Source: Blakeslea trispora (taxonomy: Eukaryota; Mucoromycota; Mucoromycetes; Mucorales; Choanephoraceae). Taken from it: a stretch of DNA of 64,000 nucleotides. Where the stretch lies: NCBI GenBank assembly GCA_025331445.1, contig JAIWNE010000138.1, forward strand, positions 1 through 64,000. Direction: 5' to 3'. Under the pieces are notes generated by a model. It made no database searches. It saw nothing but the letters and a program-made list of their open reading frames with translations, and was not told where the DNA came from. Shown here piece after piece: positions 1 to 64,000 of the stretch (the stretch's first letter is position 1; each line of letters starts with the position of its first letter). Position numbers and translations under genes: made by a program.

Positions 1-334
1 TAGGGGCAATATGAGCATCTGACCAGATACCCAAGTCACGATCGGTAGAGCGTCCTCTCGCCTCCACTGCAGTGGCTTCCATGAAGATCAAACCAGGTCC
101 CCTGAGAGCAAATGAACCATAATGGCTTTGATGAAAATCATTTGCCATACCATCTATAGCACTGTACATACACATAGGTGATACAACAATACGGCTATGT
201 AGAGTGACTGATCTGGATTGAATTGGAGTGAACAATTTAGGTGTGCTTTTGGTTAGGACATCTACAGGTGTGCCTATCTCTGGCTGATTGTTGCTATAAG
301 CATTGGAAACAGGTATGTTGCTAGAGGCGATCAT
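1..334 (-). CDS. Old yellow enzyme family NAD(P)H:flavin oxidoreductase, 5' part only
   Basis: The minus strand reads open from an ATG at 334 to the window edge (111 codons), so only the N-terminus is present. The family are FMN enzymes that reduce activated C=C bonds with NAD(P)H. The N-terminus shows the beta-barrel entry of the YqjM-like (class II) branch: a PKLFTPIQ-type strand, then IVVSPMCMYSA with the Cys and Tyr that lie near the flavin in YqjM-type enzymes, then NDFHQSHYGS, a glycine-rich GPGLIFMEATAVEARGRS stretch and DLGIWSD. About 40 residues before the barrel have no clear role. No intron is needed in the visible part. Family assignment is firm; substrate is unknown. Confidence 0.9.
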   Translation of the reverse strand, partial: MIASSNIPVSNAYSNNQPEIGTPVDVLTKSTPKLFTPIQSRSVTLHSRIVVSPMCMYSAIDGMANDFHQSHYGSFALRGPGLIFMEATAVEARGRSTDRDLGIWSDAHIAP

Positions 335-1032
335 TGAAAAAGAAAGTGTAGAGACAGAGAAAAAATAAGTGATTGTTAAATTCTCAACTATTTATACAAG
401 TACAATTTGAGATGACAAATACTTGTTTTATGCATTGACTTGATATGTATGGATAAAACTCTTTTGATAAGTCATTGCTTACATATCACACACACTCATA
501 CACAAATGGCAAAAAGATGTTCCTGTATGTATTTTAGGGGGCTTTTGTTTTTCCTTTTTATATCAGCTTAAAAAAGGAAATAAACAATACTATCAACAGA
601 TAAATCACCAAATATAGCTATAAAGGAAGGATGTTCAAGAAAGCTTATTTGAAATTCAAAATATCGTTTTTCTTGTAAACTACTTGCTTCGATCTGGTAC
701 TAGAGTGCTTGAGGAAGCAAATCTTGAGATGAGTTAGTTCTTGGACGAAAACAATAGAGAATTGTTAAAGTCAAGTAAAACCAGATATTCTTTGTTAAGG
801 TAATAAGTGTAAGGCAAATGAAAAGGATAATGGATCTCTTATAACAAAAAAAAAGAAGAGAAAAAGTAGCTATCATAGCTTTACTTTGAATTTATACTCT
901 CAACGCATTGTAAACCTGCTTTAATAATTGAAAATAAACCTGGTCACTTGCAAATAGAGGATGAAATTTGGTTTTAAAGTCTTTTTTTTTTAATGATTTG
1001 AATAAATTACCAAAATAGTAATAGCACTTGCT
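335..1032. other. Intergenic, AT-rich, no gene seen
   Basis: This is the promoter side of the oxidoreductase gene and the 3' flank of the HAM1-like gene, both on the minus strand. It contains A- and T-runs, a short CA-rich patch near 490 and no convincing reading frame or RNA gene. Confidence 0.6.
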
Positions 1033-4000
1033 TTAAACATTGCTTATCTTCTTGTTCAAGACACCCACAATATGAGAAAACAAACCAGGTCTCTTGTTTG
1101 TGACCTTGGTGTTAGCATTTTTCTTGCTCATGTCTTCCTGCTTTTCGTACAAATACTTTGTAATTTTCTTGTCGCCCTCTTCAAACAAAGTATGCATTTT
1201 CGTCTCGATAGATTTAGCCATCTGGCGCTTAACAATACCAGTCAATACAGGATTGAGCACCTTGTAGAGCATGCTATTATGGAACAAATAAGTAAAAGTG
1301 CTTTATATTGAAAAGATTTTCCTAAAAAAAAAGGAATCACTTACTTGTGTTTACTGTGTTTGACGTTAATAAAAAGTTTGTCAATGACACATTGGCATTG
1401 TTCAAGGCGGAATGTATGTTTCTGGTCAGCATAATTGCTAGTGACAACCATCATAAGTCTCAAGCCTTCTCCATCGGTCTATCATCATTTGAATAGAATT
1501 AATCTACATTGCTTATTACTCAACTTCACAAGATGGCTTACACGTAAAGAGACGACACCCGAGTCAGTCAATCGAGGGAAACCGCTCTTCTTCTTGTAAT
1601 AGAAAATAACATCTTCCATGACAGTTTGAATACCTGCCATATCAATATGCATTGATTGTACATTTGTATAACCCACGTTTTTGTTGGGACTAAATCTCAG
1701 GAAGTCTTGTATTTTGATTTCAAATACCTTGGGTAATAACGTATCGCCAGCCAAGAGCAGATTCTCAAGTGCAATTTCATACTGTCTGTCACTATATACT
1801 ATCTTTGGAAGAGCAATGTAATGAAACTGCTCAATCAAAGCTGGTATCAACGTGATACGTATATCGTTCAAAAGTTGTGGCTTAAATGCAGCATAACCAT
1901 TCCTGTTGACATGTCAGTGTTTGTGTATCATTAGTTGACAAAAACAAAGCATATGATGTACTGCTGTTTACTTACTTGTCATACCAAAGATGATTGTGGA
2001 TAGACCTAACGAGATTAGAGATATCTTTTGAAATAGGGTCTTCACTAATCGTATTGATAAAGTCGCTAGAGTCTCGAGCAAAAGCACTTGCTTCAGATCT
2101 GTACTGATCAAAAGTATGTTGGCGGATTTGATTAACCAAGTCTTGACCATCTTTGGTAGATTGATCAGCTTCCAAGTAATCAGGCTCTTTGAGTAATTGT
2201 TGAATATAGCTTGCTACCTATTTCATAACATAGAAAAAAAATTCATTTGTTAGTGTTATATGTCTATTATGGTTAAGCTATATCTGTTAAATTGGGCTAC
2301 CTTATTACAAAGGCTATTCAATTGATTATCTTGCCTCATCTTGTCGGCCAAATTGTTTCCTCTTTCAATGATTGGGTCGAGTGATTTCCCTTGAGCCCAG
2401 TCTTCCAAGATGGTCTTGCATTCTCGAGAAGAAGTATACAGATAATATTCGCCTTGTTCTGAGGGATCTACTGTGGATGAGCGACGACGATCAAAGCGTT
2501 GAAAGTTGTTGTTAGTTGTCAATCGCTTTCCCCAGTCACTAAACAAAGTTAAGAGAATGGATATAGCTTGCTGGTACTCGGGATTCTTTTGAATTGTAAG
2601 CATGATCTTCTTTAGCTGATCAACAACTTGAACTAAAATATCAGAATTTTCTGGCTGACCCTCGTTTGAAACTGATACATTTGCATGATCAGTTGTAGCT
2701 GAATATTTATGGACTGTGGTCTTGCCTCTAGAGGCAGTGTTATTGATAGTTTGATTATATGAAGCTTGTTCATAGTTTGTAGGTGTATTCAGATTAGCAA
2801 AGAGGCCGGCAGTAGCTGTTGCACCGCTGTAGCTTAGTCGATGATCCCTCTTGTGTCTCTTGGAAAGAGCTTCCCTAGCTTCTGCTGCATCAAAATGACC
2901 TTTGTTACTCATGCTCTGATGGTAACTATCAGTCAGATCGCCTTTGTGTTGAGTCTCGTCTTCAGAGATAGCAGGTGTGTAATCTTTACGCTTATCATAA
3001 AGAGACGATGGAGTCAGAGGTCGAACACGAATTTCGCCTACTTGAGCAGAAGGATTGGTAGCAGATGAATTTGCCAAATAGACACTAGCTTGCAGATCAT
3101 GTTGATGATGTCTATCTGAATCAAACACATTACCACCATCATCTCTGATTGGCCCGCCTTCTTCGAAATCGATGAAGCGATGATTCAAGAATTGTTGATG
3201 GGCTTGAGGAATATCATGGTGCTGATCTTGTTGCGTATAATGATGCATATCTCTTGGATCTTCCAAATCATGACCGCTGTCGTCCTTCATGAGCTTCTCT
3301 TCTTCTGAGTCAACAAAGCGATGTTGGAGAAATTGTAAATGTTTGCCCGGAAGGGGATAAACATGATCTCCTGGAAAGGAAAAAGAAATTAAAACTCAAT
3401 AGCATCTGCTTTCAAAAAATAAAGTTACCTTGATTGTCATTGGTAGAAGCTGCATGAATGTTGGGCAACTTGTTCTCTTTGAGCAATATCCCGCTTTGTT
3501 GTAATGAGCTTCCCATGACTTGTTGAGCCAAGGTCAGCATTTGGCCAAGAAGGCCTCTGAATTGAGAGTTAAACAAGAAAAGCTTGGCCAACTTTAAGAC
3601 AGCATCTGCAGCAGTCTTGAGCTGTGATTTTGGAGGCTGATTGATGAGAGCATGATGTCTGACAATCTCTTCTGATTTTCGGACGTGATAGATCATAGAC
3701 TGAAAAAGTTCGTCTCTATTTTTAGTCTTCAGAGCTGTTTGGAGTGTCATCAAGAGCTGTTGAAAGTCGTTTAAAAGCAGGACGCCATCTTCTGACATGC
3801 TTTTCTTGTTGTTTTCAATCGTGTTACTGTGCAACAAGCGATCTATGATAGAGCTCAACTGATGGTTTGTAGGTAGCTTGCCTTGTCGAAGAGAATCCAT
3901 GTTATCCAAGATAGAGGCACGCTCACTGGCAATAGAAGAGCGTCTGCGCTCCTGTGATAGTCGTCGTTCACTTTGTTCAGAGAGTCTTCTTACTGTGTTT

Positions 4001-4092
4001 TGAAGTTGAGGAGAGTCATCATCTATCTCCTTTCTTTGAGGACAGATAAATGTCGAGTCACCTCGTCCATATTGATGATAAATTGCTGCCAT
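1033..4092 (-). CDS. HAM1-like (HAM1_N / HAM1_C family) protein
   Basis: Six exons join in frame: 4092-3429, 3370-2301, 2217-1976, 1902-1542, 1478-1345 and 1273-1033, giving about 903 residues. The N-terminal part contains MDSLRQGKLPTNHQLSSIID and a helical stretch typical of the fungal HAM1-like N-terminal domain. The middle is low-complexity, rich in Asp, His and Gln. The C-terminal part (QLLNDIRITLIPALIEQFHY onward) resembles the HAM1-like C-terminal domain, thought to be related to lipid-binding (BPI/TULIP-like) folds. A short motif occurs twice near residues 235-275, QFLQHRFVDSEEE and QFLNHRFIDFEEGG. The molecular role of the family is poorly known; an association with membranes or lipids is inference. 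All introns are GT-AG and 50-85 bases long, and each join restores the frame. The next gene upstream is TRAPPC13, same strand. Confidence 0.82.
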
Positions 4093-4256
4093 ATTGTTGC
4101 TTTAGTTGTAAAGAGAAAGAGAAAGGACACTGGTATATCGCTTAAATACTTTGTTAACAATGCCCTTGTGTTTCATCATTTCGTCATGCCATTCTAATGC
4201 ATGCGAAACCTATCCACAGACAAAATGGAAGAAGAGAAATAGTTTTTTTATTATTA

Positions 4257-5642
4257 TTATTTCATTGCGTCTTCTAAGGTATCAGTAGGATGATTCAATA
4301 CAAAAATATCGCAAAGATGGTCAATATCTTTTGTATAGCCAGATAACAAATCTGTCACGCGTAGGCCACCTACACGTTGCAAACCAGGCGTCAGGGGAAA
4401 GAATTCAATTTGTGTCTCTGTAGATTGCCCTGGTCCCAGCTCGCCTAGTTGTCGACTACTTAGACCGCTCAACAAGACAGAACCCATTTTAGTCTTGATT
4501 GTATTCAACACAAGTTTCATGTTATCACTCGAATGATTCTTGACTCGAACTCCAAGCTTGAAGGGCGTCTCTAAAACTACATGAACTTCTTTCTCTTCTG
4601 ACTCCTCCTTTTCTTGTTCATCTAATTTGCTTGATACCCAAAAGGGCTTGATTTCAATTTCCTCCAACATGGGTGCCTTTCGTGTCAGTTGAGAGGTCTG
4701 TAACCGGCCTAAATCGCCCATATAAGATCGCCACACAATATCCAGTTTACCCAATGCGTTGGTGGTGCGGGAAATACGATCGTTTTGCGCGTCAAGAGGT
4801 GACAACATATAGAGATATTGACGTACATCTTGAGGATGAATAAAGTGATCCCCAAATACTGTTTCTTCCTTCTCACAACCTACAACGCCGTTCATGTCCT
4901 CAAACGTAAAATATTCAGATGGTTCAAATTTCATGCGCTCAAGAAACATTGGTCCTGCCGACACATTTTGAAGTTGCGCTTCCAAAAAGACTCGGCCATC
5001 AATCATATTATTAAGCTTTGTCTTGACAGCTAGAGGATTAGACACTTGAAATTTGTAAAATTTACGGAAATGACGCTTCTTGCCATCAGGTGCTATATAA
5101 TGCACTGAGCATACTAGAATATGAACACCTAATTCTTTGATTTCATGAGAGACTGTGGTATCATAGGTGGCCTGTATCTCTAATGTGGCCATGGGGGTCT
5201 GTGTTGTATCTGACAAGACAAATCGTTGAGAGGACGTTTGAAGCTCAATCTTGACGCCCACCTGGTGGACAGTCGAGGCTGTTTCGTTGTTGATGCTGAT
5301 GAGTGTACCAAAGTTTTCACCTAGATAGATGTTACCAAATGCAGAAGGAAGCTTAAGCATCTGACTTAGACCGAAATCTCGGATCTGAAGGTTGCCCCCT
5401 TTGCCATCGACAGGTAGTGAGGCTGTAAGGTCGGCAATATTGAGTGATTCGAGTCCTTCAACTAGAGGCGATTTGTCAGTTGATTCATAATAGATGGGTA
5501 AAGTGGTTGTGAGTTGAGGACGCGAGAGCCTCATGACTTTAAGTGAGAGTAAGTGTGGTTGTTGATCATCTTGGTTCTGTCTGTTGTTGGCAAGTCCAAT
5601 ATTACTCTGACGAGGCGAAGTAACAGTCGGTGTACTAGCCAT
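4257..5642 (-). CDS. TRAPPC13: TRAPP complex subunit 13 (TRAPPC13, DUF974 family)
   Basis: A single-exon frame of 461 residues. The start is placed at the ATG at 5642 (MASTPTV), because the 22 residues that would precede it from an upstream ATG at 5708 are not like the family. The protein shows the beta-rich TRAPPC13 fold signatures: HLLSLKVMRLSRPQL, LPSAFGNIYLGENFGTLISI, then KIELQTSSQRF and GVHILVCSVHY, followed by repeated immunoglobulin-like strands to the C-terminus. In animals TRAPPC13 is an accessory subunit of TRAPP III, the guanine-nucleotide exchange factor for Rab1 acting in ER-Golgi traffic and autophagy. Budding yeast lacks it, so its presence suggests a metazoan-like TRAPP III here. 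No splice signals are needed. Confidence 0.9.
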   Translation of the reverse strand: MASTPTVTSPRQSNIGLANNRQNQDDQQPHLLSLKVMRLSRPQLTTTLPIYYESTDKSPLVEGLESLNIADLTASLPVDGKGGNLQIRDFGLSQMLKLPSAFGNIYLGENFGTLISINNETASTVHQVGVKIELQTSSQRFVLSDTTQTPMATLEIQATYDTTVSHEIKELGVHILVCSVHYIAPDGKKRHFRKFYKFQVSNPLAVKTKLNNMIDGRVFLEAQLQNVSAGPMFLERMKFEPSEYFTFEDMNGVVGCEKEETVFGDHFIHPQDVRQYLYMLSPLDAQNDRISRTTNALGKLDIVWRSYMGDLGRLQTSQLTRKAPMLEEIEIKPFWVSSKLDEQEKEESEEKEVHVVLETPFKLGVRVKNHSSDNMKLVLNTIKTKMGSVLLSGLSSRQLGELGPGQSTETQIEFFPLTPGLQRVGGLRVTDLLSGYTKDIDHLCDIFVLNHPTDTLEDAMK

Positions 5643-6657
5643 AATAGAAGCAGAGATAAAATGTATTAAAAAAGAGTTGCTTGGTGTGACTCTCTTAGAT
5701 TGGCCCAAGTAGTGTGAGCATACTAAACTTGCGAGTATCTAAAGTTGCAATCGCTTGGCTGAGTTACAAAGTATCTTACTCGCTATGGCATTTAGTTGCA
5801 ACATTTCAATCCTGCCAGTGTCATTACTAACAATCATTCATTATCCTCAATTTAAACAGCATTCTGATGACTTGTTTGTTTGTTAACTGAATTAGTGGTA
5901 ACGCAAACGAACTTGAGAAGAACATGTTCAATAACAGTATCACCGGTCAAATTACACCTTTATGGCTGCATGAACAAATAACTGTATATGGTAATGATGA
6001 ACAACGAAATCTATTTATCGTTCGCTAATATAAAGACAAAATTAGATAAAACTCACTTTCAATTAGACAATTGTTTGCAATGGAAGAATGCCTGTCAGAA
6101 GTTGATGTAAGTACACTTCTTCATAGTTGATAGATTGCCTGAAGTTGGAGGCAAAATAAAGGCTTTCTCGGATTGAAAGTCTGCCCAAAGAAGTCAAATG
6201 CTTAACAGGAACGACTGACATAAATAAATGTCCTTTTCAATTGAAAGTAGCAGTACATACTGCTTGTGATGCATTAAAACAATGAAACACCTTTCTTTCT
6301 CTCTCTCAAGAATTCAGCAGATTGATTTTCTCCAAATTTAGAGATTTATCAAAAAGACAAGTAGCATGATTCTATAGGTGCTATTACCAAATGCCTTTAA
6401 ACAACTCAAGGAAGCAAAAAGAGCAGAGCAGAGTAGTATCCTGAAGGTCTGTGACGACTTTTACTGTTCAATACATTTCCAACTCCGGATTACGGTTTTG
6501 TATACGGCACCCACCTGTGTGTGTGTGTGTGCGTATACAGCAATGGAAAATCACATGTATCTATTGTTGATTCTTGCTTTTTTTTTTCCTTTTTCTTTCT
6601 TTCTTTATTTTTTTTTCTTTTTATCTTTTATACGTGTCTCTTTGTCTAGATATTACT
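5643..6657. promoter_or_regulatory. Divergent intergenic region between TRAPPC13 and the acyl-CoA-binding gene
   Basis: About 1 kb separating two divergently transcribed genes, so it must hold both promoters. It includes a TG microsatellite near 6519-6532 and, directly before the plus-strand ATG, a T/C-rich leader at about 6577-6645. No coding frame with supporting features was seen. Confidence 0.5.
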
Positions 6658-8452
6658 ATGGCTAATATTCCACCTCATTATACAGACCAGTATATCTCAC
6701 AGAGATACAATAAGGCTTTACATTTCGTACAAAATTTACCTGCTAGTTCAAGTTTTCAACCTACCAAAAGTCAAAAACTAGAAGTGAGTCAAGGCAAAAC
6801 TGACAGTTGAATAAATTTCTTATGTTTAAAAAAAAAGTTATATGCTCTCTACAAACAAGTATCTACAGGCGATATTAATACACAAAGACCTGGATTGTTT
6901 GATGTAGTTGGAAGAGCTAAATGGTATGTTGAAAGTACAACCAAAAAGTACAAGATATTCACAAGCCAATTGAAGGGATGCTTGGAAAAAACTAGAAGGC
7001 ATGTCTGTGCTTGAAGCAAGGCACACTTATGTTGAAGCACTTTTGAGAATTGCTACCGAGGCAAAGACCCCAAAAAAAAGTCAATTGATATTCTCTTACA
7101 TTTCTTTTTTATGCTGATTGAATTGTTATTTTAGGCTTACAAAAAGAACATGGGAAGAGCAGAAGCGCAGCAGATCATACATGCTTTCTCCAACATGAAG
7201 CCCTCCGACACACAAGATGTTGATGATGCATCACACCATGAAAGTATGTATCTTCAGTGGCTATACATACTTTTTATATCCTTGGATTAATGCTTTCTAT
7301 GATAGATATTAGTGTAGCATCCGAAGAAGCCGAAGAACAAGCCTATCTTCAGGATATTCAACAGAATGCACCAAGCACAATCAGCGACAAACAGCCCCAA
7401 CAGCTACGACGTCCTGGATCAGTTGCCTCAATTCAAACAGCTGTCACAGCACCTATTATACCTTATCATAACCAGCTTCCTTCTACCTCTGTTCATCAAG
7501 TGAGAGAAACTCCTTCTCAAAAGCAACGAATTGCCGAGAGAAGACCATTGCAAGCAACTGTAATTAGAGAAGATGCAAGAACCACACCGCTTGGTAAACG
7601 TGTATTTCAAGAACAAGATTATGTAGATGCCAGTGTCAATCCTTGGCAGCATATACCACCTTTCTCCATTCGAAATAGACAGACAATGGGAGATGACAAT
7701 AATAGCTATAGTAGCAGCAACAATAGCTCTGATGAAAACAATCATAGCCATACCAGAAGAGCTCGAACACCTCAAAGTACATCAAGATTAGCACGTACTC
7801 GATCCATGTATACTCGCATCGCCTCTCCATCTCGGTCTAACGTGACATATCATCCACAACGATTTCAATCACCCGTATTTGGATCAAGTACTTCGTCGTC
7901 TGTTACCACCACACCACACAATTTTCAAGACCATGTTAAAAGTCGTCTCGCTTATCAGAATACATTAGAGCTTGATCAAGCATCATCACATCTTGCATTA
8001 TCCCATTCAACAAAAAGAGCTATTGAAGACTTGCAACATCAATTGGTAATACTCAATGAGCGAGTGGATGAATTGCGTCAAGAGTTAGTAGAACAAGACA
8101 GACAACGAATAGCCCTTGGAAGACAAGCAGCAAAATCATCTCTGTCTTCTTCTCCTTCTACAGATGACACAAACGGAAATAGTTGGAGTTGGGTGATTAA
8201 GGTATTTTATTTTGCATATGATTCTAACAAAGCATGATGTGACATTGCTTAATCTTATTTTGGCATCTTTTTTAGGCAGCCTTAAGATATGCAGGTGTAA
8301 ATCTGATGACACTCTTCATCCTGTTTCTGGCTTTGTATAAATCAGGCACTCTTATTGCCCACATTACCGGCTTGCGTAACTTTAAAGCCTTTGTTGAACT
8401 CAATCATTTGGACTTGCGTAGGCTTGGCTGGCCTATCCGCGTTTTTGCATAG
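6658..8452 (+). CDS. Tail-anchored acyl-CoA-binding protein (Atg37/ACBD5-like)
   Basis: Six exons, 6658-6783, 6838-6923, 6976-7060, 7135-7243, 7306-8201 and 8276-8452, give 492 residues. Residues 1-105 form an acyl-CoA-binding domain: helix 1 with [13 protein letters not shown], then [19 protein letters not shown], then [14 protein letters not shown], then [14 protein letters not shown] Ser/Asn-rich linker follows. After it comes a coiled coil ([20 protein letters not shown] region) and a C-terminal membrane segment ([13 protein letters not shown]). This order (ACB, coiled coil, C-terminal anchor) is that of Atg37 and animal ACBD5, peroxisomal proteins that bind acyl-CoA and take part in pexophagy and membrane contact. 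Intron 3 (7061-7134) appears to start with GC instead of GT. The organelle is inferred from architecture only. Confidence 0.85.
7061..7134 (+). other. Probable GC-AG intron in the acyl-CoA-binding gene
   Basis: The acyl-CoA-binding domain continues across this gap only if the exon ends ...ACCGAG and the intron begins GCAAAG and ends TTTTAG before GCTTAC. The join keeps frame and restores the last helix of the domain. No GT donor nearby does the same. Confidence 0.7.
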
Positions 8453-9383
8453 AATAGTTACAATAAACTCTTGTTTGATTTAGTCATAGAAACAAAGAGA
8501 GAAAATCTCGAAACAGACTCTTTTTTTTTTCTAACAAATTGTGCAGTAACAAGATGTGAAAGCTTGACACATTTTTAAGCATATCAAAGGGAATTTCTTT
8601 GTGTTGAGCTAATTCCTCTTCACTGTTAATGCTCTTCTCAAGTAAAGTCATAACATCTAGTCTTGAACAGACTCCTCTCTCCTCTCCCCTTTTTTTATTC
8701 CTTCTAACGGAATGTCAAAACAAGATATCAAGGTCAATATCAATCATGTATACCTACATGTCTATGTCACTTTAATCAAGTATGGCATTGTTGTATCTTG
8801 ACATATGAGTGAAGACTATCATTGTTATGGCCGCCAATACTGTAACAAAAAGGAAACCATGTTGATAAAATTTCAATTGGCAAACAGCTTTTCTCTGACT
8901 CGAGTTTCAATCCTCAGATATCTAGAGTTTAAATGATAAAAAGTGATTAACCAGAAAAGAGTAGCAAGAACTTGGTGTGAATTTACTATATCGAATCCTA
9001 TCTTTGTTACAAACAAAATTTGTTCAACTTCATTGTACCTAGTACAAACTCACTCAAAATATTTGTGGTAAATATCGGGATTGTTTATAGTTGCCTGCTA
9101 TTTTTTTGGACTTGAGCAATCGGTCCCTATTTGAGGAAGTTGTCACCAGGCACGTAGGACAAACCAATTAACTATTGTAAATCATTTAGACTCTGAATGC
9201 TTAAGAGTAATGTCATTTCATCAAGTCATGTGCTAACATATGGCTTCTTTGTTCTTTTTTTTTTTTTCTTCTTCTCAATTGTCTATATAAACTTGTGTTT
9301 CATCATTTTTACACCTTTTTTGTTGTTGTTATTATTTATCAACTTTTCTGTCTCTCTCTCAACTATTTACAGCTCAAATAATC
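8453..9383. other. Intergenic region with a TATA box near its end
   Basis: No gene is seen. A TATATAA box lies at 9284-9290, about 95 bases before the ATG at 9384. It is followed by a T/C-rich leader ending in TCTCTCTCAACTATTTACAG, which could also be the end of a leader intron. Confidence 0.5.
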
Positions 9384-10004
9384 ATGCCTCCATTTCATGA
9401 AGATACTGCGATTCGCCGCAATGAAAGATATTCAATAAAGCATACTTGTCCTTCACCGCCCTCTTTTGGTCCCGAATTGAGTAGAACACAGCACAAACTT
9501 CAATTACAACGAATGTCTTTTCTAGCTAATGACAAAAACTACTTGGACCATCCTCAGAACATGAGGCGATTGACCAAAGAAATTGACCGAGTCAACCGAG
9601 AATACCGCAATGTAAGACAATTTGAAGACCCTTTAAAAGCATCTTTTGAACGAGTTGCCCAGCAGCAACAGCATTTGCCTAAACTTGTTCAAGATAATGA
9701 GTCATCCAGTTCTCTTTCTCGGAGCAATAGTACCAGCAGCAGTAGCAACAGTAGCATCAGTAGTCATCACAGTACCCAACATGGCCATAGAAGAAACAAG
9801 CATAAAAGCTCTGATAAAAGTCATGGTAGCAACACTGATCTCAGCTCTTCCTCAGAGAAAAGCAGTTTTCTAAGCAGGTGGTTTGCAAGCTATCATCAAG
9901 AAGATTTCTCCAATTCAGGTGATCAACCAATCGCATATTCTTTTCATCCTACAGTAGCGCATCAAATGAAACAATCTCGCAGGTCGACCATTAAAAATTT
10001 ATAA
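9384..10004 (+). CDS. Ser-rich hypothetical protein
   Basis: An intronless frame of 206 residues that I do not recognise. Residues 1-100 are charged and predicted mostly helical (RRLTKEIDRVNREYRNVRQF region). Residues 108-160 are a Ser/Asn/His tract (SLSRSNSTSSSSNSSISSHH) followed by a basic HGHRRNKHKSSDKSHG stretch. The end (FLSRWFASYHQEDF onward) is compact and could be a short conserved motif. No membrane segment or signal peptide is visible. The TATA box at 9284-9290 and the pyrimidine-rich leader support transcription, and the stop is followed by A-rich sequence and AATAAA-like signals. Low complexity makes it a candidate for a disordered, phosphorylated protein, which is inference. Confidence 0.65.
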   Translation: MPPFHEDTAIRRNERYSIKHTCPSPPSFGPELSRTQHKLQLQRMSFLANDKNYLDHPQNMRRLTKEIDRVNREYRNVRQFEDPLKASFERVAQQQQHLPKLVQDNESSSSLSRSNSTSSSSNSSISSHHSTQHGHRRNKHKSSDKSHGSNTDLSSSSEKSSFLSRWFASYHQEDFSNSGDQPIAYSFHPTVAHQMKQSRRSTIKNL

Positions 10005-11275
10005 TAAAAAAAAAGTGGAAAGACGGAAAACTGTTCCGCTTTTTACTCATTGTTTCATCCTAGATAATAAAAAAGCTAAATTTAACTTGGACAGTAAAAA
10101 AAAAAAGTCCAGATTAGCTATAAAATAAAAAAAGCTATCATTTGTCTTGAGCCAATGGGTCTGTAGATCTTTCCCTTGCAAGCGAACCGAACAAAAAAGT
10201 CATATGGCTCGCTCTATAGACTATGAGGGATTTTATCATGTGAAGTACAATGCCAAAATATGGCCTCAAAGATCCGACAGTCCTTTTCCCAAAGGCCAAT
10301 CGGGGTATTCTGACTACTTTAAAAGTAACAAGGACTTACCTTTATTATCCAGGTATGTGCAATAGAACGTCAAAGCACAAAACAGAACAACCCTATTTTG
10401 ATGTCTCTTGAAACCAAAGCAGTAATAGACTCAATTAACTAATGCTACTTTGTCTGTGTATAACAAATAATAGTGGTTACTAGAAAAAGTAAGCAAGATA
10501 TGGCTTGTTACTATAAGCTATTGTTTTATGAGGAGAAAAAAGGGGTTCAACTGTAAAACTGACTTTCTGTGAAAAAAAAAATAGAACATGTAAATATAAA
10601 GCAATTTCTTCATTAAGCAAGACAACAAAATGATGCTATACAGTCCCAACTTGTAGACTAAAATGAAATGACTGCAGTTTGTTTGTATGACACAAAGACG
10701 CCAACATGAGAAAATGAATAGCTTTTTTTGTTCTATGAAATGACAAAAATAAGTTTATTGTGCTACTCTTCTTTGGTCAATACTTCATTTGTTTGCTCTC
10801 TTACAGTTACGATGGACAATAATGACCCTATTGAATGAATAAACATGTGTGCTTTTTGACATATAAAAAACCCTTTTTTTTTCTTCTATAAATTGCAATA
10901 ATCATAAACACAGTTTCAAACGAAATATGATGCAAATTTACTAAAGGAATAAAGTTTATGACTTGTTACACTTCGTTTGTTATGAACAATGTCGTCAATT
11001 TTTTTTTTAGTGTAGCCAATTCGATCTGGAGACTTTTCAGGTGATTTAGTACACCTTTTTTTCATTTTCAGTAGTCCCCCCCTTATAGAGTACATGTTTG
11101 AGCTCAAGCAGTTGCTTAGATAAAAAGCAACTGAAGTCAATAAAGTACATAATAGCTTTTATTACATCTGAGCCATTAGATACAAGTTATCAACCACTCA
11201 TTACATATCATTTTTCTTCTTTATACAGACATTATCACCTCACTTTCTGCAATCCTTTAAAAAAAAAGTTTATTC
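10005..11275. other. Intergenic region, at most one doubtful small gene
   Basis: The stretch is AT-rich with repeated A-runs and T-runs. Apart from the short frame at 10204-10374, listed separately, nothing resembling a gene, tRNA or repeat element was found. The right end is the 3' flank of UTP21. Confidence 0.5.
10204..10374 (+). CDS. Doubtful small ORF with a donor-like splice site
   Basis: From ATG at 10204 a frame of about 50 codons has a fairly complex composition (MARSIDYEGFYHVKYNAKIW start). It reaches CCAG|GTATGTG, which resembles a 5' splice site, just before its stop. A following exon after AAAGCAG near 10425 would add only a few codons. I recognise no family. It could be a small real gene, the first exon of a longer one, or chance. 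Confidence 0.25.
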
Positions 11276-14200
11276 CTATGTTCTACGAGCAAAATCTATG
11301 AGACATAAACTGTAATGAATTTGTTGTGAGAGACGACCAAATTCTGCGCCTTGAATATCTAAAATGGACTGCAGCTTATCATGGATAGGGTTTGTAGGAT
11401 TAGAGACAATCAAGTCTCCATGGATATTCAGGAAAACCGATAACCATGCTTGTGCAAGTTCAAAGTTCTTTCTAGTCTCCAACATATATAAGATGGCGTC
11501 TAAATAGTAGTTCAGCAGACTAAGTTCGGGATCAATAGAAAATGAGCGAATTTCGACATCAATGGCTGAAGGACTCAATGACTTGGCATATTCCACAAAA
11601 GTGTGATCTAAAACACAACAGTTTTCTTAAAAAAAAAAGGGACCAGATTTGTTTGAAAACATAACTTACATTGTCTATTGGCTTCATGGCCAGCTCTTAA
11701 TTCTTTAGCGAATTGTGTGTCCGTATTCAATTGACTGAAATTGAGTTGTCTGGATGATTCATGGGAATCTTCATCCTTTTTATCTTTAGCAGCAAGATCA
11801 AATTGTGCCTTTGCACCAGGCAATGTTGGTAAGAAGAAAGGAGCCTTTTCTGGCAATTTAGGAGCCTCTTTGGGCTTGTTACGCAGTTTGATTGTGTCCA
11901 AATGCAACAAGTTCTGCCATTTAGCTCTGGGCTCCATAGATAAAGTAATCATCTGATCAGCAAGTTGATCGACTGTATCCAGCTTCTCTTGATTAACAAA
12001 CTCAGCATCTTCGTCACTTTCGCCTTCTTCATCAGAGTCAAGTCCACCACTCAGACTAGGTAAAGACAGTTCCTTAACATCTTGATCATCTGTAATATTG
12101 CGTAAAGAGACATTGGTGTATTGTGTGCGATTGGACCATAAGAAGATACCAACATGGTCTACATGGCCAGTAGCTAAAAAGTCGCCATCAGGTGAAAAGG
12201 CTAAACAAGTAACAATATCTTGTACTCTAAAGATATCCACCATAGCACCTGTAGGCAAATCCCAAGTACGAACTGTACCATCAAGTGATGCTGATACAAT
12301 CCATCGGCTATCTGAACTAAAGACCTACAGGCAAGAGAAGGTCAGTGAACCAGGTTGTACAGATATTATACAAGTAACTTACGAAATCTGTGATACGATT
12401 GCGATGACCCCAGAATTCTCTGATGATATTCTTTGTCTCTAAATCAATCACTCGAATACCCAAATCATCACAAACAACAGCTAAAAGATCGTTATCAATA
12501 TGGTAGCGCATAGCAACCACAGGCGATTCGAGTTCGATCGTATGTACCACCTTGGCTGTCTTGACTTCCCAAATCTACCAATATAGATGAGCAAACAAAG
12601 TAGCTCTCATGTGTAAAATGCAAATTTTACCTTGATGGTCTTGTCGACAGAGGCTGTGATTAAATAGCGATGAATGGTATCTGTCATTAAGCCTGTGATT
12701 GGCTTTTTGTGTCCATCAGGTCCGGCGAATGTCTTTCGGTGCAAGCCTGACTGCATATTGAACATGTCTACTGTACCAGAAGCACAACCAAGGTAACCAA
12801 AGTTACCACAGGATGAGATACAGGTTGTCTTCACAGCTGTCTTGTCTGTACTGATCAAAGTGTGTCCACCCAAACGCTTGTTCTTTGAAGACCATGTGCG
12901 ACAGGCATTATCGTTTCCATGACAAGTGATGATATTGTCCCATTCTTTTACTTTTGTATCGTTGACATCGAAATCGACAATTTGAGGCAATTTGAGGTCA
13001 TCCATGCGGACGCCTTGACGATTGGCCTTTCTAGCAAGGTGGCCTTGTGAGTATTCAAAGTTTTGCGCATCACGTATTGTGCTGAATGAACGTAATGAAT
13101 GGTCACGACCAGCACTCAAAATAGTCTTTAGGTTTTCTCCATGATACTTGATTTTAGAGGGAGGTGCATGATGGCCGCTACGGGATTTAAATGGGTGTGG
13201 CACAGCATTGTGTTTTTCGAAAATCCATTGCTATGGAATCAGTTAGATGGTGTATTATTGTAATCTCTTCTTTCTCTCATTTACCTTGACTGAATTGTCA
13301 GTAGAACCAGTCACAAGAATAGGTTGGTTATGCAAGAAAGTAAGAGAAGTGATAAAGCCATCATGAGCATTTTTCATGATATGAGCTAATCTACGTTCAG
13401 ACAAATCCCATAAAGCAACATCACCATGCATATTAGCAGTAGCCATCACTTGTTCCTCATCTGAATAAGAAAAAAAGAAAGAAGCATAAATAACTTGAGG
13501 GGAAAGGGATTTATCATCATCATTACCTGTTCTAAAAGTGATTGCTGTTACTCGGTCATCTTGACGCACACTATCAATTTTTTCGTCTGCTTTAATGTTG
13601 TAAAGCAAAACTGTACCATCCAACAATCCAATGGCAACAACATCAATGACGGGTGATTGAGTCAAACAAGTGATGGGTGCACCCATATATTTGAACTGAT
13701 GGATCATTTTGTTGGTTCGAATATTCCAAATCTGCATTGTGCCCTGTGTGCTAGCCACTAAAATCTTGTTGAGATAAGTTGAAGGGTGAAGCATATGAGT
13801 AGCTGTGAATTCATCTCCAAACTCAATTTCAGTGTATAATTCGCCTGTCGTTGTGTCCCATAACTTTAGTGTGTTATCATCACAAAGAGCAGCAATATAA
13901 GCGCCCAATATAATTATCTGAGTGATGGTAAACTGTCCCTTTCCTCCAACTCTAGACACTTCTTTGCCACGCTTGTATCCAATTACATTGTTGCCACTAG
14001 CAGCATACACTAACTTTTTGTGAGTAGCTAGAGCAGTGATAGGCTTTTCGGAAGGTGCACTGACAAACAAAAGATTCATTTTTCCAAGCTAGAAAATGGT
14101 AAAACTTTGTTAGTTTCAAGCCGTTATCAATCATACTTTCTTTCGACTCACATTGTATGTTTGGAAACTGTTGCCAACGCAAGTAGTCAAGAAGTACTCT

Positions 14201-14349
14201 TGGCCAAAATTGTTGATCACATAAGGAATTTCGTTAGTGACATAACCAATGGCTCGGAAAGGTTGGTAAATCTTGGAGTGGTTTGTACTCTTCTTGATGC
14301 CGTCTTCTACACGTCTCTTTTTTGCATCTATGCTAGTGTCGTTCGACAT
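11276..14349 (-). CDS. UTP21: U3 snoRNP / SSU processome WD-repeat protein Utp21 (WDR36)
   Basis: Seven exons (14349-14152, 14088-13527, 13460-13285, 13230-12631, 12574-12383, 12324-11670, 11607-11276) give 904 residues. Two WD-repeat beta-propellers are visible, with repeat ends such as LKLWD, MQIWN, VALWD and VRTWD. Between them lies the family hallmark QWIFEKHN ... FRSGHHAPPSKIKYHG-type region followed by ILSAGRDHSLRSFS. The last ~220 residues, after an acidic insert (DEEGESDEDAEF), match the Utp21 C-terminal helical domain (VEYAKSLSPSAIDVEIRSFS). Utp21 is a UTP-B subunit needed for early 18S pre-rRNA processing in the nucleolus. The 66-base intron 13526-13461 is open in frame, so retention would insert 22 residues; the homologous join without it is the better protein. 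The start is at the first ATG of an N-terminus typical of the family. Confidence 0.93.
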
Positions 14350-15733
14350 GACCCGGGTTTTCTGTAATACAGTTGAAGAAGAGAGAGAGAAAAAAAATTG
14401 GGATACATTGAGTGATAGCTGAAACTTGACATTTGAGCAATTGTCAAAGCCACGAGAAATGATTTTGAGTCACAGTCAACCTGTGTTTGATTGTCGGGTA
14501 CTGAATTGTGCGCATCTCTGTCAATGGAAACTCTATAAAGTAAAAGAACCTTGATCTCAATAATAGTGGCATATACTCTCTTCTTATTTTAGAGTATGCT
14601 TTTATGCAAGTTATAATCCTATGGCCCAACACTATAGCTCGAAGAATCAATGAGGCACAAATACGATATTAAGCTTGACAGGGAAGAACCTATCCCAAAA
14701 AGTCAATTAATGGTTCTGTATTTAATCTCTCATGTAGCTAAACATCCTTCTTTCTCTTTCTTTGATATGGATAGAGAACATCGCAAATCTTCTAAAGTCT
14801 CTATGTAGCAAAGATAACCATAGATAGCTGTATACTAAAAGCAGCATCATTGTATGCCTGAAAGAATGAGACTACTTTTATGTTAATTCATAAATACAAC
14901 TAGGTTGTTCTCGATTGATTTTTGTGAAGAACTTGCAACTGATTAGACAGCAAATTTTATTATTTGTGCTCCTGTGTCAGCAACAACAAAGCCACGATGA
15001 AACTGTAATGGCAGGATAGGACAATAGAAGCTTTACGGAGAAGGCTTTCATTCATTTTTCTTTTCAAATGAATAAGAAAACCAATTTAGAAGGCAAAGAA
15101 ATGCATAATAAGGGTATGTTTAGTTGCACAATTTAAGGTTTTATTTTTCTGTGAGCGCTCAATTTATTTCCAGAATGAACATACTTCGAAAAAGGTAACT
15201 TGTCTATAAAAGATCTTGTAACTTTATGTGTTTGTAGATATTCATTATTCCGAGCTGAATGAATAACTTGGACCTATGCGTAATGAGTGCATGTTTATTA
15301 CTTGAATATCTGTTGCACTGGTTGTTCATTCAACAAAGATCTAAAGAGAGTTCTTTGTCAATAAGCAGTGGGTACAATGGCTTACAAACATGAACCCATT
15401 TTAACTGCCGAAAGTGTTTCTCAATTTTAACATGTTGCATGATTGGGCCCACTTGTGCGCTTACTATTAATTTATATTGCTTCTTTTGATCAAATAAAAG
15501 CAGAAAGAGAGCAGAAACAAACTAAAAGAAAGCATTTGGTTGCTGTTATCTTAAAGTTTTTTAGAATGTCCTCGAAATCAATGTTTGTTTGTTTCTCCTT
15601 TGATTGTTCCCTATTGACAATAAGCAACTCAGTCGTGTCACTTTTTTTCTTTTTCTTCTCAGCAGGGTTTATGCTCTATTGATTTGAACTGCGAATCCAT
15701 TCTTTTTCTTTTTTTATTGTTGCTTTAAACGAA
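14350..15733. promoter_or_regulatory. Divergent intergenic region between UTP21 and the RdRP gene
   Basis: 1.4 kb between two divergent genes, therefore carrying both promoters. It is AT-rich with CT-rich patches (for example near 15640-15720, before the RdRP start). No other coding or RNA gene was found. Confidence 0.5.
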
Positions 15734-18700
15734 ATGAGCTCTTGTAAACATCATGCTTTATTCATCTGTTCTATAGACACTCACACTAATCTATAACAGA
15801 TCACTCAAACAATAGGAGCAGAAGTGACAGTGACAGACAGAGAGCAAGAGGCAATGGTGGCAAAGACAAGCTTTCACGCACGATCAGTGTCAAGAACCTC
15901 AACCCAAAGACACTGCCAGACACACTAATGACATACTTTAAGAAATTTGGAAATTGTGTGGAAGTAACTCTAGATGAAGATGATGATGGCAACAGAACAC
16001 AATCCGCCACTGTCGTATTCAGGTAAGCAGTACTTTCTCTTTATTTTTAAAGAGAACAATAAAAAAAGAAAGAAAGCGAAATGAATGATAGACAGACTAT
16101 GGATAAACAAGCTTGAAAAGAGGGGAGGGGGGAACAATGAAATGAAAAAAATGTTTAATCTTTCAATAGAGAGCCACCCAAAGACATGCTGATAGTTGTT
16201 GGCAAGCATAAAATAGATAACCGAATGGTTACAGCCGAATTCATTAATAACAAACCTTATGAGTATAATGGACCTAAACATGAAAAGTCATTCCTTCATG
16301 CCCGATCATTTTCTATGGGCAATATGCTTAAACAGAACCAATATGTAGAAGAATGGTCTACCAGCTCAACACCTTCTTCAACTATCAAGTATGCACTCAA
16401 CTACACAATGCGCCGAGTCATCATTTTCTTTAGTCACTTGGATCAGGACTATAAGGTTGAATACCGTTTTAAGGATGTGTTGGGAGACATGATTGTAGAG
16501 CGGGACAGGAACGAGACGATCTTTACCATTCCACTGAGACATCCCGGTAGTTATTGGCTACAGAACAAGAAAAGTGTATCTACTACATCTCGATCTATCA
16601 AGATGGGTAGTAAATGGGAACGAGTGGCTCTTATTCCTCGCGAAAAGAACTATATTCGACCCAAAGTTAAGACATCCATTTTGCCCTTGACACCCGATGA
16701 TGTGCTTGATCTCGGTAATTGGCTTGTCTTTCGTGTTGTCTTTCGCCCTTCCAACAGCGGTCGCCATATTTTTGAAGACTTCTTGAAGGAAGCAGCTACC
16801 TACAACATAGTTCCTTCCGATCTTACCAACCATAAAAAGCGCATTTTGGAAATAAAAGGAGCTGATCTGCCAAAGCCCTTTGGCCATATTGAAAGAGTCA
16901 AATTGGGACTTGACTTTGATGTGCTTTATCTACTTGAGTCAGTCATTTCTCACCACTACTTGTACGAACGCAATCTGACTGAAACATTTTACAACAAACT
17001 AAAGCAGCTTTCACCAGCAGTAAGCTTAGGTATGCTCCAACTAATCAGTACAGCCAAGGAGCGTATTTGGGATCCAGATAGCTATCTAATTGATGTTTGG
17101 GATAAGATGGAAATGAAGATTGTCGATAAGCGTACCATCCCTAGTCATTGTGCCATGCTGCGAAAAGTGATCATCACACCAACTCAATTCTACATTCAGC
17201 CTCCATCACTAGAAACAACTAATCGAGTCGTGCGTCACTTCAAAGAGCACACAGATCGTTTCATCCGTGTTCAATTCATGGATGATGGCTTCACTAAAGT
17301 AGGCTCAAGTATTACTCGTGAAGGAGAAGACAATCCTACTTCGCCCAAGGATTCCATCTATAATCGTATTTACGAAGTACTTCGGCGTGGTATTCAAATC
17401 GGTAAACGTCGTTATGATTTCCTAGCCTTTTCTAGTTCTCAGCTTAGAGAACAAGGTTGTTGGTTTTTTTCACCTCTGGATCATGATCTAAATGCAAACA
17501 AGATTCGTCAATGGATGGGTGTCTTTTCTCATGAAAAGGTTGTGGCCAAACACGCTATTCGTATGGGGCAATGCTTCTCTTCAACACGTCCTGTATGCAC
17601 ACTGAATGAACATGAAGTGGAGATGATACCTGATATTGAGCGAAACGGATTTACTTTCTCTGATGGCGTTGGTAGAATCTCCGTTTCATTAGCTGAACAG
17701 GTAGCCATTCAGATGGATTTAAGATCAAATCCAAGCGCATTTCAGTTTCGATTGGGTGGTGCTAAAGGCGTGTTGACGGTCGATAATACACTGGATGAAA
17801 GAGGCATTAAAGTGCAGCTGAGACCCAGTCAAAAGAAATTTGAATCCAAGCATCTTACACTCGAAGTCATCCGTACCTCATCTTATATTCACGGTTACCT
17901 AAATCGTCAAGTCATCACTCTCTTGTCCGCTCTTGGCATCAAAGATGAAGTCTTTATGGAATTCTTCAATCGCCAAATTAGCGATATTAACAAACTGTTT
18001 GAACGATCCGCAGAAGCTGTCCAGGTCTTGCTGGGTAATGTGGATGAAGCTGGAACTGCACTTTCTTTGGTGCCTATCATTCAAGCAGGATTCTTGGATC
18101 GACGCGATCCTTATATCAGGAACTTGTTGAACCTATTCCGTGTGAGTATCCTGAAAGATTTGAAGAAGAAGGCCAAGATCATTGTCCCTAAAGGTGCTTA
18201 CTTATTGGGTGTGATGGATGAGACAAAGACGTTGAAAGAGAATGAAGTCTTTATCCAGATCAATGTTCCATCTAACTCAGGCAGTGTCAATCGTATGGTT
18301 GTCACAGGTAGATGTGTTGTCTTCAGAAATCCCTGTTTCCATCCAGGTGACGTACGTATTGTTGAAGCTGTGGATAGGGAAAACTTGCATCATCTTCAAG
18401 ATGTCGTTGTGTTTCCTTCGGAGGGCTTTCGCGATATTCCCAGCATGTGTTCAGGTGGTGATTTGGATGGTGATGATTACACTGTCTTTTGGGATAACCG
18501 TCTGATACCTCGGCAAAATCATACACCCATGGATTACACAGGCGCTCCATCAAAGAAAGTAGAAGATGAAGTCAAGATCATTGATATTCTCAAGTTCTTT
18601 GTAAACTATATCAATAACGACAACTTGGGTCAAATTGCCAATGCTCACTTGGCTACAGCTGATCAATCTGATATTGGTGCTCGTGATGGCAAATGTATTC

Positions 18701-19734
18701 GCCTTGCACAACTTCACTCTGCAGCTGTTGATTTTCCAAAGACTGGTATTCCTGCCAAAATGGACGATGAACTCAAAGTCAAACGATTCCCTGATTTTAT
18801 GGACAAGAAAGACAAGGATACATATAAATCACAAAAAGTTCTGGGACGTATTTATCGTGCTATTGACAAATCAGACTACAAAGATTATCAATCGAGTATG
18901 ACGGCGCTCACGGAATACGATACACGCATGCGCGTAGCTAACATGGATCTCTTTATTGCCGATGCACGCGAGTTAAGACAGAGATACAATCGTAATCTGA
19001 TGGCATTGATGAACCAATACGGTGTTCAGACAGAGGCAGAAATATGTTCAGGTTATATCATCAAATGGTTAAAGAAAGGCAAAAGTAAATCAAATTACGA
19101 GCATCACAACTATACCATGAAGGCTATCAAATCGTTCAAGTCAGCATGGCGTGCTGAATTTGAAAATGAATTCTTGAGTCCCTCCAAGACGGTAGATCCA
19201 GACAAGTATCATCTTTTAGAGGCCAAGGCAGCAGCTTGGTATTATGTGACTTATCATCCTATAGAGCGCGAAAAAGATATGTCTCTTGAAGGAAGCTTCC
19301 TTAGCTTTCCTTGGGTTGTTTATGAGTATATTTGCGCTATTGCCAAAAAGAATGGATCTCAAGTAGACAATTTTGATGCTCTCACTCCTGTGGCTGAACA
19401 AAAGATCAAGGCAGGTAGCATTGAATTGCAGAGATTGAGAAACAAGGGCCCGGTTGTTGAATTCGTTGAAGAAGATGATGATGACGACGCTGAACAAGCA
19501 GAATTCGGATATGACTCTGAGTCGTCTGAAGAAGAAGTAATCAACCTTAATATTTATCGTTCACCTACAGTCAATACCAATCTCGATAGAGTCAATGGAC
19601 AAAACAAGATGCCCAGTAACAATGCGAATGTCTCGGCGAGAATTCAAGAAATCAATGCTAATCTACCTCCAGGTTCCTCCACTATACCTTCCACAGTTAG
19701 TTTTGAAGCATTAAGCAAACAATTATTGGGTTAA
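15734..19734 (+). CDS. RNA-dependent RNA polymerase of the RNA-silencing (QDE-1/RDR) family
   Basis: Three exons are proposed: 15734-15743 (ten bases), 15800-16022 and 16170-19734, giving about 1265 residues. The large third exon holds the RdRP domain, with the catalytic SGGDLDGDDY motif (Asp triad from about residue 842, codons at 18460-18474) and flanking FSDGVGRIS and RLGGAKGVL blocks typical of the RDR family. Residues about 30-95 form an RNA-recognition-like fold (ISVKNLNPKTLPDTLMTYF, then SATVVF) split by the second intron. The family makes double-stranded RNA from single-stranded templates for Dicer. In Mucorales such enzymes act in RNAi and RNAi-based epimutation. The C-terminus has an acidic stretch (EFVEEDDDDDAEQ). 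The tiny first exon is the least certain part; its GTAAAC donor and ATAACAG acceptor give an in-frame join. Confidence 0.93.
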
Positions 19735-19917
19735 TTTCAGAAGCCAATCAAATATCACATCAACGCGAAAACGCGTATTTCATTGTTTTTCGATTTTTTT
19801 TTGTTTTTTTTTTATTTATTTTTTTTAAAAAAAAGGACTGTTGTGCTTTCAAATGAAAGAATTAAACAATTTTTTTTCTCTTGTTTTCTTTATTTGTTTC
19901 TTGCCTATGAATATATA

Positions 19918-22526
19918 ATGAAAAGAAATACACCACAACAAAAAAAGTCTGGAAATACATTATTTAATTATTTTACTAAAGTGAAAGAGCCTGCTCAAAA
20001 AGAGTCATTGGCTTCTATCATTGAGCGAACAAGTGTATCCCGAGAACCACCTGCTCAAAAGGAGTCACTGGCTTCTATCATTGAGCGAACAAGTATATCC
20101 AGAGAGCCACCTGTACCTTCTCAAGCACGTATACAACAAACAGCCACCAGAACGACAGAGACCAAGCGTACCATTACAAGCAAACAGACAGTAGACTTGA
20201 CAAATGATAGTGACGATGATCTTGTCTTGATTTCATCCTCTCAACAAGAAACAACCTTTGATAGCTCACCTTTTAGCAGCCAAAGCTCAAGCCGATCTGA
20301 CTTTTTATATACCGAAGAAATGACCAATACCTCCAAATACAACAGAAAGGGATGGTCGATCCAACAAAAAGAACATGGTCCACAAAAGTCAAGCCAAGAT
20401 CCATCCGTTGAATACGAAAAACCATCATCACAAAAATTTGATCGCATCGTTTTACAAAAGCCCCGTATTACACCTAAAGCTTGTTACGACTGGCTTGGTG
20501 ATAATGATGTGAGACCCTATAGCTCAGGTCAACATCACTATAGTGCTAAAACTACAGTCAAACGTGATGAATTACCCATCACTCGTATCCTACCTTCCTC
20601 TCCACACTATGGAACAGGAGCGACAAATAAGCGAAACAGAGATGATTTCTCTTCATCTTCTCATTCCTCTTCTTATGAGGCATGGGTACCACCATCCAAA
20701 CAAAAGAAATCCATGTATGGCATAAAGACAGAAAATGAAGCACGTTCATCATTATGGCCAACGAAGAAATCCAAATCAAGCCAACGCAGAGTGCTACCGA
20801 CAACACCCATGTCTCAATTGGCTTCACGTACAAAGAAAACATCTGAATATCGACCTAATTTGTCAGAGGAGCAACAGCGTGTATTTGATATGGTAGTCCA
20901 TACTCGTCAAAGTCTCTTCTTTACAGGCTCAGCTGGTACTGGTAAATCTGTCTTGTTGAGAGCTATCATTGATCGACTGAGAACTCAATATGGAAGTCAA
21001 CTGGCGGTTACTGCATCTACAGGTATTGCTGCCTGTAACATCAATGGCTGTACGTTACATAGGTAAGTTGAATTGCAGTCAAACTTCATGTTCTACTACC
21101 TGTTTTGTCTCTCTCTCTCTAAATACATTTTCTTTATTCGACATTTAGTTTTGGTGGTATTGGATTAGGTCAAGATAGTGCAGATCAATTGTATCAGAAA
21201 GTATTAAATAGTAAAAGAGCCAAAGATCGATGGATTGACACTGCTGTATTGATTATAGATGAAAGTAAGACATGCTGGACTCTATACCGATTGAGCAATT
21301 ACTTATTCTATCTGTTTGTTTTTTTATGACTTTAGTTTCTATGGTGGATGCTGATCTGTTTGATAAGTTGAACATCATTGCCAAGCGTGTTCGTCGAAAC
21401 GATAAACCGTTTGGTGGTATGCAGATTGTAGTCACAGGCGATTTTTTTCAGTTACCACCTGTCAATCCTAACAAAGTCTCCAAGTTTGCCTTTCAAGCCG
21501 ACGCTTGGAAAGAAGCCATCACACAAACAGTCATGCTTACTCAAGTCTTTAGACAAAAGGATGGCAGTACGTACTTGATCTATCTATCTATATGTGTATG
21601 AAAGATCTGGTCTTTAATGCTTCCTCCTTTTCAATCATTTAGCATTTGTACGTATTCTAAACGAGATGAGATTAGGTAGATTATCAGATGAAGCCATTGC
21701 CATCTTCAAATCTCTCTCAAGAACTCCACAAGGTGATCACGAAATTGAACCTACCGAGCTGTAATTTGTTTTCTCTTTTCTCTTTTTATTCCATCGACTT
21801 ATCCTTCTTATTGATAGATACCCACTTCGTAATGAAGTTGATGGTTCAAATAAGCGGCGACTTGACGAACTGAGAGGAGAGACAATCGAGTTCAAAGCAA
21901 TAGACAAAGGAGACACACGCAAGATATCAGGCTGTATTGCTCCTGGGGTCATGCATCTCAAGTTGCAAGCTCAGGTGATGCTCTTGAAGAACATTGATGC
22001 TGATCTAGTAAACGGTTCCCTGGGTGTTGTGATTGGGTTTGCTGGTAAAGGAGAATATAGAAGCAAGAAGATGTGTGAGATGATTAGAACACCACAGAAA
22101 TTATCCAACTTTACCATGGAAAATGAACTTGATATGAAGATACCTTATCCCATTGTTCGATTCTCGGGTAGTCGCATTCTGTTGCTTGAGCATGAGACAT
22201 GGTCTTTTGAGCTGCCAGGTAAGAAAAGAAATAGAGTAATGAGAGCAACTAAATAAAACTGTATCTTAGGTGGAAATGTAGAAGCGTCTCGTCAACAGAT
22301 TCCTTTAATGTTGGCCTGGGCTATTTCGATTCACAAAAGTCAAGGACAAACGCTGGATCGTGTCAAAGTGGATTTAGGCAAAGTGTTTGAAAAGGGACAA
22401 GCTTATGTTGCACTTTCTCGTGCCACCAACTTGGATACATTGCAGATTTTAAACTTCGATCCATCTAAAGTCATGGCACATCCCACTGTGACAAGGTTTT
22501 ATCAGACATTACAGACAGTGAACTAA
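19918..22526 (+). CDS. PIF1: Pif1-family 5'-3' DNA helicase
   Basis: Six exons, 19918-21062, 21149-21264, 21336-21566, 21643-21760, 21818-22218 and 22270-22526, give 755 residues. Walker A is GSAGTGKS at about residue 337. It is followed by the split [10 protein letters not shown] motif, Walker [27 protein letters not shown], the VFRQ motif and the C-terminal [19 protein letters not shown] and [11 protein letters not shown] motifs. Pif1 helicases unwind G-quadruplexes and R-loops and act at telomeres and in mitochondrial DNA upkeep. The first 310 residues are disordered. They start with NTLFNYF, similar to a degenerate PCNA-binding box, and a 20-residue unit is duplicated at residues 25-64. 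The start is the ATG at 19918; upstream in-frame codons are a poly-Phe/Leu translation of a T-rich leader and are not credible. Confidence 0.93.
19990..20109 (+). repeat. Tandem 60-base duplication inside PIF1
   Basis: Two adjacent 60-base copies, starting CTGCTCAAAA at 19991 and again at 20051, differ at only a few positions. They encode two 20-residue copies beginning [15 protein letters not shown] and ending SREPP. The high nucleotide identity suggests a recent event. Confidence 0.9.
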
Positions 22527-25500
22527 ATGTACATCTTGATGAAAATAAAAAAAAAAAAGATATAGTCTCGCCTGCTTTTTTCTTGGTCTGTATACAAGCT
22601 TTCTTTTGATCTGCCTTGAAAAAAGTGTATAAACAGATGAATTTCTAGAAAGGAGAGACTGTGTTTACACACTAGCTTTTTTCAGAAAAAAAAAGAAAAA
22701 ATTCTGTTTTGTGTAAATGTTTTCTGACTTCTTCTTTTTAGTGTCAAAACTAAAAATAGTATATCAGTGTAACAACCATTTTATTGCTAATAGGTTCCAA
22801 CGGATGCTCTCTTTATTAGAAACATCAAGGTATAGTCAACAATGAGTAACAAATCCTCAAACCAACAAGTTAAGCATGTTCCCTCCTTTGTGCTTAGACA
22901 ACCAAAGATCAACTCTGCTCCAGCATAAAGAATGACTTTTTTTTTTTGAACAAAAAACATTGGTTCATTTTTTTTTTTTTGCCATTTCTTGCTTTTCGAA
23001 ATATAGCTGATCTCTTGCTGCCGATTGCTTCAATAGTACGATAAATGATGTACACCAATGGCAACGGAGTTACTCCCTTCAAAAAAAAAATATTGCCCCA
23101 GCTTTTTGCAGAAATAGAATCGATCGGATTTAGTAAGAAACTAAGGGAGAGGAGTTCAATACAAAAGCGGTACAAAACAAGGTTGCTGATGATACACAGT
23201 TGACAGTAGTCACTTTAGACTTTAAAGCAGTGAGGTCTATTGATAGCAAAAGAAAAAAAAGTTCTTGTAGCATATAGGTCAAGATAATGAGGGGGGAGGT
23301 ATTTCAGATCAAACAAGAGTTGTTCTTTTTTTATTAGGAGGGGTTGTGTCTTCTTTTACTATGAATGTTTCAATTTACAAGGCAACGATGATGCTAGTAT
23401 TTTCCATTATGAATAGAACCTATATTTCTTGCTAAAAACTGTTTGGTGCAGTCAAACGGAATACAAAACAATTGCGCTTTTACTCTTTTTTTTTTTATTG
23501 CAGACTGTATTTTCAAAGAAACCTAAAAAAAGGTCAGCTAGATTTAGTAAATTAGTCTCTCTACCAAAACTCAATAGACTGTTTCTTGACAGATTCTCAG
23601 TAACATCAGTAATAGGGTCTTTGGTATTCTTTAGAACCAACGCATTCACTATACTTCTTATTCAGCCTTAGATGAAAACTCATTCAATAGTGTCCTTTTG
23701 AAGCAAGCAGCTTCTTATGGTTTCTATACCTTTTGTCCTTCATTGTTTCCTGCCTGAACTATATTGATATCAGATATGTGTTTACAAGTAGGATGTGAGT
23801 AAATTGACATTTTGGTCAATGTCTTTTATTGTTAAACAGAAAAAGTGCCAAATAAGCTCCAAAGAAGAAATCAAGTGGACATAGACAACTGCTTGGAAAA
23901 GTCAACAGGGTAGTTGTTATTGAGTAAATCAAATAATAATAACCTGTCTTTTAGCTAACAAATTTTGCTTATATTCAAAACTCAGTAGAAACAAATCGTA
24001 CAAGTAAACTTCTTTCTATTGCATGAAATCTAAAGATAATAGAGCAATCTGATTGGTACATTTTTCATAGCATGTCTTCTTTAGATCAAAACAAACAAGA
24101 TGCAGCTTTTCATTCAGCAAGATGCCAAATACACTAAAATACTGGTATCATCTAGTAATCAAGTTCTTCTTTTCGGTACCTAACTTTCATGGGATACAAA
24201 AGTGTATAGATGCCACAAACCAACTGCATCGAAAGGGCGCCTGTCCGGACCAGATCTGATCGATTTTTTTTTTATTATTTTTACATGTAAAGATTAAAGT
24301 CAGCAGGCGTTTTAAAAATACCATCGCCCATTAAATTAAATGCTGATCATCAATAAAAATGGTACCATTTCTCTATTCAAGTAATCAAAAGGATACTCGC
24401 TTAAGAAATAAGAAATCATTAAGAATACTTGATAGCAACTAGACAACAAACATACTTTGTCTTTATATTGAAATTGGCTCTCTACAGTTCATGCAAAACA
24501 CTATCTTCCATGGCTATTCTACAGGTTTCCAGACGAGTTGTTACACATCATCCGAAAAAAGAAAGAAAGGCGGGTGCCCCAAGTCAGTCGTACCATTTGT
24601 TGTCAGCCTGTCTGATCAAATCATTGGTTCACAGCAGATTGTCTCTCTCTATTGAATTGACATTCACATCGAAGAAAAAAAGGGGAGAGGAGAGAGCAAG
24701 ATCGGAAATAATTGTGACATGGATGAACCGATAGCTTAAAAAACAAGCCTGCTTATCAAGGGAAAGTTAAAAAAGAAAGCATATGTGGATTCTAAATTTC
24801 CCGATAAAACAAATCTTGTTCCGAGACAATCTCCTCTTTTTTTTTTTAAGCATAGGCATCGAAATAACAAGAAAACAGCTCACTTTTTTTTTTTTTAATT
24901 ATGATTTCTCAGCTATTCTTGGGATAATATGACTTGATAATGATACCTTTCTCTCTCTCGTTCAAATCATACGATGCAACAAAGTATGGTGAAACTGTTC
25001 TACATACACACACACACATACATAAACAAACAATAAGATCGACAAGGGACTGCTCGAAACCTATCTAATGATTTTGGTTACCATGGCATTAAACTACCAA
25101 TCATAAAGAGAAGAGAGAGAAAAAAAAGAGAACAAATGAAAAGAAAAAGAGGGAAAAAAATGACACCTACACTCTCTCTCTTTCTGCTTTTCTTTTTATA
25201 TATCATATCATGTATTTATGGACACTTGTGTTAAACGGATACAAATACCAAACAGTGAAAATTTCTAGATTAGAAGAGAACAAATAAAAATAAACTACCT
25301 TCCAAAAATAGAAAATGCAAGAAGTTGAAAGTTTAATTTTGTGAACATGAAGCACCAATCATGGACGCGTTTGAATATGCTCTGTGGCTAGTTTCGAAAT
25401 TACTCTATTTGGCAGGTTGGAAATGTTTAGAAATCGGTAGTCTCTATATATGGTAACTTGTCCTTGGGTTCTTGGGTTCGATCGATCTGGCCATCCTTGT

Positions 25501-26088
25501 CAGCTAATTTTTTTTTTTTTTATAATTGAAGAATTGTTCATAAAGTCCACTTCGATTTAATTTCATTTTGCTTGTCAAACACTTACATGCTATTTGCATC
25601 AACTTGACGCGTTACTTTAAAGAATTTTTTTTTTTAAGCTGTTATACACTCTCAGTTGCATCGATCGAGAAAAATCAACAATAACAACAACATAAAAAAT
25701 AAGGCCTTGAATAAACATAAGCTATCAGCTATGTGTCAATGAAATTTTGATTCTCAAATGTCAACCTGTGCGTAGTGAGAATCTGATAGCCCAAAAAAAG
25801 AGAAATGGTAAAGGGGGAGAGGAGGGTCAAACCGATATGCAGGAATTTGAGCTCCCAATCAAGCATTTTGATTGGTTTATTTGATTTTCAAACCACGTTC
25901 AGCCTGGGCTGTTCCATTGTTGAAGAGCCAAAATGGGGGATGATCTTTTTTAGAAAATCATAAAAAAAAAACTGTCTGATTTTGTTTTTTTTGATCTTTT
26001 TCTCTCTCTCTCTTTTTTTCTGTATTAAATCTTTCTCTCCCTCACACAACTCTTAATTAACCCCCCCTTCACCAAATCAAATCAAATT
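22527..26088. other. 3.5 kb gene-free, AT-rich stretch
   Basis: The longest stretch without a supported gene. It has many A- and T-runs, short simple repeats (CT near 24960 and 25170, CA near 25007-25022) and pyrimidine-rich sequence just before the ATG at 26089. The short reading frames in it have biased, low-complexity translations and no splice or family support. It may be a long promoter and leader of the Zn2Cys6 regulator, or an unrecognised non-coding transcript or decayed element. Confidence 0.55.
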
Positions 26089-28441
26089 ATGTCTCAAGAA
26101 CGCAAGAAAAAGACAATTGAATATCATTTTGTTGATATGAATGACCCTGACAGATACAAAAAGCTTAAAGTCACCAGAGCCTGTAATTTCTGTAGAAAGC
26201 GTAAATCAAAGTAAGTTGGTAATGGAAATTGTTGTCACAAATTAAAATTGACAACATTTTATCAGATGTGATGTAGGTGTGCCAGGCTCAGGCACTTGTT
26301 CCAATTGTAAGAAATCCAACAGAATATGTCAATTTTCACCTATAGCACAAAATGCAACAATAACAAACAATAATGAATTCGATTTCGAATTACAACCCAA
26401 AAAACAAACACCACCTCCAACCACATCATCCACATCATCACCATCATCCTCATCAGCATTACCATCATCTAAATCACATATACAATCATTTCAATTCTAT
26501 TCTCAACATTCACCTTTGCATAGTCCTCATACAGACACAATACCTCAACGACAAAGCTTCACTACCCAATATATCCATCAAAATCCCTTTTTTTCTATAG
26601 ACCATCAGGGCTACTGCGGCTACGAAAAGAACGGCTCCATACTCAACACACATCCTTCACTCGGTTCCGTGCTGCACGATTTACCGCCTTATTCCAAACA
26701 ATTCGAACAAGAGCTGTTTAATGTCTATTTCTGTTATGTTCATCCTTGTTTTCCTGTCCTTGATCGCTATTCTATCTCACAGACACTTCGCTATGATAAA
26801 GATGCCATTCCTGTCTCGCTCAAATGGGCAGTGATGGCTATTGCACTGCGCTTTACTAAACAGCACCAAAATGCAGACTATCTCTCAATTGCCTTTCATC
26901 AACATGCTTGCATTGAACTTGATGGTAAAGAACCTTCCTTATTCACTCTCCAGACACTCTTTTTACTCTACAAATACCATGAATTGTTGACACCTGTTGG
27001 TATGCCCATGACAGCTGCTGCCTTGACTTACCTAAGACATATTCAAGCCATGATTCCAGAGGTGCAACAGCTACTCAACGAAAACTCATCTGCATGGCCT
27101 CTTCAAGATGAATGGTTATGTAGAGCATCTTGGATTCTATTGATCATCATCAGCATGTCAAGTCCAGCCGATAGTCGTGTGAATGAACTGATGGACTATT
27201 GTACCATTCCAGCCAGAAAGCCTGTCTTGACTGAGACTGAGCAATATGACAAGACAGAACTACAGACAGCTTGCAACCTGATACAGCTAATTCACCTCAC
27301 CTTGTTGTTCTCACGAGGCATTTGCTTGATATCCAACCATGCCTCTCTCTTTGTCTATGGTGAAGATCCCAAATTCACCCTTTTAGCTAAAGATATGGAA
27401 GAATGGAAGGCAGCCTTACCTCCATCTATTTCAGCCGAATTTGCCAATCAACAGCAACAACCTTTCTATGATGCTTCTTGTCATCCTAGTTCTACCTTTA
27501 TGGCCTATCTCTGTCTGATCCATGACATTCTTCAGCTCATCTTGGCTATCCAGCAACCTTCTCCCAATCATGCTGATCATGTCATCTCAAAGGCATTCCA
27601 GCTGAGTTATCGTGCCTATCAATTCTGTAGAAATGATGTGCATCTGTCTAGACTGGCTTTTATTCAAGGGAGTCGACTTATCGCCAGTGGTCTCACCATG
27701 GCCTATCAATCTTTGTACTACTGTTATGCAGAACAACAAGAGCAACATAGACACACTTTTATGGAATGCCGATCGCTGATCTTTCAAACATTTGAAGCAC
27801 TTCATCTGATACCACAGTTCTTTATGGCACTTCAAACACTCAACAACCAATTGGAAGCCAGAGAAAAGCTGTTTTCGGCCGAAAAGCAATTCCAATCCAC
27901 TCCTACTCGTCCTGGTATCTCAGGCAGCCAACTTGACAGTTTTGGTACACCATCCTTGACTTCGAGTGGTACATTAACAACCGATAGTAGCCAAAGTAGA
28001 AGCATTGGTGGTAGTGGTAGTGGTAGTGGTGGTAATGGCAATACCGGCGATTATTTCTTTGGTGCCAATCCTCCTCCGCCTTCCTTTTACGAATCTCCTT
28101 CCTCTTCCTCTTCTACACCGGCATACCATCAAAGACCAGTCCATTTAGAGCAGCGCTCATGGCAAGAGTATCCCTTTCAGCCTGAAGATCAGTCGTTCCA
28201 TGAGACCAACACACATCATTATGCACCTATGACACCCTCCTTTGAAGATGATACTGGTATGTCTTCCATTGATCTGTACCATGGTCCTCTTACCCCACCA
28301 CCTTACTTGATGCCTGATTCTTATTTTCATACTGTAGTTGAACCTAGCCGAAGAGATGGTCCCTTTATCACCATGGCAACCGGTCCTTTTTCTCTTGTGA
28401 TGGAAAATGCCAAAAACTGTAAAAATAAGCGTTTATCTTGA
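26089..28441 (+). CDS. Zn2Cys6 fungal transcription factor
   Basis: Two exons (26089-26210 and 26266-28441) give 765 residues. The zinc cluster is at the N-terminus, with Cys at residues 32, 35, 42, 52, 55 and 62 in the pattern CX2CX6CX9CX2CX6C. The intron falls inside the Lys codon just before the third Cys. A Pro/Ser linker follows, then from about residue 150 the fungal-specific transcription factor domain (LFNVYFCYVHPCFPVLDRYS). That region is helical to about residue 530. The rest is Ser/Gly/Pro-rich (including GGSGSGSGGNGNTG) and ends in a compact basic tail. Such proteins bind CGG-type DNA sites as dimers; the target pathway cannot be told. The long gene-free stretch upstream fits a heavily regulated gene. 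Confidence 0.92.
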
Positions 28442-28490
28442 GTTTTATTGTTGTTATTATGTAGATATGTATCATTTCTTTCTTTTTCTT

Positions 28491-28500
28491 TATATATAAA
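28491..28500 (+). promoter_or_regulatory. TATA-box candidate for the FAM50 gene
   Basis: TATATATAAA lies only about 50 bases after the upstream stop codon and 48 bases before the FAM50 ATG. The two genes are therefore packed very tightly and this short gap must hold both terminator and promoter. Confidence 0.4.
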
Positions 28501-28547
28501 TATTTTGTTTAATAAAAAATTTTTTTCTTCTTCTTTCTATATAAAAG

Positions 28548-29772
28548 ATGGACTCAAAAGGTGAAGGTCTTCGTCAGTCTATGCTGGAAAAGCAAAGACA
28601 AAAGATCTATGAGGAATCTGAAAAAGAACGTCAGCGTAATGCCAAAGTAAGTAACAAGTCAAACTGACATTCAATCACTGGTTGACAAAGTGTTCGAAAG
28701 AACAGATGAGTGAAGTGCGTGTAGGATCAGACAAGTTTGTCAAGACAAAGACAGATATCGAAACTCAGTTAAAGACAAGCACCATTGGTCTTACCGAACT
28801 GAAAGATTACCGAAAGATTCGTGAAAACCTAGAAGAACAACAAAAGAGAGAAGCAGCCAAGACGGCTCCTTTGAGTGACGAAAAAAGAAAGAAGAAAAAG
28901 AAGAAGCAGGTCCTAAAACTCTCTTTTGCCGATGAAGACCCAGAAGAACAGATAGAGGAAGAAGAAGAAGAAGAGAAAGCACCCGCCAAAAAGAGAAAGA
29001 TGCTAAAGGATCCTACTATCGATACTAGTTTCTTGCCTGATAGAGAACGTGAAGAAAAGGAACGTATTGAGCGAGAAGAGTTGCGAAAGGAATGGCTTAG
29101 AAAACAAGAAGAAGTGAAAAGTGAGTCATTGAGTAAAGGGGGGAAAAGAGAGACATGAAGAGCTTATTTGTGTGTGTGTGTTTAGATGAAAAGATTGACA
29201 TTACATATTCCTATTGGGATGGTAGTGGTCATCGTAAAGTGGTGACATGCAAGAAAGGCGATTCTATCCAACAGTTTCTGGATGCTTGTCGTCAACAATT
29301 CCCTCAATTGCGTGGTGTGAATACGGATAACTTGTTGTATGTAAAAGAAGATTTGATTATTCCTCATGTAAGCAATTCTTCCTCTTTTTTTTTCAAGAAA
29401 GCATGTCTCATGGATATCTTGTATTAGCACTTTACTTTTTATGACTTTATTATCAACAAGGCAAGAGGAAAATCCGGCCCATTATTTAACTTTGATGTTC
29501 ATGAAGATATTCGTCTTGTGAATGATGCAACTATAGAAAAAGACGAGGTAAGCAAGAATGCTGTTGACCAGAGAAAGACAACTGATGTATTCGTTAGTCT
29601 CATGCTGGTAAAGTGGTTGAGAGAGCTTGGTATGAAAGAAATAAGCACATCTTTCCTGCCAGTCGTTGGGAAATCTTTGATCCTGCTAAATCAGTAAGTA
29701 GTCTATCAAGGCATGTTAAAATAACTCATACTGACTTTGAAATAGTATGGCAAATACAAAATTAAAGGTTAA
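28548..29772 (+). CDS. FAM50 / XAP5 family nuclear protein
   Basis: Six exons (28548-28646, 28706-29120, 29186-29367, 29461-29547, 29598-29693, 29746-29772) give about 301 residues. The N-terminal half is charged and basic, with a KKKKKKQ tract, an acidic [12 protein letters not shown] run and a nuclear-signal-like PAKKRKM. The C-terminal half has the family signatures: [42 protein letters not shown], the [13 protein letters not shown] stretch, [24 protein letters not shown] and the terminal [11 protein letters not shown]50/XAP5 proteins are nuclear and linked to transcription and splicing (S. pombe Xap5 and human FAM50A are the best known). The exact acceptor of intron 1 is uncertain: an alternative at 28690 would add five residues. 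Confidence 0.92.
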
Positions 29773-29922
29773 AATAAAACTCGCTTTTGATTGGCCAATT
29801 TACTTTAGCTGTTTACTCTCCCGTTTATTTAAATAAGTTCCTCTCTCTCTCTTATTCAATTCTGACGTATTTTCATTCTTTTTCCCTATTTTTTCTTTTT
29901 CTCAAAATATACAACTTATATC

Positions 29923-30863
29923 ATGGCTGATTTACCAGATCCTATTGCTGTTGCCAGTGCACCTATTTCGGCCTATATGTCAGGTCATGCAAGTAAGCAG
30001 GTTTAAATACATAGTCAGTTTGAAGGGGGGGTGAGCAAACAACTCATATAATCCTCTTTTCTATAGACGTCAATTTGGCTTATGTCAAACACTTTGCAAA
30101 CAAGACAGAGGCTACAAGTGCTGAATTCAAAAGCTTAAACTCACAAGGCTTTACCGTTAGCTACACTCTACCTGATGGATCCAGCCATGAGACATTTATT
30201 CAATATAATGCGCCTGTCAAGAAGCGAGAAGACATTAGACCTATCTTGGAAAACATGGCTAAAGAAGCAGAAGAAGCACTGGGAATGGTAAGTGAAGAGA
30301 AACTAAAAAGTTTGTTTTTCTCTAAAAAAAGAAAGAAATTCTAGGAAAGCTCAATGAATAGTGCACCCAACATCAAAGCTATTGCTAAAGCAGCCGAGAT
30401 TGAAGAGGCTCAACAGGCAGAACTCAGGAAGATTAAAACCGATAGAAGATCTTCTGTTGACTTAAGAAAATACATGCCAGATCAAAATGGCCTGTCTTCT
30501 TTCTCAAAAGACGTGTTCCAAGATGGAAATGCTTCTGTAAAGATGTTGGTTCTCTTTGGGCTTACGTTGAATGGACTGTTGGCTTATGGATCAGAGTCAT
30601 TCTTACAAGCTTATATGCCTCAGTCCATCATGACCATTCGCGACACTATCACACCTCAATATACTCGTGTTATCTTCCAGTGTGCTCTATTTGCACATCT
30701 CGGTGAATCCTTAGTCTCACTTGGTATCTGTCTTAAGCGAGGCTGGTATAGCCCTCTGAATGTCTTGAGATGGACAGGATATACCTTTATCTATGGATTC
30801 CCAATCTTGACTAGTCTTTTGAACCATGGAAAACAAGTCAAGCTTGCAGCCAAAAAAGAATAA
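29923..30863 (+). CDS. DUF2470-like domain fused to a DUF4499/TMEM254-like membrane domain
   Basis: Three exons (29923-29992, 30067-30287, 30345-30863) give 269 residues. Residues 1-100 resemble the DUF2470 fold, which is related to the C-terminal part of haem-oxygenase-like and FMN-binding split-barrel proteins: a short helix, ANVNLAYVKHFANKTEATSA, then GFTVSYTLPDGSSHETFIQY. A basic linker follows. Residues about 155-260 carry three to four hydrophobic segments (VLFGLTLNGLLAYG, RVIFQCALFAHLGESLVSLG, WTGYTFIYGFPILTSLL) similar to the TMEM254-type DUF4499 domain. The last residues are KKE, a possible ER-retrieval-like basic end. Function is unknown; ER or other inner-membrane location is inference. 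The introns are short and regular. Confidence 0.8.
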
Positions 30864-31003
30864 ACAAAAAAAAAATCATGCAGTCTCCTGTTCTCGAGAT
30901 TTCCAAAATAGCAGTCATACTTTCAATTTTTTTTTCTCTTGTCATAATATCAGTTGTCTTTTTCTTTTGTTTTTTTCTCTTACTTGTGATCGCTGTGCTT
31001 CTC

Positions 31004-31009
<6 letters not shown>

Positions 31010-31068
<59 letters not shown>
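31010..31068 (+). repeat. CT dinucleotide microsatellite, about 29 units
   Basis: An uninterrupted CT run ends about 40 bases before the RPC1 ATG at 31108, flanked by T-rich sequence. It lies where other genes in this window have shorter pyrimidine-rich leaders, so it is probably in the RPC1 core promoter or 5' UTR. Confidence 0.95.
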
Positions 31069-31075
<7 letters not shown>

Positions 31076-31107
31076 CTTTTTTTCTGTTCATATAGTTCTT
31101 AAGCACA

Positions 31108-34100
31108 ATGAAAGAACAAGTGATTGACAATACACCAAAGAAGATGTAAGCAAAACAGTAGCTTGAGCAACATCCGTATTCATTTTATCTATTTCATAGT
31201 CGCTATCTTCAATTTGGTGTCTTGTCACCTCAAAACATGGTCAAGATCGCCGAATTCGAAATTACACAAAGAGACCTTTATATGCCCGAGAGTCGTACAC
31301 CTATCAAGGGTGGTGTATTGGATTTGAGATTGGTATGAGCTGTCTTTTATTTATCTTTTTCAATGTATCGTTTTTGCTGACTTGCATTCTCTAATAGGGT
31401 ACTACACTAAAAGATGCTTTTTGTGAAACTTGTGGCAATAAAATGCAGGAATGTGCAGGTCATTGGGGTTATCTCAAGCTTGTGTTGCCTATCTTTCACA
31501 TTGGTTATTTCAGACCTGTCATCAATATTCTTCAAGAAATCTGTAAGGTAAAAAGATCATCACACTTTACTCTTTCTTTAGCAAACTAACGCTTTCTTTT
31601 TGTATGAATTCTTAGTCCTGTAGTCGTGTCATGTTAGAAGAAGCCGATCGACGTCTTTATTTGAAGCGACTGAGAGCACCTGGATTAGACAACTTACAAC
31701 GTGGCAGAATCATCAAACAAGTCCAGGACAAGTGTAAAAAAGTGACTTATTGTCCTCACTGTAATGCAGTTAATGGTGTGGTCAAGAAAGTAGGCCCCAT
31801 GAAGATCACACATGACAAGTACCGTTTGAAACGAGTCGATGCCGAAGCTGAACAGTTTAGAAAGACCTTTGAGGCTGCAGCCTCATCCATGCCCGAAATC
31901 AAGCCTCACATCAGTAAAGCACAAGACGATTTAAACCCCTTGCGTGTTCTCAGACTCTTTCAGCGTATTACTCCCGAGGATTGTGAATTGTTGGGTTTGA
32001 GTGAAGAGCACGGTCGACCTGAGTGGTACATTTGGCAGTATATCCCTGTTCCACCTTCATGTATTCGTCCCTCCGTTGTTCAGGACGACAACAGCAGTAA
32101 CGAAGATGATTTGACAGCCAAATTGACCGAAATCATCTTTACCAATGCCATCATCCGTGCAGGTCTAGAGAGAGGTGTGACAGTGATGAACTTGATGGAA
32201 CAATGGGAATTTTTGCAACTGGCTGCTGCCATGTACATCAACAGTGAAATGCCCGGTGTTCCCAACTTGACCTCAGGTAAACCCAGTCGTGGTCTTTGTC
32301 AACGTCTGAAGGGTAAACAAGGTCGTTTCAGAGGTAACTTGTCTGGTAAACGTGTTGATTTCTCGGGTCGTACTGTCATCTCGCCTGATCCAAATATGCG
32401 TATCGATCAAGTGGCTGTACCTGAACGTGTAGCCAAGGTCTTGACTTTCCCTGAACGAGTCAATGAGCACAACATTCACAAGCTACGTCAAAACATCATC
32501 AACGGTCCCTTTGTTCATCCAGGCGCCAATTTCGTTCAAGGGTCCAACGGTTTCAAGCGTTTCCTCAAGTTTGGTAACCGTGAAGAAATTGCTGCTGATC
32601 TTCAGATTGGTGATCTAGTCGAACGTCACTTATCAGACAATGATGTCGTCTTGTTTAACCGTCAACCTTCTCTTCACAGAATGTCCATCATGGCTCACTT
32701 TGCCAAGGTCATGCCTTGGAGAACGTTCCGTTTCAACGAATGTGTTTGTTCACCTTACAATGCTGATTTTGATGGTGACGAAATGAACATGCACTTGCCC
32801 CAGACTCAAGAAGCAAAGGCTGAAGCCATCGAATTGATGGGTGTCAAGAACAATTTGGTCACACCTCGTAACGGTGAACCTTTGATTGCCGCTACTCAAG
32901 ATTTCATTACAGCTGCCTATCTCTTGTCTCATAAAGATACCTTTTATACACGTGGTGAATTCGTTCAAGCCTGTACGATGATGATGGATGGTGAACTCAA
33001 GATTGACTTGCCTCCTCCTGTCGTCTGGAAGCCTCAGCGCCTATGGACAGGTAAGCAGGTCTTCAATGTCCTCTTTAGACCCAACAAGGACAGCAAAGTG
33101 TTGCTGAATGTGGAGACAAAGAATAAGTCGTACATCAAAGAAGAAGGTCGCTTGCCCGATATGTGTCCTAATGATGGCTGGCTTGTTGTCCAGAACAGTG
33201 AGATCATGTGTGGTTTGGTCGATAAGGCTATTGTAGGTGATGGTAACAAGAGTTCTGTCTTTTATGTTATTTTGCGTGATTTTGGTCCGATTGAGGCTGC
33301 TAAATGTATGAACCGTTTGGCCAAGTTGTGTGCTCGTTGGCTTGCCAATCGTGGTTTCTCTATCGGTATTAGCGATGTCACACCTGGTGAACGTCTTAGT
33401 AAGATCAAGAATGATGAAGTCACCAAGGCTTATGAAAAGTGTGATGAAGTCATTGCACAATATAACAGCGGTCAGTTGGAAACCATGGCTGGTTGTGATG
33501 AAGAACAGACAATGGAATCGATTGTGTCAGGTATCTTGTCTGCTGTGCGTGGTGATCTCGGTAAAGTGTGTATGCAGGAACTCAACATGTACAACTCTCC
33601 CAGTATCATGGCCCGGTGTGGTTCCAAGGGTTCACAGATTAACGTATCTCAAATGGTTGCTTGTGTCGGTCAACAGATTATCAGTGGTAGTCGTATTCCA
33701 AACGGTTTCCAAGATCGTTCTTTGCCTCATTTCTTGAAGCACTCCAAGAGTCCACCTGCCAAGGGTTTCGTCAGAAACAGTTTCTACACAGGTCTCAGTC
33801 CTACCGAGTTCCTTTTCCACGCCATTTCAGGTCGTGAAGGTCTGGTCGATACTGCTGTCAAGACAGCCGAAACAGGTTATATGGCTAGACGTCTGATGAA
33901 GGCCTTTGAAGATCTCGTAACTCACTACGATCTCTCTGTTCGTAACTCTGAAGGTGCTATGCTTCAATTCTGTTATGGTGCTGATGGTTTAGATCCTATG
34001 ACGATTGAAGGTGAAGGTATTCCTGTCGAATTTGCTCGTAACTTGCGTCACGTGAAGCAGATATCACCTCCTGGTGAAGACAGAGGTCTCCTTCCTTGGG

Positions 34101-35641
34101 AGATCAATTACATTACTGAAAAGGAAGTACAACGTGAGATTTGGAAAAAGAACTGTTTGCCATCCTTTATTGATATGGTCCTTAACTTTGTTGCCGATAA
34201 GATGGCTGGCAAGTTGGCTTCTATTCGTAAGAAGCATGGCTTACAGTCTGGTTTAGCTATACCTGATGAAGATTACATGGACATGGATATTGACGAAGAT
34301 GAAGAAGAGGCTGTCAAGATTGCTGTGCGTAACTTGTTTGTAGTCACCGAACGCCAATTGCGTGACTATCTGAATGTGTGTCTATCTAAATATCTCAAGG
34401 CCAAGATTGAACCAGGTACAGCTGTAGGTGCTATTGGTGCTCAATCGATTGGTGAACCTGGTACACAGATGACATTGAAGACTTTCCACTTTGCTGGTGT
34501 TGCCAGTATGAATATTACTCTTGGTGTACCTCGTATTAAGGAAATTATCAACGCTGCCAAAGTCATTTCTACACCCATTATTAAATGTGAGCTCCATTCA
34601 AACAAGGATGTCCGAGCTGCTCGTGTGGTGAAGGGTCGAGTAGAGAAGACAACATTGGGTGATGTGGCCATGTATATGGATGAAGTCTATGAACCTAATG
34701 AGACCTATATCTTGCTCCGTATTGATTTGGATGCTATCAACCGACTTCAATTAGAGACCAATCTTCATCTTATTGCACATGCTATCAAGACTGCACCTAA
34801 GCTCAAGATGGGTCAATTGGTAATAAGGAAACAAAGCCGATGTATGATTTGACTTTTAACGCATTTATCTTTTAGGATGTTCAAACAAGTCGACCTGATA
34901 TTATTCGTGTCTATGTTCATGCCAAGCAAGACGAATCCATGTATTATAGTTTGAAGGCACTTAAGCGTGTATTGTCTAGTGTTGTCATTACTGGTTTACC
35001 TGATGTTGTTCGTGCAGTTATCAGTGAAAAGGAAGGTGGTAGAGGTGCCAAACAACTCTTGGTCGAAGGTTATGGCCTGTTGGAAGTAATGACAACGGAT
35101 GGTATTATCGGTCAAGAAACAACATCCAATCACGTGATGGAAGTAGCTGAAGTATTGGGTATTGAAGCTGCAAGGTAAAGAAGAAACAGGAATGTTAATA
35201 GGCCTATACCCTTACTTACACCTTTTTACTTAGAAACACGATTATTAATGAAATTCAAATGACTATGTCTTCTCACGGTATGACTATTGATCATCGCCAC
35301 GTCTTCTTGCTTGGTGATATTATGACAAGCAAGGGTGAAGTGTTGGGTATCACACGTTTCGGTATCTCAAAGATGAAGGACAGTGTTCTCAGTATTGCTT
35401 CTTTTGAAAAGACAACAGACCACTTGTTTGAAGCTGCCTTATACAGTAAAAAGGATGCTATTGTCGGTGTCTCTGAAAAGATTATTATGGTAAGCGATAA
35501 ATTATTGTTAGTAGAGGACCTTCTGCTCATACTGTTATTTAGGGTATACCAATGTCTATCGGTACTGGTTTATTCAAGCTGATTCATAAGTCAATGAAGA
35601 ACAACATTCCCCCTCCTAGACCTCTCTTGTTTGATATTTAA
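31108..35641 (+). CDS. RPC1: RNA polymerase III largest subunit (RPC1)
   Basis: Seven exons, 31108-31145, 31200-31332, 31398-31547, 31616-34819, 34876-35174, 35234-35489 and 35543-35641, give 1392 residues, close to the family norm. The N-terminal clamp zinc site is [16 protein letters not shown] with a second CPHC further on. The catalytic metal-binding motif is [10 protein letters not shown] from residue 489. The funnel/bridge region has [25 protein letters not shown] and the trigger loop region [13 protein letters not shown]. The end (RSTIINEI-type join, then [14 protein letters not shown] and [14 protein letters not shown]) is Pol III-specific, and there is no heptad CTD as in Pol II. It transcribes tRNA, 5S and other small RNAs. 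Intron 1 follows only 13 codons. The CT microsatellite lies in its leader. Confidence 0.96.
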
Positions 35642-35756
35642 TTTTCCTTTCTGTACTTCATTTTACTTTCATTTGCATCACTTTAATAAATAATCATTTT
35701 ATTTATTTTTGGAGTGTCTTTTTTTTTTGCACCTTTTTTTTTTTTAAAAAGCCTAT

Positions 35757-36477
35757 ATGCTTCACTTTCGCTCCTTGACTTTTTCAGTTGTGTTTACAAC
35801 ACTCTTATGTCTCATCAGTGCACCTATTCAAGTCAGTGCCACAGCCTTAACATATAGTCTACTTGCCAACGAAAAGGCCTGTTTTTACATCTGGAACGAC
35901 AAGCCGGGAAAGAAAGTTGGTTTTTATTTTGCAGTAATGTACAAAAGATCTCTCGTCTCTTCTTCTTCTTGCCCAATTAATATATGCATGCTGATAGGTT
36001 CAAGAAGGTGGTTCATTCGATATTGACTATACTGTTCGAGGACCTGATGACGATGTCATCTTATTTGGAGAACAAGAGAAACAAGCTGACTATGTATTTA
36101 CAGCCAATCATTTTGGTGAATATGCTTTCTGTTTCTCCAACGACATGTCAACTTGGGCCGAAAAATTAGTTGATTTCGAAATCACTCTAGAGAATGAAGT
36201 ACGTCCCAGTTTCCAGAATCCAAACAGTAAAGAACAACCTGCCACTATGAGCGAGATGGAAGAAACTATCTTTAGACTCTCGGGTTACTTGACAAACATT
36301 CAACGTACACAAAAGTACTTTCGTACCCGAGAAAACCGAAACTCATCCACTGTTGCCTCTACAGAAAACCGTATTCTCTGGTTTGCTTCTCTCGAAAGTA
36401 TTGCTATTGTGACCATGGCTGCCTTGCAAGTGTTTATTATCAAGGGGTTCTTTAGCGTAAAGAAGGGTGGTGTATAA
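35757..36477 (+). CDS. p24 (emp24/gp25L/TMED) family cargo receptor
   Basis: Two exons (35757-35933 and 35998-36477) give 218 residues. There is a signal peptide (LTFSVVFTTLLCLISAPIQVSA) and then a GOLD domain with YSLLANEKACFYIW and EYAFCFSNDMSTW, which carry the two conserved Cys. A coiled coil and one C-terminal membrane segment (WFASLESIAIVTMAALQVFII) follow. The short cytosolic tail has the aromatic pair FF and a dilysine-like KKGGV end, typical COPII/COPI sorting signals. p24 proteins cycle between ER and Golgi and select cargo such as GPI-anchored proteins. Which p24 subfamily (ERP, EMP24 or ERV25 type) is not settled here. Confidence 0.93.
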
Positions 36478-36514
36478 ATGACTTTTAAAATAAACTGATA
36501 CTATACGGTTTAAC

Positions 36515-36539
36515 AGAGAGAGAGAGAGAGAGAGAGAGA
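36515..36539 (+). repeat. GA dinucleotide microsatellite
   Basis: An AG/GA run of about 12 units begins 38 bases after the p24 stop codon, in its probable 3' UTR. Confidence 0.95.
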
Positions 36540-37284
36540 AACATGAATGCATGGACTATAAGGAGCTCAATTCTTATGAATGAACATGATGAATCTATTA
36601 GCATCAGATCCATTCATATCACTTTCATGAATTTATACATTGTTCGATCTCCGACAGGGCCATTGGTTGGCGGGGCTGCTGTGTCTGGGGGCTACTCCGC
36701 CGGTAATAAGCAATACGATTGGACACTGTTAGCCAATAAAAGTTGTTATTACCGTCGCTCATTTAAGTTTTTGCTTAATGGTTTTTGAATGAGTGGGCTC
36801 AAACAGAATATTACTAAAAACTATAAAATTTTCTCTCTTCTACCAAAGAAATTCATCAAGAAAATTCCAGTGATTGCAAGCTTGTTGGACTACAAATAAG
36901 AAACGAAAGTGAGTAAGATAATCAAGCTAATGAAGTAAGCCTTGTCTCAGAAACGAAGCCAGTAACGCCCTGCAATCCTTACAAGAGCTGGATTTCGTTT
37001 AAGGAACATTATTAGAGGAGTCAATGAAAGATATGCTCTCGAGTAACATCGTTCTGTCTAAGCATTTTGAGGACCTTCTGACTTGCTTGACATAATGAAA
37101 AAAGTCCTTCTGAAAATGGAAAAGTGCCCCATTTATGGAATCAAGTTTGTGATTACAGAGTAATGTGATTATTTGGGTAAAAATCATCAGCAACATACAT
37201 TTAAAAGGTTTCAATTTTTAAAATATGAGATGTTTGTCTCACCCGAGAGTTACACAAAGAGAACAAAGAATATACAATCTATCA

Positions 37285-37293
37285 TATAAAAGG
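37285..37293 (+). promoter_or_regulatory. TATA box of the Fanzor-like gene
   Basis: TATAAAAGG, a near-consensus TATA box, lies 170 bases before the proposed ATG at 37463 and is followed by TTTCTGTTTTTCTCTTTGTC. It suggests that the gene has its own working polymerase II promoter. Confidence 0.5.
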
Positions 37294-37462
37294 CCAAAAA
37301 AAACTTGTTTCTGTTTTTCTCTTTGTCTCTATTACCTCATCTGTTAGATTCTTCTAATACATCTAATCTCTTATTGCTGGAAGGAGTAAGATATATTTTA
37401 TTCTGACCTTGATATATCTGCCCCACTAATATGCTATGAATAGATCTAATCCCTCTTAGGCA

Positions 37463-40400
37463 ATGTCCTACCGCAGGGCTCTACAAGATACATTCTATTT
37501 GGGCGGTCGTTATACTCCTGCGCCCCAGTTGTCTGTCAATGTGCAACAACAACCATCTACCATAGCTCCTGGCATGAGGCGTGCATTTGAAATGTCTGTA
37601 GAAGAATTCCATGACCTGTTTTATATCGTAGCCCAAGCCAAGCTACGCGATAACATTATCCGTGAAAAAAACAAAAAGAAGCCAAACTACTCTGCTCTCA
37701 AAGCCAAAACTCTTGCTGGTCAAATTCCAAGAGGACTGTATGCTGATATGGATAAACATGCTAACCTCGGTTTGCGAGAATCTGCAAACAGATTTCAAAA
37801 TGATAATTCAGTGTCTCGAGCAATTGATCTTTGGAGAAGATATGTACAACAAAATTTTGATGTCGTCCAAGAGTCTGTAAGCAATCCTACTACTGAAGCA
37901 ACTAGCTCTACTCAAGCCATTGAACCTTCTTCAGAAGAGCTCCCTACCGAACCTGCTTCCTTTGTTGTTACCGAAGAATATTTTGAAGTCTGTACTGCGT
38001 ATTTTCCCTCGTTGATACGAGATGATCTTACACCTGAAGTTAGACAACTCTTTGATACTAAGCTTGCTGAACTACTGCCTCAGACCTCCAACTTTATCAG
38101 TGACTTTCAAACAATCATGTTTATGATAATGTCCTGTTTCCGAAGCCATACTTTTGCTGTTCGCAATGGAAAATCAGTATTTTGATAGATCAAATGGCTT
38201 TCAAATACAAAGCATCTTCCCAAGTAACTTTCAGCTACAAGATACCTTGATTTTTTCTGCCTCTCCATATGCTTCCAACTTTCTTGCCTCTCCTGATGCT
38301 AATGACATTCCTTTTCTCTTCACTGACCGACATATTTATTTTTTGAAGTCTGGTTTTTATGGTGTTCGTGGCTTGCAAACAAAGACCAAAACAGATTATC
38401 CTTTGAGAACCCTGTTAATGGAAGCCATCTCTGACTCAGTCAGCCAATTCATCCAACCAAAAAACACTCTTCATATGGCCTGCTATGAGTCTGCACTGAC
38501 TAACTATATTACCAATCTATCTGTCATGTGGGGTGATAACAAGATGATCAACATTCTTCTAGACAAGCTTTTGTTAGTGTTGCTACGTATTCATTTGGCT
38601 CCTACAAGAGAAAAAAAGCATCAAGAATATATCAAGTCTATGAAAAGTGCCTCTAAAGAAAGAAAAGACGAAGCTGCAAAAGGAAGTAAGACAGAAGCAG
38701 GTCATCCTACCAACTGGTTTCCACTGCTCCATCAAAGCAGAAGAAGGTTAATAGTCCGCAAAGAACGTTACCGGCTTGCAAAATACAGACAAAAATCAAA
38801 AAGCTCATCATCTGCGTATATGAAGCAAAAATGGGAAGCTCGAGCCCAAAAAAGTGAGGAACGTGTCGCAACATACACAAAAGCTCTGGAAACTAAGGTA
38901 TGTATGTCTACAATCAACGGGAAATCAGTCACTCATCTATGTCTATTATACCATTTTCAATAGGAACCCAAAACTACTTCTGCCAAGAGAAAACAACCTT
39001 CTGAGCCTGATGTCGCCGAAGGTTCTGAGCGTCCAAGAAAGATCCCTGCTATCCAACATCCCTCTACTGCTTCTGCTGAGGCTGGTCCCAGTATGCTACA
39101 TACTAGTCGCATGGAGTTAGATATTCCCACACAGCCCTACGAAGGAAAAGGGAAAGCGCCAATGAATCCCCAAAGCGATCCGAAACCTGTTACTTTCCAA
39201 CCACCCATGACAGAAGAGACACGCACTATTCCGCCTGCTACACCAGAAGACTACGCAAGCATGGATGAAAATGATGTTGTCGAAGAAGAGGATGCTTTAA
39301 AAGATGCTGATGATGATGCTCCTAGACACAGGTTGAATGGCTTAAAAGGCTTTATCAAGAGCTTGCTGTTGCGTGATGAAGATTTGCCTAACGAACAAGA
39401 CTTGAGAGGTCTGCGCTCTGACTTGAATGAGAAGGAAGCAGAAGTGTGTTTGCTTATACTACGACGCTTAAAACCTTACATCCCTTCAAAGAAAAACTAC
39501 TCTCATATTGGCTACCAGCTACCTTTTGTAATTCTTGCGAATGATTTGCTGCGCTGTGCTGGCTATGCTAAGTTCTGTCGTAAAATCTGCCCAATGCCTG
39601 TTGCATCTCAAAAGTCCTTTAGACTGGATACACCTTCGTTATTTAAGACATTCTGCGAGCATGGTGACAACAAAATGACATTTTTTGGCTATGACAACAG
39701 AGTCATTAGGGGCCCTTTGGAATACATCAATCATAAGGATGCTGTCTTCAATGCCTTTTTCAAGATTGATAGAATACAACAGTTATGCAGACGTCGTAAA
39801 TTGGTTTTTGCTCATCATCTTCATTTGCTGCCTGGTGGAAAGTATGTCAGAATCCTTGGTATCAAAGAGAAAGCGCCCATGAAGCAGACTGCTGATGTAA
39901 CAGGCCAAAAGCGTCAATACAACATTCCTGAATCGACTTGGCAAGATATTCTCAATGAGCGTGAAAAAGACAATGAAACCTTGAGACAAGAAGTCGATGA
40001 ACTCTTGGGGAACACCAACCGTTTGTCAAAGCAGCTGAAAACCAGATTTAAAGAATTCAGCAATCAAGATTTTAGTTTGCAGATCAAAACTGCCAAGCAA
40101 GGCTGGAAAAACCCAATTAATCTAGAACCTGAAGTTGCTGTTGTGCAGGGTAGTGATTCTGAAGAAGAGGCAGGTGTATGTTGTCCTCAAATTGGTGAAT
40201 GTATGACTGGTGTTCAGAGACGAATTGCAGACATTGTCAGAACTATACAAGCTCGTATCCGACGTCCGCATGCCAACAATGATGAAGAGTTGATTACTGC
40301 TGCTAGAAATGAGATCAAGGTGTACATTGATGGGTTGAAGGCTGATAGAAGTAGGTTGTTTCTGGCTATTCAACAAGTCAAGTCTGAACTGGCAGACCAG

Positions 40401-41543
40401 CGATACCAGCTGTATATCCGCAGAAGAGCATTAAATTTGACAAAAAGAGATCAAAAAGCGCCCAGACAGACTAGAGAACTGCAGCAGATTACGGGCCAGT
40501 CTACGATTGCTAAAGCTGAAGATATGCAACTGATGGGTGACGCTGATACTATTGCTAAAAATTTTACCTTCTCTGGCACAGACAATGGTGTTGTCAAAAT
40601 GACTGAATCAGTGCCCGTTTCTATTCAAAGATACACTTACCATCTGAAGCTCTACAACAGGTTTTCTGCTTTGACTACTACTGAAGAACAAGAAGAAGAA
40701 TTTCAGCCTTTGCCGTCGTCCACTGTCATCAACGCTGAAGACATTGACTTTGGAAGCCAAAACTTGAACTACAGACACAAGCTTGCTGCTAAAAAGGCAA
40801 ATGATGTGAATTTGATTGAAGCTGAGAAGGTGTTGTCCGAAAAAAGTTTATCCAATGCAAGTTCCGTAGAAGCAATCCAGACAAACTATCATTTTTTGCA
40901 AGCCAATAGACAGACAGTCAGGAACTTTTATGATTCTCCACAAAGATCTAAACAGGCCATGAAGCAGGAATACTTTACCAAAAAAATCAAGGACCGCCTT
41001 TGCTCTCGCGAAAGGGAATTCACGAATCCTAAACCGAAAAAGAAAGATGTCAAGAAGAAAGGAAAAGAAATACAAAGAAAGAACCTGTTGATGATGATTG
41101 GTGATCGTGGCTTTGGGATAGGTTCCAGAATTAGAGGACATCTTAGATATGGTGGTATTTGGAAACAAGATCGGCATGCAAGGTATACGACTGTCTGTAT
41201 AACAAACGAAAACTATACTTCCCAGACTTGTGTGTATTGCTTCAACAAGCTCACTCATGCAAGATCGCGCATTATCAAACAAGACAAAATAACTTATAGA
41301 GAAATCAAAGGTACCTTTATCTGCTATAATTCCAAGTGCCCTTCTGCTCGTCACGGTCGTAACACAACCTCCAGAGATAAAGTGTCTGCCCTTGCTATTG
41401 CCATCTCCGGAATGACAACTTTGCTCTTCCAAGAAACTCTCCCTGTATTTTCAAGAACCATCAGTCACTCCAACACTGAACTGCACAACAAAACAGCATC
41501 CTTCTGTACAAGAAGCGGTGTATTGGCTGCACGCGAAGCGTGA
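37463..41543 (+). CDS. Fanzor-like (eukaryotic TnpB-type) RNA-guided nuclease candidate, frame broken once
   Basis: The gene covers 37463-38897 and, after an in-frame GTATGT...AATAG intron, 38964-41543 (about 1337 residues if the frame break is bridged). The C-terminal part has a RuvC-like layout. A first Asp lies in FSGTDNGVVKMT (codon 40581). Helices with YHFLQANRQTVRNFY and a MMIGDRGFG strand follow. NENYTSQTCVYC (Glu codon 41208) begins a zinc ribbon closed by CYNSKC, and then SRDKVSALAIA carries the last Asp (codon 41376). This is the order found in Fanzor/TnpB nucleases. The roughly 1000 residues before it are far longer than usual; they include a coiled coil (ESTWQDILNEREKDNETLRQ) and no known domain. 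At 38177-38185 frame 1 meets TGA-TAG after GTA TTT, while the +1 frame continues openly. Causes could be a real indel, a homopolymer sequencing error, +1 frameshifting or a weak intron. Confidence 0.75.
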
Positions 41544-41575
41544 TAAGCAAGGTTGTAAGTGTTACACAAACTCTA
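41495..41575 (+). ncRNA. Candidate guide-RNA (omega/fRNA) scaffold region
   Basis: TnpB and Fanzor guide RNAs are made from the 3' end of the nuclease gene. Here two hairpins fall in 42 bases overlapping the stop codon: CTTCT-GTACA-AGAAG at 41501-41515 and CACGC-GAA-GCGTG at 41530-41542. A weaker GTG-TTA-CAC follows at 41559-41567. This is position plus structure only; no transcript evidence exists. Confidence 0.2.
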
Positions 41576-41773
41576 ATTGCTTTAAATTGCTAAACCTTCT
41601 CTCTCTCCCCCAGACATGACAGCCTTGCCCATTGGTTGTTTTTTTTTGCACTCTTTTATTTTTATTTTATTTTCTTATTTGTTTGCAATAAAAGTGGAGA
41701 AAGAGGAAGCTAGTGCTTTCCCTCGCTTTAAAAGTAACGATAATAATAATAGAAGAGAGAAAGAGATTCCATT

Positions 41774-44700
41774 ATGTCTGCAGAACAAAACCATCCAGAG
41801 CAACCCTCTGGTAGCAACTCTTTCAATAAACAGCTATCTAACCGAAACGGCAAAAAGACAGCTCTATCTCACTGGGATAGACTTCGTGAGACTGCTTCCG
41901 AACTGCACGAAAGCAACTTATTGACAGTATCTTCTGTTGGTTCTTCAAGCTCATCGTCATCTCGTTACAACAATACCACTATGATACCACCCGTCAAGAA
42001 CAAGCACTTGAATCCGTTTATGCGATCATCAACTTATGAACCTGACTTTCGTCCCACTTTAGCCAACACTACACTTGTAGCAGCACAGGCAGCCGGCATG
42101 ACACAGTTCACTCGTAACTTTCGACCTACAAAACATCAAAATGGTGCTGCTTACGCCACTTCTACGGCTGTACAACAAGATATTTATCGCCTGGAAAGAG
42201 ATCTCGACAAGTTACTTGCTCAACTGAATGCCCGATCTCAATATGCTAGCTTTGCAGAATCCGTCTCGACATTTTCACCAGCCATGACCACAGCCACATC
42301 CAATTTAGAGTCAGCCACAGAGAATCCTAGTAAACGACAAGATGTCACTAAAGTTTCATTTATTATGTCGGCTGTTCTCGAATCTATCAAGAAACATAAG
42401 GCAGCTACTCGGCTGCCATTGACAGGTGAACTGTTGGCTTTACTGGCAGCACCTTTTTACCATTCACCTATATTAGGTAATCTGGAGAAAATCATTGAAT
42501 TGTGTGACCATTCAACTCATATGTCAAATTGCATAAATTTCTCCTCCTCTCCATAGTGTCTGATTGTGAACAAGCCTTGGATGTTTTTGAATATATTCAA
42601 ACTCGATTTACTCAGCTCGATGCTACTGTAAATACAATTGAATTGGAATCAATGAATTTCAGCCATCTGATCACTCTTTAAAACCCCTTTTAGGAACATT
42701 TTGAACGTTTACTGTTTATCTGTCGTTTGTTAAGTTCAGGCAATTTATTCTTAAAGGTAAGCAAATAAAAGAAAAAGTGCTTGTTTTCCTATACCAACAA
42801 TTTTCACCTTGACAGAAACGTGTATTGCAAATCTTAAATACCATCATTTTGCCTTGCACCAAGAACATTCACTTCTTGCCATCTACTCCTACAGCATATC
42901 GTTCTATTCTATATACCCTTACTAATGCTCTTGTCAGCCTTGAAGTTCAATCAGACAACCATCACAAAGAATATGTCAGTACGGATTCAACTGCCGAAGG
43001 GGCGGATATTCGATCTGAAATAATAAGAATACTTGATTTGTTATCGAGTGGTATCATTATTCCGCCCGTAGGCACTGCATGGTCAGCTTACCATGCTGAA
43101 GCTTCTACCCCCAACTTGACAGCACAACATTGTGTCGTAGGAAGTCTCTTGAAAAGCATGATGGTAGACAACTGTAGTCAAATCAATCCTTATGAAGATG
43201 CAGTTAGCTCACATCACACACATCAGTTGAAACAGATGCGAGATCGAATCATTCTTCAAGACTTATTGCCTCGTTATTGGATTGAAATAGAACAGCCTAC
43301 AGTAGTGGATACAGATCAACAGTCTCATCAAAACAAAGCCTATTTGAAGAATATCTTTTTGATATCAGAAGTGGCGTGCGAGCTATTCTTAGTATGCAGA
43401 TTAGAAGATCTCAAAAACAAAGCGTCTACCGAAACAATGTTGCTCACATTCATACTCGAGAAACTAACGCCATCTCAGCTTGGTATGTGTCTTGCAGATC
43501 GACAGACGGATGAGACTCAAAAATCAGTCATGATGAATGTGGTGAACATGCTATTGATTTTGTTATCCATCACTAGTTTCGAAGAAGAAAAGTCGGTTCG
43601 GCATTCTATTCCAAGCTATGCTTCATCCCCTAATCTTAGCCCTAAACCCTCCATGCCAGATTTTGTAGCCGATCAACTCTCAATCTCTGATATACAGAGT
43701 ATCAACAATAGCTTAAACTCAATCCCTCGCCATGTACATGATACTTCAACAACAAAAACGCTGTCGGCCATCAAGAAATATGTTGAAGGTTATTGGCATT
43801 CAGGCTTTAAAGATTGCATGATAGAAGGTGTCATTTCCATGAATCAAGATACCAGTGGGGATCGCATGGCCTGTGCATATCAAAATCTCGTTTTTCATCT
43901 TGATCCTACCATAGGTGATGAAATAGCAAAGCGAACAATCCCAAGCCTGTTTGATCGTTTGGTAGCTGCTTATCCATCTCCCTCTGCCACCTTTTGCAGT
44001 ATGATATGTGAACTATCTAAGCGATATCGCTTATATTTTTACAAACCAGTGATTGCTTGTGCAGCGTCCAATGATGAAAACAAAGTAGCAGAATATCTTA
44101 CGCTTATCACTTGCTTGCGAAGATATGTTAGTGGTGTTCAGTTCTGGATGCAAGATGCAGAAATGATCAATGTTCTGCTATTAAGTGATATCGGTCAATC
44201 GAAAATACAAAGAGAGCAAGTCAGTGCATCCTCAACCCCTCAACAAAAAACAAGTCATGTTCAATGGGGCCACACAACTTTGGGTCAATGTGTCATTGGC
44301 CTAGAATTCATGTGGACAATTAAAGATTTACGCAACAAGCAGCAAGATCCTCATCGTAATATGGAGGAAGATGAAATAGCAAAGAAATTCTTAATTGATC
44401 TTGAGCGCCGTTTAGCTGTCTTTTTGACTGCAAAAGAGAAAACCAGGTTTGTACCTATACCTTTGCGTATCATTCTTTGCAACATCTTCTTCAATATTCG
44501 ATTCTTTTGTAACACAACGCATCGACCCGGTTGGCTGACACGAACAGTCGATTGGGCTATTCAGCCTGTTGTGTCTGAAGATCCAAACTTGAATGAGGCA
44601 TTTCTATCTACAAAGAATAGTCTTGCACCCCCTCTTTATATCAGTCATATATCAGATGCTTCTTACACATTCCAACGTGTTCATGGTGTGTATCTTGAGG

Positions 44701-47700
44701 TAGTGGAACAATCACAGGCTGAGACGAACGAAGCAGCAGGTCTAGCTTTACAAAACGATCAGCCACAGAGTACGATACCTCGTCATAAACGACAACAAAC
44801 CATCTATGCCATGTACCCTATTAATAAGGCAGTCACCCTGACACTCGGTCTGGATCCACCTAGCACACTAGGGAATGAGGACCAAGAAGTGGTACCTGAA
44901 GGACCTGCTCTTAAATTAGCCAAATATCGGTTTGAAAATATGGAGCAGATCAATCAAGATGCATTTGGCTCTGTCTTTTCTCTCCTGGCCGCCGTATTTA
45001 CAGCCTTGTCATCACAGGAATACAACAAGCTAGTTAAACCTTTGTGGGAGCGCCACATGGATGATCGTTTGCCACAGTCTTTTGTACCTGCAGTCTTTTT
45101 GCTCATGCAATGTGGCGAAAAGATACCCAAGACAATGACCGAAGTATCTACTCATGATTTTTACAGGTAAAGAATATAAAGAGGGTTAAGAAAAGAACAG
45201 AAAAACTAAAGACTGATTAGTGATAATCCCTTGCAACGATTGAATATGATTCAAAAACATGCATCACTTGAAGCTTTTCGGTTCAATGTGCTCAATCAAG
45301 AATACATTCCAATCTCTTCAAGAAGGAGACCATTTAGAGGCGATGGTGGTGCCTTTTCAACTCCCTTTGTTCCGACTGACTTGGGTAGCAATCAGTTTTC
45401 TCTTGATGAGCCTCGATGGATGGCCAAATTGAAAAATGCTAGCAATTTTCCAATTGAGCTAAAGCGACAAATCCAAGAACTGGGTTGGGATGACGACGAA
45501 AATGTAGAAGAACACGAAGCTTTGAAAAAGGTCTTGACGCCTCTGTCTCTTTTGCCCTCTTTGTTTTTGGAAGAGAAAGAGGATGAGCGAATGAATGAAG
45601 ATGAATCAAATCCTGCTCATCTGTCTATCAACAGAAAAAAACCAGCTGATATCAGTAAGATGATTGCCCGCCGAAAGCGAGCTACTGTTGTACATTCATT
45701 GACTGTCTCATTTCTGAGTATGGTTGATCTATTAAATGACGATTACAGTGGTGCAGCCAATGCCTTGCGTGAGCTACTGGAACATTTCTTAAGAGACGAT
45801 CCTAGCCTCTTTTTGAGATCGTTCATTAATGATTTAGGAAAATACAAAATTGACCGTCATCGAGATATGCTAACTCGTTTACGCTCTCTCATCAGTATGC
45901 AACACAAGCTACCACCTGGATTTGCACACGTCTTGTTCAACTCTCTAGCAGGCTTTCTGAAATGGATTGTTCGGGAAAACATCAAAGATGGTCTAGTCCT
46001 GATGACTCTCATTCATCCAATCCTAGCTGAACTAGTTTTATCTACCAACGATTTATCTATTCGTGATCTGAGAAAGAACAAAATTGAACATTTGCTAGTC
46101 AGTACAGGTCGATTTTGGTTCACGCATGAACAACCTACCAATTTGTTTCCACGCTTTATGTCTGACGAGAAATCAAGCTTCCAGTTGTTAGACATTCCTC
46201 CAGAGGTCTTTTCAGTTGCCATGCTACGTATTAGTCATGTCCAATTTTTGACTAATTATTTGGTGAGATACCCTCGTGAAGTTTATGCTGTCAAGAAGAC
46301 ATTACAAGATTATGAACCAGTGCCTATACCTGGCAACTTGCAAGAATTTAGATGGATCTCAGAGGACATGTATTACCCAGATATTTCAAAACGAAGAAAG
46401 CGTACTTCAAACACCTATCTGTATCATGAAGAAGAAAGCCTTATCTCTCATCAGATTGCTTCAGAAGAAAAGGCATGTCGTCAAATACCACAGCAAAAAC
46501 GAGACACTCAGGCATTGTCCATATTACGTGCTCGTATCTGGCTGAGATTTATCGATAACCTATTGAACGGTCTCAATCGAAACTATAATGACCGCGATGA
46601 ACTGGAGCGTATTTTGCAAGGAATCAGCACCATCATTATTGAAAACAATCATGATTTCGGCATCATTGGCCAAGCTCTTGTTCTTTACACGCGTATCATT
46701 ACTCGATTCAAACGTCTCTTTATGTCTAACCGTGGCTACACAACTTTTTTGTCTGCCCTGTTCAAGGTCTTTTGTGAAGTAGATTGCTTTCATGAAGTAA
46801 GATCAGCCATTATATTTGCTTGGTGTAGATTCTATGCAGTTCATGAGGAATCATTTGTTTTTCAGATGCTAGGCGCACTTGTTCCAGCTATTTTGAATGC
46901 ACTTGGGAAATCTGAGGAGACAGGCAACTGGATGTTGGACAATATGTTTGTATTGATGCAAGCTATGCATGATCCTCCTACTTTGGGTGCAACTTCCGAT
47001 GTGCTTGGATTACAGCTGCAAGTTGAACTAGATGATCATGAACGCAGTATTCAAGACCGCATTGATGCAGTTAGCAATCCGATGGCAATCCCACTGTCTA
47101 CTGCTATTCTCAAGCCTCTTACCAGAAGTGTCACTACACCTATTACTCCTTTGGAAATAAGCACGTATACTAATCGGTCATTTGATTTTCAAAACTTCAT
47201 CAAATTGTTCTTGACTATCATTGCTTATGATGTTGGATCTCTGAGAGCAGAGCAGTTTGTCAAGCTATTTAGACACATGATGCCTAGACTGCACCGATTG
47301 CCATTTTTGAGAGACATCATCGATGAAGGTATGGCTGCTCTAGTAGATGTATTTGCTCGATTTAGCAAGCATGCCAAAGTAGCCACATCTACAGCTTCTA
47401 CTTCAGAAGCAACTGCAACTACTTCGGGTGGATATCATGGTGTGTCTTCTACTTCAGATCAAGACACTCGTATTCCAGGAAGCGCACCACGTAACACTGA
47501 ATCAGCACAACATGCTTACGGAAAGCAGTGGCAACAGAACGATAAACTAACTGTGCGAATGGAATTTGTTCTCTTGATTCATGAATACTTCAAGCATGAC
47601 GGTATACTCACTGAGGTTGCTCATGAAAAAATGGCTCAGATTATTCGTACTGTCATGCGCGACTACAACAGTATAAAGGGCGCTCAGACCAAAACCGACT

Positions 47701-49430
47701 GGCTCAAGAACTATTTGATTGACTGTCTGCATTCTATGACAAATAGCCGCAATCACACTAAAGCCTTCAAGAAAGTGTTGAATATTGTTTTTTCACAATA
47801 TCGATCTCAGTGGAAAGCCATGGATGCTTCTGACCTTTATGAAGGTCTTGCCATTGTACTTGAAAAAGGACAGAGTAAGACTGTCAACATGCATGATATT
47901 GCTGGCTTTATCAATGAAAAATTTATACCATTTGGCCTTAATATTGTGACGACAACTCGCGCTAACTGGGAGACTAGTATGGGCAAGTACGAAAGGTTCT
48001 GTAATGCCCTAGTGCGACTTATTGTTGCCATTCTAGAGAACTCTACGCAAGATGTTCTAGGCGAAATTGAGGCACAAGTTCCTACACCTAGTTTGCTATC
48101 CTATATTATTGTACCCATCTGTCTTCAATATAACTTACAGTGGGACTATACCAACATGCCTATGTCCAGTAAGTTCAGGCCTGACCCAACGAGCAACTGG
48201 ATGAGACTCCTCTATCTTGTATCTCGTGCTTGTAGCCAGGCATTTTTGCAGAAGGGCAAGTCATCTATCTTTTTGTTTTCTCAGCTGGCCTCAACACATC
48301 AAGATACAGATGGTGACTTTTCGGATGCCAGGGACCGTAAACAGACACCTCAGTCGGTTGCTTTGCTATTTTCACTAAGTTTTGTGGCTATGAAGATTAT
48401 CTTGGTGCGCGGCAGTAGCTCTTTTAACAAGCTAAAAGGTTCTTGGATTCAAGTTGCCTATTACATCAAAAGCGCACTCATCTTTGGACAAACCCTTCGA
48501 TCTTCAAAGGCAAAATCTGATTTGCTTTCTTCGATACACGGCAACATGACAGGTATGTCTGCAACGCCTGGACTATCTCCACTTCCACCATCTTTATCGC
48601 CTGGACAGGCATCTCCTTCGCCATTTGATATGCGCCATTCCTCTGCGTCATTCTCATTCACAGCTCCACTTGATGTGGGAACTATCTATGATTTTACGAC
48701 TTGGCGATTTTTAGAGTTTGTCACTCTCTATCGCTGTCCCTTATTGGTTCTATTGAAAGACTTTATTCATGAGAGATTGCTAAACATGGGAAGCAACAGT
48801 AGTCATAACAGATCCTCACTCTATGCTCCACCTAGTCCTCGAGTTAGCATTCATTTTGGAAGTGGATCCCCTCAGCGACCTGGGACTACAAGATGGAAAA
48901 GTTGGGGAGGAGACTCGACTTCTCCTACAACACACACTCGACAGAATTCAGCCAGTGGAAATGTGCCTCAGCTAAATGTTCAGACAGCGGATACTAAATC
49001 ATCTGGACTTGGCCTTCATATTCCCAATCAATCTCTTAGCATCAACACATCCAGCACTGTTTCTTCTGCTCACCTTGCTGATCCTACAGATTATTGTCCA
49101 TCACCTACTAAATCTGCCCATCCTAATCCACCTTCGTCACCAATGCTAAACGGAAACAATGCTTTGTTTGGAAACAACCAACAAGAATCTACTGTATTAC
49201 ATGTGTTACATGCAGAAACAATTACCTCTGTTGTCAATGTTCAGATTGCTATGGGATTTAAGCCTGCTTTACCATGGATGGCTACTCAGCGTCAACAGTT
49301 AAAGCCATGGAATAGTAGAGAAGCAGTGAAGCGATTGGCCGGCGAATGGCAGTTATTGATACAGTTTTATTTAGAAGCAGATAGTTCGGTCAACAAGTCT
49401 CATCCAACAAATGCAAACAATTCTCACTAA
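41774..49430 (+). CDS. 2465-residue helical protein, possibly UNC80-like
   Basis: Five exons, 41774-42476, 42557-42627, 42694-42756, 42816-45166 and 45221-49430, join in frame. The N-terminus is disordered and contains a Ser run. From about residue 200 the protein is almost entirely helical with HEAT-like character, for example GFAHVLFNSLAGFLKWIVRE and ARIWLRFIDNLLNGLNRNY. No membrane segment or catalytic motif stands out. Near residues 2175-2380 there is a Ser/Pro/Asn-rich loop (SSHNRSSLYAPPSPRVS), and the last 70 residues are compact again. Its size, helical make-up and lack of enzymatic motifs are compatible with UNC80, a large scaffold of the NALCN channel complex. Fungi have the related Cch1 channel. 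I could not confirm the family by alignment; another HEAT-type scaffold is equally possible. Confidence 0.85.
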
Positions 49431-49543
49431 GTAAAAATAAAATTTTGCTACTGAGTTTAAATATAGGCAAATTTTTGATCAAAGCCCGATCTCTTTAGAT
49501 GTTTTTTTTTCTTTACTCTTTTCTTTTCATTTAATTTTAACCA

Positions 49544-52500
49544 ATGGACCATTTTGAAGGAGCGTCCCAAGACGACTTTACGTTCCTAGAGTATTCGGCA
49601 GACACTCAGTCTTCACAGTATGAATATGGAGATTTTACACAAACACCACAGGATAACACAGACCTCTCTCTCTCCTCACTTCACCTGAACGACACGCCAA
49701 ACAAGAAGTTAGAGTCAGAACAGACTGACAACACAACAGCTACTGCTTCTAGTTCGTTTGTCAACGACTTTCAGTTTGAGGATACAGACGACTTTGGCGA
49801 GTTAATTGTTCGTTCAGAAGAAAAGGACTTACCTGCTCATGCTTGTAAATACTGCGGTATTCATTCACCTGCTTCTGTTGTCAAGTGTGTGACTTGTGAT
49901 AGATGGTTTTGTAATTCTAGAGGCAATACCTCTGGCTCACATATCGTTAATCACCTTGTACGCGCCAAGCACAAAGAAGTTTGTCTTCATCCTGAGTCAC
50001 CTTTAGGGGATACTGTATTGGAATGTTACAACTGTGGTTGTCGCAATGTCTTTCTACTGGGCTTTATCCCAGCCAAAAGTGATACAGTGGTCGTACTGAT
50101 TTGCAGGTAATACATCAGCTAAAGAATTCTGAGCGAGAAAAAAAAAAGAGAGTAAATGATTGATGTAATGTATTCTACAGACAACCTTGTGCTGCCGTAC
50201 CTTCTTCCAAAGATATGACTTGGGATACTACACAATGGATGCCATTGATTGATGATCGCTGCTTTTTGACTTGGTTAGTCAAGATTCCTACTGATCAAGA
50301 GCAACTTCGTGCACGTCAAATCTCATCTGCACAGATCAATAAATTAGAGGAATTATGGAAAGAAAATGGTGAGGCTACTTTGGAAGATTTGGAGAAGCCA
50401 GGTATAGATGATGAGCCCCATCCTGTCTTATTAAGGTGAGAGTCAAAAAAAAGGGGGGATGAATGGTTGAGTGCAATACTTAATGTTATCTCAAAAAAAA
50501 GATATGAGGATGCCTATCAATATCAAAATATCTTTGGTCCACTTGTCATGATGGAAGCAGATTATGACAAGAAGTTGAAGGAATCTCAGGTCAGGTCATT
50601 GTTCAATAGGGAAAGGCAAAAGTGCTTGGACTAACATTGCAAATAGACTTGTGATGATATTGTCGTAAGATGGGATGTTGGTCTTAATCAAAAGAACATT
50701 GCTTGGTTTTATTTTCCAAAGCTGGAAATGGGTGAAATCAAACTGGCTGTGGGTGATGAACTTTGCTTGAGATATCGTGGTGAATTACACGAACCATGGA
50801 GTGCAACAGGTCATGTGATTAAGATTCCTAACAACGTCAGTGATGAGATTGCCTTGGAATTGACTCGTACCAACAAAGCCCCTAGTGATTGTACCCACAA
50901 CTTTTCAGTTGATTTTGTTTGGAAGTCAACTTCATTCGATCGTATGCAATCTGCTATGAAAACATTTGCTGTAGACGAAACCAGTGTCAGTGGATATATC
51001 TACCATCGTCTTCTAGGACATGACGTGGAGCCTCAAGTATTAAAGACACAGATGCCAAAGAGGTAACAAGACATAAACAAGCAAATGGCAGTTATCTTAA
51101 CTTTAGTGTGTTTTAGATTCTCTGCACCCAATCTTCCTGAACTCAATCATTCTCAAGTGTATGCTGTCAAATCAGTACTCCAAAAGCCATTGAGTTTAAT
51201 TCAAGGTCCTCCAGGTACAGGTAAAACAGTAACATCAGCCTCTATCGTTTATCATTTGGCAAAAATGAACCCAGGCCAAGTCTTGGTGTGTGCTCCCTCC
51301 AACGTTGCTGTTGACCAGTTGGCTGAAAAGATCCATCAAACTGGTCTTAAGGTTGTTCGTATAACAGCCAAATCAAGAGAAGAACTAGATTCCCCCGTCT
51401 CTTTCTTGACACTCCATGAACAAGTGCAGAATAACGATACAAAAGTAGAGCTTCAAAAGCTAATTCATCTGAAGCGTGATCAAGGTGAACTGAGTGCTGC
51501 TGACGAGAAAAAGTACAAATCTTTAAAGCGTGCATGTGAAAAGGAGATTTTGCAGAACGCAGATGTGATTTGTTGTACAAGTGTCGGTGCGGGTGATCCT
51601 CGTGTAGCCAAGTTAAGATTCCGTACAGTCTTGATTGATGAAGCTACACAAGCTTCCGAGCCTGAATGTATGATTCCTCTTGTGTTGGGATGTAAGCAAG
51701 CTGTACTTGTAGGTGATCACCAACAATTGGGTCCTGTCATCATGAACAAGAAGGCTGCTCGTGCTGGTCTTTGCCAATCCCTTTTTGAAAGACTAGTCAT
51801 TCTCGGTATTCGTCCTATCCGTCTTCAAGTCCAATATCGTATGCATCCTTGTCTTTCAGAATTTCCAAGCAACATGTTTTATGAAGGTACTCTTCAGAAC
51901 GGTATCACTACTCAAGAACGTATTCGAAAGAATGTCGATTTTCCCTGGCCTGTTCCTGAAACCCCCATGATGTTCTATGTTAATTTGGGTAATGAGGAGA
52001 TTTCAACATCAGGTACTTCTTATCTGAACCGAACTGAAGCTTCCAACTGTGAAAAGATTGTGACCAGATTCATGAAGTCTGGTATTTTGCCTTCTCAAAT
52101 TGGTGTAGTGACACCCTACGAAGGTCAGCGTTCTTACATTGTTCAATACATGCAATTCAATGGTTCTTTGCGTAAGGATCTCTACAAGGAAATAGAAGTG
52201 GCAAGTGTAGACGCCTTCCAAGGCCGTGAAAAGGACTATATTATTCTTAGCTGTGTTCGATCCAATGAGCATCAAGGCATTGGTTTCCTGAGCGATCCTA
52301 GACGTCTGAATGTAGCTTTGACACGTGCTAAATACGGTGTTGTTATCTTGGGTAACCCTAAAATCTTAAGTAGACATCCTTTATGGCACCACCTGTTGGT
52401 TCACTACAAAGAAAAGGGTTGTCTTGTAGATGGTGCATTAAACAATTTGCGTGTATCTATGATCCAATTCAACCGACCTAGAAAAGCTTATCGCAAGGAT

Positions 52501-53175
52501 GATAAGTTCCGCCAAGGATTAGCTCATCAAGTGGATGCCAGAGAAGCATTTGCTAGACCACCCTTGGCTGCAGACAACAGACGTGGCATGAATGGCAGCA
52601 ATGGAATGAATTCGATGATACCTGGTGGTAGTGATGGAAAGGGATATGGTCAAGACTTTATGCAAACACATGATCCTGTAGGTTATATCCCTTCAGAAAT
52701 GGGTTCCTTGCCCAACTCTCAATTTAGTATTCCATTTATTCCTTCAGCAAGTGGTCCTTTTACTCAAGATTTGTCTCAATCGAGTGTTTTTAACCGAAAG
52801 AATATGCGTCAAGCAGGCGAAGACATGTCTGATTCTCAGTTTGCTTATTCACAACAAACATCCACACAACAGAGTCAACGGTATATACCTGGCTCCTCCA
52901 CATTTGCCAATCATGCTATGGGATGGCAACATATGGGTAACCATGCAAGCAGTAGTTCTCAAAACTTATATAGCAGTCAGACCTCTATCGGTTTGGCATT
53001 GTCACAGAGTGACCGGTTGCGCATGATGAGTGAAATGGCTAGTCAGAACCCTAGCATGAGCCAAGATAGCATACAGTATCCTTATGAAGATTACAAAACT
53101 CAAGATGTGTCCTCCATGATGAGTCAAGATTTTGATATTCGTAGCCAAGCAAGTCAATCATTCACACAATTTTAA
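49544..53175 (+). CDS. UPF1: UPF1 (NAM7/RENT1) nonsense-mediated decay RNA helicase
   Basis: Five exons, 49544-50106, 50181-50435, 50502-50589, 50647-51062 and 51117-53175, give 1126 residues. The CH domain starts near residue 100 with [23 protein letters not shown] and the [14 protein letters not shown] stretch. Next come the 1B domain and the superfamily-1 helicase core: Walker A GPPGTGKT at residue 471, [46 protein letters not shown] and [11 protein letters not shown]. The C-terminal tail (about 220 residues) is disordered and rich in SQ and TQ pairs. UPF1 couples translation termination at premature stops to mRNA decay through UPF2/UPF3. The tail resembles the animal SMG1-phosphorylated tail more than the short yeast one. 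All five exons restore the family sequence. Confidence 0.96.
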
Positions 53176-53865
53176 AAAACTGTCACAGACAAACATGTTT
53201 CTCTCTTGTAAAGTATTCCCTTTTTTCTCCTGTCGTGTCAGATACGTACGCATTACACACACGCCTTGTCCTTTCTCTTCGCTCATAGATTCTTTCGCCA
53301 GTAACAAGGTGTGTTCACCAAAGCGACAAAAAAAAAGGGATGGGAATGTTTTTGGGCAATTCATTGTTTGAATAAAGTTTAGCTCTTGTTTGTTTTTGTT
53401 AACCTAGAAAACTTTACTTCTATATGTGGAAGCTGATAGAAAAGCTATTTTTGTATTAGTGTAACTTTATTGACAAAGCTTTAATTACCCTTAGAGAAAC
53501 AAGAAAAAATCGGATGGTTTTTGGGTATTCGTTAACTGAAAGTTGATTTCTATGTCTACTTGTGGAGCAAAACCAAACAAAACACAGAACTCTCTGCTAA
53601 AGCCTTGTTGCTATCCTTACAGCAGGCAAAAGTTCAAACCCAAAGCGTAGTGTATTTGACTGAATTTAGCTTTCTTGCAAGATCTAGCTTCGCACAAAGA
53701 GTCTAAAAAAGAAACAAATAATGAAGCTGGTTTTGTACAACTTTTTGGTTACACTCAAGAACAATGAAATTGCTTGAAGGTGAAGAGAACAAGATATATA
53801 AATCAAAGCAATCTTTCATATTCGTTGTACTGTATCTTTTTCTCTTTTGTTCATTAGTTAAGAAA
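53176..53865. promoter_or_regulatory. Intergenic region with TATA box for the carotenoid oxygenase
   Basis: No gene is seen. TATATAAA at 53795-53802 is followed by pyrimidine-rich sequence and the ATG at 53866. An ATG at 53764 lies upstream of this TATA box, which argues that it is not the translation start. Confidence 0.55.
53795..53802 (+). promoter_or_regulatory. TATA box of the carotenoid oxygenase gene
   Basis: TATATAAA lies 64-71 bases before the ATG at 53866. Its position between the two possible ATGs (53764 and 53866) decides the start codon in favour of the second. Confidence 0.5.
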
Positions 53866-55878
53866 ATGCTTACACCCGCTTGTGAAAACCCAAATGCCAA
53901 GGTTGGCGAAGCAGCACCATCGCCTGTTGGTTTCAAGAATATACCTGCTACTGAATCTCCTAAAACTATCATGCTAGATGGTTATATCCCTGAATGGATT
54001 GAAGGTGTTATGTATCGATCAGGTATGTTCGTCGACAATTGAGGTTGATTCATGTTGCCTTATTGGATGTTAACGGACATCTTTCAACTAAAGGATCTGG
54101 TCGCTATAATGTGCTTCTTGATAACGGAGATACATTTCATATTGGTCATCCTTTCGATGGACTTGCCATGCTTCATCGGTTCGAGATAGATGGCAAAACT
54201 CAGACAATCAAGTACAATTCTCGACATACTTCTCATGGTGTTGAAAGACGCATTGGTGAACGTGATCCTACTTTGCTAACATTTGGACCTGATCCTTGCA
54301 AGACAATTTTTGGTAGAATGCAAACAGTGTATCACCATATCTCCAAGTTCGGAACAAACGCTGCTTTGCAAGAACATGATCCCGAGTTCGACATGGTCAA
54401 TGTCACTGTCACACCTAACTTTCCTTTAGGCGAAGCTTTGGAAAAGGAAACAGGTGTCAAGCGTGGAGAAGCTGTTGTAGTTAAAAGAGATGCTGACACT
54501 TTGCAGTTGGTAGATTCAGAATCACTAAGTAAGTTGACCATAGACAATCTACGGAAGCGTCGTTCAGCTAACACTTTCATCTATAGAACCTCTCAAGATG
54601 TTTACATATAATCATGTCAGCAAAAAACTTCAAGGACAATTATGTGCATCTCATCACCAGTACGATGAAGAAACTGACGAATATGTCAACTTCATGGTCA
54701 AGTTGGGACCTTTTCCTACCTTTCAAACTTTCACTCTTGGTCCTTATTTGCCTCATCCTGAACAAAAAGAACAAGTCCCTGCACCTGAAGCAAGACTTCA
54801 TCAGCCTATTTGGCGACATTTGGGAGCTTGGAAAACCATGGAAGCTCTGAAGCCCTCTTATATCCATTCATTCAGTATGACCAAGAACTATATTGTTATC
54901 CCAAACTTTCCTTATTACTATTCTTTTGGAGGCCTTTCTGCCATCTATTATTCTTCTGCCTACCAGACCTTCTATTGGGATGAGACAAGACACACTCTGT
55001 TTCATGTTATTGATAGGCACACCGGACATCATGTGGCCACTTATGAAGCAGATCCATGTTTTTCATTCCATACGGCTAATGCTTGGGACGAAGAAGTTGA
55101 ACTTCCTGGTGGCGGCAAGGAACGAGTCATCTTTATGGACTATTGTATGTATGAGAATACCGATATTGTCGATGCTAGTTTTGAATTAGGCAAGACACCA
55201 ACAGGAAAGCTCGACCTAGATAAAGTCCAGCCTGCTCGTTTTCGTTTCGATAAGTTAACTGATCACAAGACTGAACATCAGATTGCACCTTCCCAGTTAC
55301 GACGATACCGTCTTGGCCGCGTACCTGTTGCTAAACCTGACGCCGACAAATGGAGCCCTTCTTGGTCCGATAGCTTTAATTTCGGCAAATGGACTCAATT
55401 CAACAAACGCCGTGTTGCTTCTTACACAGTTATTGGTCATGACATTGAAATGCCCCGTTTCAATCCTCGCTACAATCTCAAGCCTTATCGTTACTGTTGG
55501 GGTGTGTGTGAATCTCAGCATGCTCCATCCTATGCCTCTGGTGCCGTTGTCAATGGTTTGATCAAGCTGGATTTGAATCACCCTTACTTGGGACCAAACA
55601 CGAGTGAAGAAAGTTCAGCCAAGATCTGGGATCAACCTGGCTGCTCTTGTGCGGAACCCATTTTCATTCCTAATCCTGATGCTCTTGAAGAAGATGATGG
55701 TGTAGTTATGTCTATTGTTAATGCTGTACTTGAAGATGGTAGCGAGTCTTGCTTTTTACTTATTTTGGATGCAGCTACGATGAAAGAGCTAGCCAGAGCT
55801 ACTTTGGGTAACTTCAATGCAGTCACCTTACATGGTAGTTTTGTAGACAAGCATGGAAGAGGCATAGCTGTTAATTGA
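53866..55878 (+). CDS. Carotenoid cleavage oxygenase (trisporoid-pathway type)
   Basis: Three exons (53866-54022, 54094-54528, 54587-55878) give 627 residues. The start at 53866 (MLTPACENPNAK) is preferred because a TATA box lies 64-71 bases before it. The RPE65/carotenoid-oxygenase beta-propeller is visible: DGYIPEWIEGVMYRSG, a DTFHIGHPFDGLAMLHRFEI block, YIHSFSMTKNYIVIPNFP, DPCFSFHTANAWDE and the C-terminal TLHGSFVD. The His residues in the last three fit iron ligands of the family. In Mucorales, CarS/Tsp3 and AcaA/Tsp4 cleave beta-carotene and its apocarotenal to feed trisporic acid, the mating signal. Which of the two this is cannot be told from sequence alone. The 3' end faces CCE1 across a 19-base gap. 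Confidence 0.9.
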
Positions 55879-55886
55879 TATGAATT

Positions 55887-55902
55887 AAATAAATTGTTTA
55901 TT
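55887..55902. terminator. Overlapping poly(A) signals of two convergent genes
   Basis: AATAAA on the plus strand (55888-55893) and AATAAA on the minus strand (55902-55897) sit within 15 bases, in the 19-base gap between the stop codons of the carotenoid oxygenase and CCE1. Transcripts almost certainly overlap tail to tail. Confidence 0.5.
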
Positions 55903-56701
55903 GTTTTTCCAAGTATAATGAGCATGTATCCTTTAAATACTTTTCCCAATGAAACCAAGCTACAGCCTGCATAAGACAATCACTCATGTCATCTTGCTTC
56001 TTTTCTAGTTCATACATGGTTTTGAGCGATTCACTGCACTTGACTACTGTGTTTGTATCCAACCATTTCTGTACAAGTGAACTGCCTGCTCGCTTCTTTT
56101 GATAATGTGTCCGTTTAGATTCGTCAGGCTTTTCTAGTTCGGCCTGCCAAAAACGATCAACACGATGTCGCAAGATGGGCAGCATCTCAATCTCCTCAGC
56201 TCGATTGAGTTGATCAACTGCTTGATACAGGCCCGTCCATAGAATAGCTTCTACACAATTAACTCGTAAGGTGTGCTCAAGTACAGAATGTCCACCAGCT
56301 GTACGTGCTCTTTGTTGTTCTATCAACACTTTGTCTGTTGTCTTTAAAGAACTCAAAATATGTACTTGAATAAATGTTTGAACGATCGGTGCAATGACGG
56401 ATGGATGAAAAGAAGGTAGATCAAGATCGACTCGAGCCCAGTTGAGGATGTTGGCATCTCGATCTAAATGACAATATGCTAGATTACGATAGCCAAGATC
56501 GAACGAGAGGACTGATCTTGTCTGTTGTGTTTGCGATAACTCGAAGCGGTTTGTAAGGCGATCGATGAGTTCAGGCTTGGTGCCTGTTGTGTTGACACCA
56601 CTTTGGACAGCAATAGATTTGAGCTGTGGTATAGTATGTCTTTTTAAGGAAGCAGCTACTGACTCATAATGAAAACTTCTTCGAAAGACATGCATCAACA
56701 T
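55898..56701 (-). CDS. CCE1: Mitochondrial Holliday-junction resolvase (Cce1/Ydc2 family) with SAP motif
   Basis: A single-exon frame of 267 residues. The N-terminus (HVFRRSFHYESVAASLKR) is basic and suits a mitochondrial targeting peptide. A SAP-type DNA-binding helix pair follows (TIPQLKSIAVQSGV, GTKPELIDRL). The RuvC-fold resolvase domain carries the acidic catalytic set: Asp in LSFDLGYRNLAYC, Glu in VLIEQQRART and the C-terminal DDMSDCLMQAVAW pair. Cce1/Ydc2 enzymes cut four-way junctions in mitochondrial DNA and help its segregation. A start at the second Met (three codons in) is equally possible. The gene is convergent with the carotenoid oxygenase gene. Confidence 0.93.
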   Translation of the reverse strand: MLMHVFRRSFHYESVAASLKRHTIPQLKSIAVQSGVNTTGTKPELIDRLTNRFELSQTQQTRSVLSFDLGYRNLAYCHLDRDANILNWARVDLDLPSFHPSVIAPIVQTFIQVHILSSLKTTDKVLIEQQRARTAGGHSVLEHTLRVNCVEAILWTGLYQAVDQLNRAEEIEMLPILRHRVDRFWQAELEKPDESKRTHYQKKRAGSSLVQKWLDTNTVVKCSESLKTMYELEKKQDDMSDCLMQAVAWFHWEKYLKDTCSLYLEKQ

Positions 56702-57544
56702 CGATTACAAAAGAGGCAGGAAGGCTGTTAGGAAGAGAAAAGAAACCAAAAAAAAAAGCAGGAAGAACTGTTACTGTTAAATTGAGACGTATGGTACTAT
56801 AGAGCTATTCGCTTGTCTTATAAACATTCCAGACATGGCCTTCCAAAGAGCCATTTACTTTAATTTCTAACTGTGTAACATCTCGTAAAAGAATTGAACA
56901 CTGATGCACAATATTAAGTCCCAAGATCACATCTTCCTAGTCGATTTATGAGGATTTTTCTATCATTTTTTTTTCTACTCGTCTTCCTGTATCTGTTTCC
57001 TGCAGAATAGTTTTTCTTTTTGCAAGCATAACAAAGCATGTAATTCTTGTATAAAGGAGATTGTTATTTCAACCTATTTAACACTGAAAGTACAACTCTT
57101 GACTTGACACATTAAAAAAGAAGACAATATGCTGATTACTATAAAAAGGAATTTGACAAATTCTTTTTATTAGTCAATATGAAAGATAGTGAAGATGTGC
57201 GAATGAATGAATGCGTGTACAAAATAAAGATAAGGAGGGTTGAGTGAATGATGGGCATGGGTATGTAAATGACCTTGTTTTTGTAGTTGAAAAAAGGAAC
57301 ATTTTGATATGAAACATGAAAGAAAATAGAAAATCTTTTTTTTTTGGGTTGTGATATTTACAATCCTCCCCGTGCCTATAATAAAAATCAACCGAGTTTT
57401 TTTTTTTGAGAGTTTGAGGGGTTTTTGCAAGTGTTTTTTTTGAAGAGATTTTTTGGCGGTAAACTTTGGTTGGATTCTTTTTTTGGGAGTTTTCAATTTT
57501 CTACTTTTTTTTTAGGCTTATATTGTCAAAAGCTGTTGAGAGGC
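56702..57544. other. Intergenic flank between CCE1 and ECL1
   Basis: It holds the CCE1 promoter and the 3' flank of ECL1, both on the minus strand. The stretch is AT-rich with long T-runs near 57330-57510. No gene or RNA was identified. Confidence 0.5.
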
Positions 57545-57956
57545 TTAAGCAATTGTAGACTTGTGTGAAGAGAACAAGGCGTTAGCTGTAGTAAAGGAGC
57601 TAGCGACCACAGGCTGACAGCGCTTGGATACTACAACACCACGACGACGACGGTACAAAGGAACCCAGGGGTAGGATGCAGAAGGAGCTGCTGGGCGCTT
57701 GGTACGCAAAGAAGCAGTGGGCTTGCTAGGTGGCATAAGCTTCTTTTGTTGTTGTTGTTGTTGCTGGTTGATAGCCAGTTGGTTTGTGATACTCTTCATT
57801 TGATCTTTAAGTTGACAGGATTCAGAGCAGTAGAGGGATGATTCATTCTGATATAAAATACAAAGTTAGATGACAACTTTTATCTCTAAAAAAATTTGCA
57901 CTTACCAAGACATCATCAACACGGTTGTCGCAGATAATACACCAAGAGAGATCCAT
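57545..57956 (-). CDS. Ecl1-family small zinc-binding protein
   Basis: Two exons (57956-57906 and 57847-57545) give 117 residues. The N-terminus has the family signature, MDLSWCIICDNRV followed by LYCSESCQLKD, a short CX2C...CX3C zinc site. Next come a Gln run (NQQQQQQQKK) and a Pro/Ser/Arg-rich tail with YPWVPLYRRRRG. Ecl1/2/3 proteins in S. pombe extend chronological lifespan under starvation and act in zinc and nutrient signalling. The 58-base intron separates the two Cys pairs, and the join is in frame and restores the motif. A TATATAAA box on the minus strand lies at 58100-58093, about 140 bases upstream. Confidence 0.87.
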
Positions 57957-58893
57957 TTTTTAATTTTCTTTAGTTCGATTCAAACGTGCAGTAAGGAAGT
58001 TTAAAAGAGAATTAAGAAAGTAATCAAAGCTGGCGGCCCTTTATGTTTAGAGAAAGAAAAGGAAAGAACTCTAGATAATTCCAGAGAAAATATTTATATA
58101 AAAAATTTTTTTTGTCCTTTCATTTCGCGTAGCCAATCAAAGTAGAAGGGTTTTTGCTAGAAAGTTGTACCGCAGTTTAGACTTGGCTGATCCCCCTTTG
58201 ATGCGTTTCACAAGAAATATCTGATACTGTCAGTATGGTTGATTTATGAGTGTGATGTTGGTTTTAATGAGTTATGAATAAGGCCTTGAGCAGAAGAATG
58301 AATATTTGGTAAACCGTTATCTTCAAGTAAACTTTATACTTAATCTGTGTATCACAAGCAAGTCTTGCAATGCTCTTGGATGGTTCTTTTTTTTATAACA
58401 AACAAGAAAGAAAAAAAAAAAAAGATAAAAACAAATGCTGATAAACAGCAAAGAATACAATAACAGAGGAAGTAACACACAACATGAAAGATAAAAAAAA
58501 AGAGGTATAGCAAAACCAGAAACAAGAAAACGTCAAATCTTAGGCTAGTGTCAATTCTAGTAGATCCTGAAATCATCAAAAAAGACTGCTTGAGCAGCTA
58601 TCAAATGACGCTTGCTTTACATGACAGCTGGTCTGTCTGACAGTAGAAATGCAAATGCCATAGAATTAGAAGAACCTCTAAAGACGATTGAGAAGATAAA
58701 GAGAAGACCATGTTGGATGAGTCCATATGTCTCAGTAGCTTCATACTTCTTTAGGTTTTGCTCGGTCTTGAGAGTTTTTTTCGCTTTTGTTCTGTTAATA
58801 GTAAGATATATAGAGTAGCATTTAACAGTTTTGAGTGTTTTGGCTTGATTTTCATACTGGCATAATATAACAATTATGCTTGATAGAAATTTG
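57957..58893. promoter_or_regulatory. ECL1 promoter and flank
   Basis: A minus-strand TATATAAA (58093-58100) lies about 140 bases before the ECL1 ATG. The rest is AT-rich with A-runs near 58410-58430. No additional gene is supported. Confidence 0.5.
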
Positions 58894-59131
58894 CTATTCT
58901 ACAAGATAACTATCAATGAGCTATAGGAAACAATGACACATTAATCAGAAACTTCAAACAAATCCCCATAAGGCTTACCGTAGCAGAGTGTGCCAGCCTA
59001 AACCGCAGCTCTTCTGAGCTACACTGAGTAAGATCATACTCAGTCTCTGTATCTTCATTTATTTTTAGAAAAAGATCAGCGCTACTGATAAGAGTACATA
59101 CAAAAAAAAACATGAATGCTACAACAAACAT
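58894..59131 (-). CDS. Candidate small gene with signal-like N-terminus
   Basis: Two possible exons (59131-58979 and 58920-58894), joined across a 58-base intron with GTAAGC donor and CCTATAG acceptor, give 59 residues. The first 18 residues (MFVVAFMFFFVCTLISSA) are a strong signal peptide or anchor. The rest (DLFLKINEDTETEYDLTQCS and on) is acidic with one Cys. I recognise no family. The good splice signals and non-repetitive composition are the only support. It could be a small secreted protein or a chance frame. Confidence 0.4.
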
Positions 59132-59688
59132 TACACCTAGCCACTATGTTTCTCTTAGATATTGCTCGCATTCAAAAAGGTGTCTTTTTTTTTTTCATTG
59201 TAAAAAGTGTAAGCTTTATTCAAAGAGATATTAGTTTGTGTATAGCATACATTATGAAATTTAGGAGGAGCTAATTGTTGATTTCTAGAGCGGCATAAAC
59301 TTCTGGTTTTCAACTTGACAGTCAAATATGAGGGCAAACAGAACCTGTCTTCCAAATTGATATCCCTAGAGTCAGTCTCTTGTGCAATGCAACAATGAAA
59401 TTCCCCTGACTTTATACCTTTTGTTGAACATTCAGAAAACCTTAACTGGCGGTTTCGATGTAATTAAACGCATTCATTTGTAAAGCACACTTTTTCTGTA
59501 TATTGGATTTCGATAATCTGAATGTCTGTTTATTGTCTGAGTATTACGGGTATCTGAAGTGCAAATAACTTCAATTAGGTGAACAAGAAATTAGAATAAG
59601 TAAGAGAGAATACACCTTGGTACAATTTTAGCAAATAAGCGTATGTGAAATTAAAGATGTTTGAAAGAATGTTGAAATCATGGCCTAA
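59132..59688. other. Intergenic, no gene seen
   Basis: AT-rich 3' flank of the DHHC gene and upstream region of the small candidate gene. Short frames here are not supported. Confidence 0.5.
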
Positions 59689-61467
59689 CTAATCTGTCGC
59701 CTTTGGTTTCTGCTCAAATTGACTGTGCCTACTGAGCTCTTCCATTGATATGTCTAGCATCCTTGCTGCTTTGCCACTCAGTGTTCTTGGCTTGTCATCT
59801 AAAATAGTCATGTCCATGTGCATGTTATCATTGGTGTCACTGCTATAACTGAATCCAAAATCTTGATCTTCATCTTCAGACTCCATAACAGGTCGAATGG
59901 TCTTGGTAGCAAAGAAATCATTCATGCTCATGCTATCATGACTACGGCGATTCTTTTGAATAGTTGGTAACGCCTGTCTCTTTTTTCGGCCCTGAGATCC
60001 ACAGCAGCAATTTGAGTTTTTTGAACGACCCAAAGGGCGATATTGATAGCTGGGGATAACAACTCGGATTGCTTGAGTCCAAATGCGTCTTGCTTTCCGT
60101 GTCATTAAGCGGTAATAGCGATAGAATGTCCTTTTTTTGTACAACCTAAAAGTCCTTTTGTTGCTGAGTTGGCTTTCCTCTGATTCATCTGTGTAGTAGT
60201 AATCGCTATCATCGTCTGAATCAAAGGCTGAGTGATTATAGGTTGGAGGCAAAGACAGATATTCAATAGTTGTCATGTTCATGGAAGCTACAAATCAATT
60301 AAAACAGCGTTGAGAAAAAAACAGCAGTGCATCTATATGAACATATACACATACCAAGCTTGATATGAAAGAACAATAGTCTTCCGATAGAAGCAAATGA
60401 AATAAAGGCAATCAGCGTGATGAACAACGCAATACCAGCATACATATGGTATTGTTGATCCAGTCGATCTAATTGTATTTGTGATACATCTGAATATAAA
60501 AAAGATAGCACTAAGGCGTGGCATTAATTATAAGATACGTGTGGATACAAAGTCTCAATACTTACTCTGAAGCTCAAATGTTGTTTTGTCATAATATACA
60601 GTATAGCAGACTTTTCCCGCAACATACAAATACCAAGCCAAAGCAATAAAAGCAGATCCTACCAAGACCAAGAAAATTCTATTTTTGTATTGTGTCAATG
60701 AACCATTCAGTCATGTATTTTCTTCAAGGTGATTGTACCTATAATTGTTCTTTCCGACACAGCAATTGAGCCATTTACAATGATGATCCATATAGTCTAC
60801 GCATTTGTTACACATCTTGCAGTGACGAGTGGTCTTTGGTCTAATTGAAAATATAATTAGATGACAGACCATCATGTTTTTTGACGATCACTTTACACCT
60901 TGATGCGACACATATTACACACACCGGTATAGCTGTCAATGACCGGAATTCCATATCGTCTGACATAGGTTTGGCTTCGGGGTACCTGATCTTTTTGGCT
61001 ACTCACTGCTGCATCCTCTGTGTCTATAAAAGAAGTTGTGACGCTAAGTAGCTTGACTAGAATAGTAAGCAATGCCATGATGTATAGATTTGGTAGGTTA
61101 AGGGATAATGTTTGTAAACAGGGCGTCAAGTAAATAAGATTATATCATTTTGTTTTATAAAAAAGGATATTTTACACTCGATTGAGTGAAAGGGATCAAA
61201 CTGTAGTTGACTGAATCGATCCCAGATGTCGTTGAGATTGTCACTTGTGATCTTGTCAGGACCTTCTACGATTGTCTTTGGAGGTAAGAAATACAGCAAA
61301 TAACAAAAGAAACCAACATCGAGTCCTATCAGACATAACCACTGTGTTATCATAAAGATATCAATAGGGAGTTGGTAACCATGTCTACGCGACCAGCTGT
61401 TTTTTTCCCAAGAATAGGTTATTCCCGGTGCTCGTTGAAAAAAAGGGAATTTGAAGGACAATAGCAT
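59689..61467 (-). CDS. DHHC-type palmitoyltransferase (ZDHHC1/11-like)
   Basis: Six exons, 61467-61171, 61081-60897, 60840-60739, 60678-60566, 60489-60355 and 60287-59689, give 476 residues. The order of elements is membrane segment 1 ([20 protein letters not shown]), segment 2 ([18 protein letters not shown]), the Cys-rich DHHC domain ([27 protein letters not shown], then CCVGKNNY), segment 3 ([20 protein letters not shown]) and segment 4 ([19 protein letters not shown]). A basic and acidic cytosolic tail follows, with a Cys triplet (SNCCCGSQG) that may itself be acylated. These enzymes S-acylate proteins at ER/Golgi or plasma membranes. Segment 2 is only recovered if the first intron is spliced as a U12-type AT-AC intron. 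The ATG at 61467 is chosen because no in-frame ATG lies just upstream. Confidence 0.88.
61082..61170 (-). other. Predicted U12-type AT-AC intron in the DHHC gene
   Basis: Reading the minus strand, the intron starts with ATATCCTTTT (61170-61161), the U12-type donor consensus. It has TCCCTTAAC near its end, eight of nine matches to the U12 branch site, and ends in AC 16 bases after the branch A. The join is in phase 0 and restores the second membrane segment and the IDTEDAAV block of the family. No GT-AG alternative gives the whole segment. Confidence 0.7.
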
Positions 61468-63026
61468 CCTTTGTCTGCTATCAATAAGAAACAAAAAGAA
61501 GAAGAAACTAGTATTGTTACCGCTTTTTTTTTTACTTTAGAAAAAAGGGGAAGGGGGGAGGAGATATCTTTCAAGTGTAGTCTAAACTCCTTTAATTACA
61601 AAAAGCTTTTTTTTTTGTATTGTATGGTTACTCTTTTTCCCCTAAGACGGATGTAGCACCATTGCTAGAGTAAACTATTATGAAATAGGTTCTTCTCTTT
61701 GGTTGTTTGCTTGTCTTTCATTTACTTCTCATTATTAGAGATTTTCTGGACAAAATAATGAAGCTAGTCTTTGTGTCACCGTGTACGCCAATCAATCGTG
61801 ATATGAAAATCAGTTCAACAAACACATGTTGCCTTTTTTTATTTTTCAATAGATCGAGATAAGCAATATATAGTTGACTTGAGTCAATTCCAAAAGGCTG
61901 ATACAGTCAATTTAGTTTTTCTCTATTAGTTGTGTAGGTTTCTGTATTAGAGTTTTTTTAAATGGAAGTTATGGATATACTTATAAAGGATTTGCTTTTT
62001 TCAAGCCAGAGACATTGAATTAATGTATACCCTTTCAGTCTCACATAAATGAAGAAATTCCGAGGAAAGTCAAGATTTTGGAACATGCAATCTATATGTA
62101 GTCTTTTTTTTATATATAGTGCTATGAGTAAACGGATGAAGTAGTATTAACATTTGCTTCAATAGATTTCTTGTAACCGAGATAGCCATGAGAAAGACCA
62201 TAAAAATCAAAAACAGCTCACATCGCCTGTTGTAGGTCAGATTTGGCAAACCGCTAAAATAGCGCAAAAAGGTCATTTCTAAATGAAAAAAAAGATAGAG
62301 CTTTTTGACTGTAGTCAGTTACTAGCCAAATGATCCTGTGTTCTCTTTAATGCGACGGCTCAGATACTTTCTAGCTAAAGAACTCAGTGTTTCTGCTTGG
62401 GACAGTCTTGTTTGTTTTCAATTATGGAATCTATTTGAAACAATAGCAAGTTATGTCAACTATGTTATTCTTCAAATCAAGGCAACTTGTTCAAGACAAA
62501 CGCGAAGCATTCAAGCTAAATGACTCTTCATGTTTAGTGGTCGTCAACAAGTGACAAGTGAGTACTTTGAGTTTAAAAGAAAAAGAAAAACCCCTCAGCT
62601 ATAGCCTGTTGAATTTTTTTTCTTTACTTTTGATTTTTGTTGACATCTACTTTTGCTTTCTGGATACACCTATTATTCAACTCTTGCTAGACCTTTTATT
62701 TGATTTTCTCGGAGGCATAGACCAGAGAAATCACTTCTTGCTTCTTCATGAGTTTAATCATTATTATTTTAAATTTCTCTTGATCATCTTACTAGTCATT
62801 CTGAGGCCTTTTTTTTTCAAATTTTCCTGGTAAAAAAAAAAAAAGGGCCAATACTTTGTTTGTTTTACTATAAAAATGAGAGATGTTTTACAATTTTACT
62901 TTTTCTTTTGCATTTATTTTATAAAAAAACATTTCAACATTATCCTTCCCTCCCTCTCTTTTCGAGAAGAAGGTGACTCTAAAGCAGCAATTTGTGTATA
63001 TCATTCCAAATCTCACAAAATAAAAA
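61468..63026. other. Intergenic, AT-rich, no gene supported
   Basis: This 1.5 kb contains the promoter of the DHHC gene on the left and, on the right, a TATAAAAA box at 62869-62876 about 150 bases before the arrestin-like ATG. The last bases before it are T/C-rich. A 57-codon frame from ATG 62350 has reasonable composition but no other support. Confidence 0.5.
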
Positions 63027-64000
63027 ATGTTTTCAATCATTGTAAATCAAGACTCTTTCGTGCTGCATAGACAAGATCCTGAAACTCTCTGCGAAGGTAT
63101 CATCGAACTTCATTCTGAATTGAGGCCTGTCTCTCCTCCTTCGTGGACTCAGATTAGGCTGATCGGCAAAGAAAAGATAGGTGAGAAGGCACAAGTGATT
63201 GTAGATGACACATACCACCTTTCAAGCCGTCCTAGTGATTGGCTAGTAATGAATACCAACAAGACATACCAACTCGAATTTAGCTTCTCTGTACCAAGCA
63301 ATATACCAAGTTCTTTTGAGGATGAAAATGCCTTACCTAGTCGAAGCATTTTCTATACCATTCAATTAACAACAGCATTGGCACCTGAGACATGCTACAT
63401 TCGCCCTATTCATTTCCATCAATCAATCGCCGAGGAATCTCTCCCGAGAAGGGTCTTTTGGGGTGTCGCCAAATTAGCAAATAATCAGCCTAAATGGCAG
63501 TATGAGCTTGAATTTCCAAACGCATTCCAGCTCAACACTACTAAAGTTGAGCATGTCTCTATACGAATGAGGTCACTCGGCCGCTCTGACAATGGATTGT
63601 GTTGCTTGATAGGGTGTCAGATAGTGCAAGTGATACACATGGCAGGGTAAGTCTTATGAAACTTATTTGTTTGCAGAAAATTAACATCATTTCTTTTTTG
63701 AAACAAATAAACAAAAACAGATATGATTGTCAAAACCAAATAGTAGCAGCTACAGCAAGATTACTGAAATCACCTAATGCATCATGGAACAAGCCATTCA
63801 AACTGACCTGTGAAGTAAGCCAACCTGTGTTGCCCACTGTAGATGGCCAGAAATTAAGTATTGAACATTACATCAAGTTCACCTTTGCCTTTAATGATTC
63901 CACAATTGAATCCAATATGAACCTTGAGTTCCCAATACAGTTCATGGGCAAACTACAGGAAAACAGCAAGCACACAATGATTTCGAGGGAATACCAATCA
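63027..64000 (+). CDS. Arrestin-like protein, 5' part only
   Basis: Two exons (63027-63646 and 63721-64000, running off the window) give 300 codons so far. The N-terminal beta-sandwich resembles fungal alpha-arrestins: SIIVNQDSFVLHRQDPETLC, EGIIELHSELRPVS, then KTYQLEFSFSVPSNIPSSF and SIFYTIQLTTALA. The intron is flanked by GG|GTAAGT and AACAG, and the join (HMAGYDCQNQ) is in frame. Alpha-arrestins recruit Rsp5-type ubiquitin ligases to membrane transporters. The PY motifs that would confirm this normally lie at the C-terminus, outside the window, so the adaptor role is only inferred. Confidence 0.75.

Follow-up and report, generated by a model that had tools for sequence, protein, structure and literature searches.

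The locus of Blakeslea trispora examined here, a fungus grown industrially, raises the question of whether a gene for a TnpB/Fanzor-like nuclease, lying between two host genes, is a domesticated RNA-guided nuclease or part of a mobile element and, if it is the latter, how that element moves and selects its insertion sites. The window that we analyzed is a stretch of 64,000 nucleotides (contig C44) of a 37.2 Mb genome assembled in 285 contigs. We suspect, with a probability of roughly 0.7, that the locus is a Fanzor-type nuclease gene (large, and nearest Fanzor1) on a Merlin-like non-autonomous transposon, and that the copy in the window is a frameshifted one.

The first-pass annotation had pointed to FSGTDNGVV, with a RuvC-like Asp, to a zinc ribbon opened by YTSQTCVYC and closed by CYNSKC, and to a final Asp in SRDKVSALAIA, in the order typical of TnpB and Fanzor nucleases. 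A single open reading frame (39093–41543) holds all four motifs, and the D, an alternative E, and the final D are conserved in the family. In the alignment of 30 family members, 27, 27, and 25 rows carry a residue at the three catalytic columns. The first Asp (GTDNG; codon at 40581–40583, + strand) and the alternative Glu (TNENYTS; 41208–41210, +) are each kept in 26 of 27 rows, and the third Asp (SRD; 41376–41378, +) in 22 of 25. Given that these residues are conserved across the alignment, the sequences indicate that the four motifs and the catalytic residues are not a chance pattern. The Glu and the first ribbon Cys are six residues apart (ENYTSQTCVYC), which fits the Fanzor pattern ExxxxxxCxxC. 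The zinc ribbon (CxxC ... CxxxxC; 41229–41339, +), placed from the family alignment, has the CxxxxC spacing of SpuFz1 and GtFz1 in its second half. The nuclease family occurs across the Mucorales, and relatives from other genera keep the catalytic residues.

The similarity to known profiles that had been anticipated for the C-terminal part was found in one form and not in another. Pfam and NCBIfam searches of the nuclease gave nothing convincing; for Pfam PF07282 (Cas12f1-like TNB), the window protein gave no match and one of the 30 members matched at E 0.098, with none above the curated cut-off. Against the PDB, phmmer gave no match and a nine-sequence profile gave unrelated matches only. The window protein does contain the Fanzor/TnpB motif of Bao and Jurka, D-X(125,275)-[TS][TS]XX-[C4]-X(5,50)-RD (available part of PMC3627910), with 211 residues from D to TS, a CxxC/CxxxxC ribbon, and a spacing of 11 residues between the ribbon's final Cys and RD. 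Across the family rows with letters, the gap from D to [TS] is 157–285 residues, the largest values exceeding the motif's limit of 275.

A structure model of 739 aa, built from a 30-sequence alignment, has the RuvC plus zinc-ribbon fold that was expected of the C-terminal part (model residues 394–712; 40503–41459, +), and its top solved match is the Spizellomyces Fanzor1 (SpuFz1). The fold search barely covers the part upstream of model residue 387. SpuFz1 alone stands clear of the other rows, with PpFz1 (13.8 and 11.7) and GtFz1 (10.9) among Cas12 rows (Cas12j, 13.0). RuvC-I in the family reads DNG rather than DPG, with N in 26 of 27 rows. DPG at this position has been called near-exclusive to Fanzors, not defining, and SpuFz1 itself seems to depart from it, with N at position +2, given that D383 and N385 are among the residues that bind its metal ions. 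As judged from the modeled fold, the protein is Fanzor-type and nearest Fanzor1, a description that leaves formal clade membership outside the claim. The search of a viral fold library returned 20 matches at E <= 0.001 for the model of the window protein, as expected given that large DNA viruses also carry Fanzor-type proteins. A virus origin of the window, prompted by the name p24, was rejected: the p24 protein belongs to the emp24/GOLD family, its gene lies near an Rpb1-type polymerase gene, and the genome is of 37 Mb.

The interval initially taken as the locus (37463–41543) is right for the gene and too short for the element, which spans 36669–41629 (4,961 bp, +) with boundaries common to other copies. 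The gene start at 37463 and the layout in two exons are inferred from copies elsewhere in the genome. Exon 1 (37463–38897, +), defined by alignment of copies and translation, encodes 478 aa in intact copies; in the window copy it carries a one-base frameshift, common to two other copies, between ORFs of 240 and 269 aa. Comparison with other copies predicts an intron of 66 bp (GTATGT...CAATAG; 38898–38963, +), followed by exon 2 (38964–41543, +; 859 aa), which contains the nuclease region and the stop codon. Among 13 copies with both exact ends, of which 11 were scored and two were left unscored because the landmarks were not found in them, three (L030, L031, and L035) encode an intact product of 1,337 aa and eight, the window copy among them, end early (L033 by just 31 codons).

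Imperfect inverted repeats that begin with 5'-GG terminate the element at the left (36669–36691, +) and at the right (41607–41629, −), the two being 78% complementary. Outside them lie identical 8-bp target site duplications, CATTGGTT, at 36661–36668 and 41630–41637. For most other full copies, the DNA match starts at 36669 and stops at 41629, and the terminus pattern, with up to one mismatch, occurs 144 times in the genome versus zero times for the reversed control. In 26 end pairs (13 + 13), the duplication is perfect in 17, matches at 7 of 8 positions in three and at 6 of 8 in one, and is absent in five (L034, L040, L037, C113, and C262); four further short pairs have it perfect in three cases and imperfect in one. 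The right flank of L036 recurs in L034 and L040, the left flank of L031 recurs in L037, and each 8-mer flanking C113 is that of an element on another contig. Because flanks are common to different elements, the swapped flanks of L034, L040, L037, and C113 suggest recombination or mis-assembly.

Twelve genome copies match the whole 816-residue query at 96–100% identity, an internal stop interrupting three of them; a second subfamily lies near 51% identity to the query. The left 370 bp of this second subfamily is nearly the same as in the window copy (98–99% in five DNA matches), and one of its copies, assembled from one contig, matches the window copy at 92.7% over 372 bp of the left end. Given near-identical left ends despite about 51% protein identity, element ends have been exchanged between subfamilies. 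All nine short derivatives that we fetched retain the left 432-bp block (36669–37100, +), the start of which is predicted to form hairpins (z −3.0 for the first 150 nt of the element). Five of them also retain the last 247–254 bp, two retain part of it, and one shows the left block alone in the fetched stretch. The remaining derivative, L117 (470 bp), has at its right only the last 27 bp of the element.

Of the 100 termini listed, 31 pairs could be formed, 28 of them longer than 2.5 kb, and every one of these 28 contains this Fanzor-like gene or a piece of it. By position, no hAT, Merlin, or MULE domain lies inside any of the 31 pairs. Some copies exceed the standard element in length (C201, C277, and likewise the pairs C11, C57, and C1:653732). 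C201 has a frame resembling Transposase_21 (E 0.002, short of the curated cut-off) in a block inserted about 40 bp from its left end, and C277 has frames that by eye resemble a reverse transcriptase and a recombinase; we considered these extra frames as a source of the family's own transposase and rejected them, as both appear to be nested insertions.

The family was recently active as a DNA transposon. The annotated choice of "recently inserted or domesticated" survives in its first half, as the insertion of a recently active transposon, and not in its second. The upstream neighbor is p24, as first described (PF01105, E 1.2e-23), and the large gene downstream is UNC80-like (PF20262, E 4.6e-30), and ORFs that sit between two host genes could in principle mark a domesticated host gene at a conserved p24/UNC80-like interval. 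We give this practically no weight, given that it is contradicted by the multicopy transposon, the target duplication, and the frameshift in the window copy. The gene could instead be a decayed passenger, now functionless and hitch-hiking on the termini, as the early ends in 8 of the 11 scored copies and the internal stops in 3 of the 12 full-query copies might suggest. However, intact copies persist, relatives from other genera still have their catalytic residues, and the coding sequences of the two subfamilies have diverged under strong purifying selection with the nuclease residues kept, so that we regard a mere passenger as quite improbable.

The preferred reading, that of a Merlin-like non-autonomous transposon, starts from the features of the element, whose terminal repeats are imperfect and begin with 5'-GG and whose target duplication measures 8 bp, and from the fact that no transposase was recognized in it. 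The marks of Merlin elements are 5'-GG termini and 8-bp duplications, according to the available part of PMC8101967, and the Blakeslea ends fall within the Merlin terminus definition of 5'-GG with an 8- or 9-bp duplication. We suspect that a transposase encoded elsewhere, most likely of Merlin type, cuts and pastes both the element and its short derivatives. The genome has 23 matches to the Merlin-type transposase domain (DDE_Tnp_IS1595), none of them inside a listed pair. Because none of the 23 shares even a contig with a listed pair, the link to Merlin is indirect, and an IS4-type origin would be an alternative: an 8-bp duplication is likewise in print for an IS4-type Fanzor1 element of an algal virus (available part of PMC3627910).

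It is also conceivable that the Fanzor-like protein acts as the transposase and that strand transfer is performed by its RuvC domain. The 31 pairs that lack hAT, Merlin, and MULE domains, with the gene in all 28 long ones among the termini listed, would be consistent with this. Nevertheless, transposases of suitable superfamilies exist in the genome, and RuvC nucleases of a Fanzor-type fold are not known to carry out staggered strand transfer. For TnpB, moreover, transposition of IS200/605 and IS607 does not seem to require the protein (PMC3627910, in its available part). We consider a transposase role of the protein very improbable.

Target choice in the family is sharply defined. We collected 56 left flanks and dropped four duplicates, and in the 52 unique sites that remain, positions −26 to −16 read TTnAAAnYCCG; in the window, this motif is TTCGATCTCCG (36643–36653, +), 15 nt from the element. 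Each T is present in 46 of the 52 sites, the C, C, and G in 42, 42, and 44, and the complete CCG in 35. The pattern TTNRNNNNCCG occurs at the exact place in 29 of 52 flanks versus 18 times in 116,000 background positions; the pattern was chosen after the logo, and the background comparison is independent of the logo. A position matrix scores best at −26 in 45 of the 52 flanks, a result that is partly circular because the matrix was built from the sites scored. The mirrored CGG is found in none of 20 right flanks. Given the fixed place of the motif in left flanks and its absence, in mirrored form, from right flanks, insertion is oriented and at a fixed offset: the motif, 7 nt, the 8-bp duplication, and then the left end. 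No strong sequence preference is seen within the duplication, and over the 52 sites the information content from −12 to −1 nowhere exceeds 0.19 bit. We rejected the motif as a tRNA B-box by eye, as the invariant positions of the B-box are not conserved here.

Reading the motif as a classical adjacent TAM was also dropped, since its geometry does not fit. In SpuFz1, the TAM (CATA) lies beside the guide, whereas in the left-flank logo of 52 sites no conserved motif abuts a guide that would start at the element end. The logic of SpuFz1 does not carry over simply, given that the motif is 15 nt away and not beside the expected guide. Its role may lie instead with the transposase, with a tethering host factor such as Sap1 is for Tf1, or with the N-terminal part of the large protein. 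The preferred reading would have the transposase or a host DNA-binding protein recognize it. A putative host protein bound to TTnAAAnYCCG and tethering the transposase at a fixed distance, with the Fanzor-like gene irrelevant to target choice, is compatible with all other steps of the preferred reading and is one of the two options within it. In fission yeast, Sap1 binding predicts Tf1 insertion in an orientation-dependent way (available part of PMC5371812), and the window copy stops 144 bp short of the ATG with which the next ORF could first start. We hold such a tether to be a serious candidate, at somewhat less than even odds.

The Fanzor-derived protein could also choose the site itself, with a putative N-terminal binding of TTnAAAnYCCG recruiting a transposase that acts in trans, in one orientation and 15 nt away. 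The oriented motif with its fixed offset speaks for this, as do the presence of the gene or a piece of it in all 28 long pairs among the termini listed, the length of the intact protein, about twice that of a typical Fanzor1 (1,337 versus 600–700 aa in the available parts of the literature), and TAM recognition by the REC and WED domains, established for Fanzor1 in the same available parts. However, the nuclease residues are conserved, unlike those of a dead targeting effector, and short derivatives that lack the gene still have the motif (CCG in place in three of the six paired ones), which would require the protein to work in trans. We find site selection by the protein unlikely. If true, it would be a eukaryotic counterpart of RNA- or protein-guided targeted transposition in which the nuclease is retained.

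Returning to the preferred reading, the 3' end of the gene may explain how the nuclease acts. Between one copy per subfamily, exon 2 has an amino-acid identity of 50% and a synonymous identity of 49%, whereas the last 30 codons have no synonymous differences (23 of 23), the two copies are identical in the final 17 codons, and few sites differ in the 3' flank. These 17 codons and the flank appear to be conserved at the nucleotide level, as would be expected if a guide-RNA scaffold overlapped the end of the gene. On this basis the candidate scaffold comprises these codons, the stop codon, and the 3' flank to the element end (41490–41629, +), a placement like that in known Fanzor loci, where the guide RNA lies between the stop codon and the right repeat and, for GtFz1, overlaps the last 17 codons (available part of PMC10432273). 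If the scaffold stops at the element end, the right duplication (41630–41637) would start the guide.

Fold prediction places a hairpin, CACGC-GAA-GCGTG, at the stop codon (41530–41542, +), and an inverted subterminal copy of the right-end repeat (41547–41563, +) is predicted to pair with the right repeat. The right-end fold hardly exceeds what chance would give (z −1.45; among 200 shuffles, 11 fold equally well); across 10 rows, it has no two-sided compensatory changes and 10 broken cells of 300. Rfam gave nothing above threshold, with two matches far below gathering scores dismissed. The conserved right end could also come from recombination between subfamilies, which is clear at the left end.

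Purifying selection on the coding sequence, and a 3' end and flank far more alike as nucleotides, are observed. We suspect that this stretch supplies the scaffold for a guide RNA whose transcript crosses the right end, and that the nuclease and guide RNA would cut sites without the element, so that repair from an occupied copy would preserve or spread the transposon, by analogy with what has been proposed for TnpB. Several observations count against the preferred reading: L117 is flanked by a perfect duplication although it is without the candidate scaffold, RuvC-I is DNG and not DPG, the start of the expected guide adjoins no conserved motif, and the weak right-end fold, the empty Rfam result, and a fold search in which SpuFz1 alone is clear all weigh in the same direction.

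The kind of element described here is already known, since Fanzor1 families in Rhizopus, Phycomyces, and Mucor were reported by Bao and Jurka in 2013 (PMC3627910, in its available part). The families termed MCi, ROr, and PBl in that source are from related fungi and likewise have Fanzor1 in TIR elements that show target duplications and carry no transposase; their duplications differ, being of 9 bp (MuDR-like), 11–12 bp, or 6 bp rather than 8 bp, and the available part of that source describes no oriented distant target motif. The Blakeslea family, compared by description only, may be among those named there. Beyond the fold, the position of the Glu, and RD as the third catalytic residue, it shares with Fanzor1 (SpuFz1, PpFz1, and GtFz1) carriage by a eukaryotic TIR (non-IS607) transposon, and it resembles SpuFz1 and its ghost loci in being a single-gene TIR element with short derivatives (available part of PMC10432273). 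It differs from Fanzor1 in protein length, in DNG, and in very low sequence similarity. From Merlin/IS1595 elements, with which it shares its termini and duplications and whose domains are encoded in the genome, it differs in lacking a recognized transposase.

CRISPR-associated transposons insert at a fixed offset from a guide-matched target, with a catalytically dead effector and a co-encoded transposase. The likeness of the Blakeslea element to them is one of working only, in the fixed offset and orientation from a recognized sequence. The Blakeslea element is eukaryotic, its nuclease residues are kept, its 31 pairs contain no hAT, Merlin, or MULE domain, and at its 52 insertion sites no guide-matched target was found, the sequences downstream of the motif having nothing in common.

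Among the titles and beginnings of abstracts that our literature search covered, with few subscription papers and main texts rather than supplements, we found no published description of an oriented distant motif or of a Merlin-Fanzor element, no account of nucleotide-conserved 3' codons and flank in such an element, and no record joining TnpB and a transposable element in the Mucoromycota. Within that scope, three features are apparently undescribed: the large size, the Merlin-like ends, and the distant, oriented motif. The marginal PF07282 match in 1 of 30 members indicates that a family of large Fanzor-type nucleases can escape searches of the Pfam kind.

This family offers a system in which to address what Fanzor does for eukaryotic transposons. 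It supplies many recent, near-identical insertions with defined ends, broken and intact genes, short derivatives, and a sharp, oriented motif. A Fanzor-type gene is thereby placed in an element with target choice at a fixed offset, a combination that lends itself to tests requiring just one protein, one transposase, and a motif of 11 bp.

At the left end of the 4,961-bp transposon that carries the large Fanzor-type nuclease gene, a 432-bp block lies 5' of the coding start (window 36669-37100), and this block is retained in all nine of the short derivatives (deletion forms of the element) compared. Its first 150 nt have a predicted fold on the plus strand, with a z of -3.0. A (GA)n run is also present outside the element at window 36515-36540, immediately 3' of the p24 gene.

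One copy of the element contains an apparent nested insertion (L109, C201:139900-146020; positions 1806-6071 of that stretch), which lies about 40 bp from the left end of the host element copy and includes a 957-aa frame that is Transposase_21-like (E 0.002, under the cut-off). The frames nested within another copy (L110, C277:94900-101560; positions 1593-5477) resemble, by eye, a DIRS-like reverse transcriptase and recombinase.

Searching with a metagenome relative, we found a third, more diverged subfamily of the Fanzor-type gene in the host genome (C46:253856, C247:125657, C284:107673, C264:536296 and C279:63381). Distinct from the transposon's gene are 10 genomic fragments that match PF07282 (C1:618090, C20:33602, C233:102916, C13:12014 and six others), six of them above the cut-off. 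Internal stop codons interrupt four of the 10, and a Fanzor-like ribbon, e.g., VDEYLTSQICNK, is seen in both of the fragments that were read (L001 and L002). The PF07282-positive fragments represent a second, apparently older Fanzor-type lineage within the same genome.
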